A stretch of 44,110 bases of DNA from Melioribacteraceae bacterium (GTDB lineage Bacteria; Bacteroidota; Ignavibacteria; Ignavibacteriales; Melioribacteraceae): the NCBI GenBank assembly GCA_016927595.1, contig JAFGMI010000001.1:1-44110 (forward strand). The letters run 5' to 3'. Both the position numbers and the translations under genes were made by a program. A model generated the notes under the pieces. That model ran no database searches. It was not told where the DNA came from and saw only the letters and a program-made list of their open reading frames with translations. Positions within the stretch are counted from its first letter, which is position 1, and every line of letters starts with the position of its first letter. Shown piece after piece: positions 1 through 44,110 of this stretch.

Positions 1-777
1 ACGTTCGGCGCCATCGCTTGAATTCCAGCTTAATGTTGGTGATGTTGTCTGACCGGTTGAACCGTCCGATGGTGACAATAAATCTGGGGTAGAAGGTTTA
101 GTTCCGACTGTAGCAAAAGACCATAATGGGCTTATTGCTATTGTATTTTTTTCGTCTTTAGCCGCAATTTTCCAAAAGTATGTTTTGCTGTGGTTCAAAC
201 TATCTGCGGAGGTGTAATTTGTATTTGGTGTATTTGATAGTACCAATGAGGGATTAGAATTCAGACCCAAATAAATATCATAAAGAATATAGTCTTTATC
301 ATTATCACTACAGGTCCAACTCAGACTTGTTGTTACCGACACATCTTTTGCTCCATTTCCCGGAATTGGATTAGAGGGGATGTTTGGTGCAAAATTAGTA
401 GTGAAGTTCCATAAAGGGCTGCTTGTCTCTGCACCATCTGAATCTTTTGCAATAATTTTCCAATAGTAAGTTGTTCCAAGTTTTAAATTTTCTCGTTTAT
501 ATGTCGAGACTCCTAAATTGCTTTTTTCTATCGGTGGATTATTAGAAGTGCCTAAATATATACTATACAAAATTGCTTCTTCATCTGGATCGCTACATTC
601 CCAGCTGAAGGATAAGTTAGTATTAACACTAACGGCATTATCCGGAGGTTGAGGATTTATCGGTATTGAAGGCGCTTGATTCGGCGGAGCAATAACGACT
701 AATTCATCAGGAATACGAGGACATGCAACTAATATTAGTATTAATAAAACAAGAAATAAAATACTTGTTTTATTCAT
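1..777 (-). CDS. FN3-repeat lipoprotein, 3' end cut by window edge
   Basis: I translated this by hand: the frame is open from the ATG at 777 to base 1, giving 259 codons with no stop, so the C-terminus lies outside the window. The N-terminus is a lipoprotein signal: a hydrophobic stretch ending in LVAC with Cys19 as the predicted lipidated residue. After a proline-rich linker come repeated units of about 90 residues, each with a WxCSD-type strand and a TYYWKI.AKD strand (near residues 100 and 190). These are typical of fibronectin type III-like modules in Bacteroidota surface proteins. The start ATG overlaps the stop of the upstream PEGA gene as ATGA, so the two are probably co-translated. 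The role is unknown; surface or periplasmic display is inferred. Confidence 0.8.
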   Translation of the reverse strand, partial: MNKTSILFLVLLILILVACPRIPDELVVIAPPNQAPSIPINPQPPDNAVSVNTNLSFSWECSDPDEEAILYSIYLGTSNNPPIEKSNLGVSTYKRENLKLGTTYYWKIIAKDSDGAETSSPLWNFTTNFAPNIPSNPIPGNGAKDVSVTTSLSWTCSDNDKDYILYDIYLGLNSNPSLVLSNTPNTNYTSADSLNHSKTYFWKIAAKDEKNTIAISPLWSFATVGTKPSTPDLLSPSDGSTGQTTSPTLSWNSSDGAER

Positions 778-2693
778 AGCGGCAACCTGACATTTAATCC
801 ATAAACCAGATACTTTCCTGAATAGAAGTTAATCGTTGGATTAATTCTTGTTACATCTGTTTTATTTGTAAAGAGGGGATCAAAACTAAGTGCATCGATA
901 ATATTTACTGTGTAAACCAGAGCTAAAGCAGCTAAGGCAATAAATACTTTCTGCTTTGATTTATCCGATTCAGCATAAGCTAACTGTGCGGCGTTCAAGT
1001 TCTCATTAGTTGGTAAACTATAATAAATATTTCTCATGGAGTTGTAATCATCAATCTTCTTATTATGGTCTTTTATACTTAAATAATAGAACATCCCAGC
1101 CCCGGCTGCAGCAGTGATATAAATCCACCCCCTTCCGTTCTCATTTGTAATCTGTCCGAGTCCAGGAATTAATACTGACTGCAAAAAAGCTGAAAAGCGA
1201 GAGAAATCTTTTGTGTAAGATGTTTTTAATTCCTCATTTTGATTTGATAAATCCGCAGAGTGAGATTGAATGCTTTGAAGCTCTATACTCTCAATCGTAG
1301 TGCTGTTCTTCGAGATTACTAAATCTTTTATTTGTTCTTCATATCCATTATTTGAAATTTCCAATCTGTATTTCCCAACAGGGAGATTAATCATTTTGGC
1401 TCCGTACCATGTTTCTTTTAGTATATTATCTACCTTGAGATCAACTCTCGCACTTATCGGTTTAACGGTAATCTGAAGAGAACCCATCTCCAGTTTTAAG
1501 TCAACGTTTCTCCGCAATGATTCATTCTGTTTAATTTCTAATATCTCATCATATGCTTCATATCCTTCTTTTCTGATTTCAAGTTTATATATACCGGGTG
1601 CTAATTCAATTTTGGAACTGTTCGTATAGTCGGACTTGTTAATTAAAACTCTTGCATCAGGTGGTGTTAAATTGAGAGCAAGTGTTGCACTATACTTAGT
1701 TAGATCATATTTTTTATGAACGGATTCTAATGATTTTAAATTGATTGATTCTTTTATGGGCTGATAACCGCTTAAAATAATTTCAATTGTATGTTGACCG
1801 GGGACAACATTGGCGATTGTATCTGATATTGCTTGATTATCAATTTTTACAAACGCTTCTTTTGGTGTTACATCAAATGATATTGAAGCAGTATTCTTGC
1901 TCAAAGCATAAAAAAAATCATTCATTCCCGCTTTGTTTATTTCGATTGTATCAATAACATCCGTATATTCATCTAAAGTTAATCTTAAGCTATAAGTGCC
2001 GGGGAATTGAAAAAATTGTAAATTAGTTGATCCTTTATCTACATTATTAACGAAAGCTGTTGCACCTTCGGGCAATGTTCTTATCGTTACGGGTTGTAGA
2101 TCTAGTTGATTTAGATGAAAGTTAAAAAATATATTATTCTCCTTAACCTCAATTCTTTCAACAATTGGTTCATAGCCTTCCTTTTTAATACGTAGTAGGT
2201 GAGATCCCGGACTTATATGCATCACCATTGATGTACCTATATACTCATCATCAATATAGTACTTTGGAGAATCAACATTTGTATTTAAAACTATTGGTAT
2301 CTTTTTGTCAGCATTGCCTTTCTCTTCAATACTGTAATATCTTACAGCTCTTGGAGTTAGACCTGTGACTTTAAATTTACCTTCTATAAATCCATTGCAT
2401 TTAACAGTTATTATCTGATTTTCAGGTCTTGTGATCAGAGTGATTTTTCCTTCTACAGGTGAAATAATTTCGTCAACTATTCCACCCGTATTTGATGAAA
2501 AATTAATGTTTTCAATTGATGAATAAAGGATTAGAGCGGAGTAATCTGGATAATTTGTGAATATTGGTATAGATATCTGTTGATGAAGTTCTGTAATCTC
2601 AAATGTTTTTAATTGAGCATGCAGTGAGATTGATAGATTTACAAAAAAAAGAATAAAATAATATAGAGTAAGTTTAACATTAAATCTTTTCAT
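774..2693 (-). CDS. PEGA-repeat protein with DUF5683-like C-terminal domain
   Basis: This is a 639-residue exported protein with a signal peptide (residues 1-26, ending SLHAQ). Five consecutive PEGA-like repeats are visible at about 131-197, 200-268, 269-333, 335-400 and 403-472. Each has a PG.(Y/H).L.I...GY core, for example SPGSHLLRIKKEGYEP and APGIYKLEIRKEGYEA. Residues about 498-639 hold the LIPGLGQ motif and two hydrophobic segments (about 522-540 and 583-600), as in the DUF5683 proteins of Bacteroidota. PEGA modules are surface or periplasmic repeat domains without catalytic activity, so a structural or wall-binding role is the likeliest reading. The downstream FN3 lipoprotein overlaps it by 4 bp. 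No Shine-Dalgarno sequence is evident before the ATG. Confidence 0.85.
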   Translation of the reverse strand: MKRFNVKLTLYYFILFFVNLSISLHAQLKTFEITELHQQISIPIFTNYPDYSALILYSSIENINFSSNTGGIVDEIISPVEGKITLITRPENQIITVKCNGFIEGKFKVTGLTPRAVRYYSIEEKGNADKKIPIVLNTNVDSPKYYIDDEYIGTSMVMHISPGSHLLRIKKEGYEPIVERIEVKENNIFFNFHLNQLDLQPVTIRTLPEGATAFVNNVDKGSTNLQFFQFPGTYSLRLTLDEYTDVIDTIEINKAGMNDFFYALSKNTASISFDVTPKEAFVKIDNQAISDTIANVVPGQHTIEIILSGYQPIKESINLKSLESVHKKYDLTKYSATLALNLTPPDARVLINKSDYTNSSKIELAPGIYKLEIRKEGYEAYDEILEIKQNESLRRNVDLKLEMGSLQITVKPISARVDLKVDNILKETWYGAKMINLPVGKYRLEISNNGYEEQIKDLVISKNSTTIESIELQSIQSHSADLSNQNEELKTSYTKDFSRFSAFLQSVLIPGLGQITNENGRGWIYITAAAGAGMFYYLSIKDHNKKIDDYNSMRNIYYSLPTNENLNAAQLAYAESDKSKQKVFIALAALALVYTVNIIDALSFDPLFTNKTDVTRINPTINFYSGKYLVYGLNVRLPL

Positions 2694-2873
2694 TAAAAGA
2701 ACCGGTTGATCAAAAATGTCCCCCGATATTTACAAATAAAGCTCTTTCAAATAATTACAAAATAAATATTCATAAAAATTAAATCAATAATAATCTATTT
2801 TCAGCAATTTACAATTAAAAAGAAAGGTTAAAACTAAATATTAACTCACTGATTCAGCCTATTAATTACGTTT

Positions 2874-3306
2874 TTACATCTCTATAGTTAACGGTTTGTC
2901 AAGGATTTCCCTATCTTTCTCCAAAAGAAACATTGAGAAGTGGCATGAATAAAATACTTACGCGCTGAGTGACCTTGCCCGTCGCATACATTCAGCCAGC
3001 CGGCGGAGATGCTTTCCGAATACTTCTTCCATTCTAAGATATCTTCGTCAAGAGAAACGGCAATTAATTCTGTCTTCTTGTTCTTTTGTTTTATGTAAAG
3101 GTCCGGGATCATGTTTCCTGTTTTTTTCATAAAACAGCAGCATTATTTGCATAAATGTAAAGAATAAGCTTTCCGGGGGCATAACTCGCTACTTTACTTT
3201 TACCGCATTCTGTCCGTTTCCTCCACTTCTTTTTCTGAATTTTGCCGGAGCGGGGAATTCCATTATGTTCGCAGCAAAAGTGGTCATCAAGGTAAAAGAA
3301 CATAAT
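2874..3306 (-). pseudogene. Decayed TlpA/DUF5106-type thiol-disulfide oxidoreductase
   Basis: Read in shifting minus-strand frames, the region gives the C-terminal half of a thioredoxin-fold protein. One frame has GKLILYIYANNAAVL followed by a stop (3129-3127) where the second Cys of CxxC is expected. The next has MIPDLYIKQKNKK, then LIAVSLDEDILEWKKY and KYFIHATSQ. A lost base near 2934 moves the reading to MFLLEKDREILDKPL and a stop at 2876-2874. The pieces join in order into a plausible redoxin C-terminus, and both catalytic cysteines are gone. The part upstream of about 3200 is poorly recognisable, so the right boundary is approximate. The open stretches 2888-3130 and 3127-3351 are therefore fragments of one dead gene. 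The rest of this 677-bp gap (2694-2873) is AT-rich with nothing I can assign. Confidence 0.7.
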
Positions 3307-3337
3307 TTTTTCAGAAAAGAAAAAAATATTTAAAAAT

Positions 3338-3364
3338 AAAAATCCCCGCATGGCGGGGATTTTT
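3338..3364 (-). terminator. Rho-independent terminator after tRNA-Lys
   Basis: A perfect hairpin, ATCCCCGC (3342-3349), loop ATG, GCGGGGAT (3353-3360), extends with A-T pairs on both sides. On the minus strand it follows the tRNA-Lys 3' end by only a few bases and is trailed by T-rich sequence. The symmetric A/T flanks could let it work in both directions. Confidence 0.8.
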
Positions 3365-3370
3365 AAACGT

Positions 3371-3442
3371 GCATCCTGGGGGATTCGAACCCCCGACCTG
3401 CTGATTAAGAGTCAGATGCTCTACCAACTGAGCTAAGGATGC
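3371..3442 (-). tRNA. tRNA-Lys (anticodon CTT)
   Basis: The minus strand folds as a canonical 72-nt tRNA. The acceptor arms are GCATCCT and AGGATGC. The D-arm is GCTCAGTTGGTAGAGC, the anticodon stem is CTGA/TCAG with loop CTCTTAA, and the T-arm is GGGGG-TTCGAAT-CCCCC. The loop places CTT at positions 34-36, which reads AAG and gives lysine. No CCA is encoded after the discriminator end, as is common in Bacteroidota-group genomes. A promoter and a terminator flank it closely, so it appears to be a single-gene transcription unit. Confidence 0.96.
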
Positions 3443-3446
3443 GTTG

Positions 3447-3477
3447 CAAATATAAGGGATTAGACAAATTTGTCCAA
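3447..3477 (-). promoter_or_regulatory. Promoter of tRNA-Lys
   Basis: On the minus strand TTGGAC (3477-3472) is followed after exactly 17 bases by TATATTTG (3454-3447). The tRNA 5' end lies 5 bases further. TATATTTG fits both a sigma70-like -10 (TATATT) and the Bacteroidota -7 consensus TAnnTTTG. The 12-bp palindrome GACAAATTTGTC (3463-3474) overlaps the upstream element. This is a sequence-based inference only. Confidence 0.6.
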
Positions 3478-3510
3478 GCGGTTAAGTGGTTAAAAAAGTC
3501 TGTAAAGTTA

Positions 3511-3538
3511 TAAAATCAGGCTCTATGGTAATTGAGCC
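3511..3538 (-). terminator. Probable terminator of the efflux operon
   Basis: Downstream of the RND permease stop, the minus strand carries GGCTC (3538-3534), a 10-nt loop and GAGCC (3523-3519), then TGATTTTAT. The stem is short but GC-rich relative to its surroundings and the T-run follows directly. It marks the likely end of the tolC-MFP-RND transcript. Confidence 0.5.
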
Positions 3539-3550
3539 ACATTAGCTTTT

Positions 3551-6500
3551 CTATTCTTTAGTAAATATTTTATAGAGCACCGGCACAACAAGTAATGTAA
3601 GAAATGTCGAAACTGAAAGACCGCCGATAATAGTCCAGCCCATCGGTCCCCACAATGCACCCCCGCTTATTGTCAGCGGAAGCAGACCACCTATTGTGGT
3701 TGCGGTTGTAACAATAATCGGTATAAACCTGGTTTCACATGCTTTAACTATTGCATCAGCCAGTTTAATGCCTTCGGCACGGAGCTGGTTCGTGTAATCG
3801 ACAAGAATTATCGAATTGTTAACTACTATTCCAACAAGACTTGTTAAACCGACAAATGCCAGGAATGAGAAAGAGTAACCGGTAATAAGAAGAAACACTA
3901 TAGAACCGATTAGAGCTAACGGAATAGCTGTAAAAACAATCAACGGCTGCGAGACCGAGTTAAATTGCAGAACAAGCACGGCGATTATTCCGAGCATGGC
4001 AATCAGTATTGCTTTAGACATATCCCCGAACGATTCTTCTCGTGTTTCTACTTCACCCGCAGCATTATAACTATATCCCTTCTGCCAGTTAAAACTATCA
4101 AGCTTATTAATGATTTCCTGTGTAGCTTCATTTACCGAAACGTCGGTTTCAACATCAGCCGTGATAATTACATTCCTTTCCAGATTGTAATGATTTATTG
4201 TAAGAGGACTTGAAACAAACTCCAGCGATGCAAGATTCGATAACGGGATAAGCGCCCCGCTCATTGAAGAAATATAAATTTTCGATAAATCTTCGAACTT
4301 TGTTTTATCTTCGACCGGAAGTCGTAAAACGATATCGTACTTTTTGCCGTCATCATCAGTAAACTCCGAAACCGTCAATCCGTTTACTGCGGCACGTACT
4401 GTTCTGTCAATCTCTATTATCGGGACGCCCAGCATGGAAGCCTTTTCACGATTAATGCTTATCTTTAAATCAGCTTTTGTTGTCTTAAGCGGATTATTAA
4501 CATTTATTACTCCGCCCGTTTCTCTCATAAGTTGTTCAACATCAAGAGATATGGCTCGAAGTTCATTAATATTTTCACCAAGAACTCTTATCGCAATCGG
4601 CGCATCAATGGGCGGACCCTGTTCGAATGTTTTTACGGTTATATCTGCACCCGTAATACCGCTTACTTCTTTTCTAACCTCCGATACAACTTTTCCCAGA
4701 ACTTCATCATCGAATTCTTTCAACTCAACAAACACCTGTGCATAATGCGCGGTTTCATTCCTTTGAACAGTGTTATAATATACCCGTGGATTTCCCTTAC
4801 CGATATTTGTTGTAAACACTTTAATCTCATCTCTACCGCTTAAAATTTCTTCAACCTGCCGTGCAACGCGGTCTGTTTCATCCAGATTAGTACCACTCGG
4901 TAATTCTATTTCAACCAGAAACTGTGGTCTGTCGGATTTAGGAAAGAAGCTTACACCTACCAGCGGAAACAACCCGAGACTTACCAAAAAAAACATGACT
5001 GCAAAGGTTATGATAAGTTTTGGTCTTGCCAGTGCAAAGCTTAACCTGGGTTTATATATATTCTCGATAAATTTGTCCAACGCCTTTCTCACATAATTTC
5101 TTTCTTCTCTTTTATGTGCTTTTATAAACCTGCTGGACAGGTAAGGAGTAAGGGTAAGAGATAAAAGTAATGATGAAAGAAGAATATAAACTACAATCAG
5201 AGGCATACTTCGTATAAAATCTCCTGTTACATCGCCGATTAATATCACAGGAACAAACGCCAGAATAGTAGTAACGGTGGAGCTTGTTATTGCCCATCCT
5301 ATTTGTGATGTGGCTTTGGATGCCGCCTCTTGTGGGGAGTATCCATCGTCCATAAACCGGCTGATATTTTCAGTTACGACTATCGCATTGTCAACAAGAA
5401 GACCGAGAGATATTACCAGTCCCGCTATTGTTATCTGTTGTATCCCGTAACCGCTTAAGTCTATAAAAAATATTCCCATCAAAATTGAAACGGGTATTGC
5501 CAGCATTACAATTAATGACGGTCGTAATCCGACGGACAAAAACACAACTAACCCGACCAGAACCAAGCCCTGCAGAAGATTAATAAAAAATCCGTTCAAA
5601 CGATTCGTAACATTCCTTGTCTGATCTATTACAATCTGTAGCTCCATATCGGCAGGAAGATCATTTTTGAACTTATTCATTTCTGCTTTCAATCCATCCA
5701 TTACATTATAGATGTTTGTTCCCGCTTTCTGAGTGGCGGTAATAAAAACAGATCTTTTACCGTTTGTTCTGGCAAAATATTCATTATCGCGGTAATCAAA
5801 CGAAATATCCGCAACATTTTTAAGGCTTACATTTTTACCGGCATAAGAATTAATAACAATATTCTCTATCTGCAAAAGATTTTTAAAACTTCCGCTTGTC
5901 TTTATATTGAATTTCTTCCTGCCTATATCAATATCACCGCCCGGTATATTCGAGTTTTCAGTTACGATTCTATCAATTACCGATGCCAGCGATATATTTA
6001 AAGCAGCCAATCGTTCCATGTCAACAGAGATTCTCACTTCCTGCTCCGGGTATGCCATTACTTCAATCTTTTTAATATCGCGGACTTTTTCCAGCATTGA
6101 TTGCAGTCTTTCCGCTTCATACTGCATATCCGAATACCCGGCATTTTCCGAAACCAATGCCGCCTGCAAAATGGCAACATCCGTACTTTCCCACTTCATA
6201 AATTTTAATGAATAGATCTGATCGGGCAGTTCGCTTTCTATCCCGTTAACTTTCTGAATAACATCCGAATATTTTTCGGACGCATCGCTCCCCGCAATGA
6301 ACTCAATTGAAATTACTGCAAGACCGTCGCGCATATTGGATTCGATTTCTTTTATATCACTTAATTCATTCAATTCGGTTTCGATTTTATCAACTACTAA
6401 TTCTTCCATGTCCTTGGGAGTTGCACCCGGATATATTATAATAACGCTCGTTCCGGGAGGAGTAACCTGCGGATCTTCACTCCTGGGCATGTTTAGAAAA

Positions 6501-6583
6501 GATGATATACCGAGTGCGATGAACAACACAAAGACTATCGAAGTAAACTGATGATTTTTAATTGCCAATCCGGGTAATCTCAT
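3551..6583 (-). CDS. RND-family efflux transporter permease
   Basis: This 1010-residue inner-membrane protein has the AcrB-superfamily plan. TM1 lies near residues 14-31, a large periplasmic loop follows to about 330, TM2-6 span about 331-480, TM7 is near 523-545, a second periplasmic loop follows, and the last TM group spans about 857-1006. The TM4 motif is GLLVDNAIVV, with D398 matching the first AcrB proton-relay Asp and N399 replacing the second. TM10 reads GIVVNNSIILVDY, with N922 where AcrB has Lys. This resembles HAE1-like pumps outside the AcrB clade, though the substrate cannot be told from sequence. It is the last gene of the operon, 17 bp after the membrane fusion protein. It would export small hydrophobic compounds using the proton gradient. 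Confidence 0.92.
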   Translation of the reverse strand: MRLPGLAIKNHQFTSIVFVLFIALGISSFLNMPRSEDPQVTPPGTSVIIIYPGATPKDMEELVVDKIETELNELSDIKEIESNMRDGLAVISIEFIAGSDASEKYSDVIQKVNGIESELPDQIYSLKFMKWESTDVAILQAALVSENAGYSDMQYEAERLQSMLEKVRDIKKIEVMAYPEQEVRISVDMERLAALNISLASVIDRIVTENSNIPGGDIDIGRKKFNIKTSGSFKNLLQIENIVINSYAGKNVSLKNVADISFDYRDNEYFARTNGKRSVFITATQKAGTNIYNVMDGLKAEMNKFKNDLPADMELQIVIDQTRNVTNRLNGFFINLLQGLVLVGLVVFLSVGLRPSLIVMLAIPVSILMGIFFIDLSGYGIQQITIAGLVISLGLLVDNAIVVTENISRFMDDGYSPQEAASKATSQIGWAITSSTVTTILAFVPVILIGDVTGDFIRSMPLIVVYILLSSLLLSLTLTPYLSSRFIKAHKREERNYVRKALDKFIENIYKPRLSFALARPKLIITFAVMFFLVSLGLFPLVGVSFFPKSDRPQFLVEIELPSGTNLDETDRVARQVEEILSGRDEIKVFTTNIGKGNPRVYYNTVQRNETAHYAQVFVELKEFDDEVLGKVVSEVRKEVSGITGADITVKTFEQGPPIDAPIAIRVLGENINELRAISLDVEQLMRETGGVINVNNPLKTTKADLKISINREKASMLGVPIIEIDRTVRAAVNGLTVSEFTDDDGKKYDIVLRLPVEDKTKFEDLSKIYISSMSGALIPLSNLASLEFVSSPLTINHYNLERNVIITADVETDVSVNEATQEIINKLDSFNWQKGYSYNAAGEVETREESFGDMSKAILIAMLGIIAVLVLQFNSVSQPLIVFTAIPLALIGSIVFLLITGYSFSFLAFVGLTSLVGIVVNNSIILVDYTNQLRAEGIKLADAIVKACETRFIPIIVTTATTIGGLLPLTISGGALWGPMGWTIIGGLSVSTFLTLLVVPVLYKIFTKE

Positions 6584-6600
6584 TTCACGTCCTGCTTAAA

Positions 6601-7638
6601 TTACTGCTGATTAGTTTTTATTTTACTTCCTTCCTGTAAATATTCAGCCGATTTCGATACCACGATCTGACCGTCTTCCAATCCTCCGGATATATAAACA
6701 ACATCATCGTTCAAAGCTTTAATATCTACACATGTTTTTTTGACATGATTGTCATTATCCGGAACAAATACATTTGCTCTGCGACCTTCAGCATCAACAA
6801 GCGCTTCAATAGGCAGTACAATCAAACTCTCCTTAATCGATGGAATAATTTTTATTTTGCCTATAAAACCCGAAGCAAGTTTTTCTGTTGTGGGTGTTAG
6901 TTCCAGTTTTACTTCGTAAGTACCTGTTCTCGGATCGGCTCCCTGACCTACTTCTATAACTCTTGCTTCAAACGGATTTTCGGGATAAGCGTCGAAATTA
7001 ACCAACGCCGAATCTCCGATGGATATTTTTATAATGTCGATATCTGATATGCCTGTACTTATTTTCCATCTATCGGCAGCGCTCCCGAAGAGTAATACAG
7101 GATACCCGGCATTTGTTATTTCGTTTTCTTCAGAAATAATTCTCAATATTTTACCATCCGAAGGAGCTTTAATTACCGAGTATTCCCTGTTGAATCTGGC
7201 AATTTTAAAATCGGACTCGGCAACATCCAAAGCCGTTTTCATATTCTGAAGCTGCTCGAGGGTTGCCACTTTTTCATTATATAAATTTTGAATCCGTTCA
7301 TAATCGCGCTTTGCTTTCTCCACTCCGTTCCTCGCTTTCGAGAAATTCGCATCAATCTCATCCTGTTTAAGAGACGCCAGAACATCTCCTTCTTTGACGG
7401 ATTGTCCTTGTTTTATATGTATAGATTCAATTATTCCCGGAATTTTAAAAGAGAGTGAAGATTCTTTTGATGCGCTGAGTTTTCCGGTTGCTCTTAACGG
7501 AACCGAAACCTGTTTTACGGCTGCTTTTGTAACGTCAACTAAAACAACGTTTTCAACAGCTTCTGTTTCGGGTTCTTCCCTGCACGAGCCAAGAAAAACA
7601 ATTAGAATTACAATTACCGTATTAAATAATAATTTCAT
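6601..7638 (-). CDS. RND efflux periplasmic adaptor (HlyD/MFP family) lipoprotein
   Basis: The 345-residue protein begins with a lipoprotein signal ending LGSC (Cys19), so it is expected to be anchored to a membrane. A biotinyl-lipoyl-like half-motif (IKQGQSVKEGDVLASL, about 75-90) is followed by a coiled-coil hairpin (about 92-140). The second half-motif (IKAPSDGKILRI, about 157-168), a beta-barrel and a membrane-proximal domain follow, which is the standard MFP order. It bridges the RND pump and the TolC-like channel. It begins 14 bp after tolC and ends 17 bp before the permease, consistent with one transcript. Confidence 0.93.
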   Translation of the reverse strand: MKLLFNTVIVILIVFLGSCREEPETEAVENVVLVDVTKAAVKQVSVPLRATGKLSASKESSLSFKIPGIIESIHIKQGQSVKEGDVLASLKQDEIDANFSKARNGVEKAKRDYERIQNLYNEKVATLEQLQNMKTALDVAESDFKIARFNREYSVIKAPSDGKILRIISEENEITNAGYPVLLFGSAADRWKISTGISDIDIIKISIGDSALVNFDAYPENPFEARVIEVGQGADPRTGTYEVKLELTPTTEKLASGFIGKIKIIPSIKESLIVLPIEALVDAEGRRANVFVPDNDNHVKKTCVDIKALNDDVVYISGGLEDGQIVVSKSAEYLQEGSKIKTNQQ

Positions 7639-7652
7639 CTCTACTCCGATTA

Positions 7653-9026
7653 TTAATTTTCCTGATCGGCAAATATTAAATTGTATCCCGCAGTAGCTCT
7701 TTCTAATCCGGCACAGCTTATAAGGAAATCGTACTTGCTTATCACTTCGCTGACAGATGCTTCCGTGAGCCTAGTCTGTGCGTCAATTAGTTCTATCTGT
7801 GATACGAGATCGTTTTCATATTTTTTTAGTATTATTCTGTAAGATTCTGCTGCACTTTTTTTTCTTTTTCCTGCAGCAACCTGTTTTTCCATATTTACTC
7901 TGAGGTTTTCTAAAATATTTCTGGTCTGCAGAAGAATTGATCTCTCAAGTTCACGGTACTTTGCATTTAGTTCTTTCTTATCTAATTCAGCCTGCTCTAC
8001 TCTCGCATTATCCTGCATACCGTTAAACAGGTTCCACTGCATTACGATTGATGCCATCCAGTAATCATCGTCTTTTGTAAAACTATATTCTTCACCCTGA
8101 TAACCGTAATCCACTGCGAGCACAGCCCCCGGCAGATATGCTGATTTGCTAAGCTTAATTAAATTTTCAGATGCGTCTAAAGCAAAGCTCAGCTGTTGTA
8201 GTTCTTCCCTGCCGTTGATCGCTCTTTCAAAAAGGAAATCCTCTTTTTCAATATCTATTGCAGAGCTTGCTTCTTCTTTAACAATAATTTCAGCATCAAA
8301 TGGTCTGTTTAGTAAGAAATTGAAATATGATTTTGCTATATCCCTGTTTTTCAGCGCTTCCGCCTTGCTTTCTATAATCTCAGCAAGTTCTGATTCTGCT
8401 CTGTAAATTACTTCCATTGTTACTTTTTCATTTTGGAATAAAATCTTACTTACACGCAGGTTCTCTTCAACCAATTTTTCAGCATCGTTAATAATTTCCA
8501 GCACCTTAATTGTTTTAGCATAATTGTAGTAAGATGTTTTAATTTCTTTTACAAGTTCTCTTGCATAAGCGTTTCTCTCGGCTTTCTGTAGTGACTTTAA
8601 GTCCGACTTGATCTTATAATTGAAGTATATTTCAGGCTTAAAAACCGGTTGGATCAAACTAATTTTTGTTTCATGCTCCGTCTCTCTAAGAAACGGAATT
8701 GTTTCATTCGGAATATCGGTGGGGTAAACCGGTTGCCCGATTATATAGTTTAAGCCATTGTAAATCGGGTTAACCATATCTCCTATCGGGACATCAATCG
8801 TTCTTCCGCCGCCTGCCCTGGTGTATCGTGCATTAATGCTTAGTGACGGAAAAAACAGTCCTCTTGCTTCGCTTAATGCTGAAACGCTTTTGCTAAAAGA
8901 GAACTCTTTCTGCTTCATCGTGAGGTTGTTCTTCAGTCCTTCCATTATATAACTTTCAAGAGGAGTTGTTTGTGCAACGACTTCACTTAGCAGTAATAAT
9001 AATATCAGAGCTCCGGATTTATACAT
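7653..9026 (-). CDS. TolC-family outer membrane efflux protein
   Basis: This 457-residue protein has a cleavable signal (about residues 1-18, ending VVAQ) and the two-repeat OEP organisation. Long amphipathic helices rich in Glu, Lys and Ala lie around 30-60, 140-260 and 330-440, separated by beta-strand segments such as LSINARYTR and VLAVDYGYQGEEYS. It would trimerise into the outer-membrane channel of the tripartite pump encoded by the next two genes. GGAG lies 7 bases before the ATG. A 15-bp palindrome sits 32-46 bp upstream of the start, suggesting this gene has its own repressible promoter. Confidence 0.93.
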   Translation of the reverse strand: MYKSGALILLLLLSEVVAQTTPLESYIMEGLKNNLTMKQKEFSFSKSVSALSEARGLFFPSLSINARYTRAGGGRTIDVPIGDMVNPIYNGLNYIIGQPVYPTDIPNETIPFLRETEHETKISLIQPVFKPEIYFNYKIKSDLKSLQKAERNAYARELVKEIKTSYYNYAKTIKVLEIINDAEKLVEENLRVSKILFQNEKVTMEVIYRAESELAEIIESKAEALKNRDIAKSYFNFLLNRPFDAEIIVKEEASSAIDIEKEDFLFERAINGREELQQLSFALDASENLIKLSKSAYLPGAVLAVDYGYQGEEYSFTKDDDYWMASIVMQWNLFNGMQDNARVEQAELDKKELNAKYRELERSILLQTRNILENLRVNMEKQVAAGKRKKSAAESYRIILKKYENDLVSQIELIDAQTRLTEASVSEVISKYDFLISCAGLERATAGYNLIFADQEN

Positions 9027-9057
9027 TTTTTCTCCAAATTATAGTACTGTTTAATAA

Positions 9058-9072
9058 ATGACTATAAGTCAT
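9058..9072. promoter_or_regulatory. Candidate TetR operator upstream of the tolC-type gene
   Basis: ATGACT-ATA-AGTCAT is a perfect 15-bp palindrome in the 65-bp gap between the regulator and the tolC-type gene. Its half-site, (A)TGAC/GTCA(T), recurs upstream of tetR at 9747-9768, as expected for sites bound by the same dimeric repressor. Binding is inferred. Confidence 0.6.
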
Positions 9073-9091
9073 AAAACAGATAAAAAATATA

Positions 9092-9730
9092 TCACTCAGC
9101 TTTAAGAGAGTGATAAGTGAAATTCATGAAATACCGAATCATCTCTTCCGGATCAACATCAAAATGGCTATCAAGAACGTGACCCTTCAATGTAAAAAGC
9201 TGAAGAATTCCCGACGTTTCACCCCATAAAAGCAGTGCGGTTTTTTTAGGATCAATATCTGCACGAATTGAGCCGTCGTCAATTCCCTCTTTAATCACAT
9301 TTATGAATAAATTCATAACATCTTTATTCTCGCTAAAAGCTTTAATTACTGTTCCCATTTGTAAATTGTCATTAATTTCTAACTGACTGAAAAATAACAG
9401 TGCCCGGTAATAGTTCGGATATTCTTTATTAAACTTAATGTAAGCTTCCCCAATTGCACGCGTCTTGCACAATCCGTTTGGTTCACCCGAAATTCCCTTT
9501 TCGAACAAATCCTTCAGAAGCCTCATCGCTTTTAATACTATCTCAAGATAAATTTCCTCCTTGCTTTTGAAATATATATAAAGCGTCCCTTTGCTTAATT
9601 CAGCTTCTGCGGCAACATCATCCATTGTCGCATTCGAAAAACCCTTAGAAAAAAACACTGATTCAGCCGCATGAATTATTTCCAGCCTCCGCTGCTCTTT
9701 CTCTCTCTCTCTTCTTTCAGCTATTCCCAT
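9092..9730 (-). CDS. TetR/AcrR-family transcriptional regulator of the efflux operon
   Basis: The 212-residue protein has the TetR N-terminal HTH at about residues 33-56 (MDDVAAEAELSKGTLYIYF), preceded by a basic arginine-rich segment. The all-helical C-terminal ligand domain (about 65-212) is divergent, as usual. It lies immediately upstream of the tolC-MFP-RND genes on the same strand, so it probably represses them and itself, with release by a pump substrate. AAGGA lies just before the ATG. Palindromic sites sharing TGAC/GTCA half-sites are found before this gene and before the tolC gene, supporting local autoregulation (inference). Confidence 0.9.
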   Translation of the reverse strand: MGIAERREREKEQRRLEIIHAAESVFFSKGFSNATMDDVAAEAELSKGTLYIYFKSKEEIYLEIVLKAMRLLKDLFEKGISGEPNGLCKTRAIGEAYIKFNKEYPNYYRALLFFSQLEINDNLQMGTVIKAFSENKDVMNLFINVIKEGIDDGSIRADIDPKKTALLLWGETSGILQLFTLKGHVLDSHFDVDPEEMIRYFMNFTYHSLKAE

Positions 9731-9746
9731 AAAATTCCTTTAATTG

Positions 9747-9768
9747 TGACTGTCGGTCATTTAATGAC
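9747..9768. promoter_or_regulatory. Candidate composite TetR operator upstream of tetR
   Basis: Two overlapping dyads share a half-site: TGACTGTCGGTCA (9747-9759) and the near-perfect GTCATTTAATGAC (9756-9768). Three TGAC/GTCA half-sites within 22 bp, only 17-38 bp from the tetR start, suggest that two repressor dimers could load here. Compare the single dyad at 9058-9072. Confidence 0.55.
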
Positions 9769-9851
9769 TGTAAAAATAGCCTATGCTTATTTAAAGCACA
9801 AGTTTAAATTCGCGTCACACAAATAATTTTTCCGATTATATAAAACGCTTT

Positions 9852-9890
9852 GATTCTGAGCGAAGTCGAAGAATGAAAGTCGAAGAATGA
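9852..9890. repeat. Tandem 14-bp repeat in an extragenic REP-like sequence
   Basis: AAGTCGAAGAATGA occurs twice back to back (9863-9876 and 9877-9890), preceded by GATTCTGAGCG. The unit TTCTGAGCGAAGTCGAAGAAT resembles a dispersed extragenic repeat that I recall from many Bacteroidota and environmental genomes. It lies between divergent genes with no coding content. Confidence 0.5.
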
Positions 9891-9935
9891 GTTAATTCTT
9901 AATAAATGCTTATCTTTAAGTATCTGGAGTAGATA

Positions 9936-10826
9936 ATGAAGCACTTTTTTGTTTTGCCATATATTTTTCTGATTTATATTTCGCTCACAAGCTGCGGTGA
10001 AGAAAAGCCGTTTCATGTTAAAGAGAGCATCACAGACGACATGGGTTACGAGCATAAATTTGAAAAAATCCCTCAACGGGTTGTAACACTTGCCCCGAAT
10101 TTAACAGAAATAATTTATGAGCTTGGAGCAGAGGACAAATTAATAGGAAATACAACTTACTGTAATTATCCACCGTCAGCCGATACGGTTGCAAAGGTCG
10201 GTGATCTTTTATCAATAAACTACGAAAAACTTGTTACACTTAATCCCGATCTCATCTTTATTACCGTCGAGGGAAATAATAAGGAGACTTTCGATAAAAT
10301 TAAATCCTTCGGATTAGATGTTTTTATTTCAAATCCAAGAAATTTTGAAGGTATTAAAAAGACATATCTGGACTTTGCGAAAATATTCAATCTTACTGAG
10401 CCGGCACTTCAAAAGATTAACGGCTGGAATGCTGTTGTTGATTCTATTAAACAGGCGTCTTCCAAACGCACGGGGTTTTTAACTTTATTTCTCGTAAGCA
10501 TTAAACCGATGATGGCTGCTGGTAAGAACACCTTCATAAACGAGTTTATTGAATTCAGCAATCTTCAAAACCTTGTGTCCGATTCAATAACTAACTATCC
10601 GTTTCTCAGCCGTGAAAAAGTACTCAAAAGCAATCCCGACATAATCATTCATACACAGCATGGTTATGATAATAACTTATCAATTGACGAACTATACCCG
10701 GAATGGGCAGATATTAAGGCTGTCCGGAATAATATGGTTTTTTACGTTAATCCTGACATTTACTTCAGACCGGGTCCCAGGTTTGTTGAAGCATTAAAAG
10801 ATTTGAATAGAATTATAGCTAACTAG
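9936..10826 (+). CDS. BtuF/FepB-like ABC transporter substrate-binding lipoprotein
   Basis: A 296-residue lipoprotein with signal ending LTSC (Cys20). It has the helical-backbone metal-receptor fold of Peripla_BP_2: RVVTLAPNLTEIIYELGAEDKLIG (about 49-72), a TTYCNYPPSA segment (about 73-82), a long backbone helix, and a C-terminal FRPGPRFVEALKDL. These match BtuF-like cobalamin or corrinoid binding proteins more closely than siderophore receptors, but the ligand is inferred. No permease or ATPase neighbours are present, so it must rely on genes elsewhere. GGAG sits about 7 bases before the ATG. I saw no cobalamin riboswitch in the short upstream gap. Its stop overlaps that of the convergent gene. 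Confidence 0.85.
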   Translation: MKHFFVLPYIFLIYISLTSCGEEKPFHVKESITDDMGYEHKFEKIPQRVVTLAPNLTEIIYELGAEDKLIGNTTYCNYPPSADTVAKVGDLLSINYEKLVTLNPDLIFITVEGNNKETFDKIKSFGLDVFISNPRNFEGIKKTYLDFAKIFNLTEPALQKINGWNAVVDSIKQASSKRTGFLTLFLVSIKPMMAAGKNTFINEFIEFSNLQNLVSDSITNYPFLSREKVLKSNPDIIIHTQHGYDNNLSIDELYPEWADIKAVRNNMVFYVNPDIYFRPGPRFVEALKDLNRIIAN

Positions 10827-11068
10827 TCCTCATCAATCATAAATTCATCTTCGGTTTCCGAGATTATAAAAAGCTTCGAACAAATTTCACCTTTAAACTT
10901 CCCGGTTTTTCTGCAGTTTTCGAAATTCTTTTTTACAGCTTCAATATTCACGGAATTATCTGCAATTCCGAATACTTCGAGCTCCTGTCCGCATTCAGTG
11001 CAGAATATTATATCTTTTTTATCCGGTATATCTTTTTCCAGTTCAGCGGGAGTGATTTTCTTCCTCAT
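10823..11068 (-). CDS. Small cysteine-containing protein, unknown function
   Basis: This 81-residue, charged protein has a CTECG knuckle (Cys23/Cys26) and two further cysteines downstream, which together could bind one zinc ion. I do not recognise a family. The start is well supported by AAGGAG about 8 bases upstream. Its 5' end overlaps the 3' end of the preceding membrane-protein gene by 26 bp, so the pair is probably co-expressed. The stop shares a CTAG with the convergent binding-protein gene. Confidence 0.65.
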   Translation of the reverse strand: MRKKITPAELEKDIPDKKDIIFCTECGQELEVFGIADNSVNIEAVKKNFENCRKTGKFKGEICSKLFIISETEDEFMIDED

Positions 11069-11384
11069 AATAAGACTCCTTTAATTCCCAGTGCATTCCT
11101 TCGCAGGGCAGTGAATCAACGGTTGGATGTTTATCGTGTTTCATACAGAGAACAGCTGATTTATCAAAATGTTTGCAGGAAGAACATAAAGTGTTGTTGA
11201 TTATTTCCTTGTTGGTTTCCATGAACAACTTATACTGAATAACAGCCGGATGAATTATAACGCCATAAACAGCCATTATTGCTATAATCCACCAGAATTT
11301 ATAATCGATGGATTCAAACAAAAACAGCAATGCAGGAATTACAATTGCTGTTCGTACCAATGTCCAGTATATTATTCTTCCCAT
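11043..11384 (-). CDS. Small membrane protein with cysteine-rich tail, unknown function
   Basis: The 113-residue protein has two transmembrane helices (about residues 6-23 and 30-47). A soluble tail carries CSSCKHF, then LC and PCEGMHW (four cysteines with interspersed histidines), which looks like a metal or Fe-S site. I cannot name the family. It overlaps the downstream 81-residue Cys-containing gene by 26 bp, and the two Cys-rich products may work together (inference). It is read divergently from the glycan cluster that starts at 11551. Confidence 0.65.
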   Translation of the reverse strand: MGRIIYWTLVRTAIVIPALLFLFESIDYKFWWIIAIMAVYGVIIHPAVIQYKLFMETNKEIINNTLCSSCKHFDKSAVLCMKHDKHPTVDSLPCEGMHWELKESYYEEENHSR

Positions 11385-11550
11385 TTGTATCGGCTTAAAT
11401 TATAACTAAAACTAACGAATGCGGAAGGTATTTTCAAGCTAATTGATTTCGACCTGACACGGATTTATTAAACAATCTGCAAATTGATTTTAGACGGATA
11501 TTACGCTAATTTTCATCTTCATATAAATTATAATCTTAAGGCGGTTTAAA

Positions 11551-12597
11551 TTGAGCGAAGAAAATCAGAAAGACGATAGCCAACATAGGAAACCCAGACG
11601 AAGATACTATTCGCGAAACAGATATTACAAGAAGAAAAATGTTCCAGACCAGGCGCAATCAGATAAATTTTCATTCCGAAAAATTTCAATTCTGATTCCT
11701 TTGTTAAATGAAGAGGAATCGATTGAACCATTATACAATGAAATTAAGAAGTCATTAACAAAAATTGATTCCGATTACGAAATATTATTTATAGATGACG
11801 GGAGCAGTGACAGATCCCTGGAAATTATAAAGAAGTTACAGAGCATTAATAATAAAATAAGATATATAAGTTTCAAGAAAAATTACGGTAAATCGGCTGC
11901 TTTACAGGTCGGCTTTAAAAGCTGCCGCGGCGATGCAGTAATTACTATGGATGCTGATCTTCAGGATGATCCTGCAGAGATTCCGAACCTGCTTAAAAAA
12001 CTGGACGAGGGTTTTGATCTTGTTTCGGGATGGAAAAAGAACCGACAGGATCCTTTTATTAAAAAGCACACATCAAAACTTTTTAATTATGCCACGAGAT
12101 TATTCAGCGGAATAAAAATTCATGATTTTAACTGCGGACTTAAAGCCTATAGATCCGATGTTATTAAGCGGGTTAATGTTTACGGAGAGCTTCACAGATA
12201 CGTACCTGTACTGGCAAAGTGGGAAGGATTTTCCGTTACAGAAATACCGGTAAAACACCATCCGCGAAGGTATGGAAAAACAAAGTTTGGCATCTCAAGA
12301 TTTTTCAAAGGTTTCGTCGACTTAATAACCGTGGTGTTCACAACCAGATATGTAAAACGTCCCATGCATCTTTTTGGCTTTCTAGGTGCTCTGGCATTTT
12401 TCCTGGGAATAGTTGTTAATGCATATCTTACGTGGGAATGGTTCAACGGAGTACCATTGAAAGACAGACCAGTTTTATTCTTAGGGATTTTATTGATTAT
12501 AGTAGGTGTACAGTTTTTTGCTGTGGGGCTGCTGGGCGAACTTATTGCTCATAATTTCCATGATGATAAAGAATACAACATTAAGGAAAAAAAATAA
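11551..12597 (+). CDS. GT2 glycosyltransferase, GtrB/dolichol-phosphate mannosyltransferase type
   Basis: The 348-residue protein opens with a basic tail (HRKPRRRYYSRNRYYKKK within residues 1-45) that lies before the usual fold. A GT-A domain follows with ILIPLLNEEESI, FIDDGSSD and the metal/nucleotide motif DADLQDDP. Two C-terminal transmembrane helices lie at about 270-295 and 308-332. Relatives transfer a sugar from a nucleotide donor to a polyprenyl phosphate at the cytoplasmic face. The TTG start at 11551 is supported by AAGGCGG about 8 bases upstream. It is the first gene of a plus-strand series ending with the amidotransferase. Confidence 0.88.
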   Translation: MSEENQKDDSQHRKPRRRYYSRNRYYKKKNVPDQAQSDKFSFRKISILIPLLNEEESIEPLYNEIKKSLTKIDSDYEILFIDDGSSDRSLEIIKKLQSINNKIRYISFKKNYGKSAALQVGFKSCRGDAVITMDADLQDDPAEIPNLLKKLDEGFDLVSGWKKNRQDPFIKKHTSKLFNYATRLFSGIKIHDFNCGLKAYRSDVIKRVNVYGELHRYVPVLAKWEGFSVTEIPVKHHPRRYGKTKFGISRFFKGFVDLITVVFTTRYVKRPMHLFGFLGALAFFLGIVVNAYLTWEWFNGVPLKDRPVLFLGILLIIVGVQFFAVGLLGELIAHNFHDDKEYNIKEKK

Positions 12598-12617
12598 TAG
12601 ATAAAGATTCATTATTA

Positions 12618-13646
12618 ATGTCTTACCGGTATTTATTTACTGTTATTATCCCGACCTTTAACAGAAGTGAAGAAATAAGCGAGCTTCTTAAATCGCTTTC
12701 TGAACAGTCGTTAAATCACGAAGAGTTTGAAGTTATAATTGTCGATGACGGCTCAGATGATAACACCGGATCTGTTGTTAACAATTTCATCAATTCTTCC
12801 GAAATTAATACCAGATTCTTAAAACAGGAACATAAAGGACCCGGCGAGGCTCGTAATTACGGTATGGATAACGCTCTGGGGGAATATATATTATTCATAG
12901 ATAGTGACTGTATTGCCGATAAAGACTGGCTGTTAAATATAAAAAAAACAGTTGTGGACAAAAAGCCAGCCGGATTCGGCGGTCCCGATAAAGTGCTTCC
13001 CGGTTTTTCACCAATGCAGAAAGCGATAGATTATTCAATGACCTCATTCATAACAACCGGGGGAATAAGGGGTCATTCAAGGAAAAAAATCTCAAAATAT
13101 TATCCGCGCAGTTTTAATATGGGCGTCCGTAATGATATAGTTAAAAAAATCGGCGGAATGAATAAACTCAGGCACGGTCAGGATATTGAATTTACAAACA
13201 GAATTATTAATACAGGCGAACCTGTTATCAGAATTGAAGACGCTGTAGTGTATCATAAGCGGCGTATTTCAATCAGAAAATTTTTCCGACAGGTTTTTAA
13301 CTGGGGTGTGGCACGTATAAACTTATACAAAATCGATAGTAAAATGCTTGAGCCCGTTCATTTTTTACCTGCTGCCGGAACAATATTCTTATTCGTAATT
13401 ACAGTTCTTACAATTATTTTACCCTCAGTCTTTATATGGTTTATTCTTGCCGGTATGCTGGTATTGTTTGCGATGGGAATTCACGGCGTAATAAAATATA
13501 AAGATCTAAGAGTTCTCATACTGATACCCGTGGTCGTTCCCACACAGATTGTCGGCTACGGTTCTGGTTTTATAATGGCTTTTTTAAGACGAATAGTCCT
13601 TGGTAAAGACGAATTTACCGGTTTTACAAAAAGATACTATAAATAA
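12618..13646 (+). CDS. GT2-family glycosyltransferase with C-terminal membrane helices
   Basis: A 342-residue protein with an N-terminal GT-A domain: VIIPTFNRSEEI (about 9-20), IIVDDGSDD (about 40-48) and the DxD-like FIDSDC (about 93-98). The acceptor-side motif HGQDIEFTNRI lies near 183-193. Two or three hydrophobic helices at about 253-320 anchor it in the inner membrane. It starts 21 bp after the previous gene. The specific sugar is not predictable. It likely extends the glycan assembled by this cluster. Confidence 0.87.
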   Translation: MSYRYLFTVIIPTFNRSEEISELLKSLSEQSLNHEEFEVIIVDDGSDDNTGSVVNNFINSSEINTRFLKQEHKGPGEARNYGMDNALGEYILFIDSDCIADKDWLLNIKKTVVDKKPAGFGGPDKVLPGFSPMQKAIDYSMTSFITTGGIRGHSRKKISKYYPRSFNMGVRNDIVKKIGGMNKLRHGQDIEFTNRIINTGEPVIRIEDAVVYHKRRISIRKFFRQVFNWGVARINLYKIDSKMLEPVHFLPAAGTIFLFVITVLTIILPSVFIWFILAGMLVLFAMGIHGVIKYKDLRVLILIPVVVPTQIVGYGSGFIMAFLRRIVLGKDEFTGFTKRYYK

Positions 13647-13739
13647 CAAAAAAGCAATTGTATTATGTGAGTTTAATTGTAGGTAGTATGATAATGAATT
13701 AGTTCAAATCGATATTTAATAACGAGAAACTTAACGTAG

Positions 13740-15011
13740 TTGAAAAAAGTGTTGATCATAACATACTACTGGCCGCCTTCCGGAGGTCCGGGTGTTCAGA
13801 GAGTATTAAAGTTTGCAAAATATCTTCCGCAATTCGGATGGATGCCGATAATACTTACGGTTGAAAAAGGCAACTACCCGGATTATGATAAATCGTTGAT
13901 GAATGAAATACCAAACGGCACAAAAGTTTATAAAACAAAATCGTTCGAACCATTTGAAATTTATAAATCAATGACAGGGAGAACCGGTTCAGATAGAATT
14001 CCAACATTCGAATTAAATAAAAAAAACAGGTTAAGTGCCGTTGAAAAATTATCAAGGTGGCTTCGTGCAAACGTATTTATCCCTGACGCTAAAATCGGGT
14101 GGACCAGGCACATTGAATCAGAAGGTTTAAAAATAATCGAAGAGGAAAAACCGGATATCATCCTAAGCTCATCTCCGCCTCATTCGCTGCAGATAGGGGC
14201 AATGAAACTGGCTCAGAAAAGTGGTGTTAAATGGGTCGCCGATTTCAGGGATCCCTGGACCAACGCATTCTGGCAAAAGGATCTTAAACGTTCGGGGTTT
14301 GCATTATCCAAAGACAGAAAGATGGAACACGATGTTCTTTTTAATGCTGATAAAGTTGTCGCCGTCAGCAGTACTATTGCTTCCATGTTTGAGATAATTG
14401 CTTCGAACAAAACCAGGGTAATAACCAACGGTTTTGATCCCGAAGATTTTCAGACTGCAAAGGTAAAGCGGGATAAGTTTACTATTACATATACGGGTAC
14501 ACTGGGTGAATCTCAGAAAATCGACAACTTTATAAATGCTATAAACGGATTGAACGATTCAATTAAAAATGAGATTGAAATAAATTTCTTCGGTTCGTTC
14601 CACCCATCCATTTTAAGCTTGCAGGACAAATGTAGAAATATAAATTTTTATAACAGCATACCACACGATCGGGCTGTTCCGGAAATAATTAATTCCGACA
14701 TTCTACTTCTGGTTATCCCATACGCTAAAGAAAATAAGGGAATACTTACGGGAAAGTTGTTTGAGTATATGGCAACCGGAAATTTCATACTTGGAATAGG
14801 TCCGGTCAGCGGCGAAGCTGCATCCATTCTTAATGAATCAGGAAGCGGTAACATGTTCGATTACGGTGATGATCTTGGCGAAATAATTTTAAGTAAGTTC
14901 AATGAATGGAAAAACGGCATCGGATTTTCAGCCGACAAGGAAAAGATAAATCGTTACTCGAGAATAAACACGACGAGTCAGCTTATTAATGTTTTCGAGG
15001 AGCTTATATGA
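13740..15011 (+). CDS. GT4-type (GT-B fold) glycosyltransferase
   Basis: The 423-residue protein starts with the signature ITYYWPPSGGPGVQRVLKFA (residues 6-25) of a large group of GT4-like enzymes in polysaccharide clusters. The N-terminal Rossmann domain is followed by a C-terminal donor domain with ITYTGTLG (about 243-250) and the acidic/Gly region near KGILTGKLFEYMATGN. The start is TTG; no closer ATG would preserve the motif. The stop overlaps the next ATG by 4 bp (ATGA), which couples it to the C5-epimerase. Confidence 0.86.
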   Translation: MKKVLIITYYWPPSGGPGVQRVLKFAKYLPQFGWMPIILTVEKGNYPDYDKSLMNEIPNGTKVYKTKSFEPFEIYKSMTGRTGSDRIPTFELNKKNRLSAVEKLSRWLRANVFIPDAKIGWTRHIESEGLKIIEEEKPDIILSSSPPHSLQIGAMKLAQKSGVKWVADFRDPWTNAFWQKDLKRSGFALSKDRKMEHDVLFNADKVVAVSSTIASMFEIIASNKTRVITNGFDPEDFQTAKVKRDKFTITYTGTLGESQKIDNFINAINGLNDSIKNEIEINFFGSFHPSILSLQDKCRNINFYNSIPHDRAVPEIINSDILLLVIPYAKENKGILTGKLFEYMATGNFILGIGPVSGEAASILNESGSGNMFDYGDDLGEIILSKFNEWKNGIGFSADKEKINRYSRINTTSQLINVFEELI

Positions 15012-16012
15012 AATTAAAAAAAACAATATTTATGCTGTTTAAGATCATAAGTGATATTACCAGTACCAAAGAACCGTATAAAATTGCTTATGATGTGCAG
15101 TCTGAGAACTTGAGAGAGTATTATTTTCTGTTCGAAGAGAATCCGCGTAAATTGAATAAACTGATAACAGATTTCGATAAATATGGTATTCCGGTAAACA
15201 ACGCTTATATAGATGTTGCTAAACCGAAAACTCATTATTACCCCATTACTATTGGTCAGTACGGTCTGGCGGTTTTTCATACTTATTTAAAGACCAAATC
15301 CGCCCAAAAGAGAAATCACTTTCTCAGAATTGCAGATTGGTTTTACGCCAATAGAATTGAAGATTCAAAATTAGGTACTTTCTGGCTTACAGATATTCCG
15401 AAGCCTGAGTATAACATACGCGTTCCCTGGAAATCAGCATTTGCCCAAAGCAGGGCAATCTCAGTTCTTTTGCGGGCATGGCAGATCACGGGGGATAAAA
15501 AATATCTGCAGACCGCATCATCATCACTAATACCTTATACGTTCGATTACAATAACGGTGGTGTTTCAGCATTTACAAAGCATGGTAAGTTTTACGAGGA
15601 ATATGTGGCAACGGAACCAACGATGGTACTTGACGGTCATATTTTTTCAATGCTGGGATTATACGATTATTTTCGTGCAGTACCGAAGAATATTGAATTG
15701 AGTTATAATAAGCTTGCAAAGAATTTATTCGACGAGGGGGTAATTTCGCTGATAAATTGGCTTCCGGAGTATGATTTGGGTTACTGGCTTCGGTTCAACA
15801 TGTGCAGAATGAGTCACTATCCCGATATCGATCCGTGTACAATTGGTTATTTTAGATTAGTGTGTTTGCAACTGAAGCTGCTTCTTAAAATTACAGGCAA
15901 ACAAGAAATAAAGAATTTTCTGGAAAAGATTAAAAATTATGATAATGCAAAAAATATAATCAGAATGTACCCGGTAAAATATAAAGCGTTAAAACAATTA
16001 AACAGGTTATAG
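15008..16012 (+). CDS. D-glucuronyl C5-epimerase C-terminal domain protein
   Basis: This 334-residue protein lacks a signal peptide and matches the all-helical C-terminal catalytic part of glucuronyl C5-epimerases (Glce_C, PF06662). Visible features are a YYPITIGQYGL segment (about 77-87), the helical repeat WKSAFAQSRAISVLLRAW, and the hallmark EPTMVLDGHIFSMLGLYDY (about 203-221). An aromatic-rich DLGYWLRFN (about 255-263) follows. The family converts GlcA to IdoA in a polymer. GAGGAG lies directly before the ATG, which overlaps the preceding glycosyltransferase stop. It probably edits a uronic acid in the cluster's glycan; the substrate is inferred. Confidence 0.85.
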   Translation: MKLKKTIFMLFKIISDITSTKEPYKIAYDVQSENLREYYFLFEENPRKLNKLITDFDKYGIPVNNAYIDVAKPKTHYYPITIGQYGLAVFHTYLKTKSAQKRNHFLRIADWFYANRIEDSKLGTFWLTDIPKPEYNIRVPWKSAFAQSRAISVLLRAWQITGDKKYLQTASSSLIPYTFDYNNGGVSAFTKHGKFYEEYVATEPTMVLDGHIFSMLGLYDYFRAVPKNIELSYNKLAKNLFDEGVISLINWLPEYDLGYWLRFNMCRMSHYPDIDPCTIGYFRLVCLQLKLLLKITGKQEIKNFLEKIKNYDNAKNIIRMYPVKYKALKQLNRL

Positions 16013-16015
16013 AAA

Positions 16016-17959
16016 GTGTGTGGAATAGCAGGAATAGCAGAAACGGGAAAGGATAACCGAAAGTTGATGGATCGTATGCTCGACATGATATCGCACCGCG
16101 GTCCGGATGCAGTTACACAGTTCGCGAATGGAGATGTCGTTCTGGGTCACAGAAGGCTTTCTATAATTGATCTTAATACTGGCGATCAGCCTATGTTTAA
16201 CGAGGATAAATCGCTCTGCATAATATTTAATGGAGAAATTTATAATTATAAAAACCTGAGAGAAATATTAAGAAAAAAGGGTCATGTTTTTGCAACGGAC
16301 AGTGATACGGAAGTTCTGCTGCACGGATACGAGGAATTCGGACACGATTTATACGCTAAGCTTAATGGAATATTTGCCTTTGCACTATATGATATTCGTA
16401 AAGATAAAATCGTGTTGGTGCGGGATCAATTCGGGGTTAAACCTCTTCATTATTATTTCAGGAATAATTTATTCGTCTTTGCTTCAGAGCAGAAATCCAT
16501 TTTGCTGCATCCCAGTATTGAACGAAAACTAAATCTTAACTCCCTTCATTCGCAGATAAATCTCAGATACACACAGCGGGATGAAACTTTGTTTGAAGGT
16601 ATCAGACGTCTTCCGCCGGCACATTTTCTGGAGTTTAAAGAAAATAGTGTTTCAATTAAAAATTACTGGCAGCTTGTTCCGGAAATAAAAAAAAGCATGA
16701 GCGAAGGCGATGCGATTGAGGGGATAAATTATTATTTGAAACAGGCTGTCGGACGTCAATTAATGAGTGATGTACCGCTGGGAGTATATCTGTCCGGCGG
16801 AATGGATTCCTCCGCAATCGTACAGAAAATGAGTGAACTCGGTGTAGACAACATTAATACTTTTACTTTAGGATTCAATGAGCCGACCGACGAGTTTCCT
16901 GATTCTGAACTGATAGCCAGACAGTTCAATACAAATCACAGAACACTGAGTTTATCGATGGAACCGCTCCGATTTATGCCCGAAGTGATCTGGCATGCAG
17001 AGGAACCGAAAATTAATCTGCTTCAGGGTTACAATATGTCAGGGTTTGTCGGTGAACATGTGAAAGTAGTACTCGGCGGCCTGGGAGGCGACGAGCTTTT
17101 TGCGGGTTATGATATTCATAAATTTATATTTCCCTTCAATAACTGGCACAGACGAATTCCAGATTGGATGAAAAAAATTGCTCAGTGGAAATCGGATTTA
17201 TTGTTTAGGCTGCAAAATTCTTCACACACATTCAGCCTTGATGAATACCGGCGCGGGATACAAATGCTGCTGTCAATTGGAAACATTGAGAAGTTTTATC
17301 TCATACTGCGCAACGTATGGGACTTCGATAAAGATTTCTATAAGGAGATTTATCACCCTGATATTTACCGTAAAATGCTGTCGGAAACAGATCGTGTTGA
17401 AGATCAGTTTGCTCCATTTTTTAACAAGGTTAAAGACCTTTCATCCCTCGATCAGGTTTTATTTACAGAATTTCATTCTAAAATGGTAAACGATTATTTG
17501 CTGGTTGAGGACAGAATGTCGATGTCGCACTCTGTTGAGGAACGCGTACCGTTTCTTGATATCGATCTTGTTAACTTCGGTTTTTCGATACCGGTACATT
17601 TGAAAATCAAAAATAATCAGACCAAATATCTGTTCCGTAAGGCAATGAAGGGAAAGCTGCCGGACAAGATAATAGAAAAGAAAAAATGGGGATTTACAGT
17701 AAATCCTTACCTGCAGTTTAAAAAGGATTTAAGAAACACCGCCGGGAAACTTTTAACTAGGAAATACATTAACGAACAGGGAATATTTAACTATAACTAT
17801 ATCAGAAAAATTCTTAATTATCCTCCCAATCCCAGGTTAAGATGGCATTATAATTATATATGGGTTTTATCCGGTTTAGCGCTGTTGGACAAACTGTTTA
17901 TTACTACGGATAATTTTATTGATCGGAAATTCGAGCTTGAGGAATATTACAATATATAG
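16016..17959 (+). CDS. Asparagine synthase (glutamine-hydrolysing) family amidotransferase
   Basis: The 647-residue protein has an N-terminal class II glutaminase with Cys2 as nucleophile (MCGIAGI) and SHRGPD near 26-31. The C-terminal synthetase domain carries the PP-loop SGGMDSS (260-266) and GGLGGDELFAGYD. Both halves look intact, so it can move ammonia from glutamine to an ATP-activated carboxylate. The start is GTG at 16016, forced by the need for Cys2. It begins 3 bp after the C5-epimerase. Clustered paralogues of this family in surface-glycan loci can amidate uronic acids, so the acceptor may be a sugar carboxyl rather than aspartate (inference). At 647 residues it is longer than E. 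coli AsnB (about 554). Confidence 0.88.
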   Translation: MCGIAGIAETGKDNRKLMDRMLDMISHRGPDAVTQFANGDVVLGHRRLSIIDLNTGDQPMFNEDKSLCIIFNGEIYNYKNLREILRKKGHVFATDSDTEVLLHGYEEFGHDLYAKLNGIFAFALYDIRKDKIVLVRDQFGVKPLHYYFRNNLFVFASEQKSILLHPSIERKLNLNSLHSQINLRYTQRDETLFEGIRRLPPAHFLEFKENSVSIKNYWQLVPEIKKSMSEGDAIEGINYYLKQAVGRQLMSDVPLGVYLSGGMDSSAIVQKMSELGVDNINTFTLGFNEPTDEFPDSELIARQFNTNHRTLSLSMEPLRFMPEVIWHAEEPKINLLQGYNMSGFVGEHVKVVLGGLGGDELFAGYDIHKFIFPFNNWHRRIPDWMKKIAQWKSDLLFRLQNSSHTFSLDEYRRGIQMLLSIGNIEKFYLILRNVWDFDKDFYKEIYHPDIYRKMLSETDRVEDQFAPFFNKVKDLSSLDQVLFTEFHSKMVNDYLLVEDRMSMSHSVEERVPFLDIDLVNFGFSIPVHLKIKNNQTKYLFRKAMKGKLPDKIIEKKKWGFTVNPYLQFKKDLRNTAGKLLTRKYINEQGIFNYNYIRKILNYPPNPRLRWHYNYIWVLSGLALLDKLFITTDNFIDRKFELEEYYNI

Positions 17960-18120
17960 TATAAAATTCCTCTTCGTCCATATCGGCAAAGGTAAACCAG
18001 GAACGGTAAATAAACTTAATTATCGAGCAAAAAGTTCATGTATTACCGTACTACTGTTTAAAATGATGATCAATTAAATTATCTTTGGAATCATATAAAT
18101 GACCCATAGAGGGGGAGAAA

Positions 18121-19245
18121 ATGGGATTAGAAGTTAAAGAGATAAGTTCATTAAGAGACATCAAGCGTTTTGTTGATTTCCAGTACTCTCTTTATAAAAA
18201 CAATCAAAATTATGTTCCGCCCCCGCGATCGGAAGAGATTGCAAGTCTGCGTAAAGACAAGAATCCTGCCTTTGATTTCTGTGAATCAAAATACTGGCTT
18301 GTTTATAAGGATAAAAAAATTGTCGGACGTATTGCAGGAATTATCAACCAAAAGTATAATACAAAATGGATAAAGAAAGAAGCCCGTTTCGGATGGATTG
18401 ATTTTATTGATGATGAAAACGTTTCGGCTTTACTTTTGAAAACAGTTGAGGACTGGGCGAAATCGAAAGATATGACGTCAATTCACGGTCCGCTTGGTTT
18501 TACCGATATGGATGGAGAAGGAACTCTGATCGAAGGATTTAATGAGCTTAGCATACTCGGTTCCATTTACAATTATGAATATTACCCGAAACATATTGAA
18601 AAAATGGGCTACGAAAAAGATACAGACTGGCTGGAGTTCCAGGTAACCATTGACAAAAGGGAAGTGCCAGATAAAGTTGCACGCATCGCAGATATAGCAC
18701 TCAAACGCAACAAGCTGAAACTCTTAAAAGTAAAAAAGGCTAAAGAAATGCTTCCTTATGCGCGTGAAATATTTTATTTGATTAATGAAGCATACAAAGA
18801 TCTCTACGGTTTTGTGGAACTGTCCGATAAACAAATTGATATGTACGTTAAACAGTATTTCGGATTTATTATACCGGAATATGTTCCCGTAGTGCTGGAT
18901 GAAAACAACAAGGTTGCTGCGTTCGGTATAACCATGCCCTCGTTGTCAAAAGCATTTCAAAAAAACAAAGGACGGCTGTTTCCGTTCGGTTTTATTCATA
19001 TCCTGAGTGCTTTAAAAAACAACAACATTATGGATCTTTATCTTACAGCTGTACGTCCCGATTTACAGGACAAAGGAGTTAATGCGATTCTGATGAATGA
19101 AATCAATAAACTTTTGATAAAAAAAAATATAACCACGGTCGAAACAAACCGCGAACTGGAATCAAATCTGAAAGTTCAGTCACAGTGGAAATTTTACACT
19201 ACACGCCAGCACAAACGCAGAAGATGCTATAAAAAAGAACTGTGA
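18121..19245 (+). CDS. YghO-like GNAT-fold acyltransferase of unknown substrate
   Basis: A 374-residue protein of the family seen widely in Bacteroidota and as YghO in E. coli. It has an N-terminal YVPPPRSEEI segment, KIVGRIAGIINQKYN (about 65-79), a GPLGFTDMDGEG block (about 121-132), a GNAT-like second half and the conserved tail QSQWKFYTTRQHKRRR. GNAT proteins transfer acyl groups from acyl-CoA, but the substrate here is unknown. A very strong Shine-Dalgarno run (GGGGGAG) precedes the ATG. It stands alone after the glycan cluster, with convergent transcription towards the cytochrome gene. Confidence 0.8.
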   Translation: MGLEVKEISSLRDIKRFVDFQYSLYKNNQNYVPPPRSEEIASLRKDKNPAFDFCESKYWLVYKDKKIVGRIAGIINQKYNTKWIKKEARFGWIDFIDDENVSALLLKTVEDWAKSKDMTSIHGPLGFTDMDGEGTLIEGFNELSILGSIYNYEYYPKHIEKMGYEKDTDWLEFQVTIDKREVPDKVARIADIALKRNKLKLLKVKKAKEMLPYAREIFYLINEAYKDLYGFVELSDKQIDMYVKQYFGFIIPEYVPVVLDENNKVAAFGITMPSLSKAFQKNKGRLFPFGFIHILSALKNNNIMDLYLTAVRPDLQDKGVNAILMNEINKLLIKKNITTVETNRELESNLKVQSQWKFYTTRQHKRRRCYKKEL

Positions 19246-19284
19246 GCCTGAATTCTTTTATAACCTCAAAGTCATTTCGGTTCC

Positions 19285-20256
19285 TTAAGGTACGAAACGT
19301 TCAACCATATTTTTTACAGGCTTCTGTGTGCGGAGATAGTCATAAATCGCACCAAGATCTTCATCGGTCATGCCTGAATATACATACCATGGCATAAGAG
19401 TGTTGAATTCTCCTTTATTGATAAAGAGACTGTCGTTATCTTTATAAAATCTGAATCTTGCTAAAAAATCTTCTTTCGACCACGCTCCGATACCTGTTTC
19501 AACATCGGGAGTAATATTTGCGGTACGCACAATTCCGCCTGTCGGTAATGGATATTCATACCCTCCCGAAAACTCCAACCCCTTAACGGGCTGCTTTTTA
19601 TCATCTACCGGTGTGTGACAATCCATGCATCCACCGATGTATGTAAGATATTTACCCACAGCTATTAAATCGCTCGGATCAGGCTGCTGCATAGGTTCAG
19701 CCGGCTGAGGTATTGTTCTTAATATTACTGAGAACGGGAATGAGGCTTCTGATTCAGGGACATCATTTTCGATAGGTTTAAGTGTTCTTATATAAGCGAC
19801 AATGGCTTCGCCGTCTTCTTTTGAAAGATAACGATACGCTGAATATGGCATCAGTGGGAAAAGAGGCTCTCCATCATTTCTTACTCCTGTTGTAATTGCC
19901 CGAAGAATCTCTCCGTCTGTCCACTTACCAAGATGATATGGTGTAATGTTAGGGGCATAAAATGTTCCCGGGAAACCCGCTTCAGGAGGATACATATTTC
20001 CTCCCTTTCCTTCAGTGCCGGCAATAACCGGATTGCCGAAACGCGAATAATCATTTTCGGCATGACAATCATTACAGCCCGTAACGTGATTAAACAGGTA
20101 GCTGCCACGCGATACAATTGCCGAATCCATCGAAACGGAAATTGGTTGTGCTTCACCAACATTTGGAAAAGCTGAATTAATGTATGTTACAGTGCCGACA
20201 ACAAATATTATTACAACTCCCAGAATAATGCTGAACCATTTTAGAAATTTTTTCAA
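19285..20256 (-). CDS. Membrane-anchored diheme cytochrome c
   Basis: The 323-residue protein starts with an uncleaved-looking membrane anchor (about residues 7-27). It then has two class I cytochrome c domains with haem motifs CNDCH (61-65) and CMDCH (210-214). Candidate axial Met ligands follow in MPYSAY (about 137) and MPWYVYSGM (near the C-terminus). The layout resembles cytochrome subunits of periplasmic dehydrogenases, but no dehydrogenase partner is adjacent. It likely carries electrons between periplasmic donors and the respiratory chain. It is monocistronic by spacing (about 100 bp to the next minus-strand gene). Confidence 0.88.
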   Translation of the reverse strand: MKKFLKWFSIILGVVIIFVVGTVTYINSAFPNVGEAQPISVSMDSAIVSRGSYLFNHVTGCNDCHAENDYSRFGNPVIAGTEGKGGNMYPPEAGFPGTFYAPNITPYHLGKWTDGEILRAITTGVRNDGEPLFPLMPYSAYRYLSKEDGEAIVAYIRTLKPIENDVPESEASFPFSVILRTIPQPAEPMQQPDPSDLIAVGKYLTYIGGCMDCHTPVDDKKQPVKGLEFSGGYEYPLPTGGIVRTANITPDVETGIGAWSKEDFLARFRFYKDNDSLFINKGEFNTLMPWYVYSGMTDEDLGAIYDYLRTQKPVKNMVERFVP

Positions 20257-20357
20257 TTTTGCCCCGACTAATAATGGATGCGTTGTCCCAATTTATGTTG
20301 TTGTTCTGGAAAAAGCAATAAAACATAAAATTTAATTGATTACGATTATAAGTTTAA

Positions 20358-21266
20358 TTAGTGATAACTTTCACCGAAATTTTTTTCTCCGGCTTCAACT
20401 GCTATTTTCAACATATTATCCTTCGGGGGAAGGGGGCAGGTCGCGAATTTTGTAAAAGCACATGGAGGATTATAAGCTTTGTTGAAATCTATATAAACCA
20501 TTCCTGCTGTATCGGGCTTGTCGATATAAAGAAACCTACCGGCTCCGTAAGTTTCTTCTCCATTGGTCAGATCGGCAAAAGTCAGGAAGAACCTTTTACC
20601 CGCATCTGTGGGATCAAGACTGAATTCTTTCCCATTAATTTTGAACAGAATTTTACCAGGGGACAACTCTTCTTCCGGCACCCCGGTTACATTCGGAATA
20701 ATAATCCTCTTCGGCGGATCATAGGGTATATACTTTGCTTCAACCCGCCACTTTTTACTCACGGGGTATCTTTCGATGCCATCAAAACTTTTCAGCAGAT
20801 CATTTTCCGAATCCTTAACGCGGATGCCGTATTTATTGCCCGCTCGTTTAATTACATACCAGCTTAAAGTTCCATACTTCAAAATACTCGGCTTTCCGGT
20901 TATGTCATTTTCCAGCACAGCCTCTTCAATTTTTATGCTGTCCAGAAATACATCAAGACCTTTTTTTATTTTCACAGTAACAACGCTGTCTTTCAGATAA
21001 AATGAACCGATAAAAGAGGGAGCTTTATTAATAAATAAAATATCGTTGGATTCGTCAGAACCGAACCTGTTCTCGCCCTCTTTTAACCAATGAAGACCTA
21101 CAAGGCTAAGCCATCCGTCCGGTTTTTTGAGTGAATTTATCCGATTACCGTGCCAGTCGTTAACTTCATTAATATAACTCAGATCCTCTTCTTCCTTTTT
21201 GCAGCTGATGAATACAAGCATTATTGAAATCAACATTATTATTCGTTTAATATTTACAATTATCAT
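20358..21266 (-). CDS. DUF1684 lipoprotein
   Basis: This 302-residue protein has a lipoprotein signal ending VFISC (near residue 22) followed by charged residues. The body matches DUF1684 (PF07920). It has DGWLSLVGLHWLKEGENRFG (about 50-69), a FHA-like beta-rich N-half, then the conserved GKRFFLTFADLTNGEETYG and the YNPPCAFTKFATCPLPP near the C-terminus. The biochemical role of the family is not established. GGAG 8 bases before the first ATG supports this start. It is transcribed divergently from the beta-lactamase-like gene. Confidence 0.88.
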   Translation of the reverse strand: MIIVNIKRIIMLISIMLVFISCKKEEEDLSYINEVNDWHGNRINSLKKPDGWLSLVGLHWLKEGENRFGSDESNDILFINKAPSFIGSFYLKDSVVTVKIKKGLDVFLDSIKIEEAVLENDITGKPSILKYGTLSWYVIKRAGNKYGIRVKDSENDLLKSFDGIERYPVSKKWRVEAKYIPYDPPKRIIIPNVTGVPEEELSPGKILFKINGKEFSLDPTDAGKRFFLTFADLTNGEETYGAGRFLYIDKPDTAGMVYIDFNKAYNPPCAFTKFATCPLPPKDNMLKIAVEAGEKNFGESYH

Positions 21267-21319
21267 CAGAGTTCTCCGGGATATTTTTCATTAGTTTTTA
21301 TAAATTTGTTTTTCTATTA

Positions 21320-21387
21320 ATGCGAGTGAAATTACGAAACTTCATATAACTATTCTACTGCTGACAACTCTTTTCATATCCTGCTCT
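21320..21387 (+). other. Frameshifted lipoprotein leader of the serine hydrolase
   Basis: ATG at 21320 opens a basic n-region (MRVKLRNFI) but stops at 21347-21349. In the adjacent frame the sequence continues as ITILLLTTLFISC directly into the hydrolase, with the lipobox Cys codon at 21382-21384, two codons before the internal ATG. A single net base change around 21340-21350 would restore a complete lipoprotein signal. It is either a real mutation or a sequence error. Confidence 0.6.
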
Positions 21388-22512
21388 ATGGATTACCATT
21401 CCGGTTCTGCGGGTGGCATTGTGGGACAATACGAGCCTGGTATTGATAAAAGATATGCAGCTTATGCATCAAGGATAGACTCGTTTTTTCAGAACAGGTA
21501 CAGTCGCGGATTATTTAACGGTTCGGTTTTATTCGCTGAAAAAGAAAATATTATTTATCAGAATGCTCTTGGATACGGTAATTTCAGACTAAAGGACACT
21601 TTAACGCTCCGCTCAAAATTCCAGCTTGCTTCAGTCACAAAAACTTTAACAGCTTACGGAATCGCATTATTAAAAGAAAAGGGACTGATAAATTATACGG
21701 ATAGTATCCGGCATTTTTTTCCGCAATTCCCATACGAAAATATATCGATATTCGAATTACTGGTTCACAGATCAGGACTTCCGAAGTACACGTATTTCGC
21801 TGATGAATACTGGCGTTCAGTTTATTACGACAGCACAATTACAAACAACGATGTAATTGAACTTATGATTGAACACCAGCCACTGAAATATTATTCCCCC
21901 AATTTCAGATACAATTACAACAATACAAATTACTGCATTCTTGCTGCTGTAATTGAAAAGGTTTCCGAAAAATCATATGAAGAGTTTATGAAGGATGAAG
22001 TGTTCGCGCCGATCGGTATGATTAATACTGAAGTGTACAGACGGGGAAATAATGAGGATAAACATTTTCCAGTTAAAGGGTATACCGGTTACCGAAGGAT
22101 TGCAGATAATACTTATCTGAATGGTGTTGTCGGCGACAAGGGTATATATTCGACAGCAGAGGATTTATTTAAGTTCAATCGGGCTTTATACGATGGAAAA
22201 CCCCTTTCCCGGAATGAAGTAAACTCTATGTACCTGCTTGCTCACGAGGAACTTTATGAGCATGATAACTATGGTCTCGGCTGGCGGGTTAATATGAGAC
22301 CGGACAGCACCAGGATAGTTTATCACACCGGCTGGTGGAAGGGCTTCCGTTCATATTTTATCCGTGAGCTCAGTACTGAAAAGTGTATTATAGTACTGAC
22401 TAACAGAAGCAACAGCGGTGTGCTTTCAACAAGAGAATTAATGAGTCTGTTTGATATTAAAGCGGAGGGTGTTGCATCCGAAGAAGAAACGATCGATTAC
22501 GAACTTCAGTAA
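21388..22512 (+). CDS. Class C beta-lactamase-like serine hydrolase
   Basis: From the ATG at 21388 the frame encodes 374 residues with the penicillin-binding/beta-lactamase family motifs. These are SVTK (S82-K85; nucleophile and general base), Y177-N178-N179 within YNNTNY, and the HTG of VYHTGWWKGF in place of KTG. The fold is complete, so an esterase, peptidase or PBP-like activity outside the cytoplasm is likely. The family is functionally broad and resistance is not implied. This start lacks an export signal. A lipobox lies just upstream in frame but is disconnected from its start codon by a frameshift. If the frameshift is real, the product would be mislocalised or not made. Confidence 0.82.
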   Translation: MDYHSGSAGGIVGQYEPGIDKRYAAYASRIDSFFQNRYSRGLFNGSVLFAEKENIIYQNALGYGNFRLKDTLTLRSKFQLASVTKTLTAYGIALLKEKGLINYTDSIRHFFPQFPYENISIFELLVHRSGLPKYTYFADEYWRSVYYDSTITNNDVIELMIEHQPLKYYSPNFRYNYNNTNYCILAAVIEKVSEKSYEEFMKDEVFAPIGMINTEVYRRGNNEDKHFPVKGYTGYRRIADNTYLNGVVGDKGIYSTAEDLFKFNRALYDGKPLSRNEVNSMYLLAHEELYEHDNYGLGWRVNMRPDSTRIVYHTGWWKGFRSYFIRELSTEKCIIVLTNRSNSGVLSTRELMSLFDIKAEGVASEEETIDYELQ

Positions 22513-22514
22513 AT

Positions 22515-23171
22515 TTATAATTCTTCCGCGTAAGGCTTCATTTCGATTTTCTGGTCAAGATAAAACAGCCGTTTAGGTTCACTAAACTTTTTTGTTATTG
22601 AAAACGGGTAATCAATTACTGTATCACCTGCTGTTGATTTTTCTTTAAGACTGCTTTTACCTGATGCAATATTATCCGCTGTCGTTTTATCAAATCTGAA
22701 TGTGATTTCCTTTACCGACACTGTTTCTCTTATAATAAAGTATGAACTCTCCGGGTCAACAATTAATTCATCAACTGCATCATTATTCCACAGAATGTTA
22801 TCAACATTCGTCTGTTCGGTGTATTCACGGACTGCATCCTTCAGTTCAACTTCTGTGGTAACAAACTCATCTGTGAATTCAATATTCAGGCATTCCAGCA
22901 TTTCTTCTTTTGAGAAAACCATTCTTCCGACAACATCACCCTCATAACTTTCCAGACTTTTAATTGAAGATATATCCTTAACCACATACTGAACATTATC
23001 GGCGCTAAGTCTATAAACCGTTCCTGGTCTGTAATTCGTTCTGGGGGTAGAAAATGGTTTGAAATTTTTATATACGGAATTTGCCGGACGAGATGAATTT
23101 TCCTGCCCGAACGCACAAAGGTGGGCAATTAACAATATAAGCATCACTCTTTTCATAGATTTCCCGTTCAT
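22515..23171 (-). CDS. Exported protein of unknown function
   Basis: The 218-residue protein has a signal peptide ending CAFGQ (about residue 23), then a polar, strand-rich domain with no catalytic motif I recognise. TVYRLSADNVQYVV and a regular beta-rich C-half are the notable stretches. The ATG at 23156 (MKRVMLILL) is an equally good start and gives a tighter signal peptide. It is convergent with the serine hydrolase gene (2 bp between the stop codons) and divergent from the cytosine deaminase gene. Confidence 0.7.
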   Translation of the reverse strand: MNGKSMKRVMLILLIAHLCAFGQENSSRPANSVYKNFKPFSTPRTNYRPGTVYRLSADNVQYVVKDISSIKSLESYEGDVVGRMVFSKEEMLECLNIEFTDEFVTTEVELKDAVREYTEQTNVDNILWNNDAVDELIVDPESSYFIIRETVSVKEITFRFDKTTADNIASGKSSLKEKSTAGDTVIDYPFSITKKFSEPKRLFYLDQKIEMKPYAEEL

Positions 23172-23247
23172 TATAATTAATTATCGAATTTTTATACATT
23201 ATCTTTAGAAGCAAATTTTTTATCGGTTAAAATAGACGGAGTTAATA

Positions 23248-23688
23248 ATGACGGATGAATTCATGAAAGCGGCAATTGAGGAAGCAAAAACCGGACTGGC
23301 GGAGGGAGGTATACCCATCGGTTCGGTATTGGTAAAAGACGGAAAAATAATCGGCAGAGGTCATAACCGCCGGGTACAGAACGGAAGTGCTATATTGCAT
23401 GCCGAAATGGACTGTATAGAGAATGCGGGACGTTTAAGTGCAAATGATTATAAGGACTGTGTTTTATATTCCACCTTGTCACCGTGCGATATGTGCAGCG
23501 GGGCGGTGCTTTTGTATAAAATTCCTAAAATCGTGATAGGAGAAAATGTAACGTTCAAGGGTCCCGAGGATTATGTGAAATCGTGCGGTGTAGAACTGGA
23601 GGTATTAAACGATTCCGAATGCATTCAAATGATGGAGGAATTTATTGCTGCAAAACCTGAATTGTGGAATGAGGATATTGGCATTTAA
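23248..23688 (+). CDS. Cytosine deaminase, fungal Fcy1 type
   Basis: This 146-residue zinc deaminase has the HAE motif (H51-E53, catalytic Glu53) and the PC..C motif (C80, C83). Beyond the core, the segment LSPCDMC, the IGENVTFKGPEDY stretch and the C-terminal ELWNEDIG closely follow yeast Fcy1. That points to free cytosine or a related base rather than tRNA adenosine or dCMP. It would feed uracil salvage in the cytoplasm. No pyrimidine transport or salvage gene is adjacent. The match to the fungal enzyme is from memory of that sequence and needs a search. Confidence 0.85.
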   Translation: MTDEFMKAAIEEAKTGLAEGGIPIGSVLVKDGKIIGRGHNRRVQNGSAILHAEMDCIENAGRLSANDYKDCVLYSTLSPCDMCSGAVLLYKIPKIVIGENVTFKGPEDYVKSCGVELEVLNDSECIQMMEEFIAAKPELWNEDIGI

Positions 23689-23792
23689 ATTAGGAACTAT
23701 ATTTTTGACTTCTGAATTAATAAGTAAATTGTAGCGCTTCTGACTATTTTTACCCACTGAAAAAACGTTTTAATATATAAAATAAAGGCCTA

Positions 23793-25082
23793 ATGAAGAA
23801 AAAAGAGAAAATCAACATAATAACTCTCGGCTGTTCAAAAAACACTGTCGATTCTGAACGGCTCATGAGTCAATTAAAACTAAACCGGATGCGGTTGGTT
23901 AACAATCCTAACAATGCCGATACGGTAATTATAAATACCTGTGGTTTTATAGATGCTGCCAAGGAAGAATCTATAAATACAATTCTTCAGGCAACCGAAC
24001 TTAAAAAACAGGGTGCTATAAAAAAAGTTGTGGTAGCAGGTTGTTTATCCGAACGTTACATGGATGAGCTTAAAAAAGAAATTCCCGAAGTTGACAATTT
24101 TTTCGGCACCGAGGATTATGCAGGAATTCTAACTTCACTCGGCGGCAACCTTAAGGAAGAACTCCTTGGAGAAAGGGAATTGTCGTCGCCCAGGCATTAT
24201 GCTTATCTTAAAATCTCCGAGGGATGCGATAATCCCTGTTCTTTTTGCGCAATACCTTTGATGCGGGGCAAGCATAAAACCAAATCGATCGAGGAATTGT
24301 TGCTCGAGGCTGATAGTCTTGCGGTTAAAGGAGTAAAGGAATTAATAATTATCGGGCAGGACACAACAGATTACGGCAAGGAAATTTACGGAAAACGCGT
24401 ACTGGCTGAGCTGTTGAATAAGCTAAGTGAAATTAAAGGGATTGAGTGGATAAGATTATTATACGCTTATCCTTCTCATTTTCCCGACGATGTTATCCGT
24501 ACAATCGCAGAGAATCCAAAAGTTCTTAATTATATCGACATGCCTCTGCAGCACATATCCGAAAAGGTGCTGAAATCAATGCGAAGAGGTATTTCGGAAA
24601 GAAGAACCCGTGATCTAATCTGCAAGTTAAAAAACTCCATACCAAACCTTACGCTTAGAACTACATTTATCGTAGGATATCCGGCAGAAACCGAAAAAGA
24701 ATTTGCCGAGCTATGTTCATTTATTAAGGAGGTTGAGTTTGATCGGGTGGGTGTTTTTAATTATTCTGTTGAAGAAAATACACCAAGTTTTATTCTCGGC
24801 GATCCGGTGCCCTTAAAAGAAAAAGACAGACGCCGAAAGGAGATAATGGAAATTCAAAAAAGTATTTCACATAATAAAAATAATACTCTTATCGGGACGG
24901 AACAAAATGTGATAATTGATAGTAAAGAGGGCAAATATTATATAGGAAGATCCGAAAGAGATGCCCCCGAAGTGGACGGCGAGGTAATTATTGATGCTGA
25001 AAAAAATATACGACCGGGAAACATATACAGGGTAAAAATTTATGATTGCAATGAGTATGATTTGTTTGCTAAATTCAATTAA
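23793..25082 (+). CDS. rimO: Ribosomal protein S12 methylthiotransferase RimO
   Basis: The 429-residue protein has the three MTTase domains in order. UPF0004 carries cluster-binding Cys14, Cys50 and Cys84. The radical SAM domain has CxxxCxxC at Cys145, Cys149 and Cys152 (GCDNPCSFC). A C-terminal TRAM-like domain covers about 360-429. The opening ITLGCSKNTVDSERLM and the MRGKHKTKSIEEL block favour RimO, which modifies Asp88 of S12, over MiaB. It begins a run of plus-strand genes and is followed after 18 bp by the GWxTD gene. Confidence 0.93.
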   Translation: MKKKEKINIITLGCSKNTVDSERLMSQLKLNRMRLVNNPNNADTVIINTCGFIDAAKEESINTILQATELKKQGAIKKVVVAGCLSERYMDELKKEIPEVDNFFGTEDYAGILTSLGGNLKEELLGERELSSPRHYAYLKISEGCDNPCSFCAIPLMRGKHKTKSIEELLLEADSLAVKGVKELIIIGQDTTDYGKEIYGKRVLAELLNKLSEIKGIEWIRLLYAYPSHFPDDVIRTIAENPKVLNYIDMPLQHISEKVLKSMRRGISERRTRDLICKLKNSIPNLTLRTTFIVGYPAETEKEFAELCSFIKEVEFDRVGVFNYSVEENTPSFILGDPVPLKEKDRRRKEIMEIQKSISHNKNNTLIGTEQNVIIDSKEGKYYIGRSERDAPEVDGEVIIDAEKNIRPGNIYRVKIYDCNEYDLFAKFN

Positions 25083-25100
25083 GTTATTAGGGGGACCTAA

Positions 25101-26369
25101 ATGAAGAAGGTCATGATTTTTGTATTAATTTCTTATTCAATTATATATGCTCAGGTAGAAACAAGCGGTAATGATAATTTTCCGGGTCATACATTTGATA
25201 TAGAGATAGCCAACTATCCTACCGGCGATAATGCATTATCACGGGTCGATGTGTTTATCAGAGTGCCGTATTCCAATATACAATCTATTCGAACCGACAG
25301 TGGATTTATAGGTAAATACAGCATTACGCTTACTTTCTATGATCAGTACAGAAGGGGTGTTGTTTTTGAAAGGTTCTGGAATGAAGAGATATTAGCAAAC
25401 CAGTTCGCAGACGCAATTTCAAACAGCAATTTCAATTATTCTTATAAATCATTTGAAGTTAAACCGGACATTTATTTCGTTAGCTGCGAAATCCTGGATA
25501 AGGATTCCAAGAAGAGTTCCGTCTATCAAAAAATAATTGAAGTAAGGGAGTTCGACGAAGATATTAGTATAAGCGATCTCGTTTTAATAATTGATAAAAT
25601 ACAGGGCGATAATGGTCCGCAGTATATACCGATGGTTTCAAATAATATTACCAGTATAGATTCCACCATAGCTTTTACATATGAAATTTACTCTAACAGT
25701 AAAAACTCTGTAAGCATTGAATACCTGATACAGGACAGTGAGGAGAACGTATTATACAAGGATATTGAAGATATTAGCCTGGAGAAGGGAACAAATACAT
25801 TCGATAAGTCGATAAACAATCCGGGAGTCCGAATAGGTAATTTTGTTATGGCTGCTAAAGTAAGGGATTTCGATTGGGATGTTGTAACAGAGGTTCAAAA
25901 ATCATTTACGTCGAGGATTTATGGTTTCCCGGTCAGCATAACCAATCTTAATACAGCAATAGAACAAATGCAGTATATTGCCAGCGCCTCAACAATTAAT
26001 GAAATTCTTGAAGGTGAAACATTTGATGAAAAGCTAAGACGCTATATTTCCTACTGGAAAACCAAAGATCCTTCGCCGGATACAGAAGAAAATGAAATTC
26101 TAAGGGAGTACTACAGAAGAATCGATTACGCCAACAGGAATTTTAAACATTATTTTGAAGGTTGGCGAACAGATATGGGGATGATTTACGTAGTTCTCGG
26201 TCCGCCCAGCAATGTTGAAAGACATCCGTTCGAGGTATCGTCAAAACCTTACGAGATCTGGGACTATTATGATATAAACAAGCGGTTTATTTTTGTTGAT
26301 GAAACCGGCTTCGGAGATTACAGATTAATAAATCCTCAATACGGAGACTGGTATCGCTTCAGAAGGTGA
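25101..26369 (+). CDS. GWxTD domain-containing exported protein
   Basis: A 422-residue protein with a signal peptide ending IIYAQ (residue 18), a beta-rich N-terminal region (about 30-275) and a C-terminal GWxTD domain (about 285-422). Its namesake GWRTD is at 354-358, followed by MGMIYVVLGPP. The domain occurs in Ignavibacteria, Bacteroidota, Gemmatimonadota and Acidobacteriota; its function is unknown and it is probably periplasmic. AGGGGGA lies just before the ATG. A terminator-like inverted repeat follows the stop, so this transcript may end with this gene. Confidence 0.9.
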   Translation: MKKVMIFVLISYSIIYAQVETSGNDNFPGHTFDIEIANYPTGDNALSRVDVFIRVPYSNIQSIRTDSGFIGKYSITLTFYDQYRRGVVFERFWNEEILANQFADAISNSNFNYSYKSFEVKPDIYFVSCEILDKDSKKSSVYQKIIEVREFDEDISISDLVLIIDKIQGDNGPQYIPMVSNNITSIDSTIAFTYEIYSNSKNSVSIEYLIQDSEENVLYKDIEDISLEKGTNTFDKSINNPGVRIGNFVMAAKVRDFDWDVVTEVQKSFTSRIYGFPVSITNLNTAIEQMQYIASASTINEILEGETFDEKLRRYISYWKTKDPSPDTEENEILREYYRRIDYANRNFKHYFEGWRTDMGMIYVVLGPPSNVERHPFEVSSKPYEIWDYYDINKRFIFVDETGFGDYRLINPQYGDWYRFRR

Positions 26370-26383
26370 TATTAAATCGCTTG

Positions 26384-26447
26384 AAAAAGCGAATTCTGTT
26401 TTTGTCCGTAATTATTTAACTTATTTAATCGAATTCGCTTTTTTATT
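26384..26447 (+). terminator. Long-loop terminator-like inverted repeat after the GWxTD gene
   Basis: AAAAAGCGAATTC (26384-26396) and GAATTCGCTTTTT (26431-26443) form a perfect 13-bp stem. The loop is 34 nt, and a T-rich tail follows the right arm. The long loop is unusual for an intrinsic terminator, but the U-run position fits. It begins 15 bp after the GWxTD stop. Confidence 0.55.
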
Positions 26448-26463
26448 TTAAACCACAGTGTAT

Positions 26464-27435
26464 ATGGTATTAACAATTACATTAAACCCGCTTCTCGAAA
26501 AGAGGTTTTTGGTAAACAATCTCGAAGTCGGCAAATCCAATAAATCCACATCTGAATATTACTATGCCGGCGGAAAAGGTATTAATGTAAGCCGGCAGTT
26601 AAATAATCTGGGAATAGAGAACCAGGCTCTTTTTTTTGCAGGAGGGGGCAGCGGGAAAATACTCCGGAAAATTCTAGGCGAAGAAAGTGTCAGCTTCTCA
26701 ATCGTAAATACAAAAGCCGATACAAGAACAGCTTCGCTGATAATCGATAACGATGCGAGAAATATTACTACTGTCTTCGGTATGAACAGTATTATAGATA
26801 AACGGGAAGCCGATGAACTCCTCTCGCGTGCAGTCAGAATGATTCCCAATGCATCTACGATTGTCCTTTCCGGTTCATCACCGGGAAAATCTACCGATCA
26901 TATTTTCCCTTCACTGATTGAAGAAGCTCATAAGCATGATAAGACCATAATTCTAGATACCTATGGTCCGCATCTCTGGAATTGTTACGAAAAAGCTCCG
27001 ACAGTTATACATAATAACTTCCACGAAATAATCAGCTCAACCAAAGTAAATATAAAAGAACGAAGCACACTCCTCGAATTTATTAAAACCCTTTACGACA
27101 AAGGTATAAAGCTCGGATTTATTACTGATTCAAAGAACAAAGCCGCTGCTTTTAAGTTTGACTTTAACTATGAAATAATTCCTCCCCGGATAGACACATT
27201 CGATTCTACCGGTAGTGGAGATGCTTTCGTAGCCGGTATCGTTTACGGACTCGAAAAATCTATGGTGTTTGAAAATTTTGTTTCTGTGGCATCGGCAATG
27301 GGAGCTGTAAACGCCGCACGCTCCAGCGTATGCGATGTTGAACTTTATGAAATAGACCCGCTGAAAGATCAGGTTAAAATTGTTCCTATCGGCAAAAAGA
27401 TGAAACTAATAGATGATTCCCCGACGACAGACTAA
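26464..27435 (+). CDS. PfkB-family hexose kinase (1-phosphofructokinase-like)
   Basis: The product is a ribokinase-fold enzyme of about 323 residues. The start chosen here (ATG 26464, MVLTITLNPLLEKRF) matches the family's MILTVTLNP opening. A GTG two codons earlier is possible. Key motifs are GGKGINVSRQLNNLG near 37-51 (substrate Gly-rich loop) and DSTGSGDAFVAGIVYG near 254-269 (anion hole and catalytic Asp). These fit 1-phosphofructokinase or tagatose-6-phosphate kinase type enzymes; the sugar cannot be fixed from sequence. The 3' end overlaps the Omp85 gene by 23 bp, so the two are probably co-translated. Confidence 0.85.
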   Translation: MVLTITLNPLLEKRFLVNNLEVGKSNKSTSEYYYAGGKGINVSRQLNNLGIENQALFFAGGGSGKILRKILGEESVSFSIVNTKADTRTASLIIDNDARNITTVFGMNSIIDKREADELLSRAVRMIPNASTIVLSGSSPGKSTDHIFPSLIEEAHKHDKTIILDTYGPHLWNCYEKAPTVIHNNFHEIISSTKVNIKERSTLLEFIKTLYDKGIKLGFITDSKNKAAAFKFDFNYEIIPPRIDTFDSTGSGDAFVAGIVYGLEKSMVFENFVSVASAMGAVNAARSSVCDVELYEIDPLKDQVKIVPIGKKMKLIDDSPTTD

Positions 27436-29164
27436 ATACTTACTTTATTTCATGGTAATAATTTCAGGCGTTTGTTATTCTCAAAAAATTACAGCACTTG
27501 AAATTAAAGGTTACAATAACTTCCCGGAGCAGGAATACCTGAACTGGATTAACGGAAACGAATTAAAATTTCATTCCAGGCAGGTTCAGGACACTATTAA
27601 GAATAAATTAGCTTCCAGGCTAGCCGATCACGGTTATTATAATTCAGAAGTAGATCTTGAAATAAATAATATTGATTCAAGCAATTCCGTTCTCGTAATT
27701 AATATCTCTGAAAACGAACCGACTTATATTGATAAAATATTTTATGAAAATTTAGACTCCGCCGATAGTCAGGCAGTGAGCAGCATTTTCAGTTATTCTT
27801 CCGGGAAAATATTTAACAAACTTGAATTTGAAGAGGCAATAAATGCAGCTCTTGACTATTACGAAAACGGTGGAAATCCTTTCGCCTCCGTAGTTATAAA
27901 ATCGCTTAACTTCCATTCAGATTCAGGCGGTAGTGAGTCTTTGGTCGATATTCATTTGAAATTTTCAAAGAAGCAAACAAGTATTATTGATAAAATTAAA
28001 ATTAAAGGAAACAGCAAGACCAGGGATTATGTTATTATCCGTAATTCGGGTATAAGTCTGGGGGATCGGTACTCACAGGAAAAGCTTGACAGAATTCCCG
28101 CGCTTCTCAATCGGTTAAATATTTTTGAGAGAGTCTCAGAACCCGTATTTTATTTTAATGCGGAAAATGAAGGTGTACTAGAAATTACACTGACAGAAAA
28201 AGAAACAAATTCATTCGATGGAATCGTTGGATACGTGCCATCCAATAAAAGCAAAAGTGGATTTTTTACAGGGTTTATTAATCTCGGTTTAAGAAACCTG
28301 TTTGGCACCGAACGTTCCGCTTTTTTCAGATGGCAGAAAGAAGACCGGGAATCACAGGAACTTGAAATCCGGTATCGGGAGCCATGGATATTCGGTTTTG
28401 CCGTTAACATAGACGCAGGTTTATTTCAAAGGAAGCAGGATACATTATACGTGCAAAGACGTGTCGAGGGATCAATAGAGTTCGTTGCAGCGGAAGAGAT
28501 TTCCGCATCTTTTCTTGTTGCCGCAGAGTCTACAATTCCTTCAGATTCTGATAAATTTATCGTTTTTAATTCGAGCAGCATTCAAACCGGAGCGCAATTA
28601 AAGATCGACACTCGAAACGATATTATTTCCCCTTCTTCGGGATTATTTTTTAAAAACAGCTACAAGTACAATTCAAAAAAGATAAACGGACCAAAGCAGT
28701 TTCTTGCCGGTTCAACGAATGAGGATATTACTCTTCAATTAATTGAACTGGATTTTAGTTACTATTTTGAAATATTCAACAGACAAATTATTTCGCTGGA
28801 AATACATGGTAAAGAATTAATCGGCTCCGACTTCGAAATAAGCGACTTGTTCAAATTCGGCGGAACTAATACTTTAAGAGGCTACAGAGAAAATCAATTT
28901 TTCGGTAACAGAATATCATGGTTTAATAGCGAATACAGATACCTCATTGAACGCAGCACATTCGCTTTTCTTTTTTTTGACATGGGTTATTATCTAAGAA
29001 AACAGAATATGCAGATAAGTTTTGCCGAAGAAACTATGCTGGGATACGGATTCGGACTAAAAATAGAAAGCGGATTGGGTATTATCGGAGTGAGTTTTGC
29101 TCTCGCCGGCGGAGATTCCTTTTCAGAAGGCAAAATACACTTAGGTCTGCTTAACGAGTTTTAA
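27413..29164 (+). CDS. Omp85-family outer membrane protein, three POTRA domains (TamA-like size)
   Basis: This 583-residue protein has a signal peptide ending VCYSQ (about residue 23). Three POTRA-like modules begin at ITALEIKGYNNFP (about 25), PTYIDKIFYEN (about 104) and TSIIDKIKIKGNSK (about 190). A C-terminal Omp85 barrel (about 280-583) carries the loop-6 motif LRGY in TNTLRGYREN. Five POTRA domains and about 800 residues are usual for BamA, so length and domain count favour a TamA-like or Toc75-V-like translocation assembly factor. Its start lies inside the kinase gene. It ends 28 bp before the prenyltransferase gene. Confidence 0.88.
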   Translation: MIPRRQTKYLLYFMVIISGVCYSQKITALEIKGYNNFPEQEYLNWINGNELKFHSRQVQDTIKNKLASRLADHGYYNSEVDLEINNIDSSNSVLVINISENEPTYIDKIFYENLDSADSQAVSSIFSYSSGKIFNKLEFEEAINAALDYYENGGNPFASVVIKSLNFHSDSGGSESLVDIHLKFSKKQTSIIDKIKIKGNSKTRDYVIIRNSGISLGDRYSQEKLDRIPALLNRLNIFERVSEPVFYFNAENEGVLEITLTEKETNSFDGIVGYVPSNKSKSGFFTGFINLGLRNLFGTERSAFFRWQKEDRESQELEIRYREPWIFGFAVNIDAGLFQRKQDTLYVQRRVEGSIEFVAAEEISASFLVAAESTIPSDSDKFIVFNSSSIQTGAQLKIDTRNDIISPSSGLFFKNSYKYNSKKINGPKQFLAGSTNEDITLQLIELDFSYYFEIFNRQIISLEIHGKELIGSDFEISDLFKFGGTNTLRGYRENQFFGNRISWFNSEYRYLIERSTFAFLFFDMGYYLRKQNMQISFAEETMLGYGFGLKIESGLGIIGVSFALAGGDSFSEGKIHLGLLNEF

Positions 29165-29192
29165 TTTAATCAGAAAACATTTTACCGTCGTA

Positions 29193-30026
29193 ATGTTAAC
29201 GCTGACAATAAAAATATTAAGACCGGTCAATATAATAATTATCTTTTTCACCAGTCTGGTTGCAAGTATTATTTGCATTAACGGCGATTATGAAACGTTA
29301 AAAATACTGCTTGCAGCATTGAGTGCTTCTTCTGCAGGAGCTGCAGGATATGTAATAAATGATTACTTCGATATAGAGATTGATAAAATAAACCGCCCTA
29401 AGAGAATTATCGCTTCAGGCAGAGTAAATTTGCAAAGCGCTATATATCTTTATATTCTTCTTGTTGTGTTTTCTTTAATATTATCTGTGCTTATTAATTT
29501 ATATGCTCTTATTATCGCGCTTGCATCAACGTTGATCATCTTTTTCTATTCATACCATCTTCAGAAAATTACACTTGTGGGCAATATTACGGTATCTTTT
29601 TTCACCGGAATGGTTTTTATTTACGGCGGATTAGCCGTAAATAACTGGACGGGTGGAGTTATTCCGGCAGTATTTGCTTTTTTTACGAATTTTGCGCGCG
29701 AAATAATTAAGGATGCAGAAGATCTCAAGGGTGACAAAGCCAACAAGATTATTACTTTCCCGGGAAAGTTCGGATTAGATAAAACAATCAGTCTCGTGAA
29801 CATAATAATTGCAACAACCGTTCTACTAACTACGCTCCCGTTTATTCTGAAAATTTACGGCATTGAATATTTTATTTTTGTGATGCCGTTTGTAAACGGA
29901 TTATTTGTTTATATAATCCGCCTCCTGAATGACAGACATAGCCACAACATTTTCAGCAGAGCAAGCAGCTTGCTGAAAGTTAATATGGTTCTCGGTTTAA
30001 TCGCTATTTATCTGGGTAATATTTAA
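29193..30026 (+). CDS. UbiA-family prenyltransferase (geranylgeranylglycerol-phosphate type)
   Basis: The 277-residue protein has eight or nine hydrophobic helices and both UbiA Asp motifs: NDYFDIEID (56-64) and a second DAEDLKGD near 170-178. The NDxxDxxxDxxNRP form and the EDLKGDKANKIITFPGKFG block resemble digeranylgeranylglyceryl-phosphate synthase-like enzymes found in Bacteroidota-group genomes. A quinone or other polyprenyl pathway is also possible. It acts in the inner membrane. It is followed after 12 bp by rnhB. Confidence 0.85.
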   Translation: MLTLTIKILRPVNIIIIFFTSLVASIICINGDYETLKILLAALSASSAGAAGYVINDYFDIEIDKINRPKRIIASGRVNLQSAIYLYILLVVFSLILSVLINLYALIIALASTLIIFFYSYHLQKITLVGNITVSFFTGMVFIYGGLAVNNWTGGVIPAVFAFFTNFAREIIKDAEDLKGDKANKIITFPGKFGLDKTISLVNIIIATTVLLTTLPFILKIYGIEYFIFVMPFVNGLFVYIIRLLNDRHSHNIFSRASSLLKVNMVLGLIAIYLGNI

Positions 30027-30038
30027 ATTTGTCCTACA

Positions 30039-30671
30039 ATGAAAAGCTTTGACAATTCGTTTTTATCGGATAAAGTGGAACTGATCGCCGGCGTTGATGA
30101 AGCGGGAAGAGGTCCGCTCGCGGGACCTGTGGTAGCTGCGGCTGTTGTGTTTGACCCGAATGTATATATTGAAGGAGTTAACGATTCCAAGAAACTATCT
30201 TCTTCAACGCGGGAGAATCTTTACGGGCAGATAATTAAGCAGTGCCTCTCCTTTGGAATCGGGATCGTTTCGGAAAAAGAAATAGATAAAATCAATATAC
30301 TGCAGGCTACCTTAAAGGCAATGAAGAAGGCTGTTAACAAACTCCGGTTAAAACCCGACCTCATATTAATTGACGGGAATAAAAAGTTCGACTCAAAGTA
30401 TAATGCAATAACAGTTGTTAAAGGCGATTCAAAATCATTTGCAATTGCAGCCGCTTCCATTCTTGCCAAAGTAACCCGAGACAATATTATGCAAATGCAT
30501 TCGGATAATTTTCCGGAGTACATTTTTCACAAAAACAAAGGTTACGGTACAAGGGAGCATATTGAAGCAATCAAAAAGCACGGCGCTTCGAAAATTCACA
30601 GACAAAGTTTTTTAGGTAAAATAATCGGAACCGAGAAAACAGAACTTTCTTATAAACCAGGTGAAAACTAA
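30039..30671 (+). CDS. rnhB: Ribonuclease HII
   Basis: The 210-residue enzyme carries the RNase HII core: GVDEAGRGPLAGPVVAAAVV with D20-E21, the LILIDG strand (third acidic residue), and the SFAIAAASILAKVTRD segment with its Asp. It removes ribonucleotides misincorporated in DNA and RNA-DNA hybrids. Length and motif order are standard. The yraN reading frame overlaps its 3' end, a common linkage for these two genes. Confidence 0.95.
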   Translation: MKSFDNSFLSDKVELIAGVDEAGRGPLAGPVVAAAVVFDPNVYIEGVNDSKKLSSSTRENLYGQIIKQCLSFGIGIVSEKEIDKINILQATLKAMKKAVNKLRLKPDLILIDGNKKFDSKYNAITVVKGDSKSFAIAAASILAKVTRDNIMQMHSDNFPEYIFHKNKGYGTREHIEAIKKHGASKIHRQSFLGKIIGTEKTELSYKPGEN

Positions 30672-31032
30672 TTTGACGCTTTATAGAAAAAATACTGGAA
30701 ATGAAGGCGAAAACATTGCCGCTGATTTACTTAAAAAAAAGAATTATAAAATTATAAAGCGAAATTATAGATCCGGCAAGGGTGAGGTAGATATAATTGC
30801 GCAGGACGGTGATACTCTGGTATTCGTTGAGGTAAAGTCCAGAAGGAATCTTGAATACGGAATGCCGGTGTACGCAGTTACTAAAGCAAAACAAATGCAA
30901 TTAAAAAAAATAGCTGAGGCTTTTATCAGTGAAAATAACATTAAAGATACTGACTGCAGAATTGATGTTGTAACAGTGCTCTTCAGAAAAAACGCTTCTC
31001 CCGAAATCGACCATATCATAAATGCTTTTTAA
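30661..31032 (+). CDS. YraN/UPF0102 family nuclease-like protein
   Basis: This 123-residue protein has the YraN restriction-endonuclease-like core: GNEGENIAADLL (about 13-24), NYRSGKGEVDIIA with E42 and D44, and VFVEVKSR with E57 and K59. These acidic and Lys residues match the PD-(D/E)XK pattern. The role is unknown and is often guessed as DNA processing. The start is either GTG 30661 (11-bp overlap with rnhB) or TTG 30673, which has AGGTG about 9 bases before it. About 175 bp of AT-rich DNA follows. Confidence 0.85.
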   Translation: MKTNLTLYRKNTGNEGENIAADLLKKKNYKIIKRNYRSGKGEVDIIAQDGDTLVFVEVKSRRNLEYGMPVYAVTKAKQMQLKKIAEAFISENNIKDTDCRIDVVTVLFRKNASPEIDHIINAF

Positions 31033-31207
31033 TGCAAAATATTGAGCCAAATAAATATATTTGACATAATATAATAATTTAAATCTTTCATTCTCGTTGA
31101 TGTTTTACCATTTTGATATTCCGGTTAACAATATATTAATATAATTGTCATTTAACATTAACGTTAGTTTTACTATTTTTTTAATCGTTAAATCATAACT
31201 TAAATAT

Positions 31208-32020
31208 TTGATGAATCTCCCGGATATAAAATATAAACGCCGTCCGAATATTTCAGAGTTGGTTTATATCTTTTTCGCAAATATTACCGGCTTAACAGTA
31301 TTCAACTGGGAATTTTTTAAGAATGTATTTAAACCTCCGTATGAGATAGCCGAAATCAAAAAGCATATGGATGAGCTTGGTGTAAAGACCTTTCCTATAG
31401 TAAGCATTACCGGTTTTATAATCGGTCTGGTTCTTGCAATGCAGAGTTATCCAGTACTTCAAAGATTTGGAGCAACCGATTTTCTGCCAAATACCGTGGC
31501 TCTTTCAGTAATCCGCGAATTAGGACCTGTAATCACCGCATTAATTTTTGCAGGAAGGGTAAGTTCGGGCATTGGTGCGGAGCTGGGCTCGATGCGTGTT
31601 ACAGAACAGATAGATGCAATGGAAGTATCGGCAATTAACCCTTTCCGGTATCTCGTTGTAACCCGGGTAATTGCAACCACAATGATATTACCTGTTCTTA
31701 CTATTTATGTTAATTTTCTTGCATTACTCGGAGGCTTTATTGCAGTTATTATAACCGAAAGCACAAATTTTGAATATTATAAAAATGCAGTCATAGGTGC
31801 CGTTGAATTCGGCGATCTAATTCCCGGTCTCGCTAAAACCTTTGTCTTCGGTTACATTGTGGGAATAGTAGGGTGCTACAAGGGTTATACTGCCGACGGC
31901 GGAACCGAGGGTGTGGGAAGGGCTTCTACAACTTCGGTCGTACTTGCTTCTTTACTTATTTTAGTATTTGATATGGTACTGGTTAAAATAACATTAATAT
32001 TATGGCCGACACTAGTTTAG
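31208..32020 (+). CDS. MlaE-family ABC lipid transporter permease
   Basis: A 270-residue inner-membrane protein of the MlaE/YrbE/TrnD family, with five or so transmembrane helices. The conserved region GPVITALIFAGRVSSGIGAE lies at about 112-131, followed by LGSMRVTEQIDAM and the C-terminal GYIVGIVGCYKGY. It forms the membrane part of a retrograde or anterograde phospholipid transporter. It is followed by the ATPase gene (19-bp overlap) and the MCE-domain gene, giving mlaEFD order. No Shine-Dalgarno is obvious. Confidence 0.92.
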   Translation: MMNLPDIKYKRRPNISELVYIFFANITGLTVFNWEFFKNVFKPPYEIAEIKKHMDELGVKTFPIVSITGFIIGLVLAMQSYPVLQRFGATDFLPNTVALSVIRELGPVITALIFAGRVSSGIGAELGSMRVTEQIDAMEVSAINPFRYLVVTRVIATTMILPVLTIYVNFLALLGGFIAVIITESTNFEYYKNAVIGAVEFGDLIPGLAKTFVFGYIVGIVGCYKGYTADGGTEGVGRASTTSVVLASLLILVFDMVLVKITLILWPTLV

Positions 32021-32751
32021 TAAAAATACGAAATCTGTCGAAGCGTTTTGATCATCTTCAGGTACTCGATAAGGTTTCACTTGATGTTGAAACAGGTGAA
32101 AATCTTGTTGTATTCGGCAGAAGCGGCACGGGTAAAAGTGTTTTGCTGAAATGCATGGTCGGACTCCTGAAACCAGACGAAGGCGAGGTTTATATTGATC
32201 AGAAGAATGTTCTAGAAATATCGCCGAACGGGCTTAACGAAATCAGAAAGAAGATAGGCTTTCTGTTTCAAGGTGCAGCTTTGTATGATTCTATGAGTGT
32301 CAGGGAGAACCTCGAGTTCCCGTTGAAAAAGCATTCACAAATGACTGACAACGAGATAGATGAAAAAGTTATCAACACACTCAGCCTGGTTTCATTGGAA
32401 GACGCAGTTGACAAGATGCCTTCAGAGCTGTCGGGCGGAATGCGCAAACGCATAGGACTTGCACGCTCCATAATTACCGACCCTCAGCTGATGCTTTATG
32501 ACGAGCCTACAACAGGTCTTGATCCTATTTCTTCTAAAGATATCAGTGAGTTGATACTGAATCTGCAGAAGAAATTAAATATGACCTCAATAGTAGTAAC
32601 ACATGATCTGATATGTGCTGAAATAATATCTGACAGAGCAATATTTTTAAGAGACGCTAAGATTGTATACGAAGGAAAAATTCATGAGCTTGCAAAATCA
32701 ACCGATCCGTTTTTGAAGAATTTTTTCAGCAATGAAATAATAAGAGTTTAA
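32002..32751 (+). CDS. MlaF-type ABC transporter ATP-binding protein
   Basis: The 249-residue ATPase has Walker A GRSGTGKS (about 39-46), signature LSGGMRKR (about 143-150) and Walker B LMLYDEPT (about 163-170) with the following H-loop in VVTHD. SGGMRKR, in place of the common SGGQ, is typical of MlaF/Ttg2A ATPases. It powers the permease encoded just upstream, whose 3' end it overlaps by 19 bp. It is followed after 12 bp by the MCE protein. Confidence 0.93.
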   Translation: MADTSLVKIRNLSKRFDHLQVLDKVSLDVETGENLVVFGRSGTGKSVLLKCMVGLLKPDEGEVYIDQKNVLEISPNGLNEIRKKIGFLFQGAALYDSMSVRENLEFPLKKHSQMTDNEIDEKVINTLSLVSLEDAVDKMPSELSGGMRKRIGLARSIITDPQLMLYDEPTTGLDPISSKDISELILNLQKKLNMTSIVVTHDLICAEIISDRAIFLRDAKIVYEGKIHELAKSTDPFLKNFFSNEIIRV

Positions 32752-32763
32752 CAGGAGTTAAAA

Positions 32764-33843
32764 ATGTTTAAGCATTTTAAAGGCGCTCGTTTAGGTATAT
32801 TTATTTTTATCGGAACCGTGTTTATTATTCTTTCGATATTCCTCATAGGAAATAAAGAATCTCTCTTTGTAGATACAATAAAAATTAATTCGAAATTTGT
32901 AAGAGTGGAAGGTCTGAAAACCGGCGCACCCGTAAGATTAAGCGGACTGACTATAGGAAGCGTAACCTCAATTACACTTGCCGACGACACTTCGGGAGCA
33001 GTTATTGTTGGAATGAATATAGAAAAGAACGTGAGACACTTTATAAGACTTGATAGTGAAGCATCTATCGAAACCGAAGGATTGGTCGGTAAAAAAGTTG
33101 TATCTATTACTCCTGGCAGCAAGGATATTGAAATGATCAGTGACGGTACTTTCATAAGAGCAATGGAACCCGTCAATATTTCGGAAATAATAGAAGAGAC
33201 TCAGGCTATTATGGCTTATATAAAAGATATAACAAAAGATTTCTCCCAGATAGTGGAAAAGATAAATGCAGGACAGGGAACGATAGGTAAGTTGGTAAAT
33301 GACGACGAACTGTATAAATCGACAGTTAAAATAACTCAAACAGCCGATGTAAGTCTAAGCAAGGTAACAGATCAGATGACCGAAGTCTCCGGTTTCCTCG
33401 TAGAAATCGCCGGCGGTGCCGAGAGTATATTTCAGAACATAGACACTGTTACTGCTGATGTTAAAACGCTTATTGACAATGTTCAGAAAGGCGAGGGCGT
33501 ATTGGGAGCGCTGATGGCAGACCGCTCTTCATACGATTCAATTAAAACCGTGATAAACAATCTTGTTAAAACTACCGAATCAACGCTGGATGGTGCGGAA
33601 TCATTTGCCGAAAATATGGAAGCACTCAAACACAACTGGCTGTTCAAATCATACTTCGAGCAGCGCGGCTACTGGGACAAATCGGATTATGAAAAAGAAA
33701 TTGATGATAAACTTGAGATCCTAAGAAAGAAAAATGAAGAGCTTGAAGCCAAGCTGAATGAGCTGCGCGAAATGGGACTGAAGATCAACAAACCTTATCC
33801 CGTTGAAGGTATGCCGGTACCTGAGAAACAAGAAGAGGAATAA
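32764..33843 (+). CDS. MlaD-type MCE-domain protein
   Basis: The 359-residue protein has one N-terminal transmembrane anchor (about 10-27) and an MCE domain at about 35-120 (FVRVEGLKTGAPVRLSGLTI, then EGLVGKKVVSITPGS). A long helical and coiled-coil region (about 130-345) ends in a Glu-rich tail. MCE proteins form hexameric rings or tubes that carry lipids between membranes. A long C-terminal helix is common for non-proteobacterial MlaD proteins and could extend the channel. AGGAG precedes the ATG. No MlaC or MlaB gene is adjacent. Confidence 0.9.
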   Translation: MFKHFKGARLGIFIFIGTVFIILSIFLIGNKESLFVDTIKINSKFVRVEGLKTGAPVRLSGLTIGSVTSITLADDTSGAVIVGMNIEKNVRHFIRLDSEASIETEGLVGKKVVSITPGSKDIEMISDGTFIRAMEPVNISEIIEETQAIMAYIKDITKDFSQIVEKINAGQGTIGKLVNDDELYKSTVKITQTADVSLSKVTDQMTEVSGFLVEIAGGAESIFQNIDTVTADVKTLIDNVQKGEGVLGALMADRSSYDSIKTVINNLVKTTESTLDGAESFAENMEALKHNWLFKSYFEQRGYWDKSDYEKEIDDKLEILRKKNEELEAKLNELREMGLKINKPYPVEGMPVPEKQEEE

Positions 33844-33896
33844 TGGGAGAGAATTAAAAAGTTAGAATTATGTAAAAAATAAACAGCATTCAGAAC

Positions 33897-33935
33897 AATC
33901 CCGGTAATTAAGAGAAAGACGGGGATTCTTTTAAA
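33897..33935 (+). terminator. Probable terminator of the mlaEFD operon
   Basis: AATCCCG (33897-33903) can pair with CGGGGATT (33920-33927) with one bulge across a 16-nt loop, followed by CTTTTAAAAT. It lies 54 bp past the MCE gene stop and about 85 bp before uvrA. The stem is imperfect, so the call is tentative. Confidence 0.4.
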
Positions 33936-34012
33936 ATATTATTCCCTGTAAAACTTATCGATACCAATTCTTTTTACTATTTTAATAAGTTTAATTCAGC
34001 ACTTTGAGTAAA

Positions 34013-36796
34013 ATGGCTAATACATCCGAAAAGAATACGAATCGTAAAATTATTGTTAAGGGTGCGAGGCAGCACAATCTTAAGAACGTCAACCTGGAAC
34101 TTCCCCGAAATAAATTGATCGTTTTTACAGGAGTAAGCGGCAGCGGTAAATCTTCACTTGTGTTTGATACGATATATGCCGAAGGACAGAGAAGATATGT
34201 TGAATCCCTATCATCTTATGCAAGACAGTTTCTCGAACGAATGAGTAAACCAGACGTAGATTTTATCTACGGAATCAGTCCTGCTGTAGCTATAGAACAA
34301 AAGACAGGCGCAAGGAATCCGCGTTCTACCGTCGGAACAACAACTGAGGTTTACGATTATTTAAGACTGCTTTATGCGCGTATAGGAAAGACAATCTGTT
34401 TTAATTGCGGTAAAGTTGTTAAAAAAGATTCTGTTCAAAGTGTTACGGAATGGCTTGAGAAATCCGATGATGGTTCTAAGTTTTACCTGGGCTTTCCAAT
34501 TCATTCACACGGAGGTAGAACCGTTAAAGATGAAATTGAGCTGCTTAAGAAAAAAGGATTTTTTAGAATTTATAATAGAAACAAGCTTGTCGATTTAAAT
34601 GAAACCAAAACCTATCCGCGTTCAAAAAAGGATTTATATGTTGTTATAGAACGACTGAAAGTTAAGAAGGGAAGTGTAAGAGAGAAATTTGCAGATTCTA
34701 TTGAGACAACTTTCAGGGAGGGGGAGGGTCGTCTTGTATTGATCGATCCCGATAAAAACGAAATAGCCTCATTCAATCAGTTCTATGAATGCTGCGGAAT
34801 AAGGTACGAAGAACCCGAGCCACGTTTCTTTTCGTTTAACAATCCTTTCGGCGCATGTCCTGTTTGCCAGGGTTTTGGTCGTACAATTGACTACGATATG
34901 GATTTGATTGTACCTAATCCAAAGCTGTCTATAATACAGGGTGCAATCGCACCTTGGCGCACCGTAAAGTATAGCAAACATCTGCGGGATCTTGTCCGCG
35001 TAGCTCCCAGGAAAAAAATTCCTGTCGATAAACCTTTTTCAGAATTATCTGATGAACATGTACAGCTTATAAAAAACGGCTTTGACGGTTTTATAGGCAT
35101 CAATAAGTATTTCAGTCAACTTGAGGAAAAAACGTATAAGATGCATATACGTATTTTGCTGAGCAAATACCGCGGCTACACAACTTGCAGTGCGTGTAAA
35201 GGCTCCCGTTTAAGACGTGAAGCCCTGCAGATAAAGATAAATAACAAGTCAATTTTCGATCTGGTAAAACTCCCACTGGAAAAAGCATCTGAGTTTTTTA
35301 ACGATTTAGTCCTGAGTGATTATGAAAGAAAAATAGCCGAACGTGTTCTCGAAGAAATCCGCAAAAGGTTAACTTTCCTTAACGATGTGGGTTTGGGATA
35401 TCTTACAATGGATCGTTTAAGCAGCACATTATCGGGTGGAGAGACGCAAAGAATTAATCTTGCTACTTCACTTGGCTCCGCATTAATCGGTACATTATAC
35501 GTGCTCGATGAACCCAGTATAGGTCTGCATCCCAGAGACAACAGCAGATTGATAAAAATACTCAAATCATTACGGGATATCGGCAATACCGTTCTTGTTG
35601 TTGAACACGATCCGGAAATGATGAAAGAGAGTGATTTGATAGTAGACATGGGTCCCCAAGCAGGTGTAAACGGGGGAGAAATTGTGACAATGGAACCGTA
35701 CGACTCTCTTGTTAAAAATAAAAACTCACTAACCGGAATGTACCTAGCCGGAAAATTATCGATAGAAACACCCGTTGAACGGAATATTACAAAAGGGAAA
35801 TCGATAGTTATTAGAGGTGCAAGCGAACATAACTTAAAGGATATAGATGTTGAAATACCTTTGAATAAACTTGTGGTTGTAACCGGAGTAAGCGGTTCGG
35901 GAAAAAGTACTTTAATCCACGATGTTCTGTACGGAGGTATTGCTAAACATTTCGGGAGCAATCCTAAAACGATAGGTAAGTTTATCGACATAGAAGGCAT
36001 AAGAAACATAGATGAGATAGAAATAGTTGATCAATCACCGATCGGCAAATCACCACGGTCTAACCCGATTAGCTATGTGAAAGGTTATGAACACATAAGA
36101 GAATTATTTGCATCGACACCACAATCGAGAGCCCGCGGATACAAACCCGGATATTTTTCATTCAATGTCTCCGGTGGGAGATGCGAAACCTGTCAGGGGG
36201 AGGGTTATGTAAAAGTGGAGATGCAGTTTCTTGCTGATCTTTATCTTGAATGTGAAACCTGCAAAGGTACAAGATTTAAAAAAGAGGTACGGGATATAAC
36301 TTTTAAGGGTAAAAACATCGTCGACGTGCTTGATATGACCGTTTTGGAAGCATCGGACTTTTTTAAATCACAACCAAAAATTAATAAGTGTCTTCGGGTG
36401 TTGTCAGATGTGGGTCTTGGTTATATAAAACTGGGACAGCCGTCAAACACACTCTCGGGCGGCGAAGCACAAAGGATAAAACTTGCACTTCACCTTCTGG
36501 CTCAGAAGGATAATAAACATACGCTGTTTATATTTGACGAGCCTACAACTGGTCTGCATTTCGACGATATAAAAAAACTCTTAAACTGTTTCAACATGCT
36601 TTTGGAATCTAATAATTCAGTCGTGATTATTGAGCATAATCTCGACATAATTAAATGCGCCGATTATATAATCGACCTCGGACCTGAAGCCGGCGACATG
36701 GGGGGTAGAGTAATAGCAGCAGGAACACCAGAGGAGATTACTGAGATTGAAGAATCTTATACGGGAAGATTTTTAAAAAGTGTGTTAATAAACTGA
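34013..36796 (+). CDS. uvrA: Excinuclease ABC subunit A
   Basis: A UvrA of about 927 residues with the two-ATPase layout. Walker A GVSGSGKS is near residue 43 and again near 630; LSGGE signature motifs are near 478 and 820. The C-terminal zinc finger CETCQGEGYVKVEMQFLADLYLECETCKG is intact. The first zinc module is incomplete: FYECCG replaces the usual first CxxC, though CPVC follows, as I recall for Bacteroidota UvrAs. It recognises DNA damage with UvrB in nucleotide excision repair. I chose ATG 34013 over TTG 34004; neither has a clear Shine-Dalgarno. Confidence 0.95.
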   Translation: MANTSEKNTNRKIIVKGARQHNLKNVNLELPRNKLIVFTGVSGSGKSSLVFDTIYAEGQRRYVESLSSYARQFLERMSKPDVDFIYGISPAVAIEQKTGARNPRSTVGTTTEVYDYLRLLYARIGKTICFNCGKVVKKDSVQSVTEWLEKSDDGSKFYLGFPIHSHGGRTVKDEIELLKKKGFFRIYNRNKLVDLNETKTYPRSKKDLYVVIERLKVKKGSVREKFADSIETTFREGEGRLVLIDPDKNEIASFNQFYECCGIRYEEPEPRFFSFNNPFGACPVCQGFGRTIDYDMDLIVPNPKLSIIQGAIAPWRTVKYSKHLRDLVRVAPRKKIPVDKPFSELSDEHVQLIKNGFDGFIGINKYFSQLEEKTYKMHIRILLSKYRGYTTCSACKGSRLRREALQIKINNKSIFDLVKLPLEKASEFFNDLVLSDYERKIAERVLEEIRKRLTFLNDVGLGYLTMDRLSSTLSGGETQRINLATSLGSALIGTLYVLDEPSIGLHPRDNSRLIKILKSLRDIGNTVLVVEHDPEMMKESDLIVDMGPQAGVNGGEIVTMEPYDSLVKNKNSLTGMYLAGKLSIETPVERNITKGKSIVIRGASEHNLKDIDVEIPLNKLVVVTGVSGSGKSTLIHDVLYGGIAKHFGSNPKTIGKFIDIEGIRNIDEIEIVDQSPIGKSPRSNPISYVKGYEHIRELFASTPQSRARGYKPGYFSFNVSGGRCETCQGEGYVKVEMQFLADLYLECETCKGTRFKKEVRDITFKGKNIVDVLDMTVLEASDFFKSQPKINKCLRVLSDVGLGYIKLGQPSNTLSGGEAQRIKLALHLLAQKDNKHTLFIFDEPTTGLHFDDIKKLLNCFNMLLESNNSVVIIEHNLDIIKCADYIIDLGPEAGDMGGRVIAAGTPEEITEIEESYTGRFLKSVLIN

Positions 36797-38482
36797 TTAC
36801 AGATGAAGATGTTTTTCCATGCCGTTTGAAAACTTCACCTTAATAGAATTATAATGCAGAGTATCAGTATTTATAATATTCAGCCCGGGCAGTAACAATT
36901 CGGTTCTGTACGCAGCTGTTTCTTCCGTTTGAAACGTTATTATCACTTCTTCTTTCCGGGATGTTGTAATTATAATAATATTCTCATCCGTACTGTGATC
37001 GACATAAAATACATTGTCGATTAATTCTATATCTTGTGATAATGATTTTAATACGGGAATACTTATTTCAACGATATTGCTTCTGTTTTTACTTTCATAC
37101 CAAAACCGGTTCAGAGACCTAACGGCAAAGTAATAATTAATTCTTGCCGGATTTAATATATTGAATATAAGCGAAGTGCGGTCGGCGGAAATAACTTTAA
37201 ACAAATTTTCCGAACTCATTTCATCAAACTTGTTATTCAAATCGTAAATTGAAAAGTATTCGATGCTTTTCGATTCCGGAGTGAGCTCCGGAATTATCCA
37301 TGTTAATTCAATTTTATTCTGAGTGTCATCTTTTATATCCGCAACCAGTTCAACGGGTGCAGCAGGCAAGGATTTTTTCTTCCAGTTAATTTCAGCCGGA
37401 TAAGACTTCGAATCAAAATAATCTGCATCAGTAATAAATTCATACCTGAAAAATGCAACTCCGGCGGCATTTTGGGAGCGTGTATAATCTATCATTTTAT
37501 GTGTTTCAGACTTAACATTTTTTTTATATGACGCGATCCCTATCACAATATTCCTGCCGAACGATTCATCAAGCCAATCCTTAACCAGTAAATCGAACCT
37601 GGGTTTATCAGAAATGTTCCAGTATATCTGCGGAGCGAGATAATCAATATACTGTTCCCGAAGCCACAGCCTGGATTCCTGAAATACCTCATAATAACTC
37701 TGCAGCCCCGTAGCGCCCGGTTTGTTTTTATAAATACCGAGAGGTGCGGCACCAATAATTAAATCAGGATTTAATTCATATGCTCTGAGACTTATTTGTT
37801 TTACAATATCCGTAATATTTTCACGCCGCCATTGGTTTTTGTCTTTGTTTTCCCCGTACAAATTATATGCGAAACTGTCATCTATTTCTCTCGATGGATA
37901 TCTGATAAAATCGAACTGAATGCCATCGAAATTATATTTTGAAACCGCCTCGCATACTATATTTGCGAGATATTCCCTCACTTCGGGCAGCCCCGGATCA
38001 AGCCAATAACTGATTTCACCATCAACATTAACTTTGTGAATCCATTCTGGGTGTTTGTTTAGAACATGCGCTGGATAATCAAAAACATTTTGTTCATTAC
38101 CCGAATAGCATCTGACCATATTGAACCATGCATGAATTTCCAGACCTCTTTTATGTGCTTCTTCTATTGCGAAGTTCAAAGGATCATAATCTGGTTCTTC
38201 GCCAATATTTCCCGCAATGTAATGCGACCACGGTTCATAACTGCTGTTAAATAATACTGTACCGTTGAAACGAACCTGAAAATAAATGGTGTTATAATTC
38301 CTGTTTTCCAGATTATCTAATATTTTTACAAGTTCGTTTTTTTGTTCACTGACGTCATACGTCGGCGGCGGCCAGTCAAGCCGGAAATTGGTAGCTACCC
38401 ATACCGCACGTGTTTCTCTGTCCGTTTGAGATTGGATATTACAGAATAAAAAAAGACAAATAATAAGTATTTTTGTATACAA
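36797..38482 (-). CDS. GHL10-family glycoside hydrolase-like protein, exported
   Basis: From the TTG at 38482 the protein has 561 residues and begins with a signal peptide (YTKILIICLFLFCNIQSQ). A TTG at 38539 would place 19 extra residues before it, inside aroB. The TIM-barrel part (about 25-350) matches GHL10 (PF02638): TRAVWVATNFRLDWP, TIYFQVRFNGTVLF, GLEIHAWFNM and FDGIQFDFIRYP. An FN3-like region follows, then a Ser/Lys-rich tail. Relatives act on peptidoglycan or other glycans, and the substrate is not known. It lies downstream of aroB on the same strand. Confidence 0.85.
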   Translation of the reverse strand: MYTKILIICLFLFCNIQSQTDRETRAVWVATNFRLDWPPPTYDVSEQKNELVKILDNLENRNYNTIYFQVRFNGTVLFNSSYEPWSHYIAGNIGEEPDYDPLNFAIEEAHKRGLEIHAWFNMVRCYSGNEQNVFDYPAHVLNKHPEWIHKVNVDGEISYWLDPGLPEVREYLANIVCEAVSKYNFDGIQFDFIRYPSREIDDSFAYNLYGENKDKNQWRRENITDIVKQISLRAYELNPDLIIGAAPLGIYKNKPGATGLQSYYEVFQESRLWLREQYIDYLAPQIYWNISDKPRFDLLVKDWLDESFGRNIVIGIASYKKNVKSETHKMIDYTRSQNAAGVAFFRYEFITDADYFDSKSYPAEINWKKKSLPAAPVELVADIKDDTQNKIELTWIIPELTPESKSIEYFSIYDLNNKFDEMSSENLFKVISADRTSLIFNILNPARINYYFAVRSLNRFWYESKNRSNIVEISIPVLKSLSQDIELIDNVFYVDHSTDENIIIITTSRKEEVIITFQTEETAAYRTELLLPGLNIINTDTLHYNSIKVKFSNGMEKHLHL

Positions 38483-38496
38483 AAAAGTTCTGTAGT

Positions 38497-39594
38497 TTAC
38501 TTTTGAATAAAAATTGAAATCCCCTGCCTTAGAGCCCAATATACATCTTCATTTTTCGCTTCAACATCAATGAGAATCTCGCCAATATCTTTAATCAATA
38601 CAAACTTAATATTGCCCATCCTGTTTTTCTTGTCTCTTAGCATTATTTGGTAAAGTTTATCAGGATTATAATTTTTTAACTTAACAATGGAACTGAACTG
38701 CAATATAAAATTTATAAATTTATCATAACGACGTTTATCAATAAATTCCATCTTGTATGATAATTCAATCGCACATGAAATACCTATTATTACAGCCTGA
38801 CCGTGTTTTATTTTATAATTCTGCTCAACTTCAATTGCATGAGCAAAAGTGTGCCCGAGGTTCAGAATTTTTCTAATGCTTCCCTCTTTTTCATCAGCCG
38901 CAACAACAGAGCCCTTATATCTGACAGAGTCTTCAATAATTTTTAATATGACGTTACTTTTCAGGTTAATAATTGATTTAAGATTTCTGTTAAAATAGTT
39001 GTAAAAATTCTTATTAATTATAAAAGCATACTTTACAAGTTCCCCGATTCCGCAGATAATTTCTTCGTCAGCGAGAGTTTTAAAAAAATTAATGTCTATA
39101 ATTACAAGCTCCGGCTGATAGAATGATCCGGCTATATTTTTAGTAGATCCCAGATTTATACCCGTTTTACCGCCTACCGAGCTGTCAACGGCAGCAAGCA
39201 GTGTAGTGGGCACCTGAACATATTTTATTCCTCTCATATAAACAGAAGCAGCAAATCCCGCTACGTCCCCCACTATTCCTCCGCCGAGAGCAATTACAAT
39301 TCCATCTCTATTAATATTTGCTGAAACCATTTTTGTCAATAGGTTTTCAAGTGACTTGTGATTTTTATTTTTCTCAGTTGAATTAAATAAAATTACTGAA
39401 CCTTTACTATGACCCAAAAGAAGCGTTTTATCAATTAGCAGTTTATTGTATTCATATGCACGCTTATCGGCAACAATAAATCTGGATGTTGTTAATTTTC
39501 TTTTTCCCAGCTCTTTTCGAACGTCTCGAAATATTCCTTTTCCTATAATTACATCATAGGACTTCTGCCCAGGTTCAATTTTAATTTTTCTCAT
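38497..39594 (-). CDS. aroB: 3-Dehydroquinate synthase
   Basis: This 365-residue enzyme shows the NAD- and zinc-dependent sugar-phosphate cyclase motifs: GGGIVGDVAGFAASVYMRG (about 104-122), PTTLLAAVDSSVGGKTGIN, and the zinc site NLGHTFAHAIE with a further His in KHGQAVIIG. It makes 3-dehydroquinate, the second step of the shikimate pathway. The ATG lies one base after the aroK stop (TGA-T-ATG), so the two genes are translationally coupled. Confidence 0.95.
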   Translation of the reverse strand: MRKIKIEPGQKSYDVIIGKGIFRDVRKELGKRKLTTSRFIVADKRAYEYNKLLIDKTLLLGHSKGSVILFNSTEKNKNHKSLENLLTKMVSANINRDGIVIALGGGIVGDVAGFAASVYMRGIKYVQVPTTLLAAVDSSVGGKTGINLGSTKNIAGSFYQPELVIIDINFFKTLADEEIICGIGELVKYAFIINKNFYNYFNRNLKSIINLKSNVILKIIEDSVRYKGSVVAADEKEGSIRKILNLGHTFAHAIEVEQNYKIKHGQAVIIGISCAIELSYKMEFIDKRRYDKFINFILQFSSIVKLKNYNPDKLYQIMLRDKKNRMGNIKFVLIKDIGEILIDVEAKNEDVYWALRQGISIFIQK

Positions 39595-39595
39595 A

Positions 39596-40132
39596 TCACA
39601 TCTTGTTTATTTTATTTGCAATAAAATCAACTGTTCGTCCCAGATTATTACTGTTTGTATCTATAGTTAAATCCGCAGCGTTATAGTACTTCTCCCGTTT
39701 ACCCAACAGGTCATTTATCCTCTTTAAGAATTCTTCTTTTGGTTTGTTTTCCGTTATGAGATCCTTAAAAATCGGTCTGTCAAGTTTGTTTTTAATTCTT
39801 TTATAGATTGTTTCCGGAGATGATTTAAGATAAATCAACTTGCCTGTTTTTTTAATCAAATTAATATTGTTATCATTTACAACTGCTCCTCCGCCCAGCG
39901 AAATAACGCATTCGGTATTACCCGATAAACTTTCCAGCTTATGTGATTCAAGTTTTCTGAAATATTCCTCACCGTTTTTTTCAAAAATCTCATCAACTGT
40001 CAGACCGGTATCTTTTTCTATTTCAGCATCAAGGTCGAAGTAATTCCACCCAAGCACATTTGCAAGTATTGGTCCGATAGTGCTTTTACCGCTGGTCATA
40101 AATCCGGTCAGATAAATAATTTTATTGTACAT
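39596..40132 (-). CDS. aroK: Shikimate kinase
   Basis: The 178-residue kinase has the P-loop GFMTSGKST (about 10-18), the shikimate-binding DxD-like DLDAEIE near 34-40, the FRKLESHKLESL segment and the LGGGAVV glycine-rich loop. The lid region includes RPIF. It phosphorylates shikimate in the chorismate pathway, in line with its tight linkage to aroB. No Shine-Dalgarno is seen before the ATG. Confidence 0.95.
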   Translation of the reverse strand: MYNKIIYLTGFMTSGKSTIGPILANVLGWNYFDLDAEIEKDTGLTVDEIFEKNGEEYFRKLESHKLESLSGNTECVISLGGGAVVNDNNINLIKKTGKLIYLKSSPETIYKRIKNKLDRPIFKDLITENKPKEEFLKRINDLLGKREKYYNAADLTIDTNSNNLGRTVDFIANKINKM

Positions 40133-40204
40133 TATTTTTGTATGATAGCGTTCGAAAATATAGAAAGAATTATTTTAATTCAGAAACCGGAGGGCTTAAT
40201 AAAA

Positions 40205-40930
40205 TTATAAAAGATGATAAACGATTCCAACAGTAAAAGTAATACCATCTACGTTAATTTTTGAATCGAATGAATTGCCCGGAAGCACGAACTGCCTGTC
40301 GCCGTATATTACGTTGTTGCTTGAGTATTTGCTTGTAACTTCAACCTGGGGATCTCGAAAGCGCATTTCGCTTCTTACCGACAGGTAGTCCTTTATCATA
40401 TAATCCATACCGATGCTTACGTGAATACCATATGCAAAATTCCGACCAATATTATCTAATTCGACTCCGTTTATTTCACGCAGGTGTTTTCCCGTGTAAA
40501 TACCAAATCCTGCTCCCATGTTAAATTTGAAGTTCTCTGTCGAAAACGGCAGGAGATAATAGCCGGAAAATTCAAATGGTGTCATCGAATAGCCTTCGTC
40601 TACGTTAACTAACTCGTTTCCCGATGAACCTGCGAGTATAATTGTATTTAATCCGAGTTTCTCAATATATTCCACAGAAAATCCAAGCACTATATCGTTC
40701 GAAATTTTATATCTTATATCGATGGACGGGCTGAAAATATCATCCAGAACCTTATGGCGGTCCCTTAAAAATATATCCGTCGACTTGGGAAACAAAAACA
40801 ATTTAGAAGAAGCCGTAAAACTATAATTCACGGATATCGCCAGGTCATGTCCCCTGTACTGGGCATGATTTACGGTTGTACAGATCAAGGCAAGCATTAT
40901 AACGTTAAAAACAAAACTTGAGGTTTTCAT
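40205..40930 (-). CDS. Outer membrane beta-barrel protein
   Basis: The 241-residue protein has a signal peptide ending VNHAQ (about residue 24) and a beta-barrel pattern of alternating hydrophobic residues with strands such as VLGFSVEYIEKL, NFKFNMGAGFGIYTG and FAYGIHVSIGMDYMI. It ends with an aromatic-rich strand and the terminal L. It resembles the OmpA/OmpW-like beta-barrel families. The ligand or function cannot be stated. It is divergent from the BASS transporter; a hairpin with a U-run sits in the leader. Confidence 0.8.
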   Translation of the reverse strand: MKTSSFVFNVIMLALICTTVNHAQYRGHDLAISVNYSFTASSKLFLFPKSTDIFLRDRHKVLDDIFSPSIDIRYKISNDIVLGFSVEYIEKLGLNTIILAGSSGNELVNVDEGYSMTPFEFSGYYLLPFSTENFKFNMGAGFGIYTGKHLREINGVELDNIGRNFAYGIHVSIGMDYMIKDYLSVRSEMRFRDPQVEVTSKYSSNNVIYGDRQFVLPGNSFDSKINVDGITFTVGIVYHLL

Positions 40931-40971
40931 AATGCAGCAATAATATACAAATTAGATTCTAATAAAAAGTG

Positions 40972-40996
40972 AAAAAGCCGCACACATTCAATGCGG
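40972..40996 (-). other. Hairpin with U-run in the leader of the beta-barrel gene
   Basis: On the minus strand, ACCGCA-TTGAATGTG-TGCGGC is followed by TTTTT (40976-40972) at about 42 bp before the beta-barrel ATG. The shape is terminator-like, but no minus-strand gene lies immediately upstream. It could be a leader attenuator or a chance hairpin. Confidence 0.35.
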
Positions 40997-41074
40997 TTAA
41001 TAGAAAACATATTCTGCTATGGATTAAAAAATTAGTTTTGCAAATTTCACTATTACTTTATTTTATGGAATATA

Positions 41075-41995
41075 ATGATACATAAAATAACGAATCTGTT
41101 TCCCGTGTGGGCTGTACTGCTCTCAGTTTTAGCTTTTCAGATCCCCGATTTATTTGTTTCTCTTAGCGCACTGATTATTCCTCTACTGGTATTGGTAATG
41201 TTCGGCATGGGGATAACTTTAACGGCAGACAATTTCAAAGAAGTGCTGACAACCCCGAAAATAATACTTCTTGGAATTTCACTTCAATACTTTGTAATGC
41301 CTTTAGCCGCATATATAATAAGCATATTTTTCGGATTTAGTGCCGGATTAACTGCGGGTATGGTCCTGGTTGGAAGCAGTCCCGGGGGTACTGCATCAAA
41401 TGTTATTACTTATCTTGCTAAAGGGAAAGTCGCTCTTTCAATCACTCTTACATTATTATCTACTTTGCTGGCAGCATTCGCTACACCTTATTTAAGCTAT
41501 TTGTATCTCAATCAGATTGTTTACGTACCGGTCGGGGATATGTTTTTGAACGTAATTAAAATCGTATTGCTTCCTGTTGTGGCGGGATTAATAATAAACA
41601 CTTATTTCGGAAATAATCTTGAAAAATTTAAACCTGTTTTCCCGCTGATATCTGTAATTTCTATCGTGATCATAATTGCGATAATCGTGGCTTTGAACCG
41701 GGAAAAATTAGTTGACATGGGTTATCTTGTTGTCCTTGGTGTTGTAATACATAATTCATCCGGACTATTACTTGGTTATATTTTAACAAGAATCTTCGGT
41801 TATGATACAAGTACATGCAGAACTATTGCAATTGAGGTGGGTATGCAAAACTCTGGTTTGGCGGTAGCGCTGGCTATAAAATTTTTCGGATCTGCTGCGG
41901 CACTGCCGGGCGCTGTTTTCAGTGTATGGCACAACCTCTCAGGTTCATTGCTCGCGGTTTTATGGGGTAAGGACAATAAAAAACCCCGCCAATAA
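41075..41995 (+). CDS. Bile acid:sodium symporter family transporter
   Basis: The 306-residue protein has about ten transmembrane helices. BASS-family signatures are visible: GMGITLTADNF near 48-58, the crossover segment GSSPGGTASNVITYL near 104-118, and EVGMQNSGLAVALA near 259-272. Family members couple uptake of bile acids, keto acids or other organic anions to sodium; in bacteria the physiological substrate is usually unknown. The final codons lie in the arm of a hairpin that is a terminator for the opposing gene. Confidence 0.9.
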   Translation: MIHKITNLFPVWAVLLSVLAFQIPDLFVSLSALIIPLLVLVMFGMGITLTADNFKEVLTTPKIILLGISLQYFVMPLAAYIISIFFGFSAGLTAGMVLVGSSPGGTASNVITYLAKGKVALSITLTLLSTLLAAFATPYLSYLYLNQIVYVPVGDMFLNVIKIVLLPVVAGLIINTYFGNNLEKFKPVFPLISVISIVIIIAIIVALNREKLVDMGYLVVLGVVIHNSSGLLLGYILTRIFGYDTSTCRTIAIEVGMQNSGLAVALAIKFFGSAAALPGAVFSVWHNLSGSLLAVLWGKDNKKPRQ

Positions 41996-42004
41996 TGACG
42001 GGGT
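41978..42004 (-). terminator. Terminator of the PpiD/SurA-like gene, inside the BASS gene 3' end
   Basis: ACCCCG (41983-41988) and CGGGGT (41999-42004) pair across a 10-nt loop. In the minus direction the right arm is followed by a run of T (A run at 41978-41982 on the plus strand). The hairpin begins 28 bp after the minus-strand stop and covers the last codons and stop of the BASS gene. Confidence 0.7.
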
Positions 42005-42031
42005 CAAATCTTTAATTACCAAATTACTTCG

Positions 42032-44107
42032 TTACCTGTAAAACATATGTCTGTTATCGACAATGGATGCTTCCTGCTTAATTTGATTCAACCAATTTGT
42101 AAACATTGTACTTTTTTTCTGATTCTGAATTGTATTCCTGATGGAGCTTTTCTGAATTGAATAAGCTGTTGAATCGAATGCCGTTTTATTTGTAACATTT
42201 ATTATGAAGCTTCCACGGCTTCCCATAAATGGTTCTGTGAATTCATTCATCGGGGCTTCGTATGCTTTTTGAACAAATGCATAATCCTTACCAATTTTAG
42301 GAATGGTGCCGGTAAAAGTTATTGAAGTAACCGAATCTAACACAGCTTTGTTATAAACTTCATGTGCAGATTTCATTGTGTTCGTTTGTTTAATTCTATC
42401 GTAAATTTGTCTGGCGATAGAAAGTGATTTTTCTTTTTTCTTTTCTGTTTTTACAAGATTCGTAACGGCATCTTTAACTTCCTCAAGCGGTTTGTAGCCG
42501 CCTTTTATTATTTCAGAGACCATAACAACGGCATAACCCGAAGGAACATTAAAGACAGGGCTTACAGATCCAATGCCGTTTTCAAATGCGAATACTGTAA
42601 GTGCTTTATTTGTTCCGAGACCGGGAATTGTTCTTGCATCTTCTTTAAATCCTGTTGTTTCAATAACATCGTAACCTAGCTCGGATGCTATTTTTTCAAA
42701 TCCTTCGCTATCGGCAAGATATGAAAAATCATTAGCGTTTTCATATAATCTATCGAGTGTTGTATGCGAAGGTTCAATCTTATTTACGATTTTTTCAACA
42801 ACAAATTTTTCACTTATTCTTCCGGTTGTTTTAATTATATGCCATCCGAACTGTGATTTAACCGGTCTTTGAACAACACCGATTCTTCCGCCGAATGCAG
42901 CCTTTTCAAACTCCGGAACCATCATCCCTTTGCCGAACCAGCCAAGGTCGCCGCCCTTTGATCCGCTTCCCGGATCCTGTGAAATCTCCCTGGCTACTTC
43001 TCCGAAATCTTCTCCGCCCTTGGTTACCCTGTTGTAGACTGCCATTGCAAGACTATCGTTGTTTGGATTCTGCGGATCAATACTTACTAAAATGTGGGAT
43101 GCCTTAACCGTTATATCATCTGTTCTGAACTTATCTACCATTCTGTAAACAGCATAGCCCTCGGAAGTCATAAGCGGACCAAGTATATCTCCTGCCGAAG
43201 CATTTACAATAGCATCCTGCGCTTCTGCAGGTATCTGTGAAACCGAAACCGAGTCTTTTTTATACGGCTGATCCGAATATATCTCGACATAAGTCTTAAA
43301 TGAAGAGGTATCTGTACTTAGTTTCGTAACAATATCGTTCAGGTTATTTCTGATGGCTGTTGAATCTCCTTCGGAAGCTTTCTTTCTGAATAATACATAC
43401 TTTACTTTCCGCTGAGGATCAATTTTATAGTTGTCTTTGTTCTCTTCGTAGAAATCTTCAATATCATCCTCTGAAACCTGAGCCGCTGAATCTTCGATAG
43501 TATTAGTATTAACCAATACGTATTTCACATCCATTTTTATGTTCTGCTCAACGTATCTTTGCATTATCTGATCATCACTAATTACGATAGATGCATTTAT
43601 CTGGTCCTGAAGTTTTTTCTGAAGAAGCTCATCTCTTACCTGCTCCTCAACCTGAATCATTGCCTGCTTATTCTGTGGATTATATATCGCAGCTTCATAT
43701 GCTTCCCGGTTAAAGCTGCCGGTAGAATCGACAAAATATTGTGTTACAGATGCCGGGGGATTAGGTCCCAATAAAGCTTCCCTTACTTCCTCGTCGGTTA
43801 CAGTTAAACCCAATTCATCAATCTTCATCCTGAGCAATCTTTGATTTACAAGCAATTGCCATGCGTTTTCACGCAGCATTTCCATTTGATTCTCAGGAAT
43901 TTCCTGTCCAGTCTGATTAACCTGGAACTGTCTGTATTGTTCCAAAACATTTGTAAACTCTTGATAGGTTATATCTTCACCATTTACTGATCCGATATTA
44001 TTGCTTCTCTGCGTTATTATGTCCGTGATTCTCGAATCCGACAAAACCATAAACAGAACAAATAAACCGCCGACGGTTATTATAAACCACGGAGCTAAAC
44101 TCCTCAT
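42032..44107 (-). CDS. PpiD/SurA-type periplasmic chaperone and peptidyl-prolyl isomerase
   Basis: A 691-residue visible frame has an N-terminal transmembrane anchor (PWFIITVGGLFVLFMVLSD, about 6-24) and a SurA_N-like chaperone domain (about 25-180). A parvulin rotamase domain (about 335-430) carries KASHILVSI, SKGGDLGWFGKGMMVPEFE and FGWHIIKT. A long C-terminal extension follows. It assists outer-membrane and periplasmic protein folding from the inner membrane. The frame is still open at the window edge (AGG before the ATG), so the true start may lie further upstream, outside the window. Confidence 0.9.
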   Translation of the reverse strand: MRSLAPWFIITVGGLFVLFMVLSDSRITDIITQRSNNIGSVNGEDITYQEFTNVLEQYRQFQVNQTGQEIPENQMEMLRENAWQLLVNQRLLRMKIDELGLTVTDEEVREALLGPNPPASVTQYFVDSTGSFNREAYEAAIYNPQNKQAMIQVEEQVRDELLQKKLQDQINASIVISDDQIMQRYVEQNIKMDVKYVLVNTNTIEDSAAQVSEDDIEDFYEENKDNYKIDPQRKVKYVLFRKKASEGDSTAIRNNLNDIVTKLSTDTSSFKTYVEIYSDQPYKKDSVSVSQIPAEAQDAIVNASAGDILGPLMTSEGYAVYRMVDKFRTDDITVKASHILVSIDPQNPNNDSLAMAVYNRVTKGGEDFGEVAREISQDPGSGSKGGDLGWFGKGMMVPEFEKAAFGGRIGVVQRPVKSQFGWHIIKTTGRISEKFVVEKIVNKIEPSHTTLDRLYENANDFSYLADSEGFEKIASELGYDVIETTGFKEDARTIPGLGTNKALTVFAFENGIGSVSPVFNVPSGYAVVMVSEIIKGGYKPLEEVKDAVTNLVKTEKKKEKSLSIARQIYDRIKQTNTMKSAHEVYNKAVLDSVTSITFTGTIPKIGKDYAFVQKAYEAPMNEFTEPFMGSRGSFIINVTNKTAFDSTAYSIQKSSIRNTIQNQKKSTMFTNWLNQIKQEASIVDNRHMFYR

Positions 44108-44110
44108 CCT

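Follow-up and report, generated by a model that had tools for sequence, protein, structure and literature searches.

Paired active-site changes in a GlcE-family epimerase homologue encoded beside an AsnB-type amidotransferase in Melioribacteraceae

In one clade of the Melioribacteraceae, the homologue of the GlcE C5-epimerase (EPI) is encoded directly beside an AsnB-type glutamine amidotransferase (ASN). Comparison of aligned homologues revealed a paired active-site change, N510D and Y560F in human GlcE numbering, which is the new element reported here and appears specific to the ASN-linked epimerases. The association is suggestive, and the two altered residues suggest a new substrate for EPI.

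Organization of the five-gene operon

The window analysed spans contig C17 from end to end (44,110 bases), so nothing further can be read beyond it. Five genes of the window are considered:

GT2a, 11551..12597, + strand, polyprenyl-phosphate sugar transferase of the ArnC/GtrB/CsbB type (PF00535, E 4e-33)
GT2b, 12618..13646, + strand, family 2 glycosyltransferase, membrane-attached (PF00535, E 7e-30)
GT4, 13740..15011, + strand, GT4-like glycosyltransferase (PF13439, E 5.7e-08)
EPI, 15008..16012, + strand, GlcE-family C5-epimerase homologue, 334 aa (PF06662, E 1.2e-36)
ASN, 16016..17959, + strand, AsnB-type glutamine amidotransferase (PF00733, E 4.1e-70; PF13537, E 7.8e-44)

An earlier sequence-only reading had described three glycosyltransferases, a Glce_C-type epimerase and an AsnB-type gene in tight order, and the open reading frames and Pfam matches bore this out, with successive junctions of 20 bp (GT2a/GT2b), 93 bp (GT2b/GT4), a 4-bp ATGA overlap (GT4/EPI) and 3 bp (EPI/ASN). 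GT2a possesses a basic N-terminal extension and, in a hydropathy scan, two hydrophobic segments at the C terminus; its best solved relative is the ArnC-type 8vxh (E 9.7e-56). The same scan placed three such segments towards the C-terminal end of GT2b and predicted none in GT4, for which no relative among solved structures was found at E 1e-5.

The absence of polymerase, flippase and export genes from the window, also remarked on in that reading, held in that the 28 window proteins scanned with Pfam included none from a Wzx/Wzy-type flippase or polymerase family. Missing pieces exist outside the window: a YfhO-like GT-C gene lies on contig C33 of the same genome, and the relative L020 carries a Wzx-type flippase within the same gene run. 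The YfhO-family membrane protein has 12 hydrophobic segments in the copy from genome G000, again by hydropathy scan.

The predicted structure of EPI adopts the GlcE fold

EPI matched PF06662 with 126.4 bits against a cut-off of 23.3. Structure prediction, which had been proposed as a check on the epimerase, gave a model with a pLDDT of 93.7 that superposed on human GlcE (6i01) over 297 residues at 3.9 Å (VIA Z 33.5, with the next families at about 15), and a Foldseek search matched the model to 6hzz (E 3.4e-11). By predicted fold and by descent EPI is a member of the GlcE family and a putative epimerase. At 334 aa it is too short to accommodate the additional domains present in its animal counterpart.

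The module is conserved and its last gene is exchanged

Within the family of the window, the genes GT2a-GT2b-GT4-EPI form a conserved module. Neighbourhoods were compared in 11 same-family EPI-bearing genomes, a count that leaves out a twelfth (G493, a contig-end fragment) and treats G495 as L031 given identical coordinates. The whole run was present in eight of these, which answers the proposal that the same gene order be sought elsewhere; contig ends cut the run in G501 and G507, and a GT-C gene is inserted within it in G482. Recurrence across the 11 genomes places the gene order beyond chance. The 4-bp GT4-EPI overlap is also found in L018, L019, L020, L021, L031, L067 and L068, and in L071 the two frames overlap by 20 bp. 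Together with the families and the fold, the conserved neighbourhood supports the view that these genes form a surface-glycan module, one that includes an epimerase homologue of the GlcE fold.

The slot after EPI is occupied by ASN in five of the 11 genomes and by a methyltransferase in the other six. EPI adjoins ASN with a spacing of 1–4 bp in 5/5 genomes, all of one clade, the gaps in the four genomes other than that of the window being 1, 1, 1 and 4 bp. Solved relatives of the methyltransferase are weak (best E 9.2e-07), and the label of carboxyl methyltransferase is therefore a guess. EPI relatives were absent from viral contigs, and plasmids yielded only three EPI matches (two Priestia, one Deinococcus), with the TLNG and TYDL forms retained in the plasmid Priestia match. 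For the 30 listed of 516 plasmid records with AsnB relatives, identity did not exceed 35.1%.

Two catalytic-site residues are replaced in ASN-linked EPI

N510 of GlcE presumably binds the substrate carboxylate. In the excerpts of the published accounts available here, five residues of human GlcE are listed as key (PMC13308652), E499 is the acid and Y578 the base (PMC12834895), and Y560 is one of three sites of the human enzyme picked as activity-critical and mutated to Phe (PMC12561193). Residues E198, Y199, D209, F263 and Y281 of EPI correspond to human E499, Y500, N510, Y560 and Y578. The acid and the base are kept in 34/34 rows of the residue table, which omits L030 and L032 as coming from the same genomes as L018 and L068. 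Asp510 and Phe560 occur in all five ASN-linked rows, with Asn and Tyr in the 29 remaining rows and in human GlcE. The sequence-only reading had staked its case beforehand on the catalytic residues of characterised Glce enzymes, and the outcome is divided: E499, Y500 and Y578 are retained in 5/5 ASN-linked EPI, but N510 and Y560 are replaced.

Of 39 alignment columns conserved at 85% or more, a limit scored on 28 distinct non-ASN-linked homologues that all have N510 and Y560, exactly these two were altered in all five ASN-linked proteins. Seven other row groups, some overlapping, served as a control and showed no change at columns 510 and 560, the background of conserved columns being computed without the five ASN-linked rows. 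L069, identical in protein to L036, was left out of the conserved-column, origin and control analyses. It is not unusual for a divergent group to have fixed changes in conserved columns: f32 has 21 and the other six groups have 0 to 2, one of which, in L072/L074, falls on the key residue Y500. The chance of both changes falling on listed catalytic residues was 6/741 = 0.008, calculated after the fact. The changes have a single origin in one clade, so their association with ASN amounts to one co-occurrence, and as one evolutionary event the residue change is suggestive and not proof. The rule that a nearby AsnB gene predicts N510D fails, since an AsnB-type gene, different from ASN, is found in 4/11 f2-family clusters in which EPI keeps N510 and Y560; the presence of an AsnB gene close by therefore does not demand the change.

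These data bear on two alternatives. EPI and ASN may have separate target residues within one glycan, with EPI epimerising an ordinary uronate, ASN amidating another uronic acid and N510D/Y560F being unrelated to amides, a possibility that we consider somewhat unlikely. The two changes might then tune EPI to its own sugar, for example a diacetamido uronate, which we hold with the same reserve. The unchanged EPI of the four f2 clusters, the retention of E499, Y500 and Y578 and the single switch event are all consistent with separate residues, whereas the 1–4 bp adjacency of EPI and ASN in every ASN genome and the coincidence of both changes with listed catalytic residues argue against this.

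A rather unlikely alternative is that ASN-linked EPI has ceased to be an epimerase, and would aid ASN as a binding or scaffold protein or as an enzyme with some other activity on uronates, for example a lyase. Replacement of two of the five key residues listed for the human enzyme in the excerpt of PMC13308652, the importance given to Y560 in that of PMC12561193, and residues at positions 582 and 584 that are also unlike human would fit such a loss. Against it stand the presence of acid, base and Y500 in all five proteins, the confidence of the structure model, and a gene that is neither disrupted nor shortened in any of five genomes.

ASN is not a housekeeping asparagine synthetase

ASN carries an MCGI N terminus, the glutaminase motifs GHRRLSI and NGEIYN and an SGGMDSS PP-loop. 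Where true AsnB proteins have GEG(S/A)DE, ASN has GLGGDE, with Leu for Glu in 5/5 genomes; we take this Glu to be the catalytic E348 of E. coli. Against the AsnB model PRK09431/NF006949, ASN scored 301.3 bits, under the cut-off of 499, and true AsnBs scored 925.9 and 1050.3 bits. ASN passed the broad TIGR01536 (442.4 against 267.1) and fell under the cut-off of TIGR03108 (eps_aminotran_1; 420.9 bits, E 1e-125, cut-off 816.9), on which a Vibrio XrtA-system member, with GDGGDE in place of the GLGGDE of ASN, scored 960.1 bits. In a tree built without L037 and L047 (duplicates), L033, L045, L073 and L075 (too divergent) and L039, L040, L042, L044, L046 and L048 (extracted at under 400 aa, so that G062 and G009 contribute no AsnB-like protein), ASN branched apart from E. 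coli AsnB and from a true AsnB encoded in a genome of the same family; L043 formed a long branch.

It is very unlikely that ASN is the cell's own asparagine synthetase, placed in a glycan operon by chance. Such a role would suit the TIGR01536 match and the finding that no other full AsnB homologue turned up in the genome, but the failed AsnB model, the tree placement and the Glu to Leu replacement in all five genomes oppose it. Moreover, AsnB is dispensable in the family, since G120 and G031 encode asparaginyl-tRNA synthetase and GatB and gave no match to AsnB at E 1e-10. On these sequence comparisons ASN is an AsnB-type glutamine amidotransferase and not a housekeeping AsnB. The earlier reading had named clustering with housekeeping AsnB as a ground for refutation, and the tree did not show it. 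ASN has the AsnB-like architecture and glycan gene context of the uronamide-forming amidotransferases WbpS, PGN_1234 and WbqG, which represent the eps_aminotran_1 (TIGR03108) type, and the wbpB/wlbB homologues described below suggest the same sugar class.

Clues to the substrate

In L067, homologues of WbpB (3oa2, E 4.7e-105) and WlbB (3mqg, E 7.1e-60) are encoded in the same run as EPI-ASN, which hints at a 2,3-diacetamido-uronic acid, the class of sugar that WbpS amidates in Porphyromonas gingivalis according to the excerpted account. Contig C8 of the window's genome also carries wbpB and wlbB homologues, which share 62% and 71% identity with the L067 copies. On C8 they adjoin a gene for an NDP-sugar dehydrogenase, a possible wbpA-type enzyme that reaches no equivalog cut-off (best score 266.2, cut-off 459). 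WbpB is not module-specific, occurring in 5/5 ASN genomes, 3/6 methyltransferase genomes and 7/15 same-family genomes without EPI, and was seen beside EPI-ASN only in L067. The most likely candidate substrate from these gene contents is 2,3-diacetamido-2,3-dideoxyhexuronic acid of the Wbp pathway; the heparin-like GlcA/IdoA polymer first envisaged is not supported by this, the clearest clue.

The genome also encodes the type IX secretion (T9SS) sortase PorU (966.7 bits against a cut-off of 420) and gave 97 matches to T9SS sorting tails at E 0.001, in searches that covered EPI-bearing genomes only (eight in one scan, 11 in another). The P. gingivalis Wbp/Vim linking sugar of T9SS cargo (PMC7468200) has the uronamide logic and the T9SS sortase in common with the genome of the window; the excerpt of that account names WbpI and a predicted epimerase, BFO_2566, and no GlcE-family enzyme. 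No publication on type IX secretion with glycosylation in Melioribacter or Ignavibacteria was among the matches listed.

A proposed route to an epimerised uronamide

We tentatively propose, with less than even confidence, that the five genes supply the cytoplasmic half of a pathway leading to a lipid-linked surface glycan that bears an epimerised uronamide. GT2a would charge undecaprenyl phosphate with a sugar, to be added at the periplasmic face by the YfhO-like GT-C enzyme encoded elsewhere in the genome. GT2b and GT4 would build a chain on the lipid carrier that includes a uronic acid, most likely the diacetamido sugar above. Through glutamine hydrolysis, ASN would convert the C6 carboxyl to a uronamide, and EPI would invert C5 of the same residue to give an L-ido or L-gulo uronamide. 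N510D and Y560F would together switch recognition from carboxylate to amide, a side-chain amide facing a carboxylate giving way to a side-chain carboxylate facing an amide.

Parts of this route resemble known systems. In CsbB-GtcA-YfhO and ArnC-ArnT transmembrane glycosylation (PMC8035078), the resemblance lies in the ArnC-like GT2a and a YfhO-family membrane protein in the module, although here the GT-C gene is on a separate contig. EPI resembles the GlcE family (human GLCE; RED65_08024 of Bermanella marisrubri) in fold, PF06662 and residues E499, Y500 and Y578, and differs by N510D and Y560F in its clade, a comparison made in human numbering. Agl32 of Halobacterium salinarum is reported as a C5-epimerase on a lipid-linked short glycan, like the proposed role of EPI, but none of the GlcE catalytic residues are reported for it in the excerpt of PMC13308652, and EPI retains three of the five. 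One further bacterial polymer, which contains a uronic acid amidated at C6 and for which a C5 inversion has been proposed, is close to the candidate EPI-ASN product; in the partial account available, the amide is with glycine rather than ammonia and the epimerase is itself proposed.

A more specific form, which we regard as improbable, is that EPI is a uronamide C5-epimerase re-tooled by both changes for the ASN-amidated sugar, in which removal of the C5 hydrogen would be easier, and that its product, a diacetamido uronamide of L-ido or L-gulo form, belongs to the glycan anchoring T9SS proteins in Melioribacteraceae.

GlcE-type epimerases are wanted for heparin synthesis, where the reading of the substrate matters, and a natural clade with two catalytic-site changes beside an amidotransferase offers a two-residue test of carboxylate reading. 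If an epimerised uronamide is made, it would represent a route of sugar modification not found in the literature searched, in a bacterial group with genomes rich in type IX secretion signals.

Organization of the epimerase-amidotransferase gene run

Five genes, identified from ORFs and a family search, lie on one strand of the window and are named here GT2a, GT2b, GT4, EPI (a PF06662 GlcE-family epimerase homologue) and ASN (an AsnB-type amidotransferase).

11551-17959, + strand: GT2a, GT2b, GT4-like, EPI and ASN, in that order

GT2a and GT2b are family-2 glycosyltransferases and the third gene encodes a GT4-like transferase. The last two junctions, a 4-bp overlap and then a 3-bp gap, are as the sequence-only reading had described them, with the 93-bp gap between GT2b and GT4 being looser. 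By a simple hydropathy scan, which is not a signal-peptide predictor, GT2a has two hydrophobic segments and GT2b three; GT4, EPI and ASN have none and are therefore probably cytoplasmic. The window spans all of contig C17, one of the 59 contigs of genome G000 (3.85 Mb). Positions 3551-9730 hold an AcrB-type pump and HlyD-type adaptor, then genes whose translations, on inspection and not by a search, read as a TolC-like outer-membrane protein and a TetR-like regulator. On another Melioribacteraceae contig, a Fic-domain protein is located immediately upstream of the cluster (L031:2424-3494).

ASN-linked epimerases carry two fixed changes at key GlcE residues

The AlphaFold model of EPI, produced with 27 aligned homologues as input, has a mean pLDDT of 93.7, and all eight Foldseek matches with E < 0.001 are GlcE. 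Comparison with substrate-bound human GlcE gave a VIA Z of 33.5 over 297 residues at 3.9 Å, with the next families, GH76 and cellobiose 2-epimerase, near 15. Excerpts of published work name E499, Y500, N510, Y560 and Y578 as the key residues of the human enzyme (PMC13308652) and give the role of base to Y578 and that of acid to E499 (PMC12834895). In the EPI residue table, E499 and Y578 are kept in 34/34 rows and Y500 in 29/34. All five rows in which EPI is directly followed by ASN (ASN-linked) have Asp for N510 and Phe for Y560, while Asn510 and Tyr560 are kept in human GlcE and the other 29 rows (28 distinct). Among the 39 columns with at least 85% conservation in the 28 distinct homologues that are not ASN-linked, a set that includes four of the five GlcE key residues, only N510 and Y560 change in all five ASN-linked rows. 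The chance of both changes hitting key residues is 6/741 = 0.008, a post hoc figure for one lineage. Residues 582 and 584 of ASN-linked EPI also differ from the human enzyme, both columns being variable elsewhere.

Seven other row groups, some overlapping, served as a control, with the ASN rows excluded from the background. The numbers of fixed changes at conserved columns in these groups were 2, 0, 2, 1, 1, 21 and 1, with none at 510 or 560. The count of 21 comes from f32, a divergent group; the group formed by loci L072 and L074 has one change, which hits key residue Y500. Conserved sites do acquire fixed changes in other groups, yet two together on key residues are found only in the ASN group. 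ASN-linked EPI and EPI directly followed by a methyltransferase gene (MT-linked) are sister groups in the tree (support 99/97 and 99/98), and N510D and Y560F therefore arose once. The MT-linked clade takes in three Neomarinimicrobiota proteins with other neighbours.

ASN and a methyltransferase alternate in one slot

Of 395 genomes sampled across the phylum, 13 carry EPI; within the order the count is 24 of 164, divided among the window's family f1 (12), f2 (11) and f3 (one). Neighbourhoods were compared for 23 of these 24. The GT2a-GT2b-GT4-EPI run is intact in eight f1 genomes; in G501 and G507 contig ends truncate it, and in G482 it carries an inserted GT-C gene. The gene after EPI is ASN in five genomes (G000, G059, G495, G485 and G507) and a methyltransferase of ~250 aa in six (G113, G120, G031, G500, G501 and G482), one of these assigned by Pfam and the others by BLAST or length. 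A YfhO-like membrane protein of ~825 aa comes next in two ASN genomes and five MT genomes. ASN and the methyltransferase therefore alternate in one slot. The YfhO-like gene is on a separate contig in G000, G059 and G495; in the first two of these genomes a GT4 gene and a methyltransferase gene come after it, as in G120, where the run extends into a Wzx-type flippase gene. GT2a resembles ArnC (8vxh, E 9.7e-56), and YfhO proteins of Gram-positives are described in excerpts of PMC8035078 as GT-C partners of ArnC-type enzymes. By analogy with this partnership, periplasmic sugar addition would likely form part of the scheme.

ASN is distinct from AsnB

ASN carries the N-terminal Cys, the glutaminase motifs and the PP-loop motif. 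It passes the broad TIGR01536 model (442.4 against a cut-off of 267.1) and falls below the cut-offs of TIGR03108 (420.9 against 816.9) and of the AsnB model (301.3 against 499); for true AsnBs, the AsnB model gives 925.9 (G113) and 1050.3 (E. coli), and TIGR03108 gives ~244 for both. The tree separates these two from ASN (100/99), with the caveat that a long branch, L043, lies beside them. The glutamate of the GEGSDE motif is Leu in 5/5 ASN and Asp, Gln, Thr or Glu in other non-AsnB relatives. ASN is the only full AsnB homologue in G000, which also encodes AsnS and GatB. The MT genomes G120 and G031 have no AsnB homologue at E 1e-10, yet AsnS and GatB are present. In G113 (99% complete), a GatB search gave a relative of 654 aa and a frame of 124 aa but no full GatB; AsnS is present. 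Genes for divergent AsnB-like proteins (609-622 aa) occur in or beside EPI clusters at L033:5882-7750, L073:4415-6244 and L075:13233-15062, one of them directly after EPI on a Neomarinimicrobiota contig; the N termini of these proteins do not show the initial MCG that contains the glutaminase Cys.

Gene surroundings and possible sugar substrates

The f2 EPI loci include a MurJ-type flippase in 10/11, an O-antigen-ligase-type protein in 11/11 and an SLBB export protein in 6/11, with several loci ending before the expected place of the latter; these were assigned by BLAST against locus L023, except for L023's own. A full AsnB-type gene is found in 4/11 of these loci and a divergent one in two more. 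Taken together, the f1 and f2 neighbours argue that EPI belongs to surface-glycan synthesis. Neomarinimicrobiota EPI (46-47% identical) lies, at L033:2601-8242, beside PGA_cap, DUF819 and FMN-binding genes, with no adjoining glycosyltransferase. L035:1760-5528 shares this layout by gene size, only its FMN-binding gene having been scanned. L071:11368-13350 encodes a 660-aa fusion of polysaccharide deacetylase (PF01522) and C5-epimerase (PF06662), with two genes between it and a stand-alone EPI; the fusion recalls heparan sulfate synthesis, where N-deacetylation precedes C5-epimerisation, and a literature search listed one paper in which the two terms occur together.

G000 encodes two full NDP-sugar dehydrogenases, whose best models are TuaD-type UDP-glucose dehydrogenase for one and UDP-ManNAc dehydrogenase for the other, both below equivalog cut-offs. 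At locus L067 the run past ASN and a GT-C gene holds homologues of WbpB (3oa2, E 4.7e-105) and WlbB (3mqg, E 7.1e-60), and their G000 relatives are on contig C8, adjoining the second dehydrogenase. From known Wbp biochemistry, this gene set presumably directs UDP-2,3-diacetamido-glucuronate synthesis. WbpB is present in 5/5 ASN genomes, 3/6 MT genomes and 7/15 EPI-less genomes, and is therefore not a marker of the module. In P. gingivalis, WbpS (PGN_1234) is described, in excerpts of PMC7468200, as turning a sugar of the 2,3-diacetamido-glucuronate class into the uronamide by which type IX cargo is attached to lipopolysaccharide. G000 has a sortase of PorU type, at 966.7 bits, together with 97 matches to sorting tails; type IX secretion was looked for in EPI-bearing genomes only and serves as context.

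Discussion

A literature search found no report of a glucuronyl C5-epimerase with an asparagine synthase in bacteria, and the pairing of C5-epimerase and amidotransferase is undescribed among the matches listed in a wider search including the uronamide and O-antigen literature. In V. cholerae VPS, according to excerpts of PMC3901696, one uronic acid has the L-gulo configuration and carries a glycine amide, and C5 inversion is proposed for it. An epimerised amidated uronate is therefore not without precedent.

The C5-H of an amide is easier to remove than that of a carboxylate, and because of this Y560 could be dispensable in ASN-linked EPI. Against reading the two changes as a switch to an amide, they represent a single evolutionary event, f2 clusters pair AsnB-type genes with unchanged EPI, and Y560 was chosen as a critical site in the human enzyme and mutated to Phe, according to excerpts of PMC12561193. 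The amide switch fits the nature of the N510D change. Asn510 of GlcE is, we assume, in contact with the substrate carboxylate, and its replacement by Asp next to an amide-making enzyme is what a donor/acceptor swap would be expected to look like.
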